This document shows positions 1 to 54,602 of a DNA stretch of 54,602 nt, one piece after another (position 1 is the first letter of the stretch; each line of letters starts with the position of its first letter). Below the pieces are notes generated by a model that saw only the letters and a list, made by a program, of their open reading frames with translations, was not told the DNA's origin and did no database searches. Source of the DNA: Acidobacteriota bacterium (GTDB lineage Bacteria > Acidobacteriota > Terriglobia > Terriglobales > Acidobacteriaceae); the NCBI GenBank assembly GCA_028872955.1, contig JAGWNX010000013.1, forward strand, positions 1 through 54,602, written 5' to 3'. The translations under genes and the position numbers were made by a program.

Positions 1-202
1 ACTCCACCAGGCCGTAGCCAATCAACCCGGCGACCACGGCGATACTGAAGTTGGAGCGGGTAAACACATCGCGCAGCGCCCACACCCACCCATGGGTCTG
101 CCCCAGACCCGTGCGGTCAAACTCGCCCATCAGCAGGTTGGAGTAGAACAGAAAGATGATGAACCAGACCTCCACCACGGCCCGCCAGATTGTCTTCTTC
201 AT
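1..202 (-). CDS. Small membrane protein, C-terminus cut off by window edge
   Basis: The visible 67 codons begin at an ATG at 202 with an AGGAGA ribosome binding site just upstream. The product starts MKKTIWRAVVEVWFIIFLF, a basic start followed by a hydrophobic span at about residues 6-20, and a second hydrophobic span begins near residue 53. The start lies 9 bp downstream of the stop of the DHH phosphoesterase gene, so the two are probably cotranscribed. I do not recognise the family. The gene runs off the left edge, so length and function cannot be judged. Confidence 0.6.
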   Translation of the reverse strand, partial: MKKTIWRAVVEVWFIIFLFYSNLLMGEFDRTGLGQTHGWVWALRDVFTRSNFSIAVVAGLIGYGLVE

Positions 203-211
203 CGCTCTCCT

Positions 212-1207
212 CTAGTTTGCGGTGGCACTGCGACCCAGTGCCAGCTCGTCAACGATCTGCCTTGCTGCGGCGCGTGCCTCCTGCTCCTGATCCACCGGAA
301 AGCTGATCGCACCCACCCGAGCGTGGCCACCACCGCCATACCGCTCGCACATGGCCGCCAGGTTGATGAGTTCACTCGCCGGCCGCGGAGTCCACGGATT
401 GGTGCCTACCGATACCTTGACGCGGAAGCTCGACTTGCTGAGGCCCACGTTGTAGGTCGCCTCGGGATGCAGGTAGTACGGAATGAACTTGTTGTAGCCC
501 TCCGTGGGCTGGTCCGTGATGTCGAACGTGATGACGCCCTGCTGCACAGTGGCGCGGTCGCGGATAAGCTGCAGCGCGGCCCAGTGGCGCTCCATCAGCG
601 GCCCTAGCTGCTGCTGCACAAACTCCTGCTCCAGCACCTGCTGCAGCGGCATCTCCGTCAGCAGCGGTATGAGCCGTCGCCCCAGCGCGGGGTCAGTCGC
701 ACTCTCGATCACCGCGGTCAGCTTCATCGCCGGAGCGGCCATCTCGACCGCTGCGCTGGCACTCTCGTACTTCGCTCCGTCCACAATGTTGGCCCAGTAG
801 ATCAGCTCTTCGAGCGGCCGGGTGTCCATGCCAAACCGTTCCCGGGCGACATCGGCAATCAAGCCGGTGCAACTGGTGTAGCTGGCGTCGTAGAACCGGC
901 GCAACGACTGGGAACCATCGGCCTGCCCACGACGGAAATCCGCCTCGTCCTCTGGCGTCATGAAGGCGCTCAGGTGGTGATCAAACCACCACGTGATCCG
1001 TGGCGAAGCAAGGTATTTGAAGTCCACAATGGCGTTTTCGCCGTCGCCCAGGTCAGCCTCGTCAAACAAGGCCCCGGCGCGATGCACCAGACCCTGATAG
1101 CTGTACTGGCTGGCCGTGCGAATGCACTCGCGATGAAAACGCGTAAACAGAGACGCCGAGCAGGCGCCGTCAAAGCACTTGTCGTGGTAGAAAACCTTGC
1201 AATCCAA
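212..1207 (-). CDS. DHH-family phosphoesterase
   Basis: This encodes a cytoplasmic phosphoesterase of the DHH/DHHA1 superfamily, which includes NrnA oligoribonucleases, RecJ and exopolyphosphatases. Visible motifs are HDKCFDGACS near the N-terminus (motif I), IVDFKYL, the signature FDHH in WWFDHHLSAF, and a C-terminal GGGGH in RYGGGGHARVGA, typical of DHHA1 substrate binding. The open frame extends to 1588, but the extra N-terminus is Arg/Gln-rich and lies antisense to the divergent membrane protein gene. I choose a TTG at 1207 preceded by GAGGA 8 nt upstream, giving 331 residues. The substrate (short oligonucleotide, cyclic dinucleotide product or polyphosphate) cannot be decided from sequence. 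Only about 50 bp separate it from the divergent plus-strand gene. Confidence 0.85.
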   Translation of the reverse strand: MDCKVFYHDKCFDGACSASLFTRFHRECIRTASQYSYQGLVHRAGALFDEADLGDGENAIVDFKYLASPRITWWFDHHLSAFMTPEDEADFRRGQADGSQSLRRFYDASYTSCTGLIADVARERFGMDTRPLEELIYWANIVDGAKYESASAAVEMAAPAMKLTAVIESATDPALGRRLIPLLTEMPLQQVLEQEFVQQQLGPLMERHWAALQLIRDRATVQQGVITFDITDQPTEGYNKFIPYYLHPEATYNVGLSKSSFRVKVSVGTNPWTPRPASELINLAAMCERYGGGGHARVGAISFPVDQEQEARAAARQIVDELALGRSATAN

Positions 1208-1258
1208 GCGGAAGTCCTCATTCCCAACATACCATTCGGCAGCCCGTACACTAGGGGC

Positions 1259-3016
1259 ATGACGCGCGACCGCTTCTCCATGCTCCTGCTTCCGGCCGTC
1301 GCCCTCATCGCAGTGCTGCCGCTGGTGGTGCATGGCTGCTCCTGCGGGCACGACTTTGACTTCCACCTGCTCAACTGGCTGGAGGCAGCGCGCCAGTTCC
1401 GGCATGGCAATCTGTACCCGCAGTGGGCCTTCTCCGCAGCGTGGAACGCGGGCGAGCCGCGCTTCGTCTTCTACCCGCCAGCCTCGTGGACTCTGGGTGC
1501 GCTGCTGGGCACGCTCTTTGGCTTTGCCGCAGCGCCGGTGCTGTACACGTGGCTGGTGCTTACCGCGGCCGGAGTCGCCATGTACCACCTGGCCCGCGGC
1601 TTGGTTGCGTCCACACCCGCGCTGGTTGCAGCAGTGCTCTACGCGGTCAATCCATACATGCTGTTCACGGCGCTGGAGCGGACCGCTTACGCCGAGTTGC
1701 TGGCGGCCGCGCTGCTACCGCTGCTGCTGGCCGGCATCCTGCGCCCACAGCTCAGCCTGCCGCGCCTCGCCATGCCGCTGGCTGCGCTGTGGCTATGCAA
1801 TGTGCCGGCAGCCATCATCGGCTCCTACGGGCTGGCCCTGCTGGCGATGAGCAGACTGGCATTCCCCGGGCTGGCACTGTCGCAGCAGAACGTCGCTGCG
1901 CCATCCACCTGCTCCGTCCAGCCGACCTGGGTGCGCGACCGTGTGCCGCAGGCATCCCGGCTGGTGGAGGCAGCACGCGGTGTACTTGCCACCCTGCTTG
2001 GCCTGGGCCTGGCTGCCTTCTACCTCCTCCCCGCCATCCGCGAACAGCGCTTCGTACAGATCCACATGGCCACGCTGCCGGGCATGCGCGTACAGGACAA
2101 CTTCCTCTTCCAGCGCACGGGCAACACCCCAGACCAGCTCCTGCACGACCAGGTGCTGCACACCGCCTCCGCAATCGCCGTTGGCCTGCTCGCCGTCACG
2201 GCAGCGTTGCTGTGGCTGGCGTGGCATCGTGTCGAAAGTCCCGCCGCGCCGCACCCACAGCAGCCTCTGCCGCGCGCGCAGCGACCTCTGCTGGCTTCGC
2301 TCGCGCTGGTTACGGCCGTCGTAGCGCTGCTGCTCACTCCGCTCTCGCTGCCGCTGTGGCAGCATCTACCCAGGCTTGGCCTGTTGCAGTTCCCCTGGCG
2401 ACTCCTGTGCCTGCAGGCCAGCGTTGCCGGACTGGCGCTGGCGCTGGTGTTGCAGTCCGTCCGGCTCAGCAGGCTTCGCGCCACCGTGGGCGCATTGCTG
2501 CTGGCTACACTGCTCGCCTGGTCTGGCTACCGCAGCTTCCACCAGCCCTGCGACGACGAGGATACCGTCGCCGCGCAACTTGCCGCCTTTCGCCAGCGCA
2601 CCGGCAGCGAGCCCACGGACGAGTACACGCCCGTAGCCGCAGACAACGACGCGCTCGCCGCCACCAACCCCGGCTACTGGCTGGCCGCCTCTGCCGGCCA
2701 ACCCGCACCCGCGGGACAGCCTGCGGCACCGGCACCGCTGCACCTGACCGTGGCGCCAGATTCACCGTGCTGGCTCATCCTGAATCTGCGCGCCTATCCG
2801 GCATGGCGTGTACTGCGCAACGGCCAGCCGGTCACGGTCTCCCCCACCGCACGCCCCGACGGTCTGCTGGCACTGCCTCTGCCAGCGGGGCGCAGCCACC
2901 TCGACATCGAGTACACGGAGCTACCGGGCCATCGCCTGGGCGCGTGGGTCTCGCTGCTCTCGCTCTGCCTGCTGGCTGCACTCTGCTGGCCCAGCCGCAG
3001 GCGGCGCAACGCCTGA
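1259..3016 (+). CDS. Polytopic membrane protein, PTPS-related / GT-C-like
   Basis: The product is 585 residues from an ATG at 1259 and has many hydrophobic segments separated by short loops. After the first membrane span it carries HDFDFHLLNWLEA and FVFYPPASW, a pattern seen in the family misleadingly called 6-pyruvoyl-tetrahydropterin synthase-related membrane proteins, which resemble YfhO and GT-C glycosyltransferases. The acidic pair after the first span fits a GT-C-like active site, but that is inference. The C-terminal roughly 100 residues form a soluble domain before a last membrane span and an Arg-rich end. It starts a plus-strand run with a prenyl synthase 17 bp downstream, so a role with polyprenyl-linked sugars is possible but unproven. 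Confidence 0.75.
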   Translation: MTRDRFSMLLLPAVALIAVLPLVVHGCSCGHDFDFHLLNWLEAARQFRHGNLYPQWAFSAAWNAGEPRFVFYPPASWTLGALLGTLFGFAAAPVLYTWLVLTAAGVAMYHLARGLVASTPALVAAVLYAVNPYMLFTALERTAYAELLAAALLPLLLAGILRPQLSLPRLAMPLAALWLCNVPAAIIGSYGLALLAMSRLAFPGLALSQQNVAAPSTCSVQPTWVRDRVPQASRLVEAARGVLATLLGLGLAAFYLLPAIREQRFVQIHMATLPGMRVQDNFLFQRTGNTPDQLLHDQVLHTASAIAVGLLAVTAALLWLAWHRVESPAAPHPQQPLPRAQRPLLASLALVTAVVALLLTPLSLPLWQHLPRLGLLQFPWRLLCLQASVAGLALALVLQSVRLSRLRATVGALLLATLLAWSGYRSFHQPCDDEDTVAAQLAAFRQRTGSEPTDEYTPVAADNDALAATNPGYWLAASAGQPAPAGQPAAPAPLHLTVAPDSPCWLILNLRAYPAWRVLRNGQPVTVSPTARPDGLLALPLPAGRSHLDIEYTELPGHRLGAWVSLLSLCLLAALCWPSRRRRNA

Positions 3017-3033
3017 TTTATCATCGAAAGCTG

Positions 3034-3963
3034 ATGACTTCCTCTGTCAAAGACCTTCTCACCGCCGGCATGCAGCTTGCCGATGCTGCGCTGGAGCGGC
3101 TGCTGCCCTCACCCGACACCCAGCCGCACTCCATCCACCGCGCCATGCGGCACAGCACCTTCGCCGGAGGCAAGCGCCTGCGTCCCATTCTGTGCATGGA
3201 GGCTGCGCGCATGGTCGCCGGGACAGGCGAGCTGCCCGCCGGCGTGGCCGACCTGGGAGCCGCCCTCGAGATGGTGCACACCTACTCGCTCATCCACGAC
3301 GACCTGCCCGCGCTGGACAACGACGACCTGCGCCGCGGCAAACCAACCTGCCACGTCGTCTTTGGCGAGGCCATCGCAATTCTAGCCGGCGACGCGCTGC
3401 AGACGCTCGCCTTCCAGACCATCGCCGCTCTGCCCGCGCCGCCTGCCACCACGGTCGCAATCCTGCGTGAGATTGCACTGGCCATCGGCACCGGCGTCGG
3501 TGTGCACTCAACCCTGCCTCCGGGCATGATCGGCGGCCAGGTGGTCGATATCGAGTCCGAAGGGATCGCCCCGACTGCGGAACTGGTGGAGTCCATCCAC
3601 CGCGCCAAGACCGGCGCTCTCATTACCACCAGCATCGTCTCGGGCGGTCTGTATGGCGCGGCCGGACGTGAGACCGCAGACACCCACGCCCGGCTCCGCA
3701 CCTTCGGCGAAGACGCGGGCCTCGCCTTTCAGATCATCGACGACGTACTGGACATGACGCAGTCCTCCGAGGAGCTGGGCAAGACCGCCGGCAAAGACAC
3801 GGCCAGCATCAAGGCCACTTGGCCTGCGGTCTTCGGCATCGAGCGCTCCATCCGCGACGCCGACCAACTCATCGCCAGCGCCTTTGCTGCGCTGGAGCCC
3901 TTCGGCACCGCCGCCGATCCGCTCAAGGCCCTTGCGCAGTATCTGGTCGAGCGCAAGCACTAG
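3034..3963 (+). CDS. ispA: Polyprenyl diphosphate synthase (farnesyl/geranylgeranyl type)
   Basis: The enzyme condenses isopentenyl diphosphate with allylic diphosphates in isoprenoid synthesis, upstream of undecaprenyl phosphate and quinones. The 309-residue product has the GGKRLRP motif, a first Asp-rich motif in [20 protein letters not shown] (DDx4D spacing, as in bacterial IspA), and a second in [12 protein letters not shown]. An in-frame open region upstream overlaps the preceding gene in another frame and looks non-coding; the ATG at 3034 gives the normal family length. Chain length is not safely predictable, so C15 or C20 is possible. It sits in a tight run with the preceding membrane protein and the DUF59 gene, while the DXP-pathway gene dxs lies 30 kb away in the same window. 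Confidence 0.92.
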
Positions 3964-3973
3964 CGAGCCGCAT

Positions 3974-4360
3974 GTGAGCCACGCCTACTACACAGCCGAG
4001 TCTGGTGTCCGGGCCGCCCTTCGCGACTGCTTTGACCCCACGCTGCCATGCAACATCGTGGATCTCGGCCTGGTGCGCGGCCTGATCGTGACGCTGGATG
4101 CGGACGCCCCGGGTGCCGGTATCCCAGGCGTGCCACAGCGTCACATGGTCGCGCTCACCGTAACGCTCACCAACCAATCCGAGGAGGCTGAGGCCCAGCT
4201 ACGCGCACAGATCGCCAACCGCCTGGCCGGGCTGGAGTTTGTCAGCCGCGTTGAGGTCCGCTTCGACCACACCGAGCCCTGGACTCCGCTGCAGATTACC
4301 CCCGCCGGGCGCCGCCTGCTAGGGCTGGACGGCAACCCCACCCTGGTGCAGATCCGGTGA
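3974..4360 (+). CDS. MIP18/DUF59 family (SufT-like) protein
   Basis: This is a 128-residue protein of the MIP18/DUF59 family, whose members act in iron-sulfur cluster assembly or in phenylacetyl-CoA oxygenase maturation. The family signature is seen as DPTLPCNIVDLGLVRGL at about residues 16-32, followed by a segment rich in Thr and Val (VALTVTLT) as usual. The GTG at 3974 lies 10 bp after the prenyl synthase stop; an ATG two bases earlier is followed at once by a stop in its frame. The stop overlaps the GTG of the next gene by 4 nt (GTGA), so translation is likely coupled. Which client protein it serves is unknown. Confidence 0.82.
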   Translation: MSHAYYTAESGVRAALRDCFDPTLPCNIVDLGLVRGLIVTLDADAPGAGIPGVPQRHMVALTVTLTNQSEEAEAQLRAQIANRLAGLEFVSRVEVRFDHTEPWTPLQITPAGRRLLGLDGNPTLVQIR

Positions 4361-5154
4361 GCACCTCCAGGTCACGCAAGCGCGGCACTCTGCCCGAGCC
4401 GGCACCCGCCATCCATCCCTTTGACCTGGCCCACGGCGTCGAGACCAGCGGGCTGATCCCGGCGCGCGAGCTGAACACCGGCCACCCGCACGACGCGCAC
4501 ATTACGGCGTACTACGGCGTCGCGCCCAGTATTCTGCGTACGCTGGTCGAGCACTGGCAAGCCACCAACCCACCGCACCCCATCCACGAGTACACGCTGA
4601 TCGACTACGGCGCCGGAAAGGGCCGCGCCATGCTGGTGGCCAGCGAGCTGGGCTTTCGCCGCGTGCTGGGCATTGAGCTGAATCCAGACCTGGCCACCAT
4701 TGCGGCACAGAACATTCGCCTGTGGACGAAGGCCCACGCCAGCGACCCTACCGCGCCTGCGCTGGCACCGCTGGAACTGCTGCAGCAGGACGCCCTGACC
4801 GTGCCGCTGCCCGAGGGCCCGTGCGTCGCATTTCTCTTCCACCCGTTTGAGGCACCCGTGCTGCGCAAACTGCTGCGCCACGTTGAGACGCAGATCGGAC
4901 GCCGCGGCGGCAGCGCAACCGCCGCGCTCGATGTGCTCTACGTCAACTCGGAGTGCCGCGCCGTGCTGGAGAAAAGCCCCGCCTTTGAGCGGCTCTTCCT
5001 GGGCCCCGTCGCCATGTCGCCAGAGGACCACGCCGCCGACCTGGCCGCCATCGCCACGCAGCAGGAGTATGGCTCCACCGGAGACGAAGAGTGTGCCATC
5101 TATCGCTACACAGGCCGCGTCTTTCACGGCGATCTGCCCGGCCGTCTGCGCTAG
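4357..5154 (+). CDS. Class I SAM-dependent methyltransferase
   Basis: The 265-residue product has a Rossmann-type methyltransferase core. Motif I is LIDYGAGKGRAMLVA at about residue 87, followed by the acidic residue ending strand 2 in VLGIELN. A downstream DALTVPLPEG fits the adenine-binding region. The first 40 residues have HPFDLAHGVETSG, a pattern common in small-molecule methyltransferases of unknown substrate. It starts at a GTG inside the stop of the DUF59 gene. Its stop shares the palindrome CTAG with the stop of the convergent EF-G-like gene, so the two reading frames overlap by 4 bp. No substrate can be assigned. Confidence 0.78.
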   Translation: MSTSRSRKRGTLPEPAPAIHPFDLAHGVETSGLIPARELNTGHPHDAHITAYYGVAPSILRTLVEHWQATNPPHPIHEYTLIDYGAGKGRAMLVASELGFRRVLGIELNPDLATIAAQNIRLWTKAHASDPTAPALAPLELLQQDALTVPLPEGPCVAFLFHPFEAPVLRKLLRHVETQIGRRGGSATAALDVLYVNSECRAVLEKSPAFERLFLGPVAMSPEDHAADLAAIATQQEYGSTGDEECAIYRYTGRVFHGDLPGRLR

Positions 5155-7301
5155 GCGTCGTACTCCTCCAGCGGCCGCCGGGCACTGGCGATGATCTTCT
5201 CTGCCAGCGCCTGCGGCACCAGGTCATAGTGATCCATCTCCATGCGGTGGCTGCCGCGCCCCTGAGTGATGGAGGTAAGCGTTGTGCCGTAGCTCAACAT
5301 CTCCGCCAGCGGCACCTCGGCCCGCACCAGCGTTCCACCACCATCCATCCGCTCCATGCCCTGCACGCGTCCGCGGCGTCCGTTCAGGTCACTCATCACC
5401 GCCCCGGCAAACTCATCCGGGGTCTCGATCTCCACGCGCATCACGGGCTCCAGCAGTGCGGGCTTCGCGCTCTCCATGCACTTGCGAAAGGCGAGGCGCC
5501 CTGCCATCTTGAACGCCATCTCGCTGGAGTCCACATCATGGAAGCTTCCATCCAGCAGCGTCACGCGAAAGTCCGTCACCGGATACCCGGCCAGGTAGCC
5601 GCGCATGGCAGACTCCTGCACGCCGCGCTCCACCGCCGGAATATACTGCCGCGGAATCGCGCCGCCAAAGATCTGGTTGACGAACTCAATGCCGCTGCCG
5701 CGCACCAGCGGCTCCAGGCGCAGGGTGCAGTCGCCAAACTGGCCATGCCCACCGGTCTGCTTCTTGTGGCGGCCCTGCGCTTCGACGCGTCCGCGAATCG
5801 TCTCGCGATACGGCACCTTCGGCGCCTTCAGGGTCACCTCGGCGTGGTAGCGGCGCTTCAGCCTGGAGACCAGCGACTCAATATGCGGCTGGCCCGCACC
5901 GGCCACCAGAAACTCGTTCGTCTGCGCGTCGCGGTAGAAGCGCACCATCGGATCCTCTTCCATCAGCTTGTGCAGCGCGGGTGCCAGTTTGTCCTCGTCG
6001 TTGCGGGTCCGGGGCTCAATCGCATAGGTCATTGCGGGCTCGGGCACGCTCATCGGCTCCAGAAAGATCTCGTGCCCGCGCGCGCCCAGCGTATCTCCCG
6101 TCAGGGTCACCCGCAGCTTGGCTACCACGCCCAGGTCTCCGGCGTGCAGTTCGGTCACCTCCACCGGCTTGCGCCCCTGCATGATGGAGAGATGCGCCAT
6201 CCGCTCCAGTTCGCCGCGTGAGAAGCTCTGCACCGTGGCATCGTTCTTCAGCGATCCGCTGACGACCTTGAAGAAAGAGATGCGCCCGGCGAAGGGATCC
6301 ACCATCGTCTTGTAGACGTAGAGCGCCAGCGGCTCGCCATCTTCCATGCGGCGCATCACCATCTCCACCTGGTCCTCGGCCTCCGCTGAGCCGTTGGCCC
6401 TTGCGGGCTGCACCGCGCGCACTGCAATCGGCTGGCGCTCCACCGGACACGGCGCATATACCTTGACGAAGTCCAGCAGATGATCGGTGCCGATGTTGCG
6501 CAATCCGCTGACAAACAGCACCGGGAAGATGCGGTCTTCGCGGATCGCCTCGTGCAGCGCGCTGATCAGGTGCTGCTCTGGAATCGTGGACTCGGCGAAG
6601 AACTCCTCCATCAGCTCGTCTTTGCCCTCAGCCACCAGCTCGACCAGCGCCTCGTGTGCGGCCTGCACCTCAGCACGCAGGTCAGCGGGGATTGCAGCGA
6701 TGCTGCCCACGCCATCGCTATCCGGCCGGTAGACGAAGGCCTCCATGGTCACCAGGTCCACCACACCGCGAAAGCCGGCTGCATCAAAGATGGGCCACTG
6801 CACCGGCACCACCTGTCTGCCCCAGCGCACGCGCATGGACTCCAGCACACGCTCCCAGCCCTCGCGCCCTGCGGCCACTACCTTCGCGTGATCCATCTGG
6901 TTCAGCACCAGCATGCGCGGCATATCCATCTCGCCCGCGTAGCGCCACACGCGCTCGGTCACGCTCTCCACCCCGGCGGCGGCGTTCACCACCACCACGG
7001 CAGCCTCCACAGGCAACAGGGCGGCGCGTGCTTCATGCACAAACATGTGAAAGCCCGGCGTATCCACCAGGTTCACCTTCACGCCGCTCCACTCGGCAAA
7101 GGCCACGGCGTTGGCCATGGTGGTGTGGCGGGCAACGTCCTCCTCATCGTAGGCCGTTACCGCAGAGCCATCTTCCACCCGCCCCTGCACCAGCGTCATG
7201 TGCGCGGCTTGCAGCATGGCAGCTACCAGAGTCGTCTTGCCACTGTGCGCATGGCCCACCAGGGCGACGTTGCGCAGCTCACTTCCTGCGTAGCACTTCA
7301 T
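5151..7301 (-). CDS. Elongation factor G-like translational GTPase (EF-G paralogue)
   Basis: This is a 716-residue EF-G-type GTPase. The P-loop is GHAHSGKTT, switch II is DTPGFH, and the base-recognition motif reads NQMD instead of the usual NKxD. Domain II has GDTLGA, and domain IV contains TGGHGQFGD. The switch I region reads RHTTMA rather than RGITI, as in the EF-G-2 branch rather than the main ribosomal translocase. Such paralogues have been linked to stress, ribosome recycling or unknown roles. A GGAGG site lies 10 nt upstream of the ATG. It is not next to the str operon (rpsL, rpsG, tuf), which supports it being the accessory copy. It ends against the convergent methyltransferase gene. 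Confidence 0.88.
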   Translation of the reverse strand: MKCYAGSELRNVALVGHAHSGKTTLVAAMLQAAHMTLVQGRVEDGSAVTAYDEEDVARHTTMANAVAFAEWSGVKVNLVDTPGFHMFVHEARAALLPVEAAVVVVNAAAGVESVTERVWRYAGEMDMPRMLVLNQMDHAKVVAAGREGWERVLESMRVRWGRQVVPVQWPIFDAAGFRGVVDLVTMEAFVYRPDSDGVGSIAAIPADLRAEVQAAHEALVELVAEGKDELMEEFFAESTIPEQHLISALHEAIREDRIFPVLFVSGLRNIGTDHLLDFVKVYAPCPVERQPIAVRAVQPARANGSAEAEDQVEMVMRRMEDGEPLALYVYKTMVDPFAGRISFFKVVSGSLKNDATVQSFSRGELERMAHLSIMQGRKPVEVTELHAGDLGVVAKLRVTLTGDTLGARGHEIFLEPMSVPEPAMTYAIEPRTRNDEDKLAPALHKLMEEDPMVRFYRDAQTNEFLVAGAGQPHIESLVSRLKRRYHAEVTLKAPKVPYRETIRGRVEAQGRHKKQTGGHGQFGDCTLRLEPLVRGSGIEFVNQIFGGAIPRQYIPAVERGVQESAMRGYLAGYPVTDFRVTLLDGSFHDVDSSEMAFKMAGRLAFRKCMESAKPALLEPVMRVEIETPDEFAGAVMSDLNGRRGRVQGMERMDGGGTLVRAEVPLAEMLSYGTTLTSITQGRGSHRMEMDHYDLVPQALAEKIIASARRPLEEYDA

Positions 7302-7460
7302 AGCAGCGGTCCTCCCTTCTCCCTGCCTTGCATCGGCATGCGTGCCCGGGGCAGGACGACAGCTGTCTTCGCCAGCACCTGCCCACCTCCGCCAGATGAC
7401 CCTCTGTCGAAGTGGCAGACATTCTAGTACCGGAAGACCATGAGTGGCCGCAGAATATTT

Positions 7461-7925
7461 TCAGGCTCGGGAATCGGGCACGCGCCACCGCACCAGCAGG
7501 CCGCGCTCGTCGCCCTCGCCGTGCTCCATGGCGATCTCGCCGTCGGCCAGTTTGACCACGCTCTCAAAGCGCTCGCCCCACTCCACCAGCACCAGCGCTC
7601 GCGGCTCGGCCAGCATCTCCTCCAGGCCCAGCACGGCGATCTGCTGCTCCGTCTCCAGGCGATAGAGATCCAGATGAAACAGGTGCACGCGCTCGTTTTC
7701 ATACTCATGCACCAGGGTGAAGGTCGGGCTGGTCACATCTTCTTCATAGGCCGCGCCCAGCGCCTGGGCAATGCCTTTCACCAGCGTCGTCTTGCCGGCG
7801 CCTACCTCGCCGCGCAGAATCACCAGCATGGGCGGCGTTAAGATCTCTGCCAGCTTCTCCCCCAGCGCCAGCGTTCCGGCCACAGATCGCGTCTTGAAGC
7901 GCTTCTCGCGCACCACTCTGCTCAC
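7461..7925 (-). CDS. tsaE: TsaE, tRNA threonylcarbamoyladenosine biosynthesis ATPase
   Basis: TsaE is the small ATPase that works with TsaD and TsaB to make t6A37 on ANN-decoding tRNAs. The 154-residue product has the Walker A motif GEVGAGKTTLVKG, then TSPTFTLVHEY and HLDLYRL, both typical of the family, and a C-terminal VEWGERF. The open frame extends further upstream, but the GTG at 7925 is preceded by AGGGGAGG and overlaps the nnr stop by 4 nt (GTGA), so I take that as the start. The nnr-tsaE pair is common in bacteria and suggests coupled translation. Confidence 0.93.
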   Translation of the reverse strand: MSRVVREKRFKTRSVAGTLALGEKLAEILTPPMLVILRGEVGAGKTTLVKGIAQALGAAYEEDVTSPTFTLVHEYENERVHLFHLDLYRLETEQQIAVLGLEEMLAEPRALVLVEWGERFESVVKLADGEIAMEHGEGDERGLLVRWRVPDSRA

Positions 7926-9526
7926 ACTTGCCTCCCCTGCACACCACACAACCAGGTCAATCCATCGGCATCCCGCACTCGGTAGCGGAACGCGTCCGAC
8001 AAGCGGGCAATGCCATCGGTGGCCAGCAGGCAGTGCTCGTCCGTGCCATCGCGCACGCACAGGTCCGCCGCCAGCCCGTGCAGGTAGACCGCCGCCTCGA
8101 CGGCCCGGGCGGCGTCCTGCGCGCCATACTGCGCCAGCAGGGCAGCCACCATGCCCGTCAGCACATCACCGCTGCCACCCTTGGCCATCGCGGGATTACC
8201 CGAGGTGTTCACCGCCACAGTGCCATCCGGATGCGCCACCAGAGTGCGCCAGCCCTTCAGCACCAGCGTCACATGGTGCCGCTGCGCAAAGCCTCGCGCC
8301 AGCGACACGCGATCCGCCTCCACGGCGGCGACAGTCACGCCCAGCAACCGCGCCATCTCACCGGGATGCGGCGTCAGCACCAGCACCCGGCCGCGTCCAT
8401 CCAACTCGTGCGCGCGCCCCGCATACGCGTTCAGCGCGTCGGCGTCCAGCACCATGGGTACCGCAGTTGCCTGCACCAGTCGGCGCACACACTCGGGCGC
8501 GTCGCCCTCGGTGGAGAGGCCCGGCCCCAGCGCGACCACACTGCGGCGCTCCAGCAGCCGCCCCAGCCGCTCCGGCTCGAAGCACGCCAGGGAGACGCTG
8601 CCTGCGGCGTCCTCGGCCAGCCCGGTGACCATGAGCTCCGGCGCAATCGCCGCCACCGTGCCCTGCACGCTGCGCGGCACCGCCGCCGTTACCAGCCCCG
8701 CTCCGCAGCGCAGCGCAGCCAGCGACGCCATAGCCGGCGCACCGGCCTTACCCTCGCTGCCGCCCACCACCAGCACATGCCCAAAGCGTCCTTTGTTCGC
8801 CTCCACGGCGCGCGGCGACTCGACAATCTGCTTGGCACTGCCCGTCCACCGCAGGCCACTTGCACCTTGCACGGCAGCCTGAGGCGAACCAATCTGCGCC
8901 ACCACCACCGGAGCCAGCGCACGACCCGTAAGGCAACCGAAGATGTGCGCGAGTTTCGGTGCCGTGAAGGTGACCACGGAGTCCGCACGAAACGCACCGG
9001 GCTGCACACGATCCATAGAGTCCGCATCCCAACCGCTGGGCAGATCCACCGCCACGACCGGTACGGTGGTACGCTCCAGCAAATGCCGCGCCGCAACGGC
9101 TACGCCACGCAACGGCGGACGAAACCCGGTGCCTACCACCGCATCCACCACCAGATCGGCCTGCGCCAACGCAGCCGCGATCACCGCCTCGTCGGCGGCC
9201 TCCTGCACCGCCACTGCAGCCGATGCCTGCTGCAGCTGCTCCATTGCCCAGGCAGCGTCGCCCCGCAGCGCACTGCGCTCGCCCAGCAGCAACACATCTA
9301 CCTGGCGCCCCAGCCCTGCCAGCACGCGCGCTGCCACCAGGCCATCGCCGCCGTTGTTGCCCTTGCCGCACAGCACCACCATGCGGGTAGCCGCGGGATA
9401 CTGCCGCACACAGAACCGGGCCACGGACGTGCCCGCCTGCTCCATCAGATCGCGCAGCGGCACGCCATACTCCGTCGCCGTCCTGCGGTCGGTCGCGCCC
9501 ATCTCTTCAGCCGTCAGTACCAGCAT
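7922..9526 (-). CDS. nnr: Bifunctional NAD(P)H-hydrate epimerase / ADP-dependent dehydratase
   Basis: This fusion repairs hydrated NADH and NADPH. The N-terminal YjeF_N epimerase half (about residues 1-215) carries CGKGNNGGDG and VDAVVGTGF. The C-terminal YjeF_C dehydratase half carries LTPHPGEMARLLG, KGWRTLVAHPDG and the nucleotide-binding GNPAMAKGGSGDVLTG. The length of 534 residues is normal for the fused form. It begins downstream of a rho-independent terminator that closes the dcw transcript, so it probably has its own promoter in the 36 bp before the ATG or relies on read-through. Its stop overlaps the tsaE start. Confidence 0.95.
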   Translation of the reverse strand: MLVLTAEEMGATDRRTATEYGVPLRDLMEQAGTSVARFCVRQYPAATRMVVLCGKGNNGGDGLVAARVLAGLGRQVDVLLLGERSALRGDAAWAMEQLQQASAAVAVQEAADEAVIAAALAQADLVVDAVVGTGFRPPLRGVAVAARHLLERTTVPVVAVDLPSGWDADSMDRVQPGAFRADSVVTFTAPKLAHIFGCLTGRALAPVVVAQIGSPQAAVQGASGLRWTGSAKQIVESPRAVEANKGRFGHVLVVGGSEGKAGAPAMASLAALRCGAGLVTAAVPRSVQGTVAAIAPELMVTGLAEDAAGSVSLACFEPERLGRLLERRSVVALGPGLSTEGDAPECVRRLVQATAVPMVLDADALNAYAGRAHELDGRGRVLVLTPHPGEMARLLGVTVAAVEADRVSLARGFAQRHHVTLVLKGWRTLVAHPDGTVAVNTSGNPAMAKGGSGDVLTGMVAALLAQYGAQDAARAVEAAVYLHGLAADLCVRDGTDEHCLLATDGIARLSDAFRYRVRDADGLTWLCGVQGRQV

Positions 9527-9550
9527 CTCTTCCTTCTACTCCATCCAGCG

Positions 9551-9586
9551 GCAAAAGCAAAAGGCGGATGCCCTTAGGCACCCGCC
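9551..9586 (-). terminator. Rho-independent terminator closing the dcw transcript
   Basis: Read on the minus strand, GGCGGGTGCC pairs with GGCATCCGCC across a 4-nt loop (one G-U pair) and is followed by TTTTGCTTTT. It lies 19 bp past the stop of the transpeptidase gene and 36 bp before nnr. Confidence 0.85.
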
Positions 9587-9605
9587 CGTCTTGTGCCGTA
9601 GCACC

Positions 9606-10820
9606 CTACTCCGTGTGTGCGCTCGCGGAGGGCACCGCAGCCACCGACTGCTTCGTCTGGAAGTAGCTGCTGTCCCAGAGCGTGCGGTAGAACTCGCCGG
9701 TCAGTTCGGCGGCCTTGGGGCCAAACATAGGCCGCCCGCCCGAGAGGAAGATCACAGTCACAATCGGGCCGTTGGGGGTATTGGCATACGCACCGAACCA
9801 CCCATAACGCGTTCCCTTGTTGGAGCAGGTGCCGGTCTTGCCCAGCACCGGAAACTCGTCAAAGTTCGCACGCAGCGAGCGTGCCGTGCCATAGAGCACC
9901 GCGCCCTGCATACCCGGCGACATCTCCGGCAGCAGTGGAGCAATGTCCAGCATCCGCTTCACCCGGGGCGTAAACGATGCCACCTGCTCCGGCGTCTCAG
10001 GATGCTGCAGGTAGTAGAGCGTACCACCGTTTGCGATCGCAGAGACCAGCGCACCGAGCTGCAGCGGCGTCATGGAGACACTCTCGCCGAATGAGCACAT
10101 GCGGCCCACACCACCCAGCCGCTCTGGCAGCGGCTCGTCGGGATACTCGCCCAACTGTTCGCCGCGGATGTTGTAGCCGGCCAGCTCGCCCAGACCAAAC
10201 TCGTTGGCGTACTTCTTCACTCGCTCAAACCCAAGCTCACGACCCAGCTTCTCAAAGTACAGGTTGTTGGACTTGGCCAGCGCGTCCGTCAGGGTCATGT
10301 GGAAGCCGGGCAGGCTCACCGGCGTATCCGCCGTCACCAGGCCCTCTTTCAGCGCCGCCAGCGCAACCGTCAGCTTGATGGTCGAGCACGGCTCCGCACC
10401 GGGCGAGAGCGCCAGCCGTTGATTCACCATCGCCAGAATGCGGCCGGTCAGCGGGTTGATCGCAATGGCCGTGCCGTTCATGTTACCCAGCGCAGCGATC
10501 GCTGCCTGCCGCACGACCGGATCCTCGCCCGCCGTGATGTCACCCTCGGTCAGATTCTCGTTGTACGATGCCGCGCTGAAGCGCTCCACGTAGCGGTGGT
10601 GGCGCCCATGGCCAGCTGCCCGCGTTGCAGCGGCCCCATGCACGCTGCGATGGACGTTCGTCGCAACTCGCGCGTGGGTGCCTGCCGCGTGATGGCCGGA
10701 GCGCTCCGTCACCTTGGAGCTGCTCCTGCGGTGAACCTTGGTCGAAGTTGTCGCCTGCAGCGGGGCCGCAGCCACCAGCCCCAGCGCCAACGTTGCTGCC
10801 CATCGCATCACCCAGGACAT
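9606..10820 (-). CDS. Stand-alone penicillin-binding transpeptidase-domain protein
   Basis: The 404-residue product has an N-terminal hydrophobic signal or anchor (about residues 5-22), a basic Ser/His/Arg-rich linker to about residue 85, then a single transpeptidase domain. Active-site motifs are present: STIK (SxxK), SNN in LAKSNNLYFEKLG (SxN), and KTGT in LGKTGTCSNKG. There is no glycosyltransferase module and no pedestal domain like that of FtsI, so it resembles a reduced class B PBP or a penicillin-recognising relative. It follows ftsZ on the same strand with a gap of about 100 bp, and a terminator follows it. I chose the ATG at 10820; a second ATG four codons later is also possible. A D,D-transpeptidase or carboxypeptidase role in septal wall synthesis is inferred from context. 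Confidence 0.85.
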   Translation of the reverse strand: MSWVMRWAATLALGLVAAAPLQATTSTKVHRRSSSKVTERSGHHAAGTHARVATNVHRSVHGAAATRAAGHGRHHRYVERFSAASYNENLTEGDITAGEDPVVRQAAIAALGNMNGTAIAINPLTGRILAMVNQRLALSPGAEPCSTIKLTVALAALKEGLVTADTPVSLPGFHMTLTDALAKSNNLYFEKLGRELGFERVKKYANEFGLGELAGYNIRGEQLGEYPDEPLPERLGGVGRMCSFGESVSMTPLQLGALVSAIANGGTLYYLQHPETPEQVASFTPRVKRMLDIAPLLPEMSPGMQGAVLYGTARSLRANFDEFPVLGKTGTCSNKGTRYGWFGAYANTPNGPIVTVIFLSGGRPMFGPKAAELTGEFYRTLWDSSYFQTKQSVAAVPSASAHTE

Positions 10821-10923
10821 AGAGCCCAGCCCCCCACCCGATGGTTTGAAGTGCGAACACCCTCTCCCCATCCAATTCTCTGCAGCGCAGCCGGCGCAAT
10901 CCCACCTTCCGGCCATCGGCGCG

Positions 10924-12456
10924 CTACGCGTTGCCGCGACGCAAAAACGCCGGAATATCCAGTTCATCGGGCTCGGCACGCTCCGTGTCTGCCACGGGAG
11001 CACTGCCAAACGGAACGGACCGCACCGCCTCCTGGCCCAGAATCTCTGGCACCACTTCCTGTTGGACGTGCCCGGCACCAGGAAGGCTGCGCGTCACACT
11101 CTTCCAGCTCTCGGGCTCAGCAGGCGGCACAGGACGACGGAAGAAGTCATCATCAAACACAGAGGCCGGCACCGGCAGCAGCTCCGGAGTTCCACCCCGC
11201 TGCTGCGCCTGCGGAGCAGTGTCCGTGGCTGCCTCTGGCTCGTTCACGGTTGGCATGGGCGGCGGCGGCACGGCTGCCTCACTCCGGCTGGCAGCGGCGG
11301 TCGCACTCGGCTCCTCGGCTGGCGGCTCAGGCGTCGGCACGGCCAGACCCGCTGGGGTCCTCTCGGCCGGAGCCTCTGTCTTTACCTCCGGCGCACGGCC
11401 GGTGTAGATGCGCGGCTGGATCGGCACGTCGTAGATCTCCGGCGTCTCCAGCATCTGGGTGCGGCGCTGCGGCATCTCCTGGTGCTTGAAGCCCGTGGCG
11501 ATCATCGTGATCTTAACTTCATCGCCCATGGACTCGTCCTGCACAGCGCCAAAGATGATGTTGGCATCCTCGTGCGCAGCGCTCTGGATGATCGAAGATG
11601 CCTCGTTCACCTCGCTCAGCTTCAAGCTGCTGGAGCCGGTAATGTTGATCAGAATGCCGCGTGCGCCATCAATGGCACCAGCCTCCAGCAGGGGCGACGC
11701 CATGGCCGCCATGGCCGCCTCAGCCGCGCGATTGGCACCGCTGCGCACCGCCGTGCCCATCACCGCGTAGCCCATGCCGGCCATCGTCGTCTTCACATCG
11801 GCAAAGTCGCGGTTGATGACGCCAGGGATCGTAATGATATCGGAGATGCCCTGCACGCCCTGCCGCAGCACATCGTCGGCGATGCGGAAGCTCTCAAAGA
11901 AGCCCGCATCCTTGGCGACCGCCAGCAGCTTCTCGTTCGGAATCACGATCACCGTATCGACAGACTCCAGCAGCTCCTGCAGGCCACGCTCGGCCTGCAT
12001 CATGCGCCGCTTGCCCTCAAAGGCAAACGGCCGCGTCACCACCGCCACCGTCAGCGCGCCCATCTCGCTGGCCAGGCTCGCAATCACCGGCGCTGCGCCA
12101 GTGCCCGTGCCGCCACCCAGGCCGGCGGTCACAAACACCATGTCCGCGCCTTCCAGCGCCTCAATGATCTTGTCGGAGTCTTCAAGCGCCGCGCGGCGTC
12201 CCACGTCTGGATTCGCCCCTGCGCCCAGTCCACTGGTCAGCTTCACGCCCAGCTGCAGCTTGACCGGCGCGTTGGAGACCTGCAACGCCTGCACATCCGT
12301 GTTGGCCGCGATAAACTCCACGCCCACCACATTGGCTGCAATCATGCGATTCACCGCGTTATTGCCGCCGCCACCTACACCGATCACCTTGATCCGGGCG
12401 CCGTTTCGGGCCTCATCGTGGTACTGAATGCGAAGATCATCGGGCTGCTGGCTCAT
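10924..12456 (-). CDS. ftsZ: Cell division GTPase FtsZ
   Basis: FtsZ polymerises into the cytokinetic ring. The 510-residue product has [13 protein letters not shown], the tubulin signature [11 protein letters not shown] and the T7-loop region with [10 protein letters not shown]. The GTPase and activation domains occupy about residues 1-330. A linker of about 165 residues, rich in Pro, Ala and Glu, leads to the conserved terminal peptide LDIPAFLRR, the docking site for FtsA and other partners. The linker is longer than in E. coli (383 residues in total). A GAAGGAG site lies upstream of the ATG. It follows ftsA across a 159-bp spacer that holds three 15-bp repeats. Confidence 0.98.
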
Positions 12457-12554
12457 ACGCGGGAGAACTCCTTCACAAGGCAGGGTTGCAGTCCCTTAAT
12501 TCTTACATCCCGACGGCAAATCGCCTACCCGACGTTTTCCACCTTCGAACCACA

Positions 12555-12599
12555 CCAGGTTCCACAGGACCAGGTTCCACAGGGCCGGGCTCCACATGC
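12555..12599. repeat. Three tandem 15-bp repeats in the ftsA-ftsZ spacer
   Basis: Two copies, CCAGGTTCCACAGGA and CCAGGTTCCACAGGG, are followed by a degenerate third, CCGGGCTCCACATGC. They start 98 bp upstream of the ftsZ ATG and lie in the transcribed spacer. Function unknown; replication slippage or a regulatory site are both possible. Confidence 0.75.
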
Positions 12600-12615
12600 C
12601 GCCGTGCGGCACCCG

Positions 12616-13854
12616 TTAGAAGCTGCCTGCAAAGATCGCCTTCAGCTTGGCCTTCAGGCCCTGCTCTTCGCTGGCGCGACGCACCTGGGTGCGGTGGGTG
12701 TACAGCAGCATGCCAATGGCAGCAGCAAACTCCGGCTGGGCCAGCTCCTCGGGCATGCGCGACAGGGGAACGGGCGAACCCACCCGGGCCGGCACACGCA
12801 GCAAGCTCTCGGCATTGTCCAGCAGACCAGCCAGATGCGCACCGCCGCCCGTAAATACGCAGCCCGCGCCCAGCGCCTCCAGCACTCCGCCCGTGCGCAG
12901 GTTGTCGCGCAGCATGGTGAACAGCTCGCGTGCGCGCGGCTCCAGAATCTCTGCCAGGAAGCGCTGACGCACAATGCGCGCCGCCGTGCCACCGCCCAGG
13001 CTGCCCACAGCCAGATTGCCGCCCACCTCAATCTCGTTCAGCTGCGGAACCGCCGTCACCACGCTATGGCCGTAGGTGCGCTTCAGATACTCGGCCTCTT
13101 CCACGGTCACTTGCAGGCCCACAGCCAGGTCGTTCGTAAAGTGATCGCCGCCAATGGGCAACACGGCGGTGTGGGCGACGGAGCCCTCAAAGAACACCAC
13201 CAGCTCCGTCGTGCTGGCGCCGATATCGGCCAGGCACACGCCCAGCTCGCGCTCATCCGCGCTCAGCACTGACTCCGCCGAGGCGATGCCCTCGTACACG
13301 GTGTCCAGCACCTCCAGGCCCGCCCGGTTCGCACACGTAATCACACTCTGCGCCACGCCACCCGAACAGGTCGAGAGGTGCAGATTCACCTCCAGCTTGT
13401 TGCCCACCATGCCGATCGGGTCATGGATACCGGGCTGGTCGTCCAGGATGAACTCCTGCGGCAACAGGTGCAGCACCTCGCGGTCCGGCGGCAACGCCAC
13501 GCTGCGGGCGCGATCCACGGCCGCGCGCACCTCCTCGCGGGTAATCTCACGCATGCGGCTGCCCAGGCTGATGCCTCCTCGGCTGTTGATGCCGCGCACA
13601 TGGCTGCCGCCGATGCCCACCACGCAGGTCTCAATCGCCGCCTTGGTCACTCGCTCTGCCGTGAGCGCCGCGCGATTGATCGCCTCTGCCGCCGGGCCCA
13701 GCTCGGCGATCAGGCCTTTGCGCATGCCCAGCGAGCGCTCTACGCCGTGGCCGCGATACCGCAGCACGCCGTCCTGCAGCTCCGCGACCAGCACCACGCT
13801 CTTCGCGCTGCCTGCGTCCAGTACCGTAATCAGACTCTCTGGCTTGCGATCCAT
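12616..13854 (-). CDS. ftsA: Cell division protein FtsA
   Basis: FtsA is the actin-like protein that tethers FtsZ to the membrane and recruits later divisome proteins. The 412-residue product has the phosphate 1 motif TVLDAGSAKS, the phosphate 2 motif LADIGASTTEL and an adenosine motif VFTGGGAHLAG. It ends in KAKLKAIFAGSF, an amphipathic helix that fits the membrane-targeting sequence of the family. Its ATG shares one base with the ftsQ stop (TGATG), so the two are translationally coupled. Confidence 0.97.
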   Translation of the reverse strand: MDRKPESLITVLDAGSAKSVVLVAELQDGVLRYRGHGVERSLGMRKGLIAELGPAAEAINRAALTAERVTKAAIETCVVGIGGSHVRGINSRGGISLGSRMREITREEVRAAVDRARSVALPPDREVLHLLPQEFILDDQPGIHDPIGMVGNKLEVNLHLSTCSGGVAQSVITCANRAGLEVLDTVYEGIASAESVLSADERELGVCLADIGASTTELVVFFEGSVAHTAVLPIGGDHFTNDLAVGLQVTVEEAEYLKRTYGHSVVTAVPQLNEIEVGGNLAVGSLGGGTAARIVRQRFLAEILEPRARELFTMLRDNLRTGGVLEALGAGCVFTGGGAHLAGLLDNAESLLRVPARVGSPVPLSRMPEELAQPEFAAAIGMLLYTHRTQVRRASEEQGLKAKLKAIFAGSF

Positions 13855-15488
13855 CAGTGTCCCGCCGTTGCTGGATGTGACTGCCTGCCCGCCTTGCCGC
13901 TACTCGTCTTGCCTGCCGCATGACGCCGCACCGGCTTGCCCGCCTTGTGCTGCGCCACCGGCTTGTGCTGCGCCACCTGCTTGTGCTGCGGCACCGCCTT
14001 GTGCGCTGCCGGCCTGGGCTGCTGCGCCGCATGGGGCACAGCCTTTGCAGCCGGCGCTGCGGTCGATCGACTGGCGGCAGAGGGTGCGGCGTGCGTCACC
14101 CACTGGGCCTGCGGCTCCGTTGTCGCGGCATTGCTGGTACCAGTGCTAGCACCCTCGCGCGCTGCCGTCGATCCCCCGGGCGTAGTAGCCGACTTGGCCG
14201 CAGCCACGGCCTTGCCTGCAGAGGTCATCGGCTTGGCCGCAGTCGCAGCCACCGGGTGCGTACCCGTCGCGATGCCTCCAGCCGCATGAGCACCTGTCGC
14301 GCGAGCGGCCGCCACGTGCGCAGGGGCTGCCTGCGCCTTGGCTGTGGCCGTATGCGACACCGGCGAACTCGGCGCTGCCGCACTGGAAGCCGCACCACTG
14401 GAAGCCGCTGAGCTGGAAGCCGTAACGCGGGACGCCGGAGCAGTCTGGGCAGCCGCCGTCGGCACCGCAGCACCCGCCGCGGCCGAGGAGGCAGGTGCGG
14501 CCGCAGCCGTCACGCCGGAGTGCATCTCCAGCACGGCCTGCCGGTCGTACCGCATATCCACCGAAGAGAGCTTGGGGAACTGGGCCAGCCATTCGTCGCG
14601 ATGCGCCTGAAACTTGCGGTAGCGAGCCAGAAACGCGTCCTCGCCAAAGTGCACCAGGATCGCGTTGCCCTTGTCGGCAATCAGGGCCTTCACGTCCTCC
14701 GGATCACTCAGGTCCACCTCGCTCAGCGTCGCGGAGATATGCTCTCCGCTGCTATCCAGGTCGCTCGTAAACCGCTCGTAGATCGCCATCCGCGCTGCGC
14801 GTGTCGAAAGCGGATCACTCGCGTTCACCCCTGTCACTACCGGGAACGAGTAATTGAGCTTCTCGTCCGGAGCCGTCTCCAGCAGCACGCCGTTCCGGTC
14901 GACCAGCTCGATCTCCGAGCCCTGGCGCACATAAGCCACCGGCGTGCGCTCCACCACCGCGATGCGCAGCTTGTCGGGCAGCAGGCGCATCACCGTGGCA
15001 TGCTCCACCCAGGGCAGCCGCTCCAGCTCTGCCCGGCGCTCCTCCAACGGCACCGTAAAGATGTTGCGCTCCACATCCCCGCCAAAGACGCTCAGCAGCT
15101 GTGCCTCGGTCAAGTGTTGATTGCCCACAATCGAGATGGCGTCCGAGGTCTGGATCACAAAGCGAGGGTCGTGCAATACCGCGCGTTGCACCTCGACGGC
15201 CGCCAGAGCTGCCGCACCCAGCACAAGCAAGCCGGCAAACGCCACTCCGGCCTGGCCCCAGCGCGTCCGCAGCAGACTGCGCATCCGCGCAGCCACGCCG
15301 CGCCGCCGCAGCGACTGCTCCTCGCCGTCGCCCCAGCCCTCTTCCATCTCCTGCTCAAAGTCGCGACGCAGACGACGGCTCGGCGCCGCAGTGGTGCGCC
15401 GCGGTCGTGGCTCCTGACGAGCGTAGGAGGGCTCGGGCGCATCTAGCACCGCTGTCCCTCGCCTCGAGTAGTCTTCTCTTGTCCGCAC
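13854..15488 (-). CDS. ftsQ: Cell division protein FtsQ with long low-complexity C-terminal tail
   Basis: FtsQ is a bitopic inner-membrane protein that links early and late divisome proteins. The product has an Arg-rich cytoplasmic part to about residue 76, one membrane segment at about 79-98, a POTRA-like region with SIVGNQHLTEAQLL, then the beta domain with PWVEHATVMRLLPDKLRI and VDRNGVLL. The conserved part ends near residue 326. The remaining 218 residues are almost only Ala, Pro, Ser, Thr, Gly, His and Lys, ending in basic repeats such as QHKPVAQHKAGKP. The total of 544 is about twice the usual 250-280. The GTG at 15488 is the start; a 103-bp gap separates it from murC. The tail should be periplasmic and could bind peptidoglycan or be disordered; this is inference. 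Confidence 0.92.
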   Translation of the reverse strand: MRTREDYSRRGTAVLDAPEPSYARQEPRPRRTTAAPSRRLRRDFEQEMEEGWGDGEEQSLRRRGVAARMRSLLRTRWGQAGVAFAGLLVLGAAALAAVEVQRAVLHDPRFVIQTSDAISIVGNQHLTEAQLLSVFGGDVERNIFTVPLEERRAELERLPWVEHATVMRLLPDKLRIAVVERTPVAYVRQGSEIELVDRNGVLLETAPDEKLNYSFPVVTGVNASDPLSTRAARMAIYERFTSDLDSSGEHISATLSEVDLSDPEDVKALIADKGNAILVHFGEDAFLARYRKFQAHRDEWLAQFPKLSSVDMRYDRQAVLEMHSGVTAAAAPASSAAAGAAVPTAAAQTAPASRVTASSSAASSGAASSAAAPSSPVSHTATAKAQAAPAHVAAARATGAHAAGGIATGTHPVAATAAKPMTSAGKAVAAAKSATTPGGSTAAREGASTGTSNAATTEPQAQWVTHAAPSAASRSTAAPAAKAVPHAAQQPRPAAHKAVPQHKQVAQHKPVAQHKAGKPVRRHAAGKTSSGKAGRQSHPATAGH

Positions 15489-15591
15489 GCCTGAGCAAGG
15501 CCGCGGGAATCGCCACTTCGACTATAACCCGCCATCAGCACCTGCTTCGGGCAGTTCTTGGCCGCGTACCCATTCAGCAACGCATCGGTCG

Positions 15592-16998
15592 TCAACCGGC
15601 CAACGCCTCCAGCAACGGCGCCGCCGCCTGCGACACACTGCCCGCGCCCATCGTCAACACCACGTCGCCCTCCTGCGCCCGCGCCGCCAGCGCCTGCACG
15701 GCGTCGGCGATGGAGGCCGCATACGCCACCTCTGCCGCGCTCACCGCGTGGATTCTCTCCACCAGCGCACCCGCCGTGATGCCCTCAATCGGGGCCTCAC
15801 TCGCCGCGTAGATGTCCAGCACCTCCACGGAGTCGGCGGCAGCAAACGCCTCGGCAAACTCCGTCATCAGGTCGCGCGTGCGCGTGTAACGGTGCGGCTG
15901 AAAGAGCACGTGCACCTTGCGATAGCCACACTGACGGGCCGCCTGCAGCGTAGCCACAATCTCCGTGGGGTGATGTCCGTAGTCGTCTACCACCGTAACC
16001 CCACGCACCGTTCCCTTCACCTGGAACCGGCGATCGACGCCGTGGAAGCTGTCCAGACCGGCTGCAATCTGCTCTGCCGCAACGCCAAGTTGCACCCCGA
16101 TGGCCACCGCGGCTGTCGCATTCAAAACGTTATGCATGCCCGGCACGCGCAGGCCAAACTCACCCAGCCGCAGGCCACGATAGCTTACGGAGAAGCTGGA
16201 GAAGTACTCCGGCCGCTTGGCCAGCAGCTCGACCCGGAAGTCCGCATCAGCGCTCTCGCCGTAGGTGTACAGCCGCCGTCGCACGCGGGGCAGCACCGCG
16301 CGCAACAGCTCGTTGTCCAGGCAGGCCGTGGTTGCTCCGTAGAACGGCACGCGATCCATAAACTCCACAAACGCGCCCTCTACATCGGCCATGTCCCGGT
16401 AGGTGTCCATGTGCTCGCGGTCCAGATTGGTCACAATGGCCAGAATCGGCGAGACCTTGAGAAAGGAGCGATCGCTCTCGTCAGCCTCTGCCACCAGATA
16501 CTGCGAGTTGCCCAGCCGCGCATTGGAGCCGAGGGCGTTCACGCGTCCTCCCACCACGACGGTAGGGTCCAGGCCGCCACCCGCCAGCACCGCCGCCACC
16601 ATGCTGGTGGTGGTCGTCTTCCCGTGCATTCCGGCTACGGCGATGCCATACTTCAGCCGCATCAGCTCGGCCAGCATCTCGGCCCGTTGAATGACCGGAA
16701 TCTTGCGCGCCCGAGCCTCCACAACCTCAGCATTCTGCTGGCTGACTGCCGAGCTGGTCACCACCACGTCGCTGCCTGCCACGTTGGCCGCGCCGTGACC
16801 CTCAAACACCCGCGCCCCCAGCCCAACCAACCGCTCCGTCACCGGCGAACGCCGCAGGTCTGAGCCCGACACCGGATACCCCATGGTCAGCAGAATCTCC
16901 GCGATCCCGCTCATTCCAATCCCGCCAATCCCGATAAAGTGAATCCGCTGCGACGGCGCAAATAAGAAGTGACCACCACTGGCTACAGGCACGAGCAT
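15592..16998 (-). CDS. murC: UDP-N-acetylmuramate--L-alanine ligase
   Basis: MurC adds L-alanine to UDP-MurNAc, the first amino acid of the stem peptide. The 468-residue product has the nucleotide-binding motif HFIGIGGIGMSGIAE, the ATP motif VAGMHGKTTTTSMVA, and the Mur ligase motifs EADESDRSF and DDYGHHPTEI. It is usually followed by murB and ddl, but here the next gene is ftsQ. It begins on the far side of the two plus-strand genes that split the cluster, so it needs a promoter of its own in the region 16999-17100. Confidence 0.97.
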   Translation of the reverse strand: MLVPVASGGHFLFAPSQRIHFIGIGGIGMSGIAEILLTMGYPVSGSDLRRSPVTERLVGLGARVFEGHGAANVAGSDVVVTSSAVSQQNAEVVEARARKIPVIQRAEMLAELMRLKYGIAVAGMHGKTTTTSMVAAVLAGGGLDPTVVVGGRVNALGSNARLGNSQYLVAEADESDRSFLKVSPILAIVTNLDREHMDTYRDMADVEGAFVEFMDRVPFYGATTACLDNELLRAVLPRVRRRLYTYGESADADFRVELLAKRPEYFSSFSVSYRGLRLGEFGLRVPGMHNVLNATAAVAIGVQLGVAAEQIAAGLDSFHGVDRRFQVKGTVRGVTVVDDYGHHPTEIVATLQAARQCGYRKVHVLFQPHRYTRTRDLMTEFAEAFAAADSVEVLDIYAASEAPIEGITAGALVERIHAVSAAEVAYAASIADAVQALAARAQEGDVVLTMGAGSVSQAAAPLLEALAG

Positions 16999-17046
16999 AT
17001 CTCTCCACTTTATCAGCGCCTTGACGGGTTTTCAGCGGCTACCCCC

Positions 17047-17076
17047 TTGCCAGCAGGAAAGTCTTAAGCATATAAG
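17047..17076 (+). promoter_or_regulatory. Sigma-70-type promoter for the small secreted-protein gene
   Basis: A -35 box TTGCCA (17047-17052) and a -10 box TATAAG (17071-17076), each matching consensus at 5 of 6 bases, are spaced by 18 bp. Transcription would start near 17083, 25 bp before the ATG at 17108. Confidence 0.6.
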
Positions 17077-17107
17077 AATTAGAACTCTCCCCGTGAGGTC
17101 GCCGCTG

Positions 17108-17326
17108 ATGCCTCGATTCCCTCGCCTTGCCACCGTCCTTGCCACCACAGCCCTATCCTTGCCGGCCGCGGCGACTACCGCCCGCAACCCTGCGGGAGCG
17201 GCGACCAGTACCGGACCAGCCGTCAGCTCGCGCGACAAGGCACCCCGCGTCCACGACCGCACACCCCATGTGCGCGATCGCTCCCCCCACCCCCACCATC
17301 TACTGGCACAGGTGGCGGCCGGTTGA
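17108..17326 (+). CDS. Putative small exported protein, His/Arg-rich
   Basis: This 72-codon frame encodes a protein with a signal-peptide-like start (MPRFPRLATVLATTALSLP), then an Ala/Thr/Gly-rich stretch and a His/Arg/Asp-rich end with the near repeat RVHDRTPHVRDRSPHPHH. A GAGG site lies 9 nt before the ATG and a good promoter lies 25 bp upstream of that, which argues for real expression. I know no family match. It sits antisense within the gap between murG and murC, 173 bp before the YXWGXW gene. It could be a short metal-binding or envelope protein, or a fortuitous frame in a leader transcript. Confidence 0.4.
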   Translation: MPRFPRLATVLATTALSLPAAATTARNPAGAATSTGPAVSSRDKAPRVHDRTPHVRDRSPHPHHLLAQVAAG

Positions 17327-17499
17327 GCAACGATTCAGCCGCAGGCAACTAAACGCGGCCTGATGTGTCTAAACTGGTGTGTGCCTCTGGAACGGCAGAC
17401 CAGTTGCCGTCCGGAAGGATGCACCGTTCACCGTCCTCGCATACCCGGCTCCCCATGAGCCTGCCGGGAGAACGAAGGCAGCGAACCAAGGTCAGGTGT

Positions 17500-18567
17500 A
17501 TGAAGCTCTTCCCCATTCTCCGCAATACATTCGGTGCAGCGCTGCTCTCTGGCGCTCTCTTGGCAGCTCCTCAGGCCGCAGAGGCACACGTCTTTGTCTC
17601 GGTGGGCATCGCTCCACCGGCAATCCCGTACTATGTGCAGCCGCCCTGCCCAGGGGACGGCTACATCTGGACCCCCGGATACTGGGCGTACACCGACGAC
17701 GGCTATCAGTGGGTTGCTGGAGCCTGGGTGATGGCACCCTACGTCGGAGCACTCTGGACCCCCGGGTACTGGGGCTGGGGAGATGACGATTACATGTGGC
17801 ATCCGGGTTACTGGGGCCGCGATGTAGGCTACTACGGCGGTATCAACTACGGATTCGGCTACTTCGGCACCGGCTTCTACGGCGGCTACTGGGGCGGCGA
17901 CCGGTTTTACTACAACCGTGAGTACAACCACATTGGTGAGGGCTTCCATAACGTGTATAGCCGGCCCTACCCGGGTGGCGGCTTCCACGGTGGTGGGATG
18001 AGCTACGCCCGCAACAGCTTTGGCAATAACAACTTCCGCGGCTCCAACCTCAACGGAGCGAACTTTACGCGCAACAACGGCTCCTACAGTCGCGGACCAG
18101 CGGGCTTCAACAACGGCAACCGTGGCCAGTTCATGGGCGGCAACGCCAACAACGGTGCCCGCCCAGGCCAGGGGAACTACGGCAACCAGGGCCGCTTTGG
18201 CGGTGGCCAGGCCTACAATCCCGGAAACTTCCACGGCGGAGGCCAGGCCTACGCAGGGAACGCCCCAGGCAACTTCCACGGCGGTGGAAACTTCGGCGGA
18301 TATCGCCCCGCAGCGCCTGCTGGCGGAGGTAACTTCGGCGGCGGCTTCCACGGCGGTGGTGGCAACTTCGGTGGCGGTGGCTTCCACGGCGGTGGCGGCG
18401 GCTTCCACGGCGGTGGTGGCAACTTCGGTGGCGGTGGTGGCGGCTTCCACGGCGGTGGCGGCGGCTTCGGTGGAGGCGGTGGCTTCCACGGCGGTGGCGG
18501 CGGTGGTGGCTTCCACGGCGGTGGCGGCGGTGGTGGCTTCCACGGTGGTGGTGGCGGTCGCCGGTAG
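17500..18567 (+). CDS. Secreted YXWGXW-repeat protein with Gly-rich C-terminus
   Basis: The 355-residue product has a signal peptide (cleavage likely after AAEA near residue 27). It then has several YXWGXW-type repeats: GYIWTPGYWAY, YQWVAGAWV, ALWTPGYWGW and YMWHPGYWGR, at about residues 45-110. The middle is rich in Tyr, Gly and Asn. The last third is Gly-rich, built from units like FHGGGGG and NFGGGG. YXWGXW proteins are common in Acidobacteria and Proteobacteria, are exported and have no proven function. The ATG at 17500 has AAGG 10 nt upstream; in-frame codons before it lack signal features. The gene lies on the opposite strand to the flanking dcw genes. Confidence 0.88.
   Translation: MKLFPILRNTFGAALLSGALLAAPQAAEAHVFVSVGIAPPAIPYYVQPPCPGDGYIWTPGYWAYTDDGYQWVAGAWVMAPYVGALWTPGYWGWGDDDYMWHPGYWGRDVGYYGGINYGFGYFGTGFYGGYWGGDRFYYNREYNHIGEGFHNVYSRPYPGGGFHGGGMSYARNSFGNNNFRGSNLNGANFTRNNGSYSRGPAGFNNGNRGQFMGGNANNGARPGQGNYGNQGRFGGGQAYNPGNFHGGGQAYAGNAPGNFHGGGNFGGYRPAAPAGGGNFGGGFHGGGGNFGGGGFHGGGGGFHGGGGNFGGGGGGFHGGGGGFGGGGGFHGGGGGGGFHGGGGGGGFHGGGGGRR
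18340..18560 (+). repeat. Gly/His-coding imperfect tandem repeats
   Basis: GGCTTCCACGGCGGTGGC-like units recur about seven times inside the YXWGXW gene; the last units are nearly identical 27-bp copies. Such an array is prone to slippage and length change between strains. The minus strand shows long open Pro/Lys/Trp or Ala/Thr frames here, which are artefacts of the repeat. Confidence 0.85.
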
Positions 18568-18607
18568 CGCCTGGCTCCGCATCCAGCTCTAAGACAACGC
18601 AAACCTG

Positions 18608-18640
18608 ACAGCGCCGTGTTGCTCTCCAACACGGCGCTGT
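18608..18640. terminator. Terminator hairpin between the YXWGXW gene and murG
   Basis: ACAGCGCCGTGTT and AACACGGCGCTGT form a 13-bp perfect stem with a 7-nt loop. The tract after it on the plus strand is TCTGTT, only moderately U-rich. It lies between two convergent stops and may act in both directions. Confidence 0.7.
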
Positions 18641-18668
18641 TCTGTTGGTAGGGGCGTGAATGGGCGGA

Positions 18669-19754
18669 TCAGCCGCCGCGGGCCAGCTCCAGCACCATTC
18701 CCGCAATCTCCCGGGCGGCGTGCGGATGGGCAAACTGCCGTGCCGCAGCAGCCATCGCTGCGCATCGGGCGCTATCTTCCAGCAGCTCCAACAGCTGGGC
18801 GAGCAGGCTTTCCTCGGTCAGCTTCTGCTCCACCAGCATGGCTGCCGCACCAGCAGCGACGAAGACCTCAGCGTTCTTGCGCTGGTGATCGTCTGCGGCT
18901 TGAGGAAACGGCACCAGGAGCGCGGCTCGCCCGGCTGCGGCCAGCTCGGCCATGGTGCTGGCACCGCTGCGGCACAGAATCACATCTGCCGCGCCAAACT
19001 GCGCTGCCATGTCGTCGAGATAGGGCGTAACCTGCACCTGTGCGGGCACGCCGCCCATCTGCTGGTAGGCCGCCAGAGTCGACTCCACATGGCGCGCGCC
19101 GGTCTGGTGCACCACGCTGAGCTGCGACATCCGCTGTAGCAGCGGGCCCACGATACGCGGCAGCGTCTGATTGAAGAGGCGCGCCCCCTGGCTGGCGCCA
19201 AAGACCAGCAACCGTTTGCCCGTGTGTGTGCCTGCATCGGCCAGGGCAAAGAACTCCGGCCGCACCGGCGTGCCCGTCACACGGGCGTTGCGAAAGTACC
19301 GCCGCGTCTCCGCAAAGTTGACGGCAGCGGCCTGCACCAGCCTGCCTACAGCCTTATTCGCCAGCCCCGGCACGGCGTTCGGTTCAAAGGCAAGAGTCGG
19401 CACACGCAGCAGCAGTGCGGCCAGCATCCCGGGTCCAGAGGCGTAGCCGCCCACGCCGACCACCACCTGAGGACGATAGCGACGCAGCATGCGCACGCAG
19501 GCCAGTACGCCCAGTGGCAGATCCAGCAGCGTCCGCACGCGTGTCGCCAGCGAGACGTTTTTGAGCTGCCCTACTTGGATGAGGTCCAGCGCGAACCCCG
19601 CGGCAGGCACCAGTCGCGTCTCCAGGCCGCGGGCCGTGCCCACAAAGCGAACCTCGGCCCCATGCCGGTCACGCAGCTCGTTGGCAATGGCCAGCGCGGG
19701 TATCACGTGTCCACCGGTGCCACCGCCTGCGATCCAGACTCGCAACGCCGCCAC
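18669..19754 (-). CDS. murG: Lipid II synthase, UDP-GlcNAc transferase MurG
   Basis: MurG adds GlcNAc to lipid I at the inner face of the cytoplasmic membrane to give lipid II. The 361-residue product starts with WIAGGGTGGHVIPALAIA, the family's Gly-rich loop. It also has GVGGYASGP, and the UDP-binding region CRSGASTMAELAAAG with FPQAADDHQ downstream. The GTG start directly abuts the ftsW TAA, so they are coupled. It is the last gene of the upstream part of the dcw cluster; a strong hairpin follows. Confidence 0.97.
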   Translation of the reverse strand: MAALRVWIAGGGTGGHVIPALAIANELRDRHGAEVRFVGTARGLETRLVPAAGFALDLIQVGQLKNVSLATRVRTLLDLPLGVLACVRMLRRYRPQVVVGVGGYASGPGMLAALLLRVPTLAFEPNAVPGLANKAVGRLVQAAAVNFAETRRYFRNARVTGTPVRPEFFALADAGTHTGKRLLVFGASQGARLFNQTLPRIVGPLLQRMSQLSVVHQTGARHVESTLAAYQQMGGVPAQVQVTPYLDDMAAQFGAADVILCRSGASTMAELAAAGRAALLVPFPQAADDHQRKNAEVFVAAGAAAMLVEQKLTEESLLAQLLELLEDSARCAAMAAAARQFAHPHAAREIAGMVLELARGG

Positions 19755-20846
19755 TTAGTCGATCTCGCGCGTAATGTTCAGCAGTACGCCCATGCTGGCT
19801 AACGTAATGAAGATGGACGTGCCGCCCGAGGAGATGAAGGGCAGCGGAATGCCCTTGGTGGGCAGCAACGCAAGCACCACGCTGATGTTGAAGAAGGCCT
19901 GAATCAGCACCGCCGACGTAATGCCGAACGCCAGGAATCGCGCAAAAGGATCAGTGGAGAGATACGCCGCGCGCATGCCGCGATAGGCGAGCGCAACAAA
20001 CAGCGCCAGCACGAACAGAGCGCCTAGAATGCCCAACTCCTCGCAGACATTGGCAAAGATGAAGTCGGTCTGCACCTCCGGCAGGTAGAAGAGCTTCTGC
20101 CGTCCTTCCATCAGCCCCAGGCCGTGAAAGCCCCCTGTGCCCACCGCGATGAGCGACTGCAGAATGTGAAAGCCGGTGCCGCGCGGGTCAGCCTCAGGAT
20201 TGAGAAATGCGAGGATGCGCCTGCGCCGAAACGCAACATGGAACAGCAGGAAGTACAGCACCGGCGATACCGCCAGCGCAGCAATGCCAAAGTAGCGCAG
20301 CCGCGCGCCAGCCAGGTAGAGCATGACGCCCGTCACGGCCATGCATACCATCGCCGTGCCCAGGTCTGGCTCCTTCACAATCAGCGCGGCGAACACCATC
20401 GTGGGCAGAATCGCCGGCAACAGCGTCTCTTTCCAGTCATCCACTTTGTGGATGCGCGTCTGCAGAAAGTAGGCCAGGAACAGCACAAGCACGGGCTTGG
20501 CCAGCTCCGATGGCTGCAGCGTGATGCCGGCAAGACGGATCCAGCGGTGCGCGCCATTGGTTCCGCTCATGGCAAAGACGCCCAGCAGCAGCAATGCCGT
20601 GATGCCGATCGCGGGAAAGACCAGGCGCGGATTGTTGTAGTGGCGGTAGTCCACCTGCATCAGCACGGCCAGCACAATCATGCCCAGCACGGCCCACAAT
20701 GCCTGCTTCAGCACAAAGGTGTAGGGAGTGCCCAGGCTCTCTTTGGCCAGAATAGCCGAGGCCGAGAAGACCATCACCAGCCCAAACAGCACCAGCAACA
20801 GCACCACGCCGAACAGCCATTTATCGACACCTACCCGCTTCGCCAT
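19755..20846 (-). CDS. ftsW: Peptidoglycan glycosyltransferase FtsW
   Basis: FtsW is the SEDS-family polymerase that uses lipid II for septal wall synthesis together with FtsI. The 363-residue product has about ten membrane segments, the conserved GAHRWIRL and LQPSELAK motifs, the catalytic-loop region with VKEPDLGTAMV, and the C-terminal PFISSGGTSIF. The large periplasmic loop motif FLPEVQTDFIFA appears as FYLPEVQTDFIFA. It lies between murD and murG, the usual dcw position, and FtsI is encoded in the same cluster. Confidence 0.96.
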   Translation of the reverse strand: MAKRVGVDKWLFGVVLLLVLFGLVMVFSASAILAKESLGTPYTFVLKQALWAVLGMIVLAVLMQVDYRHYNNPRLVFPAIGITALLLLGVFAMSGTNGAHRWIRLAGITLQPSELAKPVLVLFLAYFLQTRIHKVDDWKETLLPAILPTMVFAALIVKEPDLGTAMVCMAVTGVMLYLAGARLRYFGIAALAVSPVLYFLLFHVAFRRRRILAFLNPEADPRGTGFHILQSLIAVGTGGFHGLGLMEGRQKLFYLPEVQTDFIFANVCEELGILGALFVLALFVALAYRGMRAAYLSTDPFARFLAFGITSAVLIQAFFNISVVLALLPTKGIPLPFISSGGTSIFITLASMGVLLNITREID

Positions 20847-20867
20847 ACCGTCACAACCCGCTTCTCA

Positions 20868-22268
20868 TCAAACTTCTGCAGCCCCGGTGCGCTCCGCTGC
20901 CAGCGCGGTAACGATCTCCCGAAAGACCTGGCCCCGGTGCTCGTAACTGTTGAACTGATCGAAGCTGGCACATGCCGGAGCCAGCAGCACCACGTCCCCT
21001 GCAACGGCCTCGGCAGCTGCCTCGCGTACCGCAGTCTGCAGCGTACCCGCTGCCTTCATCTTCACGACTCCCTGCAGCTGGCGAGCAATCTTTTCCGCCG
21101 CAGAACCAATCGTATAAATAGCCTTCACGCGCTCGCGAAGCAGTTCGGCCAGCTGCGTGTAGTCGGAGTCCTTGTCTTTGCCGCCAAGGATCAGGTGGAT
21201 TCCGCCAGCAAAGGAGGAGACCGCCTTCACCGTCGCATCCACATTCGTGGCCTTGGAATCGTTGTAGTAGGCCACGCCATCGATCGTCGTCACGAACTCC
21301 AGTCGGTGCGCCACCGCCCGAAAACTCGCGACTGCCGAGCGGATGGTCGCTGCGGGCACACCGGCCAGGCGTGCCATGCACACCGCCGCCAAGACGTTCT
21401 CAACGTTGTGCGCGCCCTTCAGAGGAATCTCGCTTACGGGCATCACCGGCTCTGCCTTGCCGTTCTCTGCCGCCAGGTACAACACGCTGTCGCCATGCAC
21501 AAACGCCCCCCGCTTGATGGGTCTGCGCCCGCTGAACCAGAAGACCTGTGCCTGCGAGGGCCCCTGCGGCGCGGTCTTCACAGCTACCATCTGCGACGGC
21601 TTGTCCTCGCCGTTCAACACCAGATAGTCGTCTGCGCCCTGGCGATCGGTGATGCGCGCCTTCGCAGCGGCGTACGCCTCAAAGCTGCCATGACGATCCA
21701 GGTGGTCTGGTGTGATGTTCAGTACGGCAGCAATCCTTGGCCGGAAGGTATCCACCGTCTCCAGCTGAAAGCTTGACACCTCCAGCACGCTCCAGGTGGC
21801 GTCTGTGCTCTCTGCGACAAGCTCCACTACCGGCCGACCGATGTTTCCACCCACCAGCGTCGGCAGTCCCGCGGCCTTCAGAATCTCGCCAACCAGCGTG
21901 GTGGTGGTGGTCTTTCCGTTGGACCCGGTGATGGCAATCACCTGCCCCCGCAGAAACTGTGCCCCCAGCTCCAGCTCACCGATCACGGGCACGCCAAACC
22001 CGATCGCCTGCTGCAGCTCAGGAGTCTCAAGCGGCACACCGGGCGAGACCACAATCAGGTCAGACCGGCGAAAGGTCAGCAGCCCGTGCCCGCCGGTCTC
22101 CACCATGATGCCGGCATCCAGCAGCGCAGGAATCTCCTTTGCCAGCGCCACAGCATCGCGCGAGTCGCTTACCGTCACGCGCGCTCCGCGTGCCCGCAGA
22201 AAGTGGGCCGCTGCAATGCCGCTTTTGCCCAGTCCCACTACCAGCACGCGCTTGTTCTTCACGTCCAT
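20868..22268 (-). CDS. murD: UDP-N-acetylmuramoyl-L-alanine--D-glutamate ligase
   Basis: MurD adds D-glutamate to UDP-MurNAc-L-Ala. The product of about 466 residues opens with VLVVGLGKSGIAAA (UDP-binding Rossmann domain), followed by the ATP motif ITGSNGKTTTTTLVG, the Mur ligase motif TPDHLDRHGSF and, in the C-terminal domain, YYNDSKATNVDA. Two in-frame ATGs are six bases apart; AAAGGA is 2 nt before the first (22274) and 8 nt before the second (22268), so the second is preferred. The gene lies close after mraY and before ftsW. Confidence 0.97.
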   Translation of the reverse strand: MDVKNKRVLVVGLGKSGIAAAHFLRARGARVTVSDSRDAVALAKEIPALLDAGIMVETGGHGLLTFRRSDLIVVSPGVPLETPELQQAIGFGVPVIGELELGAQFLRGQVIAITGSNGKTTTTTLVGEILKAAGLPTLVGGNIGRPVVELVAESTDATWSVLEVSSFQLETVDTFRPRIAAVLNITPDHLDRHGSFEAYAAAKARITDRQGADDYLVLNGEDKPSQMVAVKTAPQGPSQAQVFWFSGRRPIKRGAFVHGDSVLYLAAENGKAEPVMPVSEIPLKGAHNVENVLAAVCMARLAGVPAATIRSAVASFRAVAHRLEFVTTIDGVAYYNDSKATNVDATVKAVSSFAGGIHLILGGKDKDSDYTQLAELLRERVKAIYTIGSAAEKIARQLQGVVKMKAAGTLQTAVREAAAEAVAGDVVLLAPACASFDQFNSYEHRGQVFREIVTALAAERTGAAEV

Positions 22269-22289
22269 GGCCATCGTCCTTTGCCTCGT

Positions 22290-23426
22290 CTAACGGAGCT
22301 TCAGCGTGGTCAACGCAAACAGTGCGAAGACCAGGGCCAGAATCCAGAAGCGCGCAATGACTTTGCTCTCGCTCCATCCCATCAGCTCAAAGTGATGATG
22401 CAGCGGCGCCATCTTGAAGATGCGCTTGCCGTTGCGCAGCTTGTAGCTGCCCACCTGCAACATCACGCTTAGCGCCTCCAGAATAAACACGCCACCGATG
22501 AACGGCAGCAGCAGTTCCTGCTTGATGACCACGGCCACCGTACCGATTGCGCCGCCGAGCGCGAGGCTGCCCACATCGCCCATGAATACCTCTGCCGGAT
22601 GCGCATTGTACCAGAGGAACCCGATGCTGCCTCCTACCATGGCACCGCAGAAGACCGTCAGCTCGCTCACCATCGGCATCCGCTGCAGCTCCAGGTAGTC
22701 TGCAAACACGACGTGGCCACTCACGTAGGTCAGCACCGTCAATGCGCCCGCCGCGATGATTGTGCACCCGATCGCCAGGCCATCCAGACCGTCAGTCAGG
22801 TTCACCGCATTGCTGGAGCCTGCAATCACCACCATGACGAACACCACAAACGGCACAAAGATCAGCCAGTGCAGGTGCGGCATGTGCCCCATCCACTGCC
22901 AGACCAGGTCTGGGCGGAAGCGCTTGGCGAACGGAACCATCAGGCGCGTGGAGTAGCCACCGCGCAGCTCCAGGCGAAGCAGCGCCACGGCCACCGCACC
23001 GCTGGCCAGGAACTGCAGTGCAAGCTTCTGTCGGCCCGTCAGACCAAGGTTCCGCCGATGCACAACTTTGATGTAGTCGTCGGCAAAGCCGATTGCGCCA
23101 AAGGCGAGCGTGGAGAGCACCACCACCCACACCAGCGGATTCGAGAGATCAGACCAGAGCAGCGTAGGCACCAGGATCGAGATGCAGATCAGTACCCCGC
23201 CCATCGTCGGCGTGCCGCTCTTCTTCTGGTGGCTCTGCGGGCCATCCTCGCGAATGTACTGGCCGATCTGGAACTCACGCAGCCGCTCAATGACATACGG
23301 CCCGATCAGCAGGCCGATCAACAGCGCCGTCAGGCTGGAGAACGCAGTCCGGAACGTAAGGTAGCGGAAGATGCGAAACAGTCGGAAGTAGGGAAATAGT
23401 CGTTGGTACAGCAGCCAGTAGAGCAA
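22290..23426 (-). CDS. mraY: Phospho-N-acetylmuramoyl-pentapeptide transferase
   Basis: MraY transfers phospho-MurNAc-pentapeptide to undecaprenyl phosphate, making lipid I in the cytoplasmic membrane. The 378-residue product has about ten membrane segments, the catalytic Asp pair in [28 protein letters not shown] and [11 protein letters not shown], plus the [11 protein letters not shown] motif near the C-terminus. It starts with TTG ([14 protein letters not shown]), a start typical of the family sequence; GAGGCGGG lies upstream. There is a 119-bp gap to murF, wider than most gaps in the cluster. Confidence 0.97.
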
Positions 23427-23545
23427 AGCACCCGCCTCGTCCTCCGCGGTGGTTCGCCTGCATCAACGCGGATCATCGTTATATTAACAGCCACGCCTGC
23501 GGTGCGACTGTGCGTTTCCGCAGTTCTGCAACTCCGCCTTACTCC

Positions 23546-24919
23546 TCATGCCAGCTCCGCAAAGACGCGCTCCAGGCGTACTCCGCGTGAGGCCTTCACC
23601 AGCACCACATCGCCCTGGCGCAGGTGCTCACGCATCCAGAGGCCAGCGGCCTCGGGAGTCTCCACAAAGATCGCGATGGCTCCGGCCTGTGCCGCTGCAT
23701 CCACCAGGGCATGCGCTGCACCTCGCACGCCAAGCACGACATCGATGCCCAGCCTCGCCATCCGGGCCCCGCAGTCAGCATGCAGGTCAGTGGTCAGCGC
23801 GCCCAGTTCCAGCATCTCACCCGCCACCACAATGCGGCGCCCGGCAGGCATCGCCAACAGAGCATCCACCATGGCATCCAGAGCCTTCGGGTTGGAATTG
23901 TAACTATCATTGATCAGCGTGGCTCCCTGCCAGTGCACTACCTCCCCGCGCTTGTCCGCAGGTTGCATCTGGCCCATCGCCGCTGCGCACACGGCCAAAG
24001 GAATCCCACTGCGCACGCCAACAGCGATCGCAGCCAGCGCGTTCAGCACGTTGTGGCGTCCAAGTAGATGCAGGTGTACCGGCTCGCGGTCGCCATCGAC
24101 GACAGCCTGAAACGACACGCCTTCGCCACTCTCCACCACCTCCTCGGCACGCACGGCAGCATTCGCACCTGTGCCATACAACACCGCGCGCTGCCCCATG
24201 CCGCGACCAAAATTCCGCACCCACGCATCATCGCCATTCAGGAACGCGACTCCATCCGGAGGCAGAGACTCCACCAACTCATACTTAGCCCGCGCAATGC
24301 CTGCCACGCCATCCGCAAAGAACTCAATGTGGACTGGTCCCACGTTACTCACCACTGCCCAGTTCGGCTCCGCAATCGCAGCCAGCGCTGCAATCTCGCC
24401 AGCGTGGTTCATCCCCATCTCGATTACGGCGACCTCATGCTCCGGCTCCAGCCGCAGCAGTTGCAACGGCACGCCAAAGGCGTTGTTCAGATTGCCGGCT
24501 GACTTGAGGACGCGCAGCCTTGCGCCCAGCACCTGCGCAACCGCTTCCTTGGTCGTCGTCTTACCGGCCGAGCCGGTGATGCCGATCACACGACGCCCCC
24601 AGGCACGGCGCACGGAGCGCGCCAGCCGCTGCAACGCATCCAGCACACTGCTTTGCCCGTCGGCTACCTGCAGCAGGCGCGACGGATCCACATCGTCGGG
24701 AATCAACCAACCGTTGCTCACCACGGCTGCGGTAGCGCCGTTAGCCAGTGCAGCCGCAACGTAGTCATGCCCATCCAGTCGCTCGCCCTTGACCGCGAAG
24801 AAGAGTTCACCAACACCAACCGTCCGCGAATCAATCGAGTAGCCTTGCACTTCGATCCCCGTGTCGAACTCGCCGACTGCGTGTATCCAATCTGCAATCT
24901 GTCCCAGGGTAAGTCTCAC
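23546..24919 (-). CDS. murF: UDP-MurNAc-tripeptide--D-alanyl-D-alanine ligase
   Basis: MurF adds D-Ala-D-Ala to complete the UDP-MurNAc-pentapeptide. The 457-residue product has the ATP motif GITGSAGKTTTKEAV, VIEMGMNHAGEI, the central NVGPVHIEFF and the C-terminal INDSYNSNPKALDAM. Its GTG start overlaps the murE stop by 4 nt (GTGA). No ddl gene for D-Ala-D-Ala ligase lies in this window, so its substrate must come from a locus elsewhere. Confidence 0.97.
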   Translation of the reverse strand: MRLTLGQIADWIHAVGEFDTGIEVQGYSIDSRTVGVGELFFAVKGERLDGHDYVAAALANGATAAVVSNGWLIPDDVDPSRLLQVADGQSSVLDALQRLARSVRRAWGRRVIGITGSAGKTTTKEAVAQVLGARLRVLKSAGNLNNAFGVPLQLLRLEPEHEVAVIEMGMNHAGEIAALAAIAEPNWAVVSNVGPVHIEFFADGVAGIARAKYELVESLPPDGVAFLNGDDAWVRNFGRGMGQRAVLYGTGANAAVRAEEVVESGEGVSFQAVVDGDREPVHLHLLGRHNVLNALAAIAVGVRSGIPLAVCAAAMGQMQPADKRGEVVHWQGATLINDSYNSNPKALDAMVDALLAMPAGRRIVVAGEMLELGALTTDLHADCGARMARLGIDVVLGVRGAAHALVDAAAQAGAIAIFVETPEAAGLWMREHLRQGDVVLVKASRGVRLERVFAELA

Positions 24920-26415
24920 ACTCTCTCCTTCAGCACGGCAGCCGCCACAGCGACGTCATCAAACGGCAACGCCACGTCGCCTACCAGCTGCACCTTCTCG
25001 TGTCCTTTGCCCGCCAGCAGCACAATGTCTCCGGGCCGCGCCGCATGGATCGCGCTGGCGATCGCCCTCGCCCGATCCGCCTCTACCACACAGGCTGCTT
25101 GCGTCTGCTGCACGCCGACCAGCGCCTGAGCAAGAATCTGCTCCGGGTCTTCGCTCCGCGGATTGTCGCTCGTCAGCACCACCAGATCGCTGCCCTCGCC
25201 TGCGGCGCGGCCCATCTTCGGGCGCTTCGTACGATCACGATCGCCTCCGCAGCCGAACAGCGTGATGACTCGCCCGCCCTGGGGACGAACCAGCGATCGA
25301 GCCAGCGCAATCAGATTCCGCAGGGCATCGTCCGTGTGTGCATAGTCCACCACCACGGTGAAACCCGCGTGGCGCGAGCCCGGCACCACCTGGAAGCGAC
25401 CAGGAACCTGCTGCAGCGATGCCACCGCATCCGTCACCTGGCTGAGCGACAAGCCCCGCGCCAACGCAGCACAGCAGGCCCCCAGCAGGTTGTAGCAGTT
25501 CACTTCGCCAGTCAAGGGAGAGTGGATTCGTATTGTGCCTTGCGGCGTTACAAGATCAAACTCCGCCCCATCCACCGCTAGACGGAGATTCGCGGCACGG
25601 TAGTCCAGCCCCTCGCTACGAACCCCGTACCGGATCACCTGCTGGCCGCGTGCCGCCTGCTGCATGGTTGTCGCAGCGGCATCATCTCCGTTCAGCACGG
25701 CCACGCGTGCTGGCGGCGCACCCACACCGGCAAACATCCGAGCCTTAGCCGCAGCATAGTTCTCCATCGTGCCGTGGTAGTCCAGGTGGTCCTGGGTCAG
25801 ATTGGTGAAGATCCCCACATCCACCGGCACACCCCACACCCGTTCCTGCGCCAGAGCGTGACTGGACATCTCCATCACCACCTCGGTCGCACCGGCCTTT
25901 ACCCCCTCGGCCAGAATGCGATAGAGATCGGAGGCCTCCGGCGTCGTGTGCTCGCTTGCATACTCTGCGTCCACAATGCGTGTGGTCACGGTTCCAATCA
26001 GCACGCACTTGCGCCCTGCGTGCCGAAGCAGTTGCTCTAGCAGAAATGCCGTCGTCGTCTTGCCATTGGTGCCCGTCACCGCGCTCACCTTCAGGCGTTG
26101 CTCCGGATGCCCCAGCAGCGCGGCGGCAATGCCAGCCAACGCACGCCGCCCATGCTGCACCTGAGCCACGCCTACCTCGGCCTGCTGCTGATGAAGCTGT
26201 GCAAATACCTCTGCGGAGTCTGTCACAATCGCAGCGGCCCCACGCTGCAGCGCCTGCGCAACAAAGCGGTTGCCATCTGCCACCTCGCCCCGCATGGCAA
26301 CAAAGATGTCGCCCGGCTGCACGCGGCGCGAGTCATACGCCACGCCAGATACGGTGCGTTGCACGTTGGTACGCTGCAACGTCGCGACGTCCCGGAGAGC
26401 ATCGTTCCACAACAT
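24916..26415 (-). CDS. murE: UDP-MurNAc-L-Ala-D-Glu--meso-diaminopimelate ligase
   Basis: MurE adds the third stem residue. The product of 499 residues has SGVAYDSRRVQPGDIFVA, the ATP motif VTGTNGKTTTAFLLEQ, TNLTQDHLDYHGTM, and the specificity motif SDNPRSEDP. DNPR marks meso-diaminopimelate rather than lysine as substrate. The frame is open 65 codons further upstream, but those residues are Arg/Cys-rich without family similarity; the ATG at 26415 gives a normal N-terminus. It lies 67 bp after ftsI and overlaps murF by 4 nt. Confidence 0.96.
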   Translation of the reverse strand: MLWNDALRDVATLQRTNVQRTVSGVAYDSRRVQPGDIFVAMRGEVADGNRFVAQALQRGAAAIVTDSAEVFAQLHQQQAEVGVAQVQHGRRALAGIAAALLGHPEQRLKVSAVTGTNGKTTTAFLLEQLLRHAGRKCVLIGTVTTRIVDAEYASEHTTPEASDLYRILAEGVKAGATEVVMEMSSHALAQERVWGVPVDVGIFTNLTQDHLDYHGTMENYAAAKARMFAGVGAPPARVAVLNGDDAAATTMQQAARGQQVIRYGVRSEGLDYRAANLRLAVDGAEFDLVTPQGTIRIHSPLTGEVNCYNLLGACCAALARGLSLSQVTDAVASLQQVPGRFQVVPGSRHAGFTVVVDYAHTDDALRNLIALARSLVRPQGGRVITLFGCGGDRDRTKRPKMGRAAGEGSDLVVLTSDNPRSEDPEQILAQALVGVQQTQAACVVEADRARAIASAIHAARPGDIVLLAGKGHEKVQLVGDVALPFDDVAVAAAVLKERV

Positions 26416-26482
26416 AGGCCCAGGTCTCTGCGCGGCGTAGCTGCCGCAAACTTTCTCTCCCAAACTCGATCTCGTCACACGC

Positions 26483-28801
26483 TCAGCGAGTAAAGCGCAC
26501 AACGACCTGCGTCCCGACCGGCACCATCGTTCCAGCGGCAGGCACCTGCTCCCGGGCCACGCCACTGCCCACCAGCTCCACACGCAGGCCTGCTGCATTC
26601 GCCTCTTCAATCACGGAGCGCAACGCCGAGCCTACAAACACAGGCACAGCAACACGCTGGCCGGAGTCCACCAGCACACCGCCCTTGGCTTGCGGCCTGG
26701 ACACCGTCTGCTGCAGCGCAGCCGTCTGCTGTGCCGCACCGCTGGCGGCATCGCTGTGGTTGGCCCGAAAGGCTGCCAGCACCCGCGTGGGCAGCATCTG
26801 CACTCCGCCGCCATGGGCATTGCTGCCAGCTCCCGCGTTGCTTTTTGCCGGCTCGCTGCTGGTCGTGCTGGCCGAGGATGCATTCGCACCTGCGCGCAGC
26901 GGATCATCCGCGGGTAAGCTATTCACCTCCGCGAACAGCGCGTCGAGATCGGCAATATTCTCCTGCGGTGCCTCATCCAGGCCCGCCTGCGGAGCACTCG
27001 CTACAAGCTCCTTGGGGCTCTTCAGCGGCTGGTCGTGCGGCACGCCCAGGTACTCCAGCACCTGCTGTGCCACCTCGGCAAAGACCGGCGCGCTCACGGC
27101 TCCGCCATACTTGCTGGCACCCACGGTCGGCGTATCAATGACCACCGCAACCGAGATGGCCGGGTTGCTGACTGGAGCAAAGCCCGCGAAGCTCGCCACC
27201 AGCTTGGTGTGGGAGTACGTGTGCGTTGCCACGTCAATCTTTTGTGCTGTGCCTGTCTTGCCCGCAGAGCTGTACCCGTTCAGCCGCGCCAGCGTGCCCG
27301 TACCCTCAGTCACAATGCCCTGCATCATGCTGCGCATCTTCGCAGAGGTCATCTCACGAATCACGCGATGCGCACCATCAGGCAGCGGCGCAGGCAACTG
27401 GTTCGACGGGTGAAACGCCGCTGGCTGCAGGCGCGGGTCGCCCTTGATCTGGTCGGTAGATTGCAACAGCACATGCGGCGGCATGTACACGCCACCATTG
27501 GCGATGGCGCTCACCATGGTGACCAGCTGCACCGGCGTTACGCCCACCTCCTGCCCAATGGCCAGCGACAGGATGCTGGTGGCACCCCACTTGCGCGGTG
27601 CACGCAGCAGACCGCGCGTCTCGCTGGGCAGCTCAATGCCGGTGCGGTCGCCAAAGCCGAAGCCGCGAATGTAGTCGTAGAACTTATTGTTGCCCAGCTT
27701 CAGCGCCATCTTGGCCGCACCCACGTCGCTGGAGTGCTCCAGCGCGTACTGCACCGTCACCACGCCGAAGTGGTCACTTTTATCATCGTGCAGCGTGCGA
27801 CCGTACATGGTCATGGAACCGCCCTGGCAGTCCACCATGTCCGTCGGTTGCACGCCGGCAGCGTCCAGTGCTGCGGCATAGGTCACCAGCTTGAAGGTGG
27901 AGCCGGGCTCGTACACGTCACTGACCGCCAGATTCGTCAGCACGCTGGCATCCATGTGGCGCTGGTCGTTCGGGTTGAATCGTGGCGACACCGCCAGCGC
28001 CAGAATCTGCCCGGTGTGCGGGTCCTGCACAACCACCGTGCCATGCAGCGCCTTCGTCTTCTCCACCTGCGCATCCAGCGCGCGCTCGGCCATGTACTGA
28101 ATATTGGCGTCGATGGAGAGCACCAGATTCTCGCCCGGCAGCGGCTGGCTCTCTTCGCTGGTCAGTGCCTGCCGCTTGGCGTCGACACCAATCACCATGT
28201 GGCCGGGCGCGCCATGCAGGTCATCGTCAAACTCTCGCTCCAGCCCGCCCAGGCCCACATCGTCGGTTCCCACGTAGCCCAGCACCTGCGCCGCCAGGTC
28301 GTTGTTCGGGTAGAAGCGCTTGAACTCCTTTTGCAGATAGATGCCCTTCAGATTCAGCTCACGCACGCGCTGCGCCGTCTCCGGGTCTACCCGCCGGGCC
28401 ACCCACGCAAAGTTGCGGGAGGCGTTGAAGCGCGCCAGCATCTGCTGCTGCGACGTAAAGGTGTCGTGCGGGTCCGCGTGTACGATCTCGGCCAGAATCT
28501 CGGCAGCCTCCTGCCGGTTGTCGCCAAGCTCCGACGGCACGGCATAGATGCTGTCGGCCAGCACCGTCATCGCCATCTCGCGCAGGTTGCGGTCATACAG
28601 CACACCGCGCCGCGGTGCTACCTCAAAGGTGCGCTGCTGCTGACGCGCCGCCACCTCAACATAGTGCTGGTGCTGCACCAGCTGCAGCCAGCCCAGGCGC
28701 AGACCGATCAGCGCGGTCCAGGCAACAAAGACCAGCGCCACGTAGACGAAGCGGATCCGCCGAATAGGAGCGGTCATCGTCTGCCGTGGCGCTGTGTTCA
28801 T
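26483..28801 (-). CDS. ftsI: Septal peptidoglycan transpeptidase FtsI (PBP3) with PASTA domain
   Basis: FtsI crosslinks septal peptidoglycan as partner of FtsW. The 772-residue product has a short cytoplasmic start, one membrane anchor at about residues 17-37, a pedestal domain with RRGVLYDRN, and a transpeptidase domain with STFK in EPGSTFKLVTY, SSD in EHSSDVGAAKMA (the SxN position) and KTGT in SAGKTGTAQK. A linker rich in Ala and Ser (about 610-700) leads to a single C-terminal PASTA domain of about 65 residues ending in VGTQVVVRFTR. PASTA domains in FtsI are known outside Proteobacteria. An alternative ATG lies eight codons in. Confidence 0.96.
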   Translation of the reverse strand: MNTAPRQTMTAPIRRIRFVYVALVFVAWTALIGLRLGWLQLVQHQHYVEVAARQQQRTFEVAPRRGVLYDRNLREMAMTVLADSIYAVPSELGDNRQEAAEILAEIVHADPHDTFTSQQQMLARFNASRNFAWVARRVDPETAQRVRELNLKGIYLQKEFKRFYPNNDLAAQVLGYVGTDDVGLGGLEREFDDDLHGAPGHMVIGVDAKRQALTSEESQPLPGENLVLSIDANIQYMAERALDAQVEKTKALHGTVVVQDPHTGQILALAVSPRFNPNDQRHMDASVLTNLAVSDVYEPGSTFKLVTYAAALDAAGVQPTDMVDCQGGSMTMYGRTLHDDKSDHFGVVTVQYALEHSSDVGAAKMALKLGNNKFYDYIRGFGFGDRTGIELPSETRGLLRAPRKWGATSILSLAIGQEVGVTPVQLVTMVSAIANGGVYMPPHVLLQSTDQIKGDPRLQPAAFHPSNQLPAPLPDGAHRVIREMTSAKMRSMMQGIVTEGTGTLARLNGYSSAGKTGTAQKIDVATHTYSHTKLVASFAGFAPVSNPAISVAVVIDTPTVGASKYGGAVSAPVFAEVAQQVLEYLGVPHDQPLKSPKELVASAPQAGLDEAPQENIADLDALFAEVNSLPADDPLRAGANASSASTTSSEPAKSNAGAGSNAHGGGVQMLPTRVLAAFRANHSDAASGAAQQTAALQQTVSRPQAKGGVLVDSGQRVAVPVFVGSALRSVIEEANAAGLRVELVGSGVAREQVPAAGTMVPVGTQVVVRFTR

Positions 28802-28859
28802 CTCTGTCCTGATCCTGCAAAAATACTTGGCGTGGCGTCCCTCTCAGGCCAAGCCGTGC

Positions 28860-29387
28860 TTACGGCTGCACCGGCACCACAGGCGACGCCGCCTGCGCAA
28901 CCACCGGAGCGCCGCTCGTCCCCATCTCCTGCCGGATCACCTGTCCCGGCTGTGGCTCATCCAGCCCCAGCTGATGGGCGATATGGTCGATCCGCTGCGG
29001 ATCCGTCAACTGCGCCTCGTTCAATCGCAGCTGCCGGTTCTCCTCGCGCAACTGCTCTACCTGTTGCTTCTGCGACTCCACGTGGTAGCCCACTTCGATG
29101 GCGGCAAAGTGCTGCCATACGTAGACCATCACCAGCAGAAACATCAGACTCACTACAATCGTAAACTGTCGCATCGCGCGGCGACGCTCGGGGTCGTCCG
29201 CCTTCACGATCCGGCTGTTATCAATGTGCTTGGCAAAGAACACCTCTGGCGTAGGGCCGCGACGCGCCTTCTTCTGCGCCTCAAACAGCGTGCGGTTGCG
29301 CTCTGCGATCGACGGCACACGACCAGCGCCCTCGCGCTGCGTGCTCATTACTCCGATCTGCTGCCCTGTCACCGCTGTCGTCGCCAT
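28860..29387 (-). CDS. ftsL: FtsL-like cell division protein
   Basis: The 175-residue product has a cytoplasmic region of about 70 residues, one membrane segment (FTIVVSLMFLLVMVYVW), then a coiled-coil stretch with QKQQVEQLREENRQLRL and a short Pro/Val/Ala-rich tail. This layout and the place between rsmH and ftsI define FtsL, which forms the FtsQLB complex that activates FtsWI. Sequence identity in this family is very low, so the call rests on topology and position. The cytoplasmic part is longer than the roughly 35 residues in E. coli. GGTGGAG precedes the ATG. A 221-bp gap with an inverted repeat separates it from rsmH. Confidence 0.85.
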   Translation of the reverse strand: MATTAVTGQQIGVMSTQREGAGRVPSIAERNRTLFEAQKKARRGPTPEVFFAKHIDNSRIVKADDPERRRAMRQFTIVVSLMFLLVMVYVWQHFAAIEVGYHVESQKQQVEQLREENRQLRLNEAQLTDPQRIDHIAHQLGLDEPQPGQVIRQEMGTSGAPVVAQAASPVVPVQP

Positions 29388-29452
29388 CGCTCCACCTCGT
29401 CCGCCTGTGCGGAACCGCCTATGCTCTCTGCCTCTCTCCCCATACTTTCAAC

Positions 29453-29535
29453 CGGGCCGGGATTGCTAAGGGTGAGGGGACTTTGTACGACTGAGTTGTC
29501 TTTCGCCTGAAAGAAGGTGGGACAACCCCGGCCCG
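29453..29535 (-). promoter_or_regulatory. Candidate structured RNA element between rsmH and ftsL
   Basis: On the minus (transcribed) strand CGGGCCGGGGTTG can pair with CAATCCCGGCCCG 57 nt downstream, a 13-bp stem with one G-U pair. Inside, GTTGTC can pair with GACAAC around a small TTTC/GAAA stem, and this inner pairing uses four bases of the outer stem. The two folds exclude each other in part, as in attenuators or riboswitches. It does not match a riboswitch class I can recall, and no U-tract follows the outer stem. Confidence 0.4.
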
Positions 29536-29608
29536 ATTTCTCGCTTCACCCGATCTTCCTAGGATTGCACCATTTCCTGTGCATTGCTCCCGGAATCGGG
29601 CGGAAAAC

Positions 29609-30502
29609 CTAAACTCTTGCTGCTGCTCTCAACTTCGCGCTGCGCGATCGCGGATTGCGGCGCTGCTCTTCCTCGGTTGCCGTAATCGGCTTCTTCGTCA
29701 ACACGTCGTACACTTTGTTCCGGCTGCCCTCACGAAACGCATCTTTCACCAGCCGGTCCTCCAGCGAGTGGAAGCTGATCAACACCAGCCGCCCACCCTT
29801 CTTCAGTAGAGATGGCGCGCACTCCAGCAGCGACCGGATCTCTCCCAGCTCATCATTCACTCGAATCCGAAGGGCCTGAAAGGTTCGCGTTGCGGGATGA
29901 ATCTTGTCACCCTTCATTGAGGGGGCCGCGGCCGATACGACTCTGGCCAATTCCGCCGTCGTCTCTATCGGCCGCGCCCTCACAATGGCTCTGGCGATTC
30001 TCCGCGACCTCCTTTCCTCTCCGAATTCGTAAATCAGGTCGGCGAGAACGTTTTCGTCTTCCTGATTTACCACTTGCCCGGCCGTCTCCCCGCTGCGCGT
30101 ATCCATCCGCATGTCCAGGGGACCTTCCGACCGAAAACTGAATCCGCGGTGCGCCTCATCCAGCTGCAGGCTGCTTACGCCGAAGTCGGCGAGCAGGCCA
30201 TCCAGGCTTCCGGGCGCGATCACACTCGCAGCCTCAGAGAACGCCTTCGGCACCAGCTCCACGGCGGGCATCTCGCTGCCCAGCTCCGCAGCCAGCTGTT
30301 CCAGCCGCTGCGTGGCCAGCGCCATCGCCTGCGGATCACGGTCAAAGCAGATCAACCTGCCCTTGCCGCCCAGCCGACGCGCTATCGCCGAGGAGTGCCC
30401 GGCCAGGCCCAGTGTGGCATCTGCCACCACACCGCCGGGACGCACCATCAAGTACTCCAAAACCTCTTCTGAAAGAACGGGCACATGCTGCGGATCACTC
30501 AT
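29609..30502 (-). CDS. rsmH: 16S rRNA (cytosine-1402-N4)-methyltransferase
   Basis: RsmH (MraW) methylates N4 of C1402 in the 16S rRNA decoding centre. The 297-residue product has HVPVLSEEVLEYL at the start, the SAM motif VADATLGLAGHS, ADFGVSSLQLDEAHRGFSF and the C-terminal LISFHSLEDRLVK. In most bacteria motif I is DATLGxGGHS; here it reads DATLGLAGHS with one Gly replaced by Ala, a common variant. GGGAAG lies just upstream of the ATG. It is 51 bp downstream of mraZ. Confidence 0.97.
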   Translation of the reverse strand: MSDPQHVPVLSEEVLEYLMVRPGGVVADATLGLAGHSSAIARRLGGKGRLICFDRDPQAMALATQRLEQLAAELGSEMPAVELVPKAFSEAASVIAPGSLDGLLADFGVSSLQLDEAHRGFSFRSEGPLDMRMDTRSGETAGQVVNQEDENVLADLIYEFGEERRSRRIARAIVRARPIETTAELARVVSAAAPSMKGDKIHPATRTFQALRIRVNDELGEIRSLLECAPSLLKKGGRLVLISFHSLEDRLVKDAFREGSRNKVYDVLTKKPITATEEEQRRNPRSRSAKLRAAARV

Positions 30503-30553
30503 CTTCTTCCCGCCTTCTGTGCTGCCCCTGGGGGCCCGTCTACCTGCTGCCGT

Positions 30554-31015
30554 CTACTGCCGCGGCATTGTCTTCTCTGCAAAGGCGGCCAGGTCACTCT
30601 CGCTCAACTGGATCACCTCTCCTGCGCCCTTCAACTCGGCCTCAAACAGCGCCGCATTCACCACCTCCAGGTGGTCCTGCGAGCCCAGTACATTCACCTC
30701 GCCCTTCACCGAAGCCGACTCCCGCAACAACTGAGGAATCAACAGCCGGCCCTGCGCGTCCATCTCTGCCATCTGGCCGTAGTAGTTCGTCACGTCCAGA
30801 AACTTCTTCCGCACCGGGTCCATCGGGGAGAGCTTCTCGAGCGATGCCTCGATTGCCTCCCAGGACCGCAGCGGATAAACCTTGGCCCGCTTGCCATCCA
30901 GGCTGGTGATGTAGAACTGTGCCCCGTACTTTTCATCCACTTCGCGCTTGAAGTCCGCCGGCAGCTTCAGCCGGCCCTTCTCGTCAACGCGTGTTGGGTG
31001 ATTTCCGCGGAACAT
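30554..31015 (-). CDS. mraZ: Transcriptional regulator MraZ
   Basis: MraZ is a ring-forming AbrB-fold DNA-binding protein that represses its own dcw operon in E. coli. The 153-residue product has the two DxxxR-type half motifs, VDEKGRLKLPADF at about residue 11 and MDAQGRLLIPQLL at about residue 88. It is first in the cluster. A ladder of GTGG-like boxes lies 76-118 bp upstream, fitting autoregulation. The ATG at 31015 starts MFRGNHPTRVDEKG, the standard N-terminus of the family. Confidence 0.97.
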   Translation of the reverse strand: MFRGNHPTRVDEKGRLKLPADFKREVDEKYGAQFYITSLDGKRAKVYPLRSWEAIEASLEKLSPMDPVRKKFLDVTNYYGQMAEMDAQGRLLIPQLLRESASVKGEVNVLGSQDHLEVVNAALFEAELKGAGEVIQLSESDLAAFAEKTMPRQ

Positions 31016-31340
31016 AACAACCTCGACACCTGAACCTGGCCAAATCCCTTGGAACCTGCCCTCGAGCGGTAAAATCGGATCAGATGTACCTCACTTGGTC
31101 CCACTTGATCCATTTTTGACCACTTGACTCCACTATCCTGACCTGCCAGCCAGCGGCTGTAAAGCGCAAATTTCCCTTGCACTCTGCAATTCCCGCCGCG
31201 AAATGTGGAAAACTCAGGCGCTTGCGCCCACCCCTGCACAGCCCCCTACATCTTGTGTTGGCAAAGAAGGTTCGTCCCGTCGGCGTTACTTGTCGCCGCG
31301 CGAAGAGCTCTGGTAAGCGAAATAAAGGCGAAGACGCGGG
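31016..31340. other. Gene-free region upstream of mraZ
   Basis: No credible gene is present in these 325 bp. The region holds the putative MraZ boxes at 31091-31133 and, further from mraZ, AT-richer patches with no clear -35/-10 pair that I can defend. The dcw promoter probably lies here. Confidence 0.6.
31091..31133 (-). promoter_or_regulatory. mraZ: Putative MraZ operator: repeated GTGG boxes
   Basis: On the minus strand GTGG-like boxes begin at 31133, 31123, 31113 (ATGG), 31104 (GTGGG) and 31094 (GTGAG), so spacings are 10, 10, 9 and 10 bp, one helical turn each. E. coli MraZ binds TGGG-type direct repeats with 5-nt spacers upstream of mraZ; the arrangement here has the same logic with five boxes. 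Confidence 0.7.
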
Positions 31341-31865
31341 CTACGCGCTACGATCCCGGCGGCGCAGCAACCACATCAGGTAGGCCAGCACCAGCAGATT
31401 GATGGCGATCAGTCCTGCGCGGAAGAAGCTGGGCTCGCGAACGAGCTCGTAGAACTCCCACGGCAGAAACGAGACCGTCAGCAGCAGCGTCAGGTACTCG
31501 GCCCACTCTTTTTCCAGCAGCAGCCCCACGCCCTCGGTCAGGGCCAGTGCGGAGTAGGCAAAGGTGGCCAGGCCGATCTGCCACAGCCGGTGCGGGTCAA
31601 TCGCATCCGCCTTCGCCATCAGGATGGAGACAACGCGGCTCTCAGGGTCAAACCGGAGCGCCGTGGCCAGCTTCATTATCTCGTCGCCGAGATCGCGATG
31701 CAGCAGATGCAAGGCGCCGATGCCGATGCCGAAGAACAGAACCGCCTTGCCGAGTTTGAACAGGCCGATCGCCACCAGACCGCTATCGTGCTGGCGGTGC
31801 GCCGTCCGGGTCTGCGGCGTGGTCTGTTCTTCCTGCACGGTTGTATTGGTCATCTCGCCTTGCAC
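31341..31865 (-). CDS. DUF2127 family membrane protein
   Basis: The 174-residue product has a polar N-terminus of about 28 residues, then GLVAIGLFKLGKAVLFFGIG, two further membrane segments around LWQIGLATFAYSALALTEGVG and LTLLLTVSFLPWEFYELV, and a last one before the RRRDRS end. The pattern of KLxKAxLFF plus WAEYLTxxxTxxFLPxEFYEL is characteristic of DUF2127, an inner-membrane family of unknown function. The start is the ATG at 31865, or possibly the ATG four codons later. It reads away from mraZ's upstream region in the same orientation as the dcw cluster, but the 325-bp gap makes cotranscription unlikely. Confidence 0.82.
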   Translation of the reverse strand: MQGEMTNTTVQEEQTTPQTRTAHRQHDSGLVAIGLFKLGKAVLFFGIGIGALHLLHRDLGDEIMKLATALRFDPESRVVSILMAKADAIDPHRLWQIGLATFAYSALALTEGVGLLLEKEWAEYLTLLLTVSFLPWEFYELVREPSFFRAGLIAINLLVLAYLMWLLRRRDRSA

Positions 31866-32099
31866 TGGGCCCCGTCCTCTCAGTTGACTGCCCTCGCTCC
31901 CAGATTGTCAACGCCACCCTTGTGCTACGCCGGGCCAGAGTTGGTGTACCTGATCGGTGTGACTGATCGTCGCGCTCGCGGTCGAGCCCCGATATTTGAT
32001 ATTTGTCGTCCTGGCCAATCCAGTCGTCACGCCACGGCGTAGATGCTAAGGAACCCGTTGCACGGGCAGATCCAGAAGACACACGAAAGGGAATCGATC

Positions 32100-32654
32100 A
32101 TGTCTAAGAAGATGCTTGCCACGCTCGCCACCGCTGCACTCGCTCTCTCCACCCTGACCGCTGTTGCGCAGAAGGACCCGGATGTAGGCGGAGCGCCCAT
32201 GTACCCAACCAAGACCATCGTTGCCAACGCCGTCAACTCGCCGATCCACACCACGCTGGTGGCTGCAGTGAAGGCCGCTGGACTGGTGGATACGCTCAAC
32301 AGCGCCGGTCCGTTCACTGTCTTTGCCCCTACCAACGATGCCTTCGCCAAGCTGCCGGCCGGCACCGTGGAGACGCTGGTGAAGCCCGAGAACCATGACA
32401 CGCTGGTCAAAATTCTGACCTACCACGTCGTGCCCGGACGCATCAGCGCCAAGCAGCTGGCCGCGATGATCAAGAAGGGCCACGGCAAGGCCACGCTGAA
32501 GACGGTGCAGGGGGAGGAGCTGATCGCAACCAGATCTGGCGACACCATCATGCTGACGGACGCGAAGGGCGGCATGGCAACCGTCACCACGGCCGACGTC
32601 TTCCAGTCGAACGGCGTGATCCACGTGATCGACACGGTGCTGATGCCCAATTAG
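32100..32654 (+). CDS. Secreted fasciclin (FAS1) domain protein
   Basis: The 184-residue product has a signal peptide (MSKKMLATLATAALALSTL, cleavage near AVAQ) followed by one FAS1 domain. Both FAS1 boxes are clear: H1 in GPFTVFAPTNDAFAKLPAGT and the later TYHVVPGRI, and the C-terminal H2-like SNGVIHVIDTVLMPN. FAS1 domains mediate adhesion or matrix binding in the periplasm or outside the cell. AAGGGA lies 7 nt before the ATG at 32100. A likely terminator follows at 32709. Upstream, GATATTTGATATTTG at 31991-32005 is a short direct repeat that might be a regulatory site. Confidence 0.92.
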   Translation: MSKKMLATLATAALALSTLTAVAQKDPDVGGAPMYPTKTIVANAVNSPIHTTLVAAVKAAGLVDTLNSAGPFTVFAPTNDAFAKLPAGTVETLVKPENHDTLVKILTYHVVPGRISAKQLAAMIKKGHGKATLKTVQGEELIATRSGDTIMLTDAKGGMATVTTADVFQSNGVIHVIDTVLMPN

Positions 32655-32708
32655 CCGACCGGCTGGCGTCGATCGGCGCACGGCCTTCCTTCTCGGGCTA
32701 CCACCCGA

Positions 32709-32747
32709 CACGCGGCGCTCTTCAGGCGGGGAGCGTCGCGTGCTTTT
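32709..32747 (+). terminator. Rho-independent terminator after the fasciclin gene
   Basis: CACGCGGCGCTC pairs with GAGCGTCGCGTG (one G-U pair) across a 10-nt loop, and CTTTTGT follows. It lies 54 bp past the stop codon. Confidence 0.7.
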
Positions 32748-32791
32748 GTATCTTCACACTCTCGACCCGCATCTCTCAGTACAGTGGATCT

Positions 32792-33352
32792 ATGCGCCAT
32801 ACCTTCCAGGTCGAGCAGTGGCTTCCCTACCCGGTGGAGTTCGTCTTCTCTTTCTTCGCGAACCCGGAGAACCTGCCGAGGCTGATGCCTCGCTGGCAGC
32901 GCGCTCGCATTGAGGAGGCGGCCTTTACCTCGCCGCCACCCATGCCCCCGGCACCGCCCGGCGTGCAGCGACTGCCCGCGGTAGCTGCCGGGCCCGGCAC
33001 TCGGATGACGCTCTCGCTGCGTCCGTTCCCGTTCGCACCCATTCGCCTGCCGTGGGAGGCCGAGATCCCCGAGTTTGTCTGGGATGACCACTTCTGCGAC
33101 ATCCAGCTGCGTGGCCCCTTTGCCTACTGGCGGCACTGCCACTTTGTCGCGGCCGCGCGCCATCCTGAGTCTGGCGCCGCGGGCTGCACGGTTCGCGACC
33201 ACATTGAGTACGAACTGCCGCTGGGGCTGCTCGGCGATCTTGCGCACCGGCTCTTCGTCAGGGCGCAGCTGCGCAGTACCTTTGCGTATCGTCACGCCCG
33301 TACGCAGGAGATGCTGGCCAGGGCCGCTGCATCGATGCAGCGCAGCGCCTGA
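32792..33352 (+). CDS. SRPBCC / START-like ligand-binding protein
   Basis: The 186-residue product begins VEQWLPYPVEFVFSFFANP, the opening beta strand and helix of the SRPBCC (polyketide cyclase, Bet v1-like) fold. It continues with NLPRLMP, a Pro-rich insertion (PPPMPPAPPG), FVWDDHFCDIQLRGPFAYWRH shortened to the typical F-x-D-x2-x3-GPF-x2-W-x-H pattern, and HIEYELPLGLLGDLAHRL near the end. This pattern resembles proteins sometimes labelled as cell-division-inhibitor-like SRPBCC proteins. A cytoplasmic role with an unknown small hydrophobic ligand is likely. A strong terminator follows 20 bp after the stop. Confidence 0.8.
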   Translation: MRHTFQVEQWLPYPVEFVFSFFANPENLPRLMPRWQRARIEEAAFTSPPPMPPAPPGVQRLPAVAAGPGTRMTLSLRPFPFAPIRLPWEAEIPEFVWDDHFCDIQLRGPFAYWRHCHFVAAARHPESGAAGCTVRDHIEYELPLGLLGDLAHRLFVRAQLRSTFAYRHARTQEMLARAAASMQRSA

Positions 33353-33372
33353 GCCCCTGCCGGGCACAAAGA

Positions 33373-33398
33373 AAGGCTGCCCGCGGGCAGCCTTTTTT
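33373..33398. terminator. Bidirectional terminator between the SRPBCC gene and dxs
   Basis: AAGGCTGCCC and GGGCAGCCTT form a GC-rich hairpin followed by six T on the plus strand. On the minus strand the hairpin is followed by TTTCTTT, so it may also serve dxs, whose stop is 19 bp away. Confidence 0.85.
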
Positions 33399-33416
33399 CC
33401 TCCGGCAACGTGCGGA

Positions 33417-35306
33417 CTAACGCACGGCCATCCGCTTGGATGCCAACGCCTGCAGGTAGGGCTGCGCCTTGCTCAGCGCTGCCTCAGCGGTCAGGCCATA
33501 GCGCGCACGCAGCGCGTCGACCTTGCCATGATCCACAAACTCGTCAGGCCAGCCGATGCGAACCACCGGCACGTCGATCCCTTGCTCGTTCAAGCTCTCC
33601 AGCACTGCAGAGCCGAAGCCGCCCATCAGCACATGGTCCTCCAGGGTGATGAGCAGGCCGCAGCGGCTGCCGTAGCTGCCCAGGCAGGCGCGATCCACCG
33701 GCTTGGTAAACCGTGGATTGATGACGGCCACCGAGAAGCCCTGTTCCTCCAGCATCGCTGCCAGGCGCATCGCCTCCGGCAGCATGGCGCCTAAGCCCAG
33801 CACAGCGACGTCCGCGCCATCCTGCAGCACCTCTGCCTTGCCAATCTCAATCGCCACCGGCTGCGGCTTCACGGCTTTGCCCGGGCCGGTGCCGCGCGGA
33901 TAGCGTACCGCGCTGGGGCCCGGATGCAGCATCGCGGTGTACATCATGTCCGCCAGCTCGTCTTCGTCCTTCGGCACCATGTGGATGATGTTCGGGATGC
34001 CGCGCAGATAGCTGATGTCGAAGAGGCCGTGGTGCGTCGGGCCATCGTCTCCACTCAAGCCGCCGCGATCCATGCAGAAGACGACCGGCAGATTCTGCAG
34101 GCAGACGTCGTGCACGATGGGATCAAAGGCGCGCTGCAGAAACGTGGAGTAGATTGCGCAGAACGGCTTGTATCCCTTGGTGGCCATGCCTGCGGCAAAG
34201 ATCACCGCATGCTCCTCGGCGATGCCCACATCAAAGTACCGCTTCGGATGATGGGGACGGAACAGATCCAGCGCCGTGCCGTTGGGCATGGCCGCCGTAA
34301 TGGCGACAACCTTGTCATTCTGGCTTGCCAGCTGGGTCAAAGACTCCGCAAAGATCTCCGAGTAGGTCTTCTGCCCGGTCGGCTTGGTCTCGCCAGTCTC
34401 GGCATCGTAGGGCCCCAGGCCGTGGAACTTCTTCTGCTTCTCCAGCGCCGGCTGAAAGCCTTTCCCCTTCTGCGTAATAGCGTGCAGCAGCACCGGCTTG
34501 TTCTGAGTCTTCAGAAACTTGAACGTCTCAATCAGCAGGGGCAGGTTGTGGCCGTCGAGTGGGCCAAAGTAGCTCAGGCCAAACTCCTCAAACAACATGC
34601 CCGGGCCAATCAGTCCCTTGGCTGCCTCTTCGGCCTTTCTGGCCATGTGCCGCACCGTCTTGCCGCCAAACCGCTCCAGCAGCCCTGCCGCACGGTCGTG
34701 CAGGTTAGAGACAGTTGGGTTGGTCACGATCTTGTGGAAGTACTCTGCTATGGCGCCGACATTTTTATCAATGGACCAGGCGTTGTCGTTCAGCACTACG
34801 ATCATTCGCTTGGTCTGGGTGGCAATGTTATTGAGTGCCTCAAACGAGATGCCGTTGGTGAAAGCCGCATCGCCGGCTAGCGCGATCACGTGCTCTTTCC
34901 CGCCCGACATATCGCGGGCAACCGCCATGCCGAGCGCCGCAGAGAGCGCCGTACCTGCGTGGCCCGCGCCATAGCTGTCGTGCACGCTCTCGGTGCGCAG
35001 CATAAAGCCGTTCAGCCCGCCCGGCTGGCGAATGGTCTCAAACTGCTCGCGACGTCCGGTCAGCAGCTTGTGCACATAGGCCTGGTGGCTCACGTCAAAC
35101 ACAAAGCTGTCCTGCGGCGTATCGAAGACATAGTGCATGGCGATGGTTAGCTCCACCACGCCAAGGTTCGGGCCAATGTGGCCGCCGGTCTTGGAGACCC
35201 CCACGATCAATCGCTCGCGTATCTCTGCCGCCAAGGTCTCGAGTTCAACCATCGACAAACGCTTGACGTCGGCTGGCGAATTGATCCTGTCCAGAATATT
35301 GCCCAT
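33417..35306 (-). CDS. dxs: 1-deoxy-D-xylulose-5-phosphate synthase
   Basis: Dxs is the thiamine-diphosphate enzyme that joins pyruvate and glyceraldehyde 3-phosphate, the entry step of the MEP isoprenoid pathway. The 629-residue product has the first domain's cofactor region AGDAAFTNG with LNDNAWSIDKNVGA downstream, the catalytic-Glu motif DVGIAEEHAV, FLQRAFDPIVHD and DRGGLSGDDGPTHHG. The motif GDA replaces GDG, and DRGGLSGDDGPTHHG replaces the E. coli-type DRAG...TH.G. The product thus belongs to the Dxs branch I associate with Verrucomicrobia and some Acidobacteria. The catalytic Glu is kept, so I expect an active enzyme. Confidence 0.94.
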   Translation of the reverse strand: MGNILDRINSPADVKRLSMVELETLAAEIRERLIVGVSKTGGHIGPNLGVVELTIAMHYVFDTPQDSFVFDVSHQAYVHKLLTGRREQFETIRQPGGLNGFMLRTESVHDSYGAGHAGTALSAALGMAVARDMSGGKEHVIALAGDAAFTNGISFEALNNIATQTKRMIVVLNDNAWSIDKNVGAIAEYFHKIVTNPTVSNLHDRAAGLLERFGGKTVRHMARKAEEAAKGLIGPGMLFEEFGLSYFGPLDGHNLPLLIETFKFLKTQNKPVLLHAITQKGKGFQPALEKQKKFHGLGPYDAETGETKPTGQKTYSEIFAESLTQLASQNDKVVAITAAMPNGTALDLFRPHHPKRYFDVGIAEEHAVIFAAGMATKGYKPFCAIYSTFLQRAFDPIVHDVCLQNLPVVFCMDRGGLSGDDGPTHHGLFDISYLRGIPNIIHMVPKDEDELADMMYTAMLHPGPSAVRYPRGTGPGKAVKPQPVAIEIGKAEVLQDGADVAVLGLGAMLPEAMRLAAMLEEQGFSVAVINPRFTKPVDRACLGSYGSRCGLLITLEDHVLMGGFGSAVLESLNEQGIDVPVVRIGWPDEFVDHGKVDALRARYGLTAEAALSKAQPYLQALASKRMAVR

Positions 35307-35530
35307 GGGTTCCCGTTCCGCGCCCAGTGCTGCACCGCCCTTCGTACCCGGCCTCGGGCCGTGTCGAAAGATCCATGAAGTCAGCGACTTTGGTGTCTTC
35401 GCGCCTAGCCTTCAAGTATATCAACCTCCGGGCCGTGCGTGGACAGCCACCGCCAACTGCAAAAAACGGACCGCATCCAGGTTGATTCGGTCAAACCCGA
35501 CGTCGGCCTCGGCTGGTAGCATCGTTTCGT

Positions 35531-36127
35531 ATGTTCCGTGCCTTAGTGCTTCCGTTTGCCGCTGCCGGAGTGTTGGCCGTTGCCAGCGTCGCTGCGCTGC
35601 CTGCGCAGACTGCAGCGGCTCCGGCTGCTCAGGCCTCGCCATACACCTCACCGCTGGACCCGCTGAGCCGACCGCCGACGCTGGTGAGCCCGCTCACCCA
35701 GCCCACCGTCAGCCCGGGGGTTCTGCAACTTCTGGAGCTGGATGCACGCTTCTCTCAGGCCGTGGTGGCCGGCGGCGGCAAGGCCTTTGCTGCCTGGTTT
35801 GCCGAGGAAGGCATGACGCTGAACAACGGCAAAGCTGCCGCCATTGGACGCACCGCAGTCCGCACGCAGGCCACCTGGGACCCAGCCCAGTATCAGCTCA
35901 GCTGGACCGCGGAAGGCGCACAGATGGGCCCTTCCAGCGATATGGGCTTCACCTGGGGGCGATACGAGGGGCGCTCGCACGACCGCAACGGCGAGCCCGT
36001 CGTGGTGACCGGGCGCTACATCACGGTGTGGAAAAAGCAGCCCGACGGCACCTGGAAGGTCGCCCTGGACGCCAGCGCCAACCTGCCCGAAGCGGCCGGA
36101 GAATGTTGCACATTACCCAAGCCGTAA
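35531..36127 (+). CDS. Secreted DUF4440 / NTF2-like protein
   Basis: The 198-residue product has a signal peptide (MFRALVLPFAAAGVLAVAS, cleavage near LPAQ), a Pro/Ala/Ser-rich linker to about residue 60, and an NTF2-like domain. The domain shows the DUF4440 pattern LLELDARFSQAVVAGGGKAF, WFAEEGMTLNNG, MGFTWGRYEG and a C-terminal TWKVALDASANLPE. Related domains often act as periplasmic ketosteroid-isomerase-like proteins of unknown substrate. There is no clear Shine-Dalgarno before the ATG. It ends 63 bp before the sensor kinase gene on the same strand. Confidence 0.8.
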   Translation: MFRALVLPFAAAGVLAVASVAALPAQTAAAPAAQASPYTSPLDPLSRPPTLVSPLTQPTVSPGVLQLLELDARFSQAVVAGGGKAFAAWFAEEGMTLNNGKAAAIGRTAVRTQATWDPAQYQLSWTAEGAQMGPSSDMGFTWGRYEGRSHDRNGEPVVVTGRYITVWKKQPDGTWKVALDASANLPEAAGECCTLPKP

Positions 36128-36190
36128 CTCCCGGTGCCCCAAAAGTAGCAGTGTGATCGTCGCAGGTCCAACCTACGATTAATCAGTCTT

Positions 36191-38584
36191 ATGAACGCTA
36201 TCCAGGTCAAAGACGAAGCACTGCGGCTCGAGGCTCTTGCGCAATATGAGATTCTCAACGCCACCCCGGATCCCGTTCTGGACGATATCGCACGTCTGAC
36301 GGCGCAGATCTGCGCCACGCCGATCGCCGCCATCTCCCTGCTCAGCTCTGACCGCATCTGGCTCAAGTCGCACGTCGGCTTGGAGGTCTCCGAGGTTCCC
36401 CTGGGCAGCCTGCCCTGCGACACCACCATTCTGGGCGACACCGTCTACGAAGTGCGCGATGCGCGGAAGGATCCTGAGTTCGCGCCCGAGGGCATCGTGC
36501 TGAATGGCGTGCCGTTTCGCTTCTACGCGGGGGCACCGCTCACCACGCCGGGCGGCATCAGCATCGGCTCGCTGCTGGTGCTGGATACCACCGCTCGCAC
36601 CTTGACTCCCGCGCAGGCCAGCGCGCTCTCTGTGCTCAGCCGCCAGGTGATTACGCGGCTGGAGCTGAACAGCCGCATCCGCCAGATCGAACGCAGTGCG
36701 CGCGCACGGCAGCGGGTGGAGTCTGCCCTGACGGTCGAGCGCAACTTCGTCTCTGCCGTACTGGATACGGTCGGCGCTCTGGTCGCCGTCTACGACACGG
36801 CAGGCCGCATCGTCCGCTTCAACCGCGCCTGCGAGACCGCCTCCGGCTACGACTTCCCCTCGCTGGTCGGCCGCTACGCCTGGGAGAAGCTGATTCCCGA
36901 AGAGGATGTGCCCGCGGCCATTGAACAGTTTGAAAGCCTGCGCAACGGCAAGCTGCCCGCAGTCTTTGAGAATCAGTGGCTCAACCGCAACGGCACCTTG
37001 CGCCGCATCGCATGGTCTGCCACAGCGCTGCGCGACGCCCAGGGCCAGGTGGCCTTCCTCATCGCTACCGGAATCGACGTCACCATCCAGCGCGTCGCCG
37101 AGGCAACGCTGCGCGAGAGCGAGGCACGCTATCGCCAGCTGGTCGAGAGTTCGCTGGGCATGGTCTGCACGCACGACCTGGATGGCGTACTGCTCTCCAT
37201 CAACACCCACGGTGCAGAGAGCCTGGGCCGCACCGTCGACGAGATGGTCGGCCATCCGCTGGCAGAGTTCATCGCGCCCGATCACCGCAACTTCCTGGCC
37301 GACTACCTGCGCCTGATTGTGGAGACCGGCGAGGCGCGCGGCCTGCTGCACCTGGCTCATGCCGATGGCAGTCAGCGCGTGGTCGCCTACCGCAACCGCC
37401 TTATCGAAGTGCCCGGCCGCAACCCATACGTTCTAGGCATCGCGGTCGATATCAGCGAGCAGATCCGCGTGGAAGGCCGCCTGCGCACGCTCACCCGCCA
37501 GTCGGACTCCATTCTGGAATCCGTGGGCGATGGCATCCTCGGCATTGACCTGGACGGCAACGTGACGGTCGTCAACCCGGCTGCGGCACAGATGCTCGGC
37601 TACAAACAGGCCGAGATGCTGGGCCAGAACCTGCATGCCCTCATCCAGCCACGTCGCGGCGATGGAGCGCCCTACCCAGAAGAAGAGTCCCCCATCCGCA
37701 ACAGCATCTATGAGCGCGATACGGTGCGCGTGGAAGATGAGATCTTCCTGCGTAAGGACGGAACCAGCCTGCCCGTCGAGTACGTCGCCCGCCCGCAGAT
37801 CGACTCCACCGGCGACACGGGCGAGGGCAAGGCAGTCGGTGTCGTCGTCGCCTTTACCGATACCACCGAGCGCCGCGCTCTGGACCGCATGAAGGACGAG
37901 TTCATCTCGACCGTCTCGCATGAGTTGCGCACGCCGCTCACCTCGCTACGCGGTGCCCTGGGCCTGCTGACCGGCAACGCCCTGACGGCCCGGCCAGAGA
38001 AGATGCAGCAGATGCTGCAGATCGCCATCAGTAACACGGACCGCCTGGTACGCCTGGTCAACGACATTCTGGACCTGGAGCGCATCGGCTCCGGCAAGGC
38101 CGAGCTGATGATGGCTACCTGCAATGCAGAGGATCTGTTTCGCCGCGCCATCACCACGCAGCAATCGCGCACGCCCAAGCCAAACATCCGCATGCTCTAC
38201 TCGGCCAACGGTGTTACCGTCTGGGCCGATCCGGATCGCATCGTGCAAACGCTCAACAACCTCATCTCCAATGCCATCAAGTTTTCGCCGCCGGGCAGTG
38301 AGATCCGCATGAGTGCCCGGCACAACGACGAAAACGAGGCGATCTTCGAAGTCAGCGACCAGGGTCGCGGCATCGATGCCGATAAGCTGGAGCACATCTT
38401 TGACCGCTTCCGGCAGGGCGACGCCTCCGACACGCGCACCATCGGTGGCACCGGTCTGGGCCTGGCCATCTGCCGCAGCATCGTCAATCAGCACGGTGGA
38501 CGAATCTGGGCCACCAGCACGCCCGGCAAAGGAACCTCAGTGTTCTTTACTCTGCCGACGCACGCCAGTGGCCGCCTGGGCTAG
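36191..38584 (+). CDS. GAF/PAS-domain sensor histidine kinase
   Basis: The 797-residue product lacks membrane segments and looks cytoplasmic. An N-terminal GAF domain (about 20-165) contains SLLSSDRIWLKSHVGL and the FYAGAPLTTPGG motif. Three PAS domains follow at about 185-310, 315-435 and 440-565. The HisKA phosphoacceptor is His577 in STVSHELRTPLTSLRG. The ATPase domain has the N box NNLISNAIKFSPPG, the G1 box SDQGRGID and the G2 box GGTGLGLAIC. No response regulator gene lies beside it, so it is an orphan kinase here. Its stop is 8 bp from the stop of the convergent acs gene. Confidence 0.93.
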   Translation: MNAIQVKDEALRLEALAQYEILNATPDPVLDDIARLTAQICATPIAAISLLSSDRIWLKSHVGLEVSEVPLGSLPCDTTILGDTVYEVRDARKDPEFAPEGIVLNGVPFRFYAGAPLTTPGGISIGSLLVLDTTARTLTPAQASALSVLSRQVITRLELNSRIRQIERSARARQRVESALTVERNFVSAVLDTVGALVAVYDTAGRIVRFNRACETASGYDFPSLVGRYAWEKLIPEEDVPAAIEQFESLRNGKLPAVFENQWLNRNGTLRRIAWSATALRDAQGQVAFLIATGIDVTIQRVAEATLRESEARYRQLVESSLGMVCTHDLDGVLLSINTHGAESLGRTVDEMVGHPLAEFIAPDHRNFLADYLRLIVETGEARGLLHLAHADGSQRVVAYRNRLIEVPGRNPYVLGIAVDISEQIRVEGRLRTLTRQSDSILESVGDGILGIDLDGNVTVVNPAAAQMLGYKQAEMLGQNLHALIQPRRGDGAPYPEEESPIRNSIYERDTVRVEDEIFLRKDGTSLPVEYVARPQIDSTGDTGEGKAVGVVVAFTDTTERRALDRMKDEFISTVSHELRTPLTSLRGALGLLTGNALTARPEKMQQMLQIAISNTDRLVRLVNDILDLERIGSGKAELMMATCNAEDLFRRAITTQQSRTPKPNIRMLYSANGVTVWADPDRIVQTLNNLISNAIKFSPPGSEIRMSARHNDENEAIFEVSDQGRGIDADKLEHIFDRFRQGDASDTRTIGGTGLGLAICRSIVNQHGGRIWATSTPGKGTSVFFTLPTHASGRLG

Positions 38585-38592
38585 CTGCGGCG

Positions 38593-40557
<1,965 letters not shown>

Positions 40558-40676
40558 CGTTCGGTGCATCCTTACAGTGATTTTTTACGGCAAGAGCAAG
40601 TTACCTGATGCGTGGCAGTGCAGCAACCACGGACACGGCACGCAGTGGCCTGGGCCGGCAGCGTTACACTGGCAGC

Positions 40677-40862
40677 ATGCCAGCGTCGTGGTCTGCCATC
40701 TTCGGCTTCTTCTTCGGCTTTGCCTTCGGCGTCGGTTGCGCACTCGCCGTCATGTACTCCATCTACCGCGGCGGCTACCGCGCCGCAATTCGCGACTCTC
40801 TGCTGCCGGAGCCGCCAGAGTCGTACCGTCGCGCGGTGGTCAAGGCCAGCAGCCGCCCGTAG
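40677..40862 (+). CDS. Small single-span membrane protein
   Basis: The 61-residue product begins MPASWSAIFGFFFGFAFGVGC and continues ALAVMYSIYRGGYR, giving one hydrophobic helix with many Gly and Phe, then a Pro/Glu-rich cytosolic end. I take the ATG at 40677; the frame is open from an ATG at 40608, whose extra 23 residues are polar and lie in the promoter region shared with acs. I know no family. The gene reads divergently from acs and converges on the YetF gene with 3 bp between stops. Confidence 0.55.
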   Translation: MPASWSAIFGFFFGFAFGVGCALAVMYSIYRGGYRAAIRDSLLPEPPESYRRAVVKASSRP

Positions 40863-40865
40863 CAG

Positions 40866-41435
40866 CTACGCCCCCAGCCGCCCCTTCAGCTCGCGCACTT
40901 CATCGCGCAACTGCCGTACCATCGCGATCAGTTCCTCCTGCTGCACCTCCGTCGCACTCGGGCGAATCGCCTCCACGTAAAAGGTGCCATTCGGCTCCAG
41001 CACGCACTTGTCCACCTCGCGAAATGCGTTGAGCCCCTGTTTGTGGAGCACGGAGAGCAATTCCTGCTCCGTGAGCGCTTCCCGCTTCATCGCTGCCCAG
41101 TCGACTCGGCCTCCCTCGATCAGAACCGTCTCGCTGCCTTCGATCGCGCGATCAACCTTCGGCAGCCGGAAGAGCAGCAGCGTCAACACCCAGTTGATGG
41201 CCAGCAAGGCAAAGGCCCCGACGATGCCGCCCGTCACCGAGTTGTCATCCCCGATCATGGCGTTCTGCACCGTGTTGGAGAGGCTCAACAGCACCACCAG
41301 ATCGAACGGATTCAACTGCGCCAGCTCACGCTTGCCAAAGATGCGCAGAAAGACGATGAGGCACAGGTAGACAATCACCGGCCGCAGCAGCTTCTCCAGC
41401 AGCGGCAGTTGCATATGGAACATGCTTGCGAACAC
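40866..41435 (-). CDS. YetF / DUF421 family membrane protein
   Basis: The product of about 189 residues has three membrane segments, with LFLRIFGKRELAQLNPFD and LLSLSNTVQNAMIGDDNS after the first, both hallmarks of the YetF/DUF421 family. A cytosolic domain follows with IEGGRVDWAAMKREALTEQEL and GTFYVEA, then a basic coiled tail. Function is unknown; family members in spore formers affect spore properties. The frame starts at a GTG at 41441 that overlaps the AGGAGG site itself, so the GTG two codons later (41435), spaced 5 nt, is more credible. Confidence 0.85.
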   Translation of the reverse strand: MFASMFHMQLPLLEKLLRPVIVYLCLIVFLRIFGKRELAQLNPFDLVVLLSLSNTVQNAMIGDDNSVTGGIVGAFALLAINWVLTLLLFRLPKVDRAIEGSETVLIEGGRVDWAAMKREALTEQELLSVLHKQGLNAFREVDKCVLEPNGTFYVEAIRPSATEVQQEELIAMVRQLRDEVRELKGRLGA

Positions 41436-41485
41436 AGACACCTCCTTGCGGGGCTACGCTCTCCGTCCAGCGCCAGACGTACGAC

Positions 41486-41532
41486 GGCCCCGGGCGCAGC
41501 GGCACCGTGCTGCCGCATGCCACACCGGGGCC
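41486..41532. other. Inverted repeat downstream of galE
   Basis: GGCCCCGG and CCGGGGCC enclose a smaller inverted repeat (CGGCA...TGCCG), so the whole spacer between galE and the YetF gene can fold. No U-tract follows on either strand. It might slow transcription or protect the galE mRNA 3' end. Confidence 0.45.
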
Positions 41533-41538
41533 GCTGCT

Positions 41539-42507
41539 TCAGGCATACCGCTTCTGGTGCCACTCCCACGCGCTGGCAATGATGGAGTCCAGATCGGCAA
41601 ACTTCGGCGCCCAGCCCAGCTCGCGCTTGATCTTCTCCGCACTGGCCACCAGCACAGCCGGATCGCCATCGCGCCGCGGGCACTCCTCCACCGCGACCTG
41701 CTTGCCGGTCACACGCTGCACGCTCTCGATCACCTCGCGCACGGTGAAGCCCTGGCCGTTGCCGATGTTGCAGATCAGGCGGCTGTGCTGCTCCAGAGCG
41801 GCCAGCGCCAGCAGGTGTGCCTCTGCCAGGTCCTGCACGTGGATGTAGTCACGAATACAGGTTCCATCTTTTGTGGGATAGTCCTGGCCGAAGATCTTGA
41901 TGCTCTTGCGGCGCCCCATGGCCACATCCAGGATGAGCGGTATCAGATGCGACTCCGGCTCATGCGCCTCACCATAGCCCTCAATGGCACCCGCAACGTT
42001 GAAGTAGCGCAGGCTTGCGTAGCGCAGCCCGCGCTGCGAGTTCATCCAGCGCAGCATGTGCTCCACCAGCAGCTTGCTCTCGCCGTAGGCGTTGGTCGGC
42101 TGCAGCTTTGCGTCTTCCAGAATCGGCGTCGACTCCGGCTCGCCATAGCAGGCAGCCGTGGAGCTGAAGACCAGGCGGTCGTGGCCGGTGGCGTGCATGG
42201 CTTCAAGCAAAGTCAGCGTAGACGCGGTATTATTACGGAAGTAGATCTCTGGGCGCTGCATGCTCTCGCCGGCCTCGATCAAGGCAGCAAAGTGCATCAC
42301 GCCATCGAAACGTCCACTCCGGAGCGTTTCCTCAAGCAACACCCTGTCTGCCAGGTCTCCCTCGACAAACTGTGCGCCATCGGCCACTGCGGCACGTTTG
42401 CTGTGGCAGAGGTTGTCGTAGATCGTAACCGCATGGCCCTTCGCCAGTAAGAGCCGCGAAACTGTGCCGCCGATATAGCCGGCACCTCCTGTAACTAACA
42501 CCTTCAT
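41539..42507 (-). CDS. galE: UDP-glucose 4-epimerase
   Basis: GalE interconverts UDP-glucose and UDP-galactose for sugar metabolism and surface polysaccharides. The 322-residue product is an extended short-chain dehydrogenase with the NAD motif VTGGAGYIGG, DNLCHSKR, HFAALIEAGES, the Ser in FSSTAACYGEPE, the catalytic YxxxK in NAYGESKLL, and a later TKDGTCIRDYIHVQDLA. All catalytic residues are in place. It lies 97 bp upstream of the YetF gene on the same strand; a 394-bp gene-free stretch precedes it. Confidence 0.94.
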   Translation of the reverse strand: MKVLVTGGAGYIGGTVSRLLLAKGHAVTIYDNLCHSKRAAVADGAQFVEGDLADRVLLEETLRSGRFDGVMHFAALIEAGESMQRPEIYFRNNTASTLTLLEAMHATGHDRLVFSSTAACYGEPESTPILEDAKLQPTNAYGESKLLVEHMLRWMNSQRGLRYASLRYFNVAGAIEGYGEAHEPESHLIPLILDVAMGRRKSIKIFGQDYPTKDGTCIRDYIHVQDLAEAHLLALAALEQHSRLICNIGNGQGFTVREVIESVQRVTGKQVAVEECPRRDGDPAVLVASAEKIKRELGWAPKFADLDSIIASAWEWHQKRYA

Positions 42508-42901
42508 TTGCTTACTCCTTGCCTGCCTGAAACCGCTACAACAAAAGTATGAGTGTCAACCACTTAGGCTTCCGGCACCATGGTTGCAGGCTGTTGTGAG
42601 GCTCCGTACTGCCGAATGAGGGCAACCGTAAAAAGTTCTCCTCATCCACAACGACCAAAGACGAGTTGCCGGGTCAAAACCTGTGACGTTCTATACCCTA
42701 TAGCACGCCGCAGCCGGATAGAGATTTACTGCAGTGGTTGCATCGGACTGGTTAGCATCTCGCTCCACCCTCTGCGACGGGTGACAGTCCCAGAGAGTTT
42801 TTTTGAGTACCATCGACCTTGAAGCTGAGCCTCAAGGTCTAGACATAAGGTTTACCCTCTGCCCGACCGCAGGGAGTTTTCCCAAACAAGGATTCGCGAT
42901 C
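42508..42901. other. Gene-free region between galE and the TonB-like gene
   Basis: No reliable gene is seen in these 394 bp. The region includes a short palindrome CTATACCCTATAG (42691-42703), a hairpin at 42815-42839, and a possible TTG start at 42803 that would extend the TonB-like protein by 33 residues. Promoters for both divergent neighbours probably lie here. Confidence 0.5.
42815..42839 (+). promoter_or_regulatory. Leader hairpin upstream of the TonB-like gene
   Basis: GACCTTGA and TCAAGGTC form an 8-bp perfect stem with a 9-nt loop, 62 bp before the ATG at 42902. It is not followed by a T-run, so it is more likely a leader structure or an operator than a terminator. Confidence 0.35.
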
Positions 42902-43978
42902 ATGGTCAAGCCGCTTCGCAGTGACGATCCCACCCCGCAGAGCATGCAGTTTTCCCATTTTGGCGTGCTCAATGATGGCAGTCAGAGCAAGGCCTCACTG
43001 TTCACCTCCATCACGGTCAACATCCTCATCGCATTCGTGGTGGTGGTGATTGGCGCTGCGGCCAAGCACACCATCGATCGCAGCAAAAAGCTCACCTCTG
43101 TCTCGCTGGAGCCGATGAAGAAGCCCGAGCCTGAAGTGAAGCCGCTGAAGCCCAAGGTGCTGCCCAAGCTGCCCCCGGTCGCCAAGGTGGAGCCGCCCAA
43201 GATCAAGCTGCCCGATGTCAAGCTCCCCGACCTGCCCAAGCCGCCTGAGGTCAAGATGACCCAGCCGATGCCGGTGATTGCGCCTGCGCCGCCCAAGCTG
43301 GTCCAGGCTCCTCCGGCACCTAAGGTCGTTAGCCTCGCCCAGGCGCAGCCCGCCTCGGTGATGAACAACAATCATCCGGCCGCTGTCAGCCTCGGCCAGG
43401 CCAATAACCCCATCGCCCCGTCGAACCGGCCCTCCACCACGGCAGTCAACCTGGGCAATCGCGGTATGGCGGGTATGCCGGCCTCCAACAACGGCATGGG
43501 CGCCCGCGCCGTAAGCCTGGGCTCCGGCTCGCCCAGCAGCCAGAACATGGCTGCCACCGGCCCGCGCGCGGTCCAGGGAGTCAAGCTCGGCGTTACCGGC
43601 GGCACTGGTCCGCTTAACTCCACCGGCCGCGTCGCTGGCCCGGTGAACCTCGGCCAGAACATTCAGCCGGCTATGCCCCATCCGACTGCGGTCTCTGCAA
43701 CGGCTCGCAGCGCTCCCAAGGTTCTGTACAAGCCGCGGCCTGAGTACACCGCTGAAGCCACCCGTCTGCATATTGAGGGCGTGGTCTCGGTTCGCATCCA
43801 CGTCACCGCAACCGGTGCCGTCCAGGTGCTCGGCGTTACCAGCGACCTCGGTTATGGTCTAGGCCAGTCCGCCATCCGCGCCGTCTCCGGAACACGGTTT
43901 GCCCCGGCTACCGACGCCACCGGACGACCCACGGACTGGGAGGGTGTCGTCAACGTCGCCTTCCAGCTGGCCAGCTAG
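42902..43978 (+). CDS. TonB-like energy transducer
   Basis: TonB proteins transmit proton-motive energy to outer-membrane receptors. The 358-residue product has a cytoplasmic start, one membrane segment at about residues 38-58 (ITVNILIAFVVVVIGAAA), and a long Pro/Lys-rich spacer with KPEPEVKPLKPKVLP. A second spacer is rich in Ser, Asn and Gly with recurring AVSLGQ/AVNLG units. The C-terminal TonB domain begins VLYKPRPEYTAEATRLHIEG and ends VVNVAFQLAS. A CAAGGA site lies 9 nt before the ATG. No exbB or exbD is adjacent. It sits 103 bp before the M48-like gene, both facing the barrels downstream. Confidence 0.88.
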   Translation: MVKPLRSDDPTPQSMQFSHFGVLNDGSQSKASLFTSITVNILIAFVVVVIGAAAKHTIDRSKKLTSVSLEPMKKPEPEVKPLKPKVLPKLPPVAKVEPPKIKLPDVKLPDLPKPPEVKMTQPMPVIAPAPPKLVQAPPAPKVVSLAQAQPASVMNNNHPAAVSLGQANNPIAPSNRPSTTAVNLGNRGMAGMPASNNGMGARAVSLGSGSPSSQNMAATGPRAVQGVKLGVTGGTGPLNSTGRVAGPVNLGQNIQPAMPHPTAVSATARSAPKVLYKPRPEYTAEATRLHIEGVVSVRIHVTATGAVQVLGVTSDLGYGLGQSAIRAVSGTRFAPATDATGRPTDWEGVVNVAFQLAS

Positions 43979-44081
43979 CTGTCGGGTTCCCGGATAACTA
44001 CTTACAAGTCTGCATTTTTTTGCACTAGCATAAGAAACGGTTCGAGATGACGCACCTCGGTCATCCGCAGGAGTCCAGAAC

Positions 44082-45944
44082 ATGAACTTTCGGAAACAGT
44101 CCGCAGCCGGAATCCTCCTGGCATCGCTCGTCGCCACCTCGCTCCACGCTGCTATCAAGCTGCCGCACGTGGGCAAGCGGAAGCCTGAAGACGATATGCC
44201 AATCCGGAAGCTTACCCCCGGCCAGAGCGCGCTGATCGACAAGGCCATCGCCCGGGAGAAAGTGGTCGTCGCCACGGTCAAGGAGCGTGCTCCGCTCGTC
44301 GAGACCTACATCCAGAACATGCGTCCGGACCCCGTGCTCGGCCAGGTTCCCGAATCGGATCAGCACTTCCTGGGCCGCGTCCGCTTCAACAAGATCATCG
44401 GCGACGTGCCGTACGAAGAGAACAAGGACACCACCGAAGGCACGAAGAAGAGCGGCAAGTTCAGCTTTCTGCATCACGCCCCGACCTTCCTGACCAATCT
44501 GGGTGGCGGACTGCGCCTGACCTTCCACGAGGCCGGCTTCGTCCAGATGCTGCTGATGGACTCGACCAGCTTCGATCGGCAGACCTACAACTTCAACTTC
44601 GTCCGCAACGAGTTTCTGGGCAACACCCCGACCGCTGTCTTTGACGTGACCCCGGCCGGGCAGAAGGGCCTGCTGAAGGACAAGACCTACGGTCGCTTCT
44701 TCGGCCGCATCTGGGTTGAGACCCGCAATGGCAATGTCGTCCGCTTCAACGGCGACTTCGCCGGCGGCATCGAGAACCAGCGCGAGTTCTACCACTTTGA
44801 CAGCTGGCGTACCAACGTCCAGCCCGATCTGTGGCTGCCCACCTCCTTCTACGTGGAGGAGAGCGATCCGAAGAGTGTGAGCCGTACGCTCAAGTTCAAG
44901 TCCATCAACCACATCTGGGGCTATGTGCTGAAGGTTCCGGCCAAGGAGAGCGAGAACACCTCGCTGGACGTGGTGGGGGCAACGGACGTCAGCAACGACG
45001 CGCAGGACGTAAGTCCGCTGGGTGCACAGCGCGCCTGGGTGCAGCAGGCTGAGGACAACGTCATCGAGCGGCTCTTCCAGGCCGGTCTGATCGACGCACC
45101 GAGCGAGTTTGACAAGACGCTTGAGGCGCTGGCTGGCAACATTCTGGCCTACAACAACATCACGCTGTCGCGGCCCATCCGCGTGCGTACGCTGCTGACC
45201 GAGCCGCTGGAGTCCGTGGCAGTCGGCAACACCATCCTCGTCTCCAAGAGCCTGCTGGACACCACCGCCGTGGTAACCCAGGATGGAGCCCAGCAGATGG
45301 GTAATCTGAACGCCATTCTGGCCTTCCAGATCGCTCACATCATCCTGGCCCACCGGTTGGACACCAAGTACGCCTTCAACGACCGTCTGCTCTTCCCCTC
45401 CAACGACGTCTACGATCGCATTCCGATGCATCACACCGATGCCGACAACGCCGCAGCTGCCAAGAAGGCGATGGAGCTGCTCAGCGCCAAGGAACTGGCC
45501 GATGGCCAGCAGTACTTTGGCCTGTACCTGCAGCAGCTGCAGACTCGGGTCAAGTCGCTGCATGCGCTGACTGCCCCGATGATCGGCGACGGCCTGACCA
45601 AGAGCGACACGGACCAGACCTTCTGGCTGGCCGAGATGATGAACAAGGGTCTGAAGCTCGAAGAGAAGAATCTGAAGCAGCAGGCTGCCATGCCGCTCTC
45701 CAGCTTCCTGCGCTTTGATCCCTGGACCGATCAGCTGTTCACCATGCACTCGGCGTATGAACCGCTGTTGTCGGCCGCGGACAAGATGCCGTTCGAGGTG
45801 GAGCCGGTCTACCTGAAGCTCAGCTACTACAAGGCACCCGCCGATGCAGCTCAGGCAGCTCCGGCACCGGCGGCAAACGCTGCCCCTGCCGATGCCAACG
45901 CCGCACCTGCACCTGCTGCAGCGCAGCCCGCGCCGCAAAACTAG
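44082..45944 (+). CDS. Exported protein with LolA-like N-half and degenerate M48 peptidase-like C-half
   Basis: The 620-residue product has a signal peptide ending near SLHA. Residues about 60-290 contain strand-rich segments such as GRFFGRIWVETRNGNVVRF, reminiscent of LolA-type lipoprotein-binding folds; this is weak. Residues about 330-500 resemble an M48 metalloprotease: SVAVGNTILVSKSLLD, then ILAFQIAHIILAHRLD where M48 enzymes have HExxH. Here the first His is Phe415 and the catalytic Glu is Gln416; only His419 remains. The third-ligand site (E-x-x-A-D) reads HTDAD, with His451 for Glu. The tail is an Ala/Pro-rich stretch of about 40 residues. AGGAG lies 8 nt before the ATG. I infer a non-proteolytic envelope role. 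Confidence 0.75.
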   Translation: MNFRKQSAAGILLASLVATSLHAAIKLPHVGKRKPEDDMPIRKLTPGQSALIDKAIAREKVVVATVKERAPLVETYIQNMRPDPVLGQVPESDQHFLGRVRFNKIIGDVPYEENKDTTEGTKKSGKFSFLHHAPTFLTNLGGGLRLTFHEAGFVQMLLMDSTSFDRQTYNFNFVRNEFLGNTPTAVFDVTPAGQKGLLKDKTYGRFFGRIWVETRNGNVVRFNGDFAGGIENQREFYHFDSWRTNVQPDLWLPTSFYVEESDPKSVSRTLKFKSINHIWGYVLKVPAKESENTSLDVVGATDVSNDAQDVSPLGAQRAWVQQAEDNVIERLFQAGLIDAPSEFDKTLEALAGNILAYNNITLSRPIRVRTLLTEPLESVAVGNTILVSKSLLDTTAVVTQDGAQQMGNLNAILAFQIAHIILAHRLDTKYAFNDRLLFPSNDVYDRIPMHHTDADNAAAAKKAMELLSAKELADGQQYFGLYLQQLQTRVKSLHALTAPMIGDGLTKSDTDQTFWLAEMMNKGLKLEEKNLKQQAAMPLSSFLRFDPWTDQLFTMHSAYEPLLSAADKMPFEVEPVYLKLSYYKAPADAAQAAPAPAANAAPADANAAPAPAAAQPAPQN

Positions 45945-45948
45945 ACCT

Positions 45949-45978
45949 GCGGCGGGCTGTCCAGGGACAGTCCGCCGC
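45949..45978. other. Hairpin between the M48-like gene and the first barrel gene
   Basis: GCGGCGGGCTGTCC and GGACAGTCCGCCGC can form a stem of 12 or more pairs (one G-U). No U-tract follows. It starts 4 bp past the TAG, so it could act as a weak terminator or an mRNA 3'-end stabiliser. Confidence 0.5.
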
Positions 45979-46045
45979 CAACACCGTGACGGTACTACAA
46001 CGAGACATGCTGCACCATGCGACAGCATGCGGGAGGAGACTTCAC

Positions 46046-46582
46046 TTGAATCGGCGAATCTATCCAGGCCTGCTCTTGTGCCTCCTGCTGTTCTCGATCC
46101 ATGCGTTCGGCCAGGCGACTGCTACCGCATCCCGACTGGGCGCGCTGCAGCTCGGAGTAGGCGCAACCCGCGTCTATACCGACTACACGCCGCAGAAGGC
46201 AGGCGGCATCACGGCATACGGTGACCTCGACTTCCGCCCGCACTGGGGCATTGATGGGGAGATACACCTGGGCAGTCTGATCACGCCGGGCCACGTGGGG
46301 GAAGACACCTATCTGCTGGGCCTGCGCTACGTCGGCCACCGCGGACGCTTTGACCCCTACCTGCGCCTGATGGGAGGCATCGGTCGGCTGAACCTGAACC
46401 TGACCAACAACACAGGCTCCTACACCTACAAGGTGGGTGCCTTCGCTGGTGGTGTGGATATCCATATCACGCGCAGCATCAATGTGCGTGCGTTTGACTT
46501 TGAAGCCCAGGCCTGGCCCGGCTACCTGAACGGCCTGTCGCCGTACGTGGTCACCTCGGGTGTCGCCTACTCGTTTCACTAG
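46046..46582 (+). CDS. Outer-membrane beta-barrel protein (tandem copy 1)
   Basis: The 178-residue product has a signal peptide (YPGLLLCLLLFSIHAFGQA) and then alternating strands of an 8-stranded OmpA/OmpX-like barrel: RLGALQLGVGATRVYTDYTP, ITAYGDLDFRPHWGIDGEIH, TYLLGLRYVGHRGRFDPYLR and a terminal YVVTSGVAYSFH ending in an aromatic-plus-His pattern. The start is a TTG preceded by GGAGGAG at 7 nt; the upstream open codons are polar and lack a signal. It is a clear paralogue of the next gene: both have the TASRLG block, DY(T/S)PQ and RPHWG. Confidence 0.82.
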   Translation: MNRRIYPGLLLCLLLFSIHAFGQATATASRLGALQLGVGATRVYTDYTPQKAGGITAYGDLDFRPHWGIDGEIHLGSLITPGHVGEDTYLLGLRYVGHRGRFDPYLRLMGGIGRLNLNLTNNTGSYTYKVGAFAGGVDIHITRSINVRAFDFEAQAWPGYLNGLSPYVVTSGVAYSFH

Positions 46583-46671
46583 CACTCTGGCCGCGTTGCT
46601 GCGGCTGTTCTTTATTCCGGGCGCGCGATCTGCCCTTCTCCCGAAACCCCAGATCGCTTTGGGAGAATTGA

Positions 46672-47196
46672 GTGTTCAAGCGTTTGTTTCTTCTCATCGG
46701 CCTGTGCTCCGCGACCGCGGCAGCCCACGGGCAGGCACTTCCTACCGCGAGCCGGCTTGGTGATCTGAGTCTGGGCGCCGGTTATACCACCGTCAACTCA
46801 GACTACTCGCCGCAGCGGTACACGGGCTTCGGCATCTACGGCGACTTCAACTATCGCCCGCACTGGGGAGCAGAGGCAGAGTTCCGCTTTGCGAGCGACC
46901 ACCAGAGCAGCCAGTTCTACGAGAAGACCTACGAGCTGGGGCCGCGCTACTACCTCGTCCACGGCCGCTACACGCCCTATGCCAAAGCCATGTATGGCCG
47001 CGGCGTCTTCAACTTCTACCAGGGCCAGGCGAACCTGGCCTACAACATGCTTGTTGGCGGTGCCGGGCTGGACTACCGCATCATGCCCTGGCTCAGTGTT
47101 CGGGGCGACTTTGAGTATCAGCACTGGTTCGGATTTCCGCCCAATGGCCTGACCCCGACCACGCTCACCTTCGGCGCAGCCTACCACTTCCGCTAG
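46672..47196 (+). CDS. Outer-membrane beta-barrel protein (tandem copy 2)
   Basis: The 174-residue product has a short signal peptide (FLLIGLCSATAAAHGQA) and barrel strands such as SRLGDLSLGAGYTTVNSDYS, GIYGDFNYRPHWGAEAEF, TYELGPRYYLVHGRYTPYAK and the last strand TLTFGAAYHFR. It starts with GTG preceded by GGGAG at 6 nt. Length, motif order and the RPHWG/DYSPQ blocks match the preceding gene, so the two arose by tandem duplication. They have diverged strongly elsewhere. A bidirectional terminator follows. Such small barrels can act as adhesins or sensors, but the role here is unknown. Confidence 0.85.
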   Translation: MFKRLFLLIGLCSATAAAHGQALPTASRLGDLSLGAGYTTVNSDYSPQRYTGFGIYGDFNYRPHWGAEAEFRFASDHQSSQFYEKTYELGPRYYLVHGRYTPYAKAMYGRGVFNFYQGQANLAYNMLVGGAGLDYRIMPWLSVRGDFEYQHWFGFPPNGLTPTTLTFGAAYHFR

Positions 47197-47224
47197 GCCC
47201 TGGCCCGCAGGCTAGCAGCACGAA

Positions 47225-47249
47225 AAAGCCCCGGACGCGCCGGGGCTTT
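47225..47249. terminator. Bidirectional terminator between convergent barrel genes
   Basis: AAAGCCCCGG and CCGGGGCTTT form a 10-bp perfect stem with a 5-nt loop. The A-run before and T-run after serve both the plus-strand barrel pair and the minus-strand barrel gene. Confidence 0.9.
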
Positions 47250-47294
47250 GCTGTCTCTCATGCTCTGTGGTCACTCTGTGGTGCAGCGTACAAG

Positions 47295-47888
47295 CTAGAA
47301 GTGGTACGCCAGGCCGACTGCCGGCAACGAGATCACTTCCCACCGCTTGGTGTCAAAGTTGGTCAGGCCGTAGGCAGGTGCCTTGGTCAAAAACCCGCGA
47401 TACTCGACGCGCACGTCAAAGCTGGGGCTCAGCTCGTAAGCCACGCCGCCGCCGAAGATTCCCCCCAGCCCGAAGACCTGCTTGGTATCGAAGCTGGTGG
47501 ACGCGAAGTCACGAATCGGCGTGAAGACCAGCGCACCGGGACCAGCCTCAATAAACGGGTTGTAGCGGCGGAAGTTCAGGCCGTACACAAACGCGCCAGA
47601 GATCTCCTGCTGCCGCTGATGAATGTTACCGGACAGGAAGCTGGTGGTGTAGTACTGCTGATTCTGCAGGAAGGAGTAGTTCACCTCCAGCGCGCTGCGC
47701 GGGGTGAGCATATAGCGGTAGCTGGCCAGGAAGCCAAAGGTCTTTGACGTGTCCTGCGTAATCGCATTGCCGTGCACTTGAGGCGTAAAGATACCAATCC
47801 CGCTGACACTCACATCCTGACGGCTCTCTTGCGCGAATCCCGCAGCCGCTGAAAGTAGCAGCGCGCCCAACAACATCATCTTCTTCAT
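47295..47888 (-). CDS. Outer-membrane beta-barrel protein
   Basis: The 197-residue product has a signal peptide (MKKMMLLGALLLSAAAGFAQ) and an eight-stranded-barrel pattern with strands such as FGFLASYRYMLTPRSALEVN, SGAFVYGLNFRRYNPFIEAG, GGIFGGGVAYELSPSFDVRV and a terminal LPAVGLAYHF ending in Phe, the classic BAM signal. It is related in type but not closely in sequence to the two plus-strand barrels it converges with. A weak ribosome binding site (GAAGGG) lies before the ATG. Function unknown. Confidence 0.83.
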   Translation of the reverse strand: MKKMMLLGALLLSAAAGFAQESRQDVSVSGIGIFTPQVHGNAITQDTSKTFGFLASYRYMLTPRSALEVNYSFLQNQQYYTTSFLSGNIHQRQQEISGAFVYGLNFRRYNPFIEAGPGALVFTPIRDFASTSFDTKQVFGLGGIFGGGVAYELSPSFDVRVEYRGFLTKAPAYGLTNFDTKRWEVISLPAVGLAYHF

Positions 47889-48037
47889 GCTTCGCTAAAT
47901 CCCTTCGAGATTGGTTCCGGCATCTTCCGGCCCGTGCCCGCCTGTCGCAAGGTCCACGGCCAGCCGCAAACGCGCCGTCGCTTTTGCAATTGTACCTGTA
48001 GCGGCGGCTCTGCGCGTACTCTTCACTGCGCGACGGT

Positions 48038-48961
48038 CTATAGGCTGCGCTCACTTTCAAAGCAGAACGGGTCTCCGTGGCGGCTGGCGTAGGCCTCAAC
48101 CACCTGGAGAAAGGAGACTGCGGCGTGGGACAGGGTAGCCTGTTTCCGGTGCACCAGGCGCAGCTTGCGCTCCATTTGCAGCTCTGGCACCACCACCCGC
48201 ACCAGCGCGCCCTGCTGCAGCTCCGTCTGCACGGAGAGTCCCGGCACCAGCGCCACCCCGTTCCCCATGGCAACAAACCGCTTGATGGCCTCCATCGTCG
48301 GCAGCTCCACCCCCATCTGCAGAGGCGTCTTGAAGCGCTTGAAGGTCTGGATCACCTTCTGCCGCTGCGGCGAGGGGATGTTGTGTGCAATAAAGTTCAG
48401 GCCGCCCAGCTGACGGATGGAGACCTCTCGGGCACTGGCCAGCGGATGCTGCGGGTTCACCACGAACGCCAGTTCGTCCCGGTACACCACAATCGACTTG
48501 ACCTGAGCATCCTCTGGCCGGAACGACAGCACGCCCAGCTCGACCGAGTGCATCAGCACCTCGTCGGAGATGCGACTGGCCAGCGAGCGCTGCACGGCCA
48601 CCTTGATGCGCGGGTTCTGGCGGCGAAACTCGTCCAGCAGCGGCAGCAGGTACAGGCAGGTGTACTCATTGGCGGCCAGGTTCAGGCGTCCGCGGTGCAG
48701 CTCGCGTAGCTCGCTCAGCGCGCCACTGGCCTCGTTGCGCAGGTTCAGCAGCTTCAGGGCGTACTCCCGCAACACCTCCCCGGCATCCGTCAGGGTGCCA
48801 TCGCGGGAGGAGCGCTCAAACAGCACCTCGCCCAGCTCCTGCTCCAGCCGGGCGATGGCCTGACTGACGGCCGGCTGGGTGCGATGCAGGCGCGCCGCCG
48901 CCCGGGAGAAGCTCCGCTCCTCGGCGACGGCCAGAAAGGTCTCCAACTGAATCAGTTCCAA
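48038..48961 (-). CDS. LysR-family transcriptional regulator
   Basis: The 307-residue product has the N-terminal winged helix with AVAEERSFSRAAARLHRTQ and PAVSQAIARLEQELGE (recognition helix), then a two-lobed effector-binding domain. It starts with TTG with AGGAGG 9 nt upstream. It diverges from leuA, and a 7-bp-arm palindrome lies between them, so by analogy with LysR regulators it probably controls leuA and perhaps the whole leu cluster. The effector could be a pathway intermediate; this is inference. Confidence 0.92.
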   Translation of the reverse strand: MELIQLETFLAVAEERSFSRAAARLHRTQPAVSQAIARLEQELGEVLFERSSRDGTLTDAGEVLREYALKLLNLRNEASGALSELRELHRGRLNLAANEYTCLYLLPLLDEFRRQNPRIKVAVQRSLASRISDEVLMHSVELGVLSFRPEDAQVKSIVVYRDELAFVVNPQHPLASAREVSIRQLGGLNFIAHNIPSPQRQKVIQTFKRFKTPLQMGVELPTMEAIKRFVAMGNGVALVPGLSVQTELQQGALVRVVVPELQMERKLRLVHRKQATLSHAAVSFLQVVEAYASRHGDPFCFESERSL

Positions 48962-48989
48962 GCCTGGCCGCCTCCTGAACGAATGGTGC

Positions 48990-49039
48990 GATTAGAAATC
49001 GTGATACTTCTTTCAGCGATCATAAGCCTGCATTATGAT
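48990..49039. promoter_or_regulatory. LysR-type operator between the regulator gene and leuA
   Basis: ATCATAA and TTATGAT (49019-49039) form a perfect palindrome with a 7-nt spacer and match the T-N11-A pattern of LysR sites. A smaller palindrome GATTAGAAATC lies at 48990-49000, about 40 bp away centre to centre. A pair like this fits a regulatory and an activation half-site. Confidence 0.65.
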
Positions 49040-49067
49040 TAAGGCCAGATCGAGGGATCTTGCCACT

Positions 49068-50246
49068 ATGACAGCTTCCAATCGGATCATCTTCTTTGAC
49101 ACGACCCTGCGCGACGGCGAACAGTCGCCCGGCTGCACCATGCACCACCATGAGAAGCTGCGCATGGCGCACCAGCTGGCTGCGCTGGGCGTGGATATTC
49201 TGGAGGCAGGCTTCGCCATCGCCTCCGAGGGTGATTCGGCCAGCATTCGGGCCATCGCCGCCGAGGTGCAGGGGCCGGTGATCGCCTCGCTGGCACGCTG
49301 TAAGCAGGAGGACATCGAGGCCTCAGCTCGCGCGCTGGAGCCCGCGCAACGCAAGCGCATCCACACGTTTCTCTCCACCTCTGACCTGCATCTCTCGGCC
49401 AAGCTGAAGATCACCCGCGAGCAGGCGCTGGAGCAGATCGGCACCATGGTGGCACTGGCACGCACCTATGTAGATGACGTGGAGTTCTCGCCGGAGGACG
49501 CGACGCGCACAGATCCTGAGTTTCTGATTCAGGCTCTGGAGGTCGCCATCCAGGCGGGTGCCACCACGCTGAACCTGCCGGATACGGTGGGCTACTGCAT
49601 CCCGCAGGACTACGCCGCGATGTTCCTGAACGTGCGGGCACGCCTGCCCCGCATCGACCAGGAAGGCATCATCCTCTCCGCACACTGCCACGACGACCTG
49701 GGCCTGGCGGTAGCCAACACGCTGGCCGCAATTGAGGCCGGTGCGCGCCAGGCCGAGTGTGCCATCAACGGCATTGGCGAGCGCGCAGGCAACGCCGCGC
49801 TGGAGGAGATTGCCGCTGCGCTGACGGTGCGCCGCGACAAGCTGCCCTACACGCACGGCATTGTGATGAATCAGCTCTACCCCTCCAGCCAGATGCTGGC
49901 GCAGTGCATCAGCTTTGGCGCCGCGCCGAACAAGGCGATTGTGGGTGCCAACGCCTTTGCCCACGCCGCCGGCATCCACCAGCATGGCGTGATTGCCAAC
50001 CCGCTGACCTACGAGATTATGACGCCGGAGTCGGTGGGCCAGCCTTCAAACTCGCTGGTCCTCTCCAAGCACTCTGGCCGCGCTGCACTGGCCGATCGCC
50101 TGGCCCGGCTGGGACATCCGCTGGATCGCGAACAGCTGGCCGAGGTCTACCACCGCTTTACCGATCTCGCCGATCGCAAGAAGAACATCTACGACCAGGA
50201 TCTGATTGCCCTGCTGCAGGCCGATCGCGCTGCAGCCTCCGTCTAA
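49068..50246 (+). CDS. leuA: 2-isopropylmalate synthase, short form without the regulatory domain
   Basis: LeuA condenses acetyl-CoA with 2-oxoisovalerate, the first step of leucine synthesis. The 392-residue product has [17 protein letters not shown] with the metal and substrate ligands, [32 protein letters not shown] with the HxH metal ligands, [15 protein letters not shown] and [19 protein letters not shown], all typical of LeuA. It ends near residue 390, before the C-terminal allosteric domain that binds leucine in E. coli (523 residues). An ATG at 49035 is possible but lies inside the operator palindrome; the ATG at 49068 has GAGGGA 10 nt upstream. A homocitrate or citramalate synthase cannot be fully excluded, but leuB and leuC follow. 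Confidence 0.9.
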
Positions 50247-50350
50247 CGACCCTGCCCGGTGGTCGAAGGCAACTTCGGCCGGGCCCACCTACCCTGCCCG
50301 GCAGCACCCTTTCCGGCAGGCGGCACCATTACCCCAGCCAAGGAAGAATC

Positions 50351-51451
50351 ATGCGCTTGAAGATTGCAGTCCTCGCCGGTGACGGCATCGGCCCTGAAGT
50401 GACCCGCGAAGCCGTCAACATTCTGAAGGCTGTTGCCGAGCTTGGCAGCCACGACTTTACCTTCCACGAGGGCCTGATCGGCGGCATCGCCATCACCACG
50501 CATGGCTCGCCGCTGCCCACCGCGACCCTGGACATGGCACTGGAGTCGGACGCTGTGCTGCTGGGCGCGGTCGGCGACAACAAGTTCAACGCGCTGCCGC
50601 CGGATAAGCGTCCTGAGGCTGGCCTGCTGCAGATTCGCCAGGCCCTGGGCGGCTACGCCAACCTGCGCCCGTCGATCGCGTACAAGCCCCTGGCGGGCAG
50701 CTCGCCGCTGCGGCCAGAGGTGACCGAGGGCACCGACATGCTCTTCGTCCGCGAACTGCTGGGCGGCCTGTACTTTGGCGCACCGCGCTGGTGGAATCGC
50801 GAGACGGGCGAATCCATCAACACCATGCGCTACACCAAGGCTGAGGTGACGCGCGTGGCACGCGTGGCCTTTGAGCTGGCCCGGGGCCGTCGCAAAAAGG
50901 TGACCTCCGTGGACAAGGCCAACGTGCTCGAGGTCTCGCAGCTGTGGCGCGACACCGTCACCGAGGTGGGCAAAGAGTACCCGGACGTGACGCTCGAGCA
51001 CCAGCTGGTGGACTCGATGGCGATGCATATTATGAACACGCCGCGGAACTTCGACGTGGTGCTGACGGAGAACCTCTTCGGCGATATCCTCTCGGACGAG
51101 GCCGGCGTAATCACCGGCTCGCTGGGCATGCTGCCCTCAGCCACCATCGGCGGCGCGGTCAACCTGTATGAGCCTGTCCACGGCTCTGCACCCGACATCG
51201 CCGGCCAGGGCAAGGCGAATCCGCTCGGCGCCATCCTGACGGCGGCGATGGTGCTGCGCCACTCGGCCAATCTTGAGGCCGACGCCACCGCCGTGGAGCA
51301 GGCCGTGCGCAAGGTGCTGGACGCCGGCTATCGCACCGCCGATATCGCACGCGGCAGCTCTCAGGTCGTCTCGACGCAGGAGATGGGCAAGCTTGTGCAC
51401 CAGGCGCTGGTGGAGGATATCGACCGCCGCCAGTCCATGCACGCCGTCTAA
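50351..51451 (+). CDS. leuB: 3-isopropylmalate dehydrogenase
   Basis: LeuB oxidises and decarboxylates 3-isopropylmalate with NAD. The 366-residue product opens [18 protein letters not shown] and has [20 protein letters not shown], the substrate-site [54 protein letters not shown] and [20 protein letters not shown], all family marks. AAGGAAGAATC precedes the ATG. It lies 104 bp after leuA. The spacer has short GC-rich inverted repeats but no U-tract. Confidence 0.97.
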
Positions 51452-51498
51452 CGCTGCACTCTGCCGGTGGTGCCCCTGCGCACCGCCGGCCAAACGTC

Positions 51499-52182
51499 TT
51501 GAACCGCTGGCTCTCCATGATGCGTCGCCCCCTTCAACTCGCGTGCCTCAGCGTTGCTCTTGCGGCAGTGGCTGCAGCGCAGTTCCACCTGCCGCAGCAC
51601 CTGGGCCACAGCAAGGCACAGGGCGAGGACACCAGCTGGCTGGGGCAATATGCCTCGCCGGAGCCTGACGGACGCGCCGGAGAGCTGTTGCACGACTACC
51701 GCTTCAAGGAGTTTCTGCGCGACCACCTGAAGGCGCCGCAGAGCTTCTGGAACGACAACGAGTCCCTAGCGGACACTGCGTTTGAGTTTCTCTCCACGCC
51801 GGGCCGCGTGCTGCTGCGCGACAACCGGTATCTGGCCGTCGATGGCTGTGTGCCCCACTTCTGCCCGTCGCGTGGCCTGCTGTTTGTGGACCTCGGCTCG
51901 CCGCATCCGCTGGTAGCCTTCGCGGCGGTGGACTGGACGCGGGACAACCACTCCACAACGCAGCCGGGTGCGGAGTACACGCTGTGGCTGTTTGCCGATC
52001 AGCAGTTGGCGACGGATGCCTTGCCCGCACCGCTCACGGCAGCTCTCACCCAGTGGTCCGGCGCGACTGCAACTGGCAGTGACCGTCCCCAGAACATCAC
52101 GAACCTCTTTCTCGTCGATCCTGACGGCACACCGCACCCTGTGGCACCTGCTGCCGCCGGCTTAACATCCAACCACAAGTAA
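51499..52182 (+). CDS. Secreted protein of unknown function inside the leu cluster
   Basis: The 227-residue product begins with a basic stretch and a hydrophobic signal ([20 protein letters not shown], cleavage near AAAQ). The mature part has [39 protein letters not shown] with a C-x4-C pair that could form a disulfide or bind metal, and [20 protein letters not shown] at 51499 and an ATG at 51517 are both possible; neither has a strong ribosome binding site. I know no family match. It sits 47 bp after leuB and 20 bp before leuC, so it is probably cotranscribed with them although exported. Confidence 0.7.
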
Positions 52183-52202
52183 CCGGAGCAGAAAGCAACA
52201 CT

Positions 52203-53648
52203 ATGACCACCAACGCATCGCCCAAAACCTTGTTTGAAAAAGTCTGGCAGCAGCACGTCGTCGCCGAGCCCGCTGGCGAGCCCACCGTGCTCTACATTGA
52301 CCTGCAGCTGGTGCACGAGGTAACCAGCCCACAGGCCTTTGACGGTCTGCGTATGGCAGGCCGCAAGCTGCGCCGTCCGGATCGCCACCTGGCGACGGTG
52401 GACCACAACGTGCCCACCACCTCCGCGGCAGACCGGCTGGTGATTGCGGACCAGATCTCCGCCGCGCAGGTGAATGCACTGCGCAAGAACTGTGCGGAGT
52501 TCGGGGTGGAGTTCTTTGACGTGCAGGATACGGACCAGGGCATCGTGCATATGATCGGGCCCGAGCTGGGCGCAACCAAGCCCGGCATGACCATCGTCTG
52601 CGGCGACTCGCATACCTCGACCCACGGCGCCTTTGGCGCGCTGGCCTTCGGCATTGGCACCAGCGAGGTGGAGCATGTGATGGCCACGCAGACCCTGCCG
52701 CAGTCCAAGCCCAAGACCTTCCGCATCACCGTCGATGGCGAGCTGCCCTTCGGCGTGACGGCCAAGGACATCATTCTCGACATCATCGGCCGCATCGGCA
52801 CCGATGGCGCCACCGGCTACGTGGTGGAGTACGCCGGCTCCGCCATTCGCGCGCTCTCCATGGAGGGCCGCATGACCATCTGCAACATGAGCATCGAGGC
52901 GGGCGCGCGCGCCGGCATGATCGCGCCGGACGAGACTACCTTTGCCTACCTGCAGGGTCGGCGCTTTGTGCCCAAGGGCGCAGCCTGGGATGAGGCCGTC
53001 GCCCACTGGCGCACCCTGCCCACCGATGAGGGCGCAACCTTTGACCGCGAGCTCTTCATTGACGCCGCAACCCTGGCGCCAGCCGTCACCTGGGGCACCT
53101 CGCCCGGCATGACCACCACCATCAACGCCACCGTACCCACGCTGGAGCAGGCGGCAACCGAGGCCGACCGCAAGTCGTTTGAGCGCGCCTATGAGTACAT
53201 GGGCCTGAAGCCCGGCACGCCGATCGAGCAGATCAAGATCGACACCGTCTTCCTGGGCTCCTGCACCAACGGCCGCATTGAGGATCTGCGTGCCGCAGCC
53301 GCCATCATCGATGGCAACCACGTTGCAGAGAAGATTCGCGCCATGGTGGTTCCCGGCTCGCAGGCCGTCAAGCGTCAGGCCGAAGCCGAGGGCCTGGACA
53401 AGATCTTCAAGGCCGCGGGCTTTGAGTGGCGCGAACCCGGCTGCTCCATGTGCCTGGGCATGAACCCCGATATCCTGCAGCCCGGCGAGCGCTGCGCCTC
53501 CACCAGCAACCGCAACTTTGAGGGGCGGCAGGGCCGTGGCGGCCGCACCCACCTGGTCAGCCCGCAGATGGCCGCAGCCGCAGCCATCACGGGCCACTTC
53601 ACCGATATCCGCAGCTGGAAATCACCCGCCAAGGAAGGTGCACGCTAG
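52203..53648 (+). CDS. leuC: 3-isopropylmalate dehydratase large subunit
   Basis: LeuC is the large subunit of the aconitase-like enzyme that isomerises 2- to 3-isopropylmalate. The 481-residue product has [31 protein letters not shown] as [19 protein letters not shown], the first cluster-binding Cys in [16 protein letters not shown], and the remaining pair in [11 protein letters not shown]. All three [4Fe-4S] ligands are present. Length is normal. The stop overlaps by one base the GTG of the following GyrI-like gene (TAGTG). The small subunit, leuD, starts about 500 bp downstream, not directly after leuC as usual. Confidence 0.97.
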
Positions 53649-54130
53649 TGCCTCTTATCGATACGCCCTTTCGCGCTACTTTTGCCGGCGGTCTCGTCGC
53701 GCGCATCCACGTGGTGGTGCCGCGCGAAGAGATTCAGCAGGCGATGCAGGCGGCACTGCAGGAGATGAGTGCCGGGCTGCAGGCGCAGGGAGTGCCGCCC
53801 AGCGGTGCGTGGTTTGCCCACCACCACCGTCGCCCGGCGGAGACCTTTGACTTCGACGTCTGCTTCCCCGTCGCCACACCGCTCGCGCCTGCTGGCCGCG
53901 TGGAGTGCATCACCCTGCCGGCAACCGAGGTGGTACGCACGTACTATCGCGGCCCTTATCACCAGCTTCCTGCCGCATGGCCGGAGTTCATGCAGTGGAT
54001 CGAAAGCAACGGCATCGCCGTACGCGACGACATCTTCGAGGTGTACACGGTCGGTCCGCAGCAGAACCCTGATCCCGCCCAATGGCAAACCGAGTTCAAC
54101 TGCCCGCTCGCTGCGGGCACCGCACAGTAA
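53648..54130 (+). CDS. GyrI-like / AraC effector-binding domain protein
   Basis: The 160-residue product is one GyrI-like small-molecule binding domain with no DNA-binding part. Visible family features are an N-terminal ARIHVVVPREEIQQAM, a central PAETFDFDVCFPV, GRVECITLPATEVVRTYYRGP and FMQWIESNGIAVRDDIFEVY, and a last strand WQTEFNCPL. The conserved Glu in the DDIFEVY position is present. Related proteins bind amphipathic ligands or hydrolyse small electrophiles. It begins at a GTG that shares a base with the leuC stop and ends 19 bp before leuD, so it lies within the operon between the two subunits of one enzyme. Confidence 0.82.
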   Translation: MPLIDTPFRATFAGGLVARIHVVVPREEIQQAMQAALQEMSAGLQAQGVPPSGAWFAHHHRRPAETFDFDVCFPVATPLAPAGRVECITLPATEVVRTYYRGPYHQLPAAWPEFMQWIESNGIAVRDDIFEVYTVGPQQNPDPAQWQTEFNCPLAAGTAQ

Positions 54131-54149
54131 CTGATACGGAGAGATTGCA

Positions 54150-54602
54150 ATGCAGCCCATCAATGTCCTCAGCTCCAAGGCCGTACCCGTGCCGTTGCCC
54201 AACATCGACACCGACCAGATCATCCCCAAGCAGTTCCTGAAGCGCATTGAGCGCACCGGCTACGGCGACTTCCTGTTCTACGACTGGCGCCGCATCCAGG
54301 AAGGTCCCGACGCCGGCAAGCCCGACGCTTCGTTCGTGCTGAACAACCCTGCTTACCAGGGCGCGGAGGTTCTGATCGCCGAGAAGAACTTCGGCTGCGG
54401 CAGCTCGCGTGAGCATGCGGCGTGGGCCATCTTCCAGTACGGCTTCAAGGCTGTCATCGCGCCTACCTTCGCAGATATCTTCTTCTCCAACGCCGGCAAG
54501 AACGGCATCATCCTCGTCCGCCTGAGCGAAGAGGATGTGGCGACGCTGCTCGCGCGCTCCACCGCCAACCCGGAGCACAAGATCACCATCAACCTGGAGG
54601 CC
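54150..54602 (+). CDS. leuD: 3-isopropylmalate dehydratase small subunit, C-terminus cut off
   Basis: LeuD completes the active site of the LeuCD isomerase. The 151 visible codons include PLPNIDTDQIIPKQFLKRI, AEKNFGCGSSREHAAWAI and IAPTFADIFFSNAGKNGI, matching the family; about 50 residues are missing past the window's right edge. GGAGA lies 8 nt before the ATG at 54150. The gene follows the GyrI-like gene by 19 bp. Confidence 0.95.
   Translation, partial: MQPINVLSSKAVPVPLPNIDTDQIIPKQFLKRIERTGYGDFLFYDWRRIQEGPDAGKPDASFVLNNPAYQGAEVLIAEKNFGCGSSREHAAWAIFQYGFKAVIAPTFADIFFSNAGKNGIILVRLSEEDVATLLARSTANPEHKITINLEA

Follow-up and report, generated by a model that had tools for sequence, protein, structure and literature searches.

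A TonB-linked LolA-M48 protein family of Acidobacteriota and a clade that has lost its zinc site

What is a peptidase domain for when its zinc site is gone? The question is raised by a gene in a stretch of 54,602 nucleotides from a soil bacterium of the Acidobacteriota (the whole stretch that was analyzed, called the window below). The initial annotation described its product as an exported protein with an M48-like C-terminal half and an N-terminal half that may resemble LolA, linked to genes for TonB and outer-membrane barrels. It also noted that the HExxH site is lost and argued from this against proteolysis, a view that the analysis supports. The gene is a single, intact open reading frame, AGGAG precedes its ATG, and the encoded protein of 620 amino acids is divided as follows.

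44082–45944, + strand: LolA-M48 pseudopeptidase gene, 620 aa (open reading frame; conservation across 57 aligned proteins)
44082–44150, + strand: probable Sec signal peptide, residues 1–23 (by eye)
44214–44948, + strand: LolA-like half, residues 45–289 (VIA-align to 3buu, 4z48, 9tp6 and 3bk5)
45018–45761, + strand: M48-like half, residues about 313–560 (VIA-align to 6ait and 3c37; PF01435 matches of intact relatives)
45270–45293, + strand: 8-residue insertion 397–404 before the active-site helix (alignment)

An N-terminal signal of Sec type, recognized by eye, agrees with the proposed export, and the LolA-M48 protein is presumably delivered to the periplasm; when 60 family sequences, a few of them without the N-terminus, were checked over their first 40 residues, none showed a lipobox. 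Sequence searches with the window protein itself return little. At E values up to 10, Pfam gives no match, PF01435, LolA and TPR repeats included, and NCBIfam gives none either. Among solved structures, a sequence search finds one chance-level match (E 1.3), and the same search with a profile of 37 sequences finds none. A plasmid or mobile origin was considered and rejected, as none of 72,556 plasmid records gives a match; among phage families there is one weak match (E 0.14). In the window, no RNA family reaches its gathering score, a promoter scan finds none, and terminator-like sites number two versus 2.7 expected.

The full-length protein was also viewed as a structure model, the best AlphaFold model being of moderate quality (mean pLDDT 68.4, pTM 0.65) and the other four reaching pLDDT 52–55; residues 557–620 are modeled with low confidence, and the tail is rich in Ala and Pro. 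The top three structure matches cover residues 313–558 and are BepA (two entries) and the zinc-peptidase 3c37, with Z 13.6, 12.1 and 11.9. By VIA-align, 191 residues align with BepA 6ait_A (Z 13.6) and 180 with 3c37_B (Z 11.9). The C-terminal half is thus predicted to have the M48 (BepA-like) fold that had been proposed for it, with fold prediction named as the test. The suggested resemblance of the N-terminal half to LolA also finds backing in this moderate model. Residues 42–292 match 3buu_B of the LolA superfamily over 162 aligned residues with Z 9.3, somewhat above the Z 7–8 that the tool calls common, followed by 4z48 (DUF1329, Z 8.6), 9tp6 (LolA3, 8.6), 3bk5 (a lipoprotein-sorting domain, 8.2) and, at lower Z (5.4–6.1), the LolA-like sensors RseB and MucB. 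Most of these entries are also ranked by Foldseek on its own, with E 4e-4 to 5e-3. Because the other full-length models are poorer and the N-terminal half folded alone gives a poor model (pLDDT 54.4), the predicted LolA-like assignment is good but not firm.

A scan of one genome per species across 84,980 species, which reaches close relatives only, found 59 loci, 56 of them titled Acidobacteria; among the other three (L019, L024 and L058), two are titled Rhodanobacteraceae and Verrucomicrobia. The 57 proteins that were aligned are 55–83% identical to the window protein. A profile of these close relatives matched 92 of 396 genomes in a sample of the phylum, the weaker ones over the N-terminal half only, and also picked up relatives of full length from other Acidobacteriota families. 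Many of the full-length relatives read HELAH, HELGH or HELSH, followed by E-x-x-A-D. With a wider profile at E <= 1e-20, 225 of the 399 genomes searched in the class have the family, as do 56 of 396 in the phylum sample; beyond Acidobacteriota, the searches covered close relatives and plasmids. Against Pfam M48 (PF01435, cut-off 20.3), seven of ten relatives scanned score above the cut-off at 31.7–36.3 bits. Five of these seven have the full site, and L109 and L118 differ from it at one residue; three basal relatives without the site fall just under, at 17.9–20.1 bits. Because relatives keep HExxH and the Glu and pass Pfam M48, the LolA-M48 family descends from real M48 peptidases, and the window protein is a case of site loss inside a genuine M48 family that still has intact members. 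A profile of the 57-row alignment gives no alignment with a canonical M48 protein of the same genome, and a profile that includes intact relatives aligns with it over 36 columns (probability 72); the M48 assignment therefore rests on the intact relatives and the fold.

The searches also brought up neighboring protein types. Free-standing proteins of ~300 aa (L122:4765-5676, L123:3726-4607, L125:5301-6194 and others) match the N-terminal half at residues about 166–255 and form a separate LolA-like family that occurs in many of the sampled genomes of the phylum. Pfam LolA_like matches the three that were scanned, with scores under its cut-off. At L119:6560-8290 (- strand), an M48 half lies in one frame behind a stretch that by eye resembles polysaccharide chain-length proteins, a joining that is either a fusion or a frame artifact. 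The HELTH frame at L094:880-2589 (+ strand) scores 20.4 versus the M48 cut-off of 20.3 and by eye is M56-like, of BlaR1 type.

For comparison across the family, 230 sequences were reduced to 190 distinct full or near-full rows by dropping 13 partial matches and identical sequences; L255, L256 and L275, the second copies of genomes G630, G615 and G612, lie outside these rows. Sixty-four of the 190 rows are intact, having both HExxH and the Glu of the third ligand; the other 126 are without the full site (dead). A tree set, also of 126 rows, was made from the 190 by dropping rows 80% or more identical. The site itself reads as follows.

45324–45338, + strand: F415 Q416 I A H419, the former HExxH (sequence, alignment)
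45432–45434, + strand: H451, fixed in the dead clade (55/55 rows), not the third ligand (alignment)
45447–45449, + strand: N456, the third zinc ligand position (alignment with intact rows)

The motif FQIAH stands in the translated frame exactly at Phe415–His419, as annotated, and its reading as the HExxH position of an M48 domain holds by alignment with intact relatives, by fold and by the Pfam matches of relatives. The first His has become Phe415, the catalytic Glu Gln416 and the third-ligand Glu Asn456. His451, to which the initial annotation had assigned the third ligand, is the wrong residue and was rejected in that role, since the Glu of the E-x-x-A-D of intact relatives aligns with N456 (and the Asp with A460). 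Position 456 is Glu in all 52 intact rows of the tree, intact being defined by having that Glu. H451 is His in 55/55 rows of the window's clade and also in 17/52 intact rows, so by position it is no new ligand.

Conservation of the altered motif, which had been put forward as a check, is high. Across the 57 aligned sequences, F415, H419, H424, H451 and N456 do not vary; Q416 occurs in at least 90%, with Glu416 in three rows; FQ.AH is kept in the window's subgroup. In the 55 tree rows of the window's clade, the former His at position 415 is F in 46, M in 7, L in 1 and V in 1; the former Glu at 416 is Q in 43 and E in 12; the former Glu at 456 is N in 49 and D in 6; and the former Asp at 460 is A in 49. 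H419 and H424 are each found in 54 of these rows, and H424 also in 46 of 52 intact rows. To judge from these columns, the replacements are not random. The window protein shares the 8-residue insertion with its nearer kin, in some of which it is seven residues long; neither the intact rows nor the six basal dead rows shown in the alignment have it. An intact HExxH elsewhere in the protein, named beforehand as a possible refutation, was sought and rejected for the window protein, which contains none; any HExxH occurs in 5 of the 126 members without the full site, twice at the site itself with a changed third ligand and three times as HEY[FP]H in the N-terminal half.

How often the site was lost was read from a quick maximum-likelihood tree of the 126-row set, with the site columns removed, SH-aLRT support and a midpoint root; rows include near relatives, and row counts are not event counts. 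The clade of the window is dead in 55/55 rows, has an SH-aLRT support of 100 and is reached by a branch that measures 0.5 changes per column. Its sister group is intact in 7/8 rows, and the fork that joins the two has a support of 96. Over the whole tree, 14 state changes are needed, of which starred branches force at least 11. Another dead group has a support of 85 and takes in seven rows from two other families of the class; its loss of the site seems to have been separate. Its members (L111, L233, L236, L244, L247, L248 and L249) have the first His and the third Glu replaced and keep Glu416, with motifs such as GELAH, DELAH and MELAH, probably an independent loss. Several single losses elsewhere on the tree may be real or may be draft errors. 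We infer that the intact site is the ancestral state, because the HExxH motif is the hallmark of M48 and not because of the root.

An active copy in the window's genome, which would make the dead one a spare, was looked for and not found: the genome has one member of the family; its three other PF01435 matches lie outside the family, one of them barely over the cut-off. Among the 49 genomes with the dead type whose loci were read, no intact family copy stands beside a dead one, and the further copies in G630, G615 and G612 are also dead; the survey counted matches at E <= 1e-20, and the genomes searched may be incomplete. In sister genera, several genomes each encode two intact copies. Two such copies lie in tandem at L216:1435 and L216:4431, the first of them with no TonB match directly upstream.

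Selection was estimated by a Nei-Gojobori count over 95 pairs within the window's subgroup, pairs that are not independent. The M48 half has a median omega of 0.23 and the LolA half one of 0.36; around the site, over residues 400–465, the median is 0.16. In 90/95 pairs the M48 half lies below the LolA half. The dead M48 domain is thus under purifying selection and, having the lower omega, is the more constrained half.

Which partners might such a protein serve? Directly upstream lies a gene that recurs across the family.

42902–43978, + strand: TonB gene (PF03544), the conserved upstream partner, ending 103 bases before the LolA-M48 gene

With a profile grown from the window's own TonB, a same-strand TonB gene was found directly upstream in 178 of the 183 rows (out of 190) that have enough flank, that is, in 59/61 intact and 119/122 dead rows. 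The TonB neighbor that had been annotated is thus conserved, and the intact relatives have it too. Within the window's subgroup, several other neighbors are conserved as well, so the adjacency there is partly shared synteny, and the argument for a TonB link rests on the distant families. The window's genome contains nine TonB_C matches, which argues that adjacency in distant families is not chance. The 4.6 kb of L275, one of the further dead copies, contain no TonB.

In four loci from one other family of the phylum (L107, L109, L110 and L112), the order is TonB, LolA-M48, ExbB, ExbD, ExbD. ExbB was identified by Pfam in L107, L110 and L112 and ExbD twice by Pfam in L112, the rest by derived profiles; in the other loci searched, the ExbB and ExbD profiles have no match. 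Of the four LolA-M48 proteins, two have the intact site; in another the third ligand is Asp, and in the last the first His is replaced by Arg. In L112, a DUF1501 gene (L112:1615-3144, + strand) lies upstream of the TonB-M48-ExbBD genes. The window's genome encodes ExbB and ExbD on other contigs, not beside the LolA-M48 gene.

Downstream of the gene, the window carries small outer-membrane proteins.

46046–46582, + strand: outer-membrane beta-barrel gene (PF13505), with a probable TTG start behind GGAGG
46672–47196, + strand: second outer-membrane beta-barrel gene (PF13505)

These are small OMP_b-brl proteins of 178 and 174 aa as scanned. A third small barrel gene (47295–47888, - strand) matches PF13505 and, just below the cut-off, PagL. 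Over the 187 of 190 rows with enough flank, and with a profile built from the dead-clade neighbor cluster and hence sensitive for the dead clade by design, a barrel gene lies just downstream in 101/105 rows of the dead-clade type, in 1/63 intact rows and in 0/19 other dead rows; the single match in an intact row is weak and two genes away. The barrel link noted at the outset is thereby conserved within the dead-clade type, and the association reflects essentially one evolutionary event.

Parts of this arrangement have known counterparts. In predicted fold, residues 45–289 are like members of the LolA superfamily (LolA, NE2245, RseB/MucB and LprG; Z about 5–9), none of which, to our knowledge, has a fused M48 domain. 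The gene order recalls TonB-ExbB-ExbD systems, with a TonB_C gene directly upstream of the window gene and ExbB-ExbD-ExbD downstream in the four loci. We know of no M48/LolA gene as part of TonB-ExbB-ExbD operons, and a literature search on TonB/ExbB with LolA/M48 showed none in such operons among the matches listed, in titles and abstract starts. The C-terminal half resembles BepA, the E. coli periplasmic M48 peptidase and chaperone for LptD, in its predicted M48 fold and its envelope context. BepA, however, carries TPR repeats and no LolA half, whereas the window protein has the LolA-like half at its N-terminus instead, and BepA has no TonB link that we know of. The protease-dead variant BepA E137Q bears the same Glu-to-Gln change that the window's clade has by nature. 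This variant is reported to retain some of the activity in LptD maturation (PMC8423444); it is also reported to be dominant negative for vancomycin resistance (PMC7950410), so a dead M48 domain is not automatically a good chaperone. BepA itself keeps H136, E137, H140 and E201, unlike the window protein (PMC7950410). Metallopeptidase pseudoenzymes are like the dead clade in having lost ligands and the catalytic Glu while keeping the fold. By term search, the main text of a review of inactive metallopeptidases has no mention of M48, Ste24 or BepA (PMC11266112). Searches on Acidobacteria, Granulicella, TonB, LolA, M48 and pseudopeptidases returned no description of the LolA-M48 family among the matches listed (titles and abstract starts, with few subscription journals).

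What the analysis shows is M48 ancestry, a lost zinc site, conservation of the protein, selection on it and linkage of its gene to TonB. The explanation we prefer, which we judge evenly poised between right and wrong, is a periplasmic carrier or chaperone partner of a TonB system, BepA-like with its proteolysis lost. In the ancestor, a LolA-like domain for hydrophobic cargo and an M48 peptidase domain would have made up one enzyme working with an energy-transducing TonB (ExbB-ExbD) complex. In the window's clade, the zinc site was destroyed (H to F, E to Q and, at the third ligand, E to N). Fold, TonB partner and order of genes were retained, for which reason the present protein most likely works by binding. 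It may hold or carry an outer-membrane client (a barrel protein, a lipoprotein or a lipid) in the periplasm, comparable to the chaperone mode of BepA, with TonB providing contact with, or force on, the LolA-M48 protein. Loss of two ligands should remove zinc and might, speculatively, relieve the trapping seen with E137Q. Gene adjacency is not protein contact, and we infer the carrier or chaperone action, the contact with TonB and the part of the adjacent barrel as client or partner. A further-reaching idea, which we consider improbable, is an outer-membrane assembly or quality-control machine driven by the proton-motive force, in which TonB-ExbB-ExbD would act on the LolA-M48 protein rather than on a receptor, and from which Granulicella, Edaphobacter, Terriglobus and their kin would have dropped proteolysis, keeping the carrier or chaperone part and gaining the barrel gene.

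Other explanations share part of this evidence. The dead M48 half could belong to a regulatory pseudopeptidase that binds unfolded barrels or envelope peptides and signals stress like RseB, or controls another protease, and moves no cargo. RseB and MucB are indeed among the structural neighbors of the N-terminal half (Z 5.4–6.1), and regulation of active cousins and scaffolding appear as pseudoenzyme roles in the abstract of the review (PMC11266112). We find this doubtful, however, because the ten of 25 recurring neighbor clusters that were read by eye include no sigma or anti-sigma factor, the LysR-type regulator that recurs among the neighbors lies mostly on the opposite strand, and the partner common to distant families is TonB. 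That partner, upstream in 178/183 rows, would also suit an accessory of TonB, a structural adaptor docking it to the outer membrane or the neighboring barrel for nutrient uptake, with neither half handling envelope clients; the ExbB-ExbD-ExbD genes downstream in four loci and the barrel genes downstream in the dead clade point the same way. The window's barrels, however, are small OMP_b-brl proteins and not TonB-dependent receptors, and protease ancestry and a LolA fold would be odd for a mere adaptor, which makes this role unlikely in our estimate.

Two further explanations concern the site itself. The protein might still be a hydrolase, through a rearranged or metal-independent site made of H419, H424, H451 and in some members E416, and the retention of H419 (54/55), H424 (54/55), H451 (55/55) and E416 (12/55) in the dead clade could be read in this way. 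Yet H424 (46/52) and H451 (17/52) also occur in intact members and hence mark no new site, the first and third ligands are lost, and 121 of the 126 members without the full site have no HExxH anywhere; a surviving activity thus strikes us as very improbable. Decay of a gene no longer needed, with loss of the site as its symptom, could account for single losses that lie scattered over other parts of the tree, some of them in draft genomes. For the window's clade it is scarcely credible, given an omega of about 0.16–0.23 in the M48 half within the window's subgroup, open reading frames, and fixed F, Q and N replacements across the clade.

For assembly of the outer membrane, the periplasm offers no ready source of energy. 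If the carrier or chaperone reading is true, a dedicated periplasmic carrier or protease tied genetically to TonB, and to ExbB-ExbD in one family, would be a testable candidate for energized outer-membrane work, in a phylum, the Acidobacteriota, whose envelopes have been little studied. The sister groups, dead and intact, provide a natural experiment in which binding by the M48 domain can be told apart from cutting, a distinction that is a live question for BepA. As related bacteria keep only the dead form, the dead-only clade suggests that an envelope job continues there without cutting proteins.
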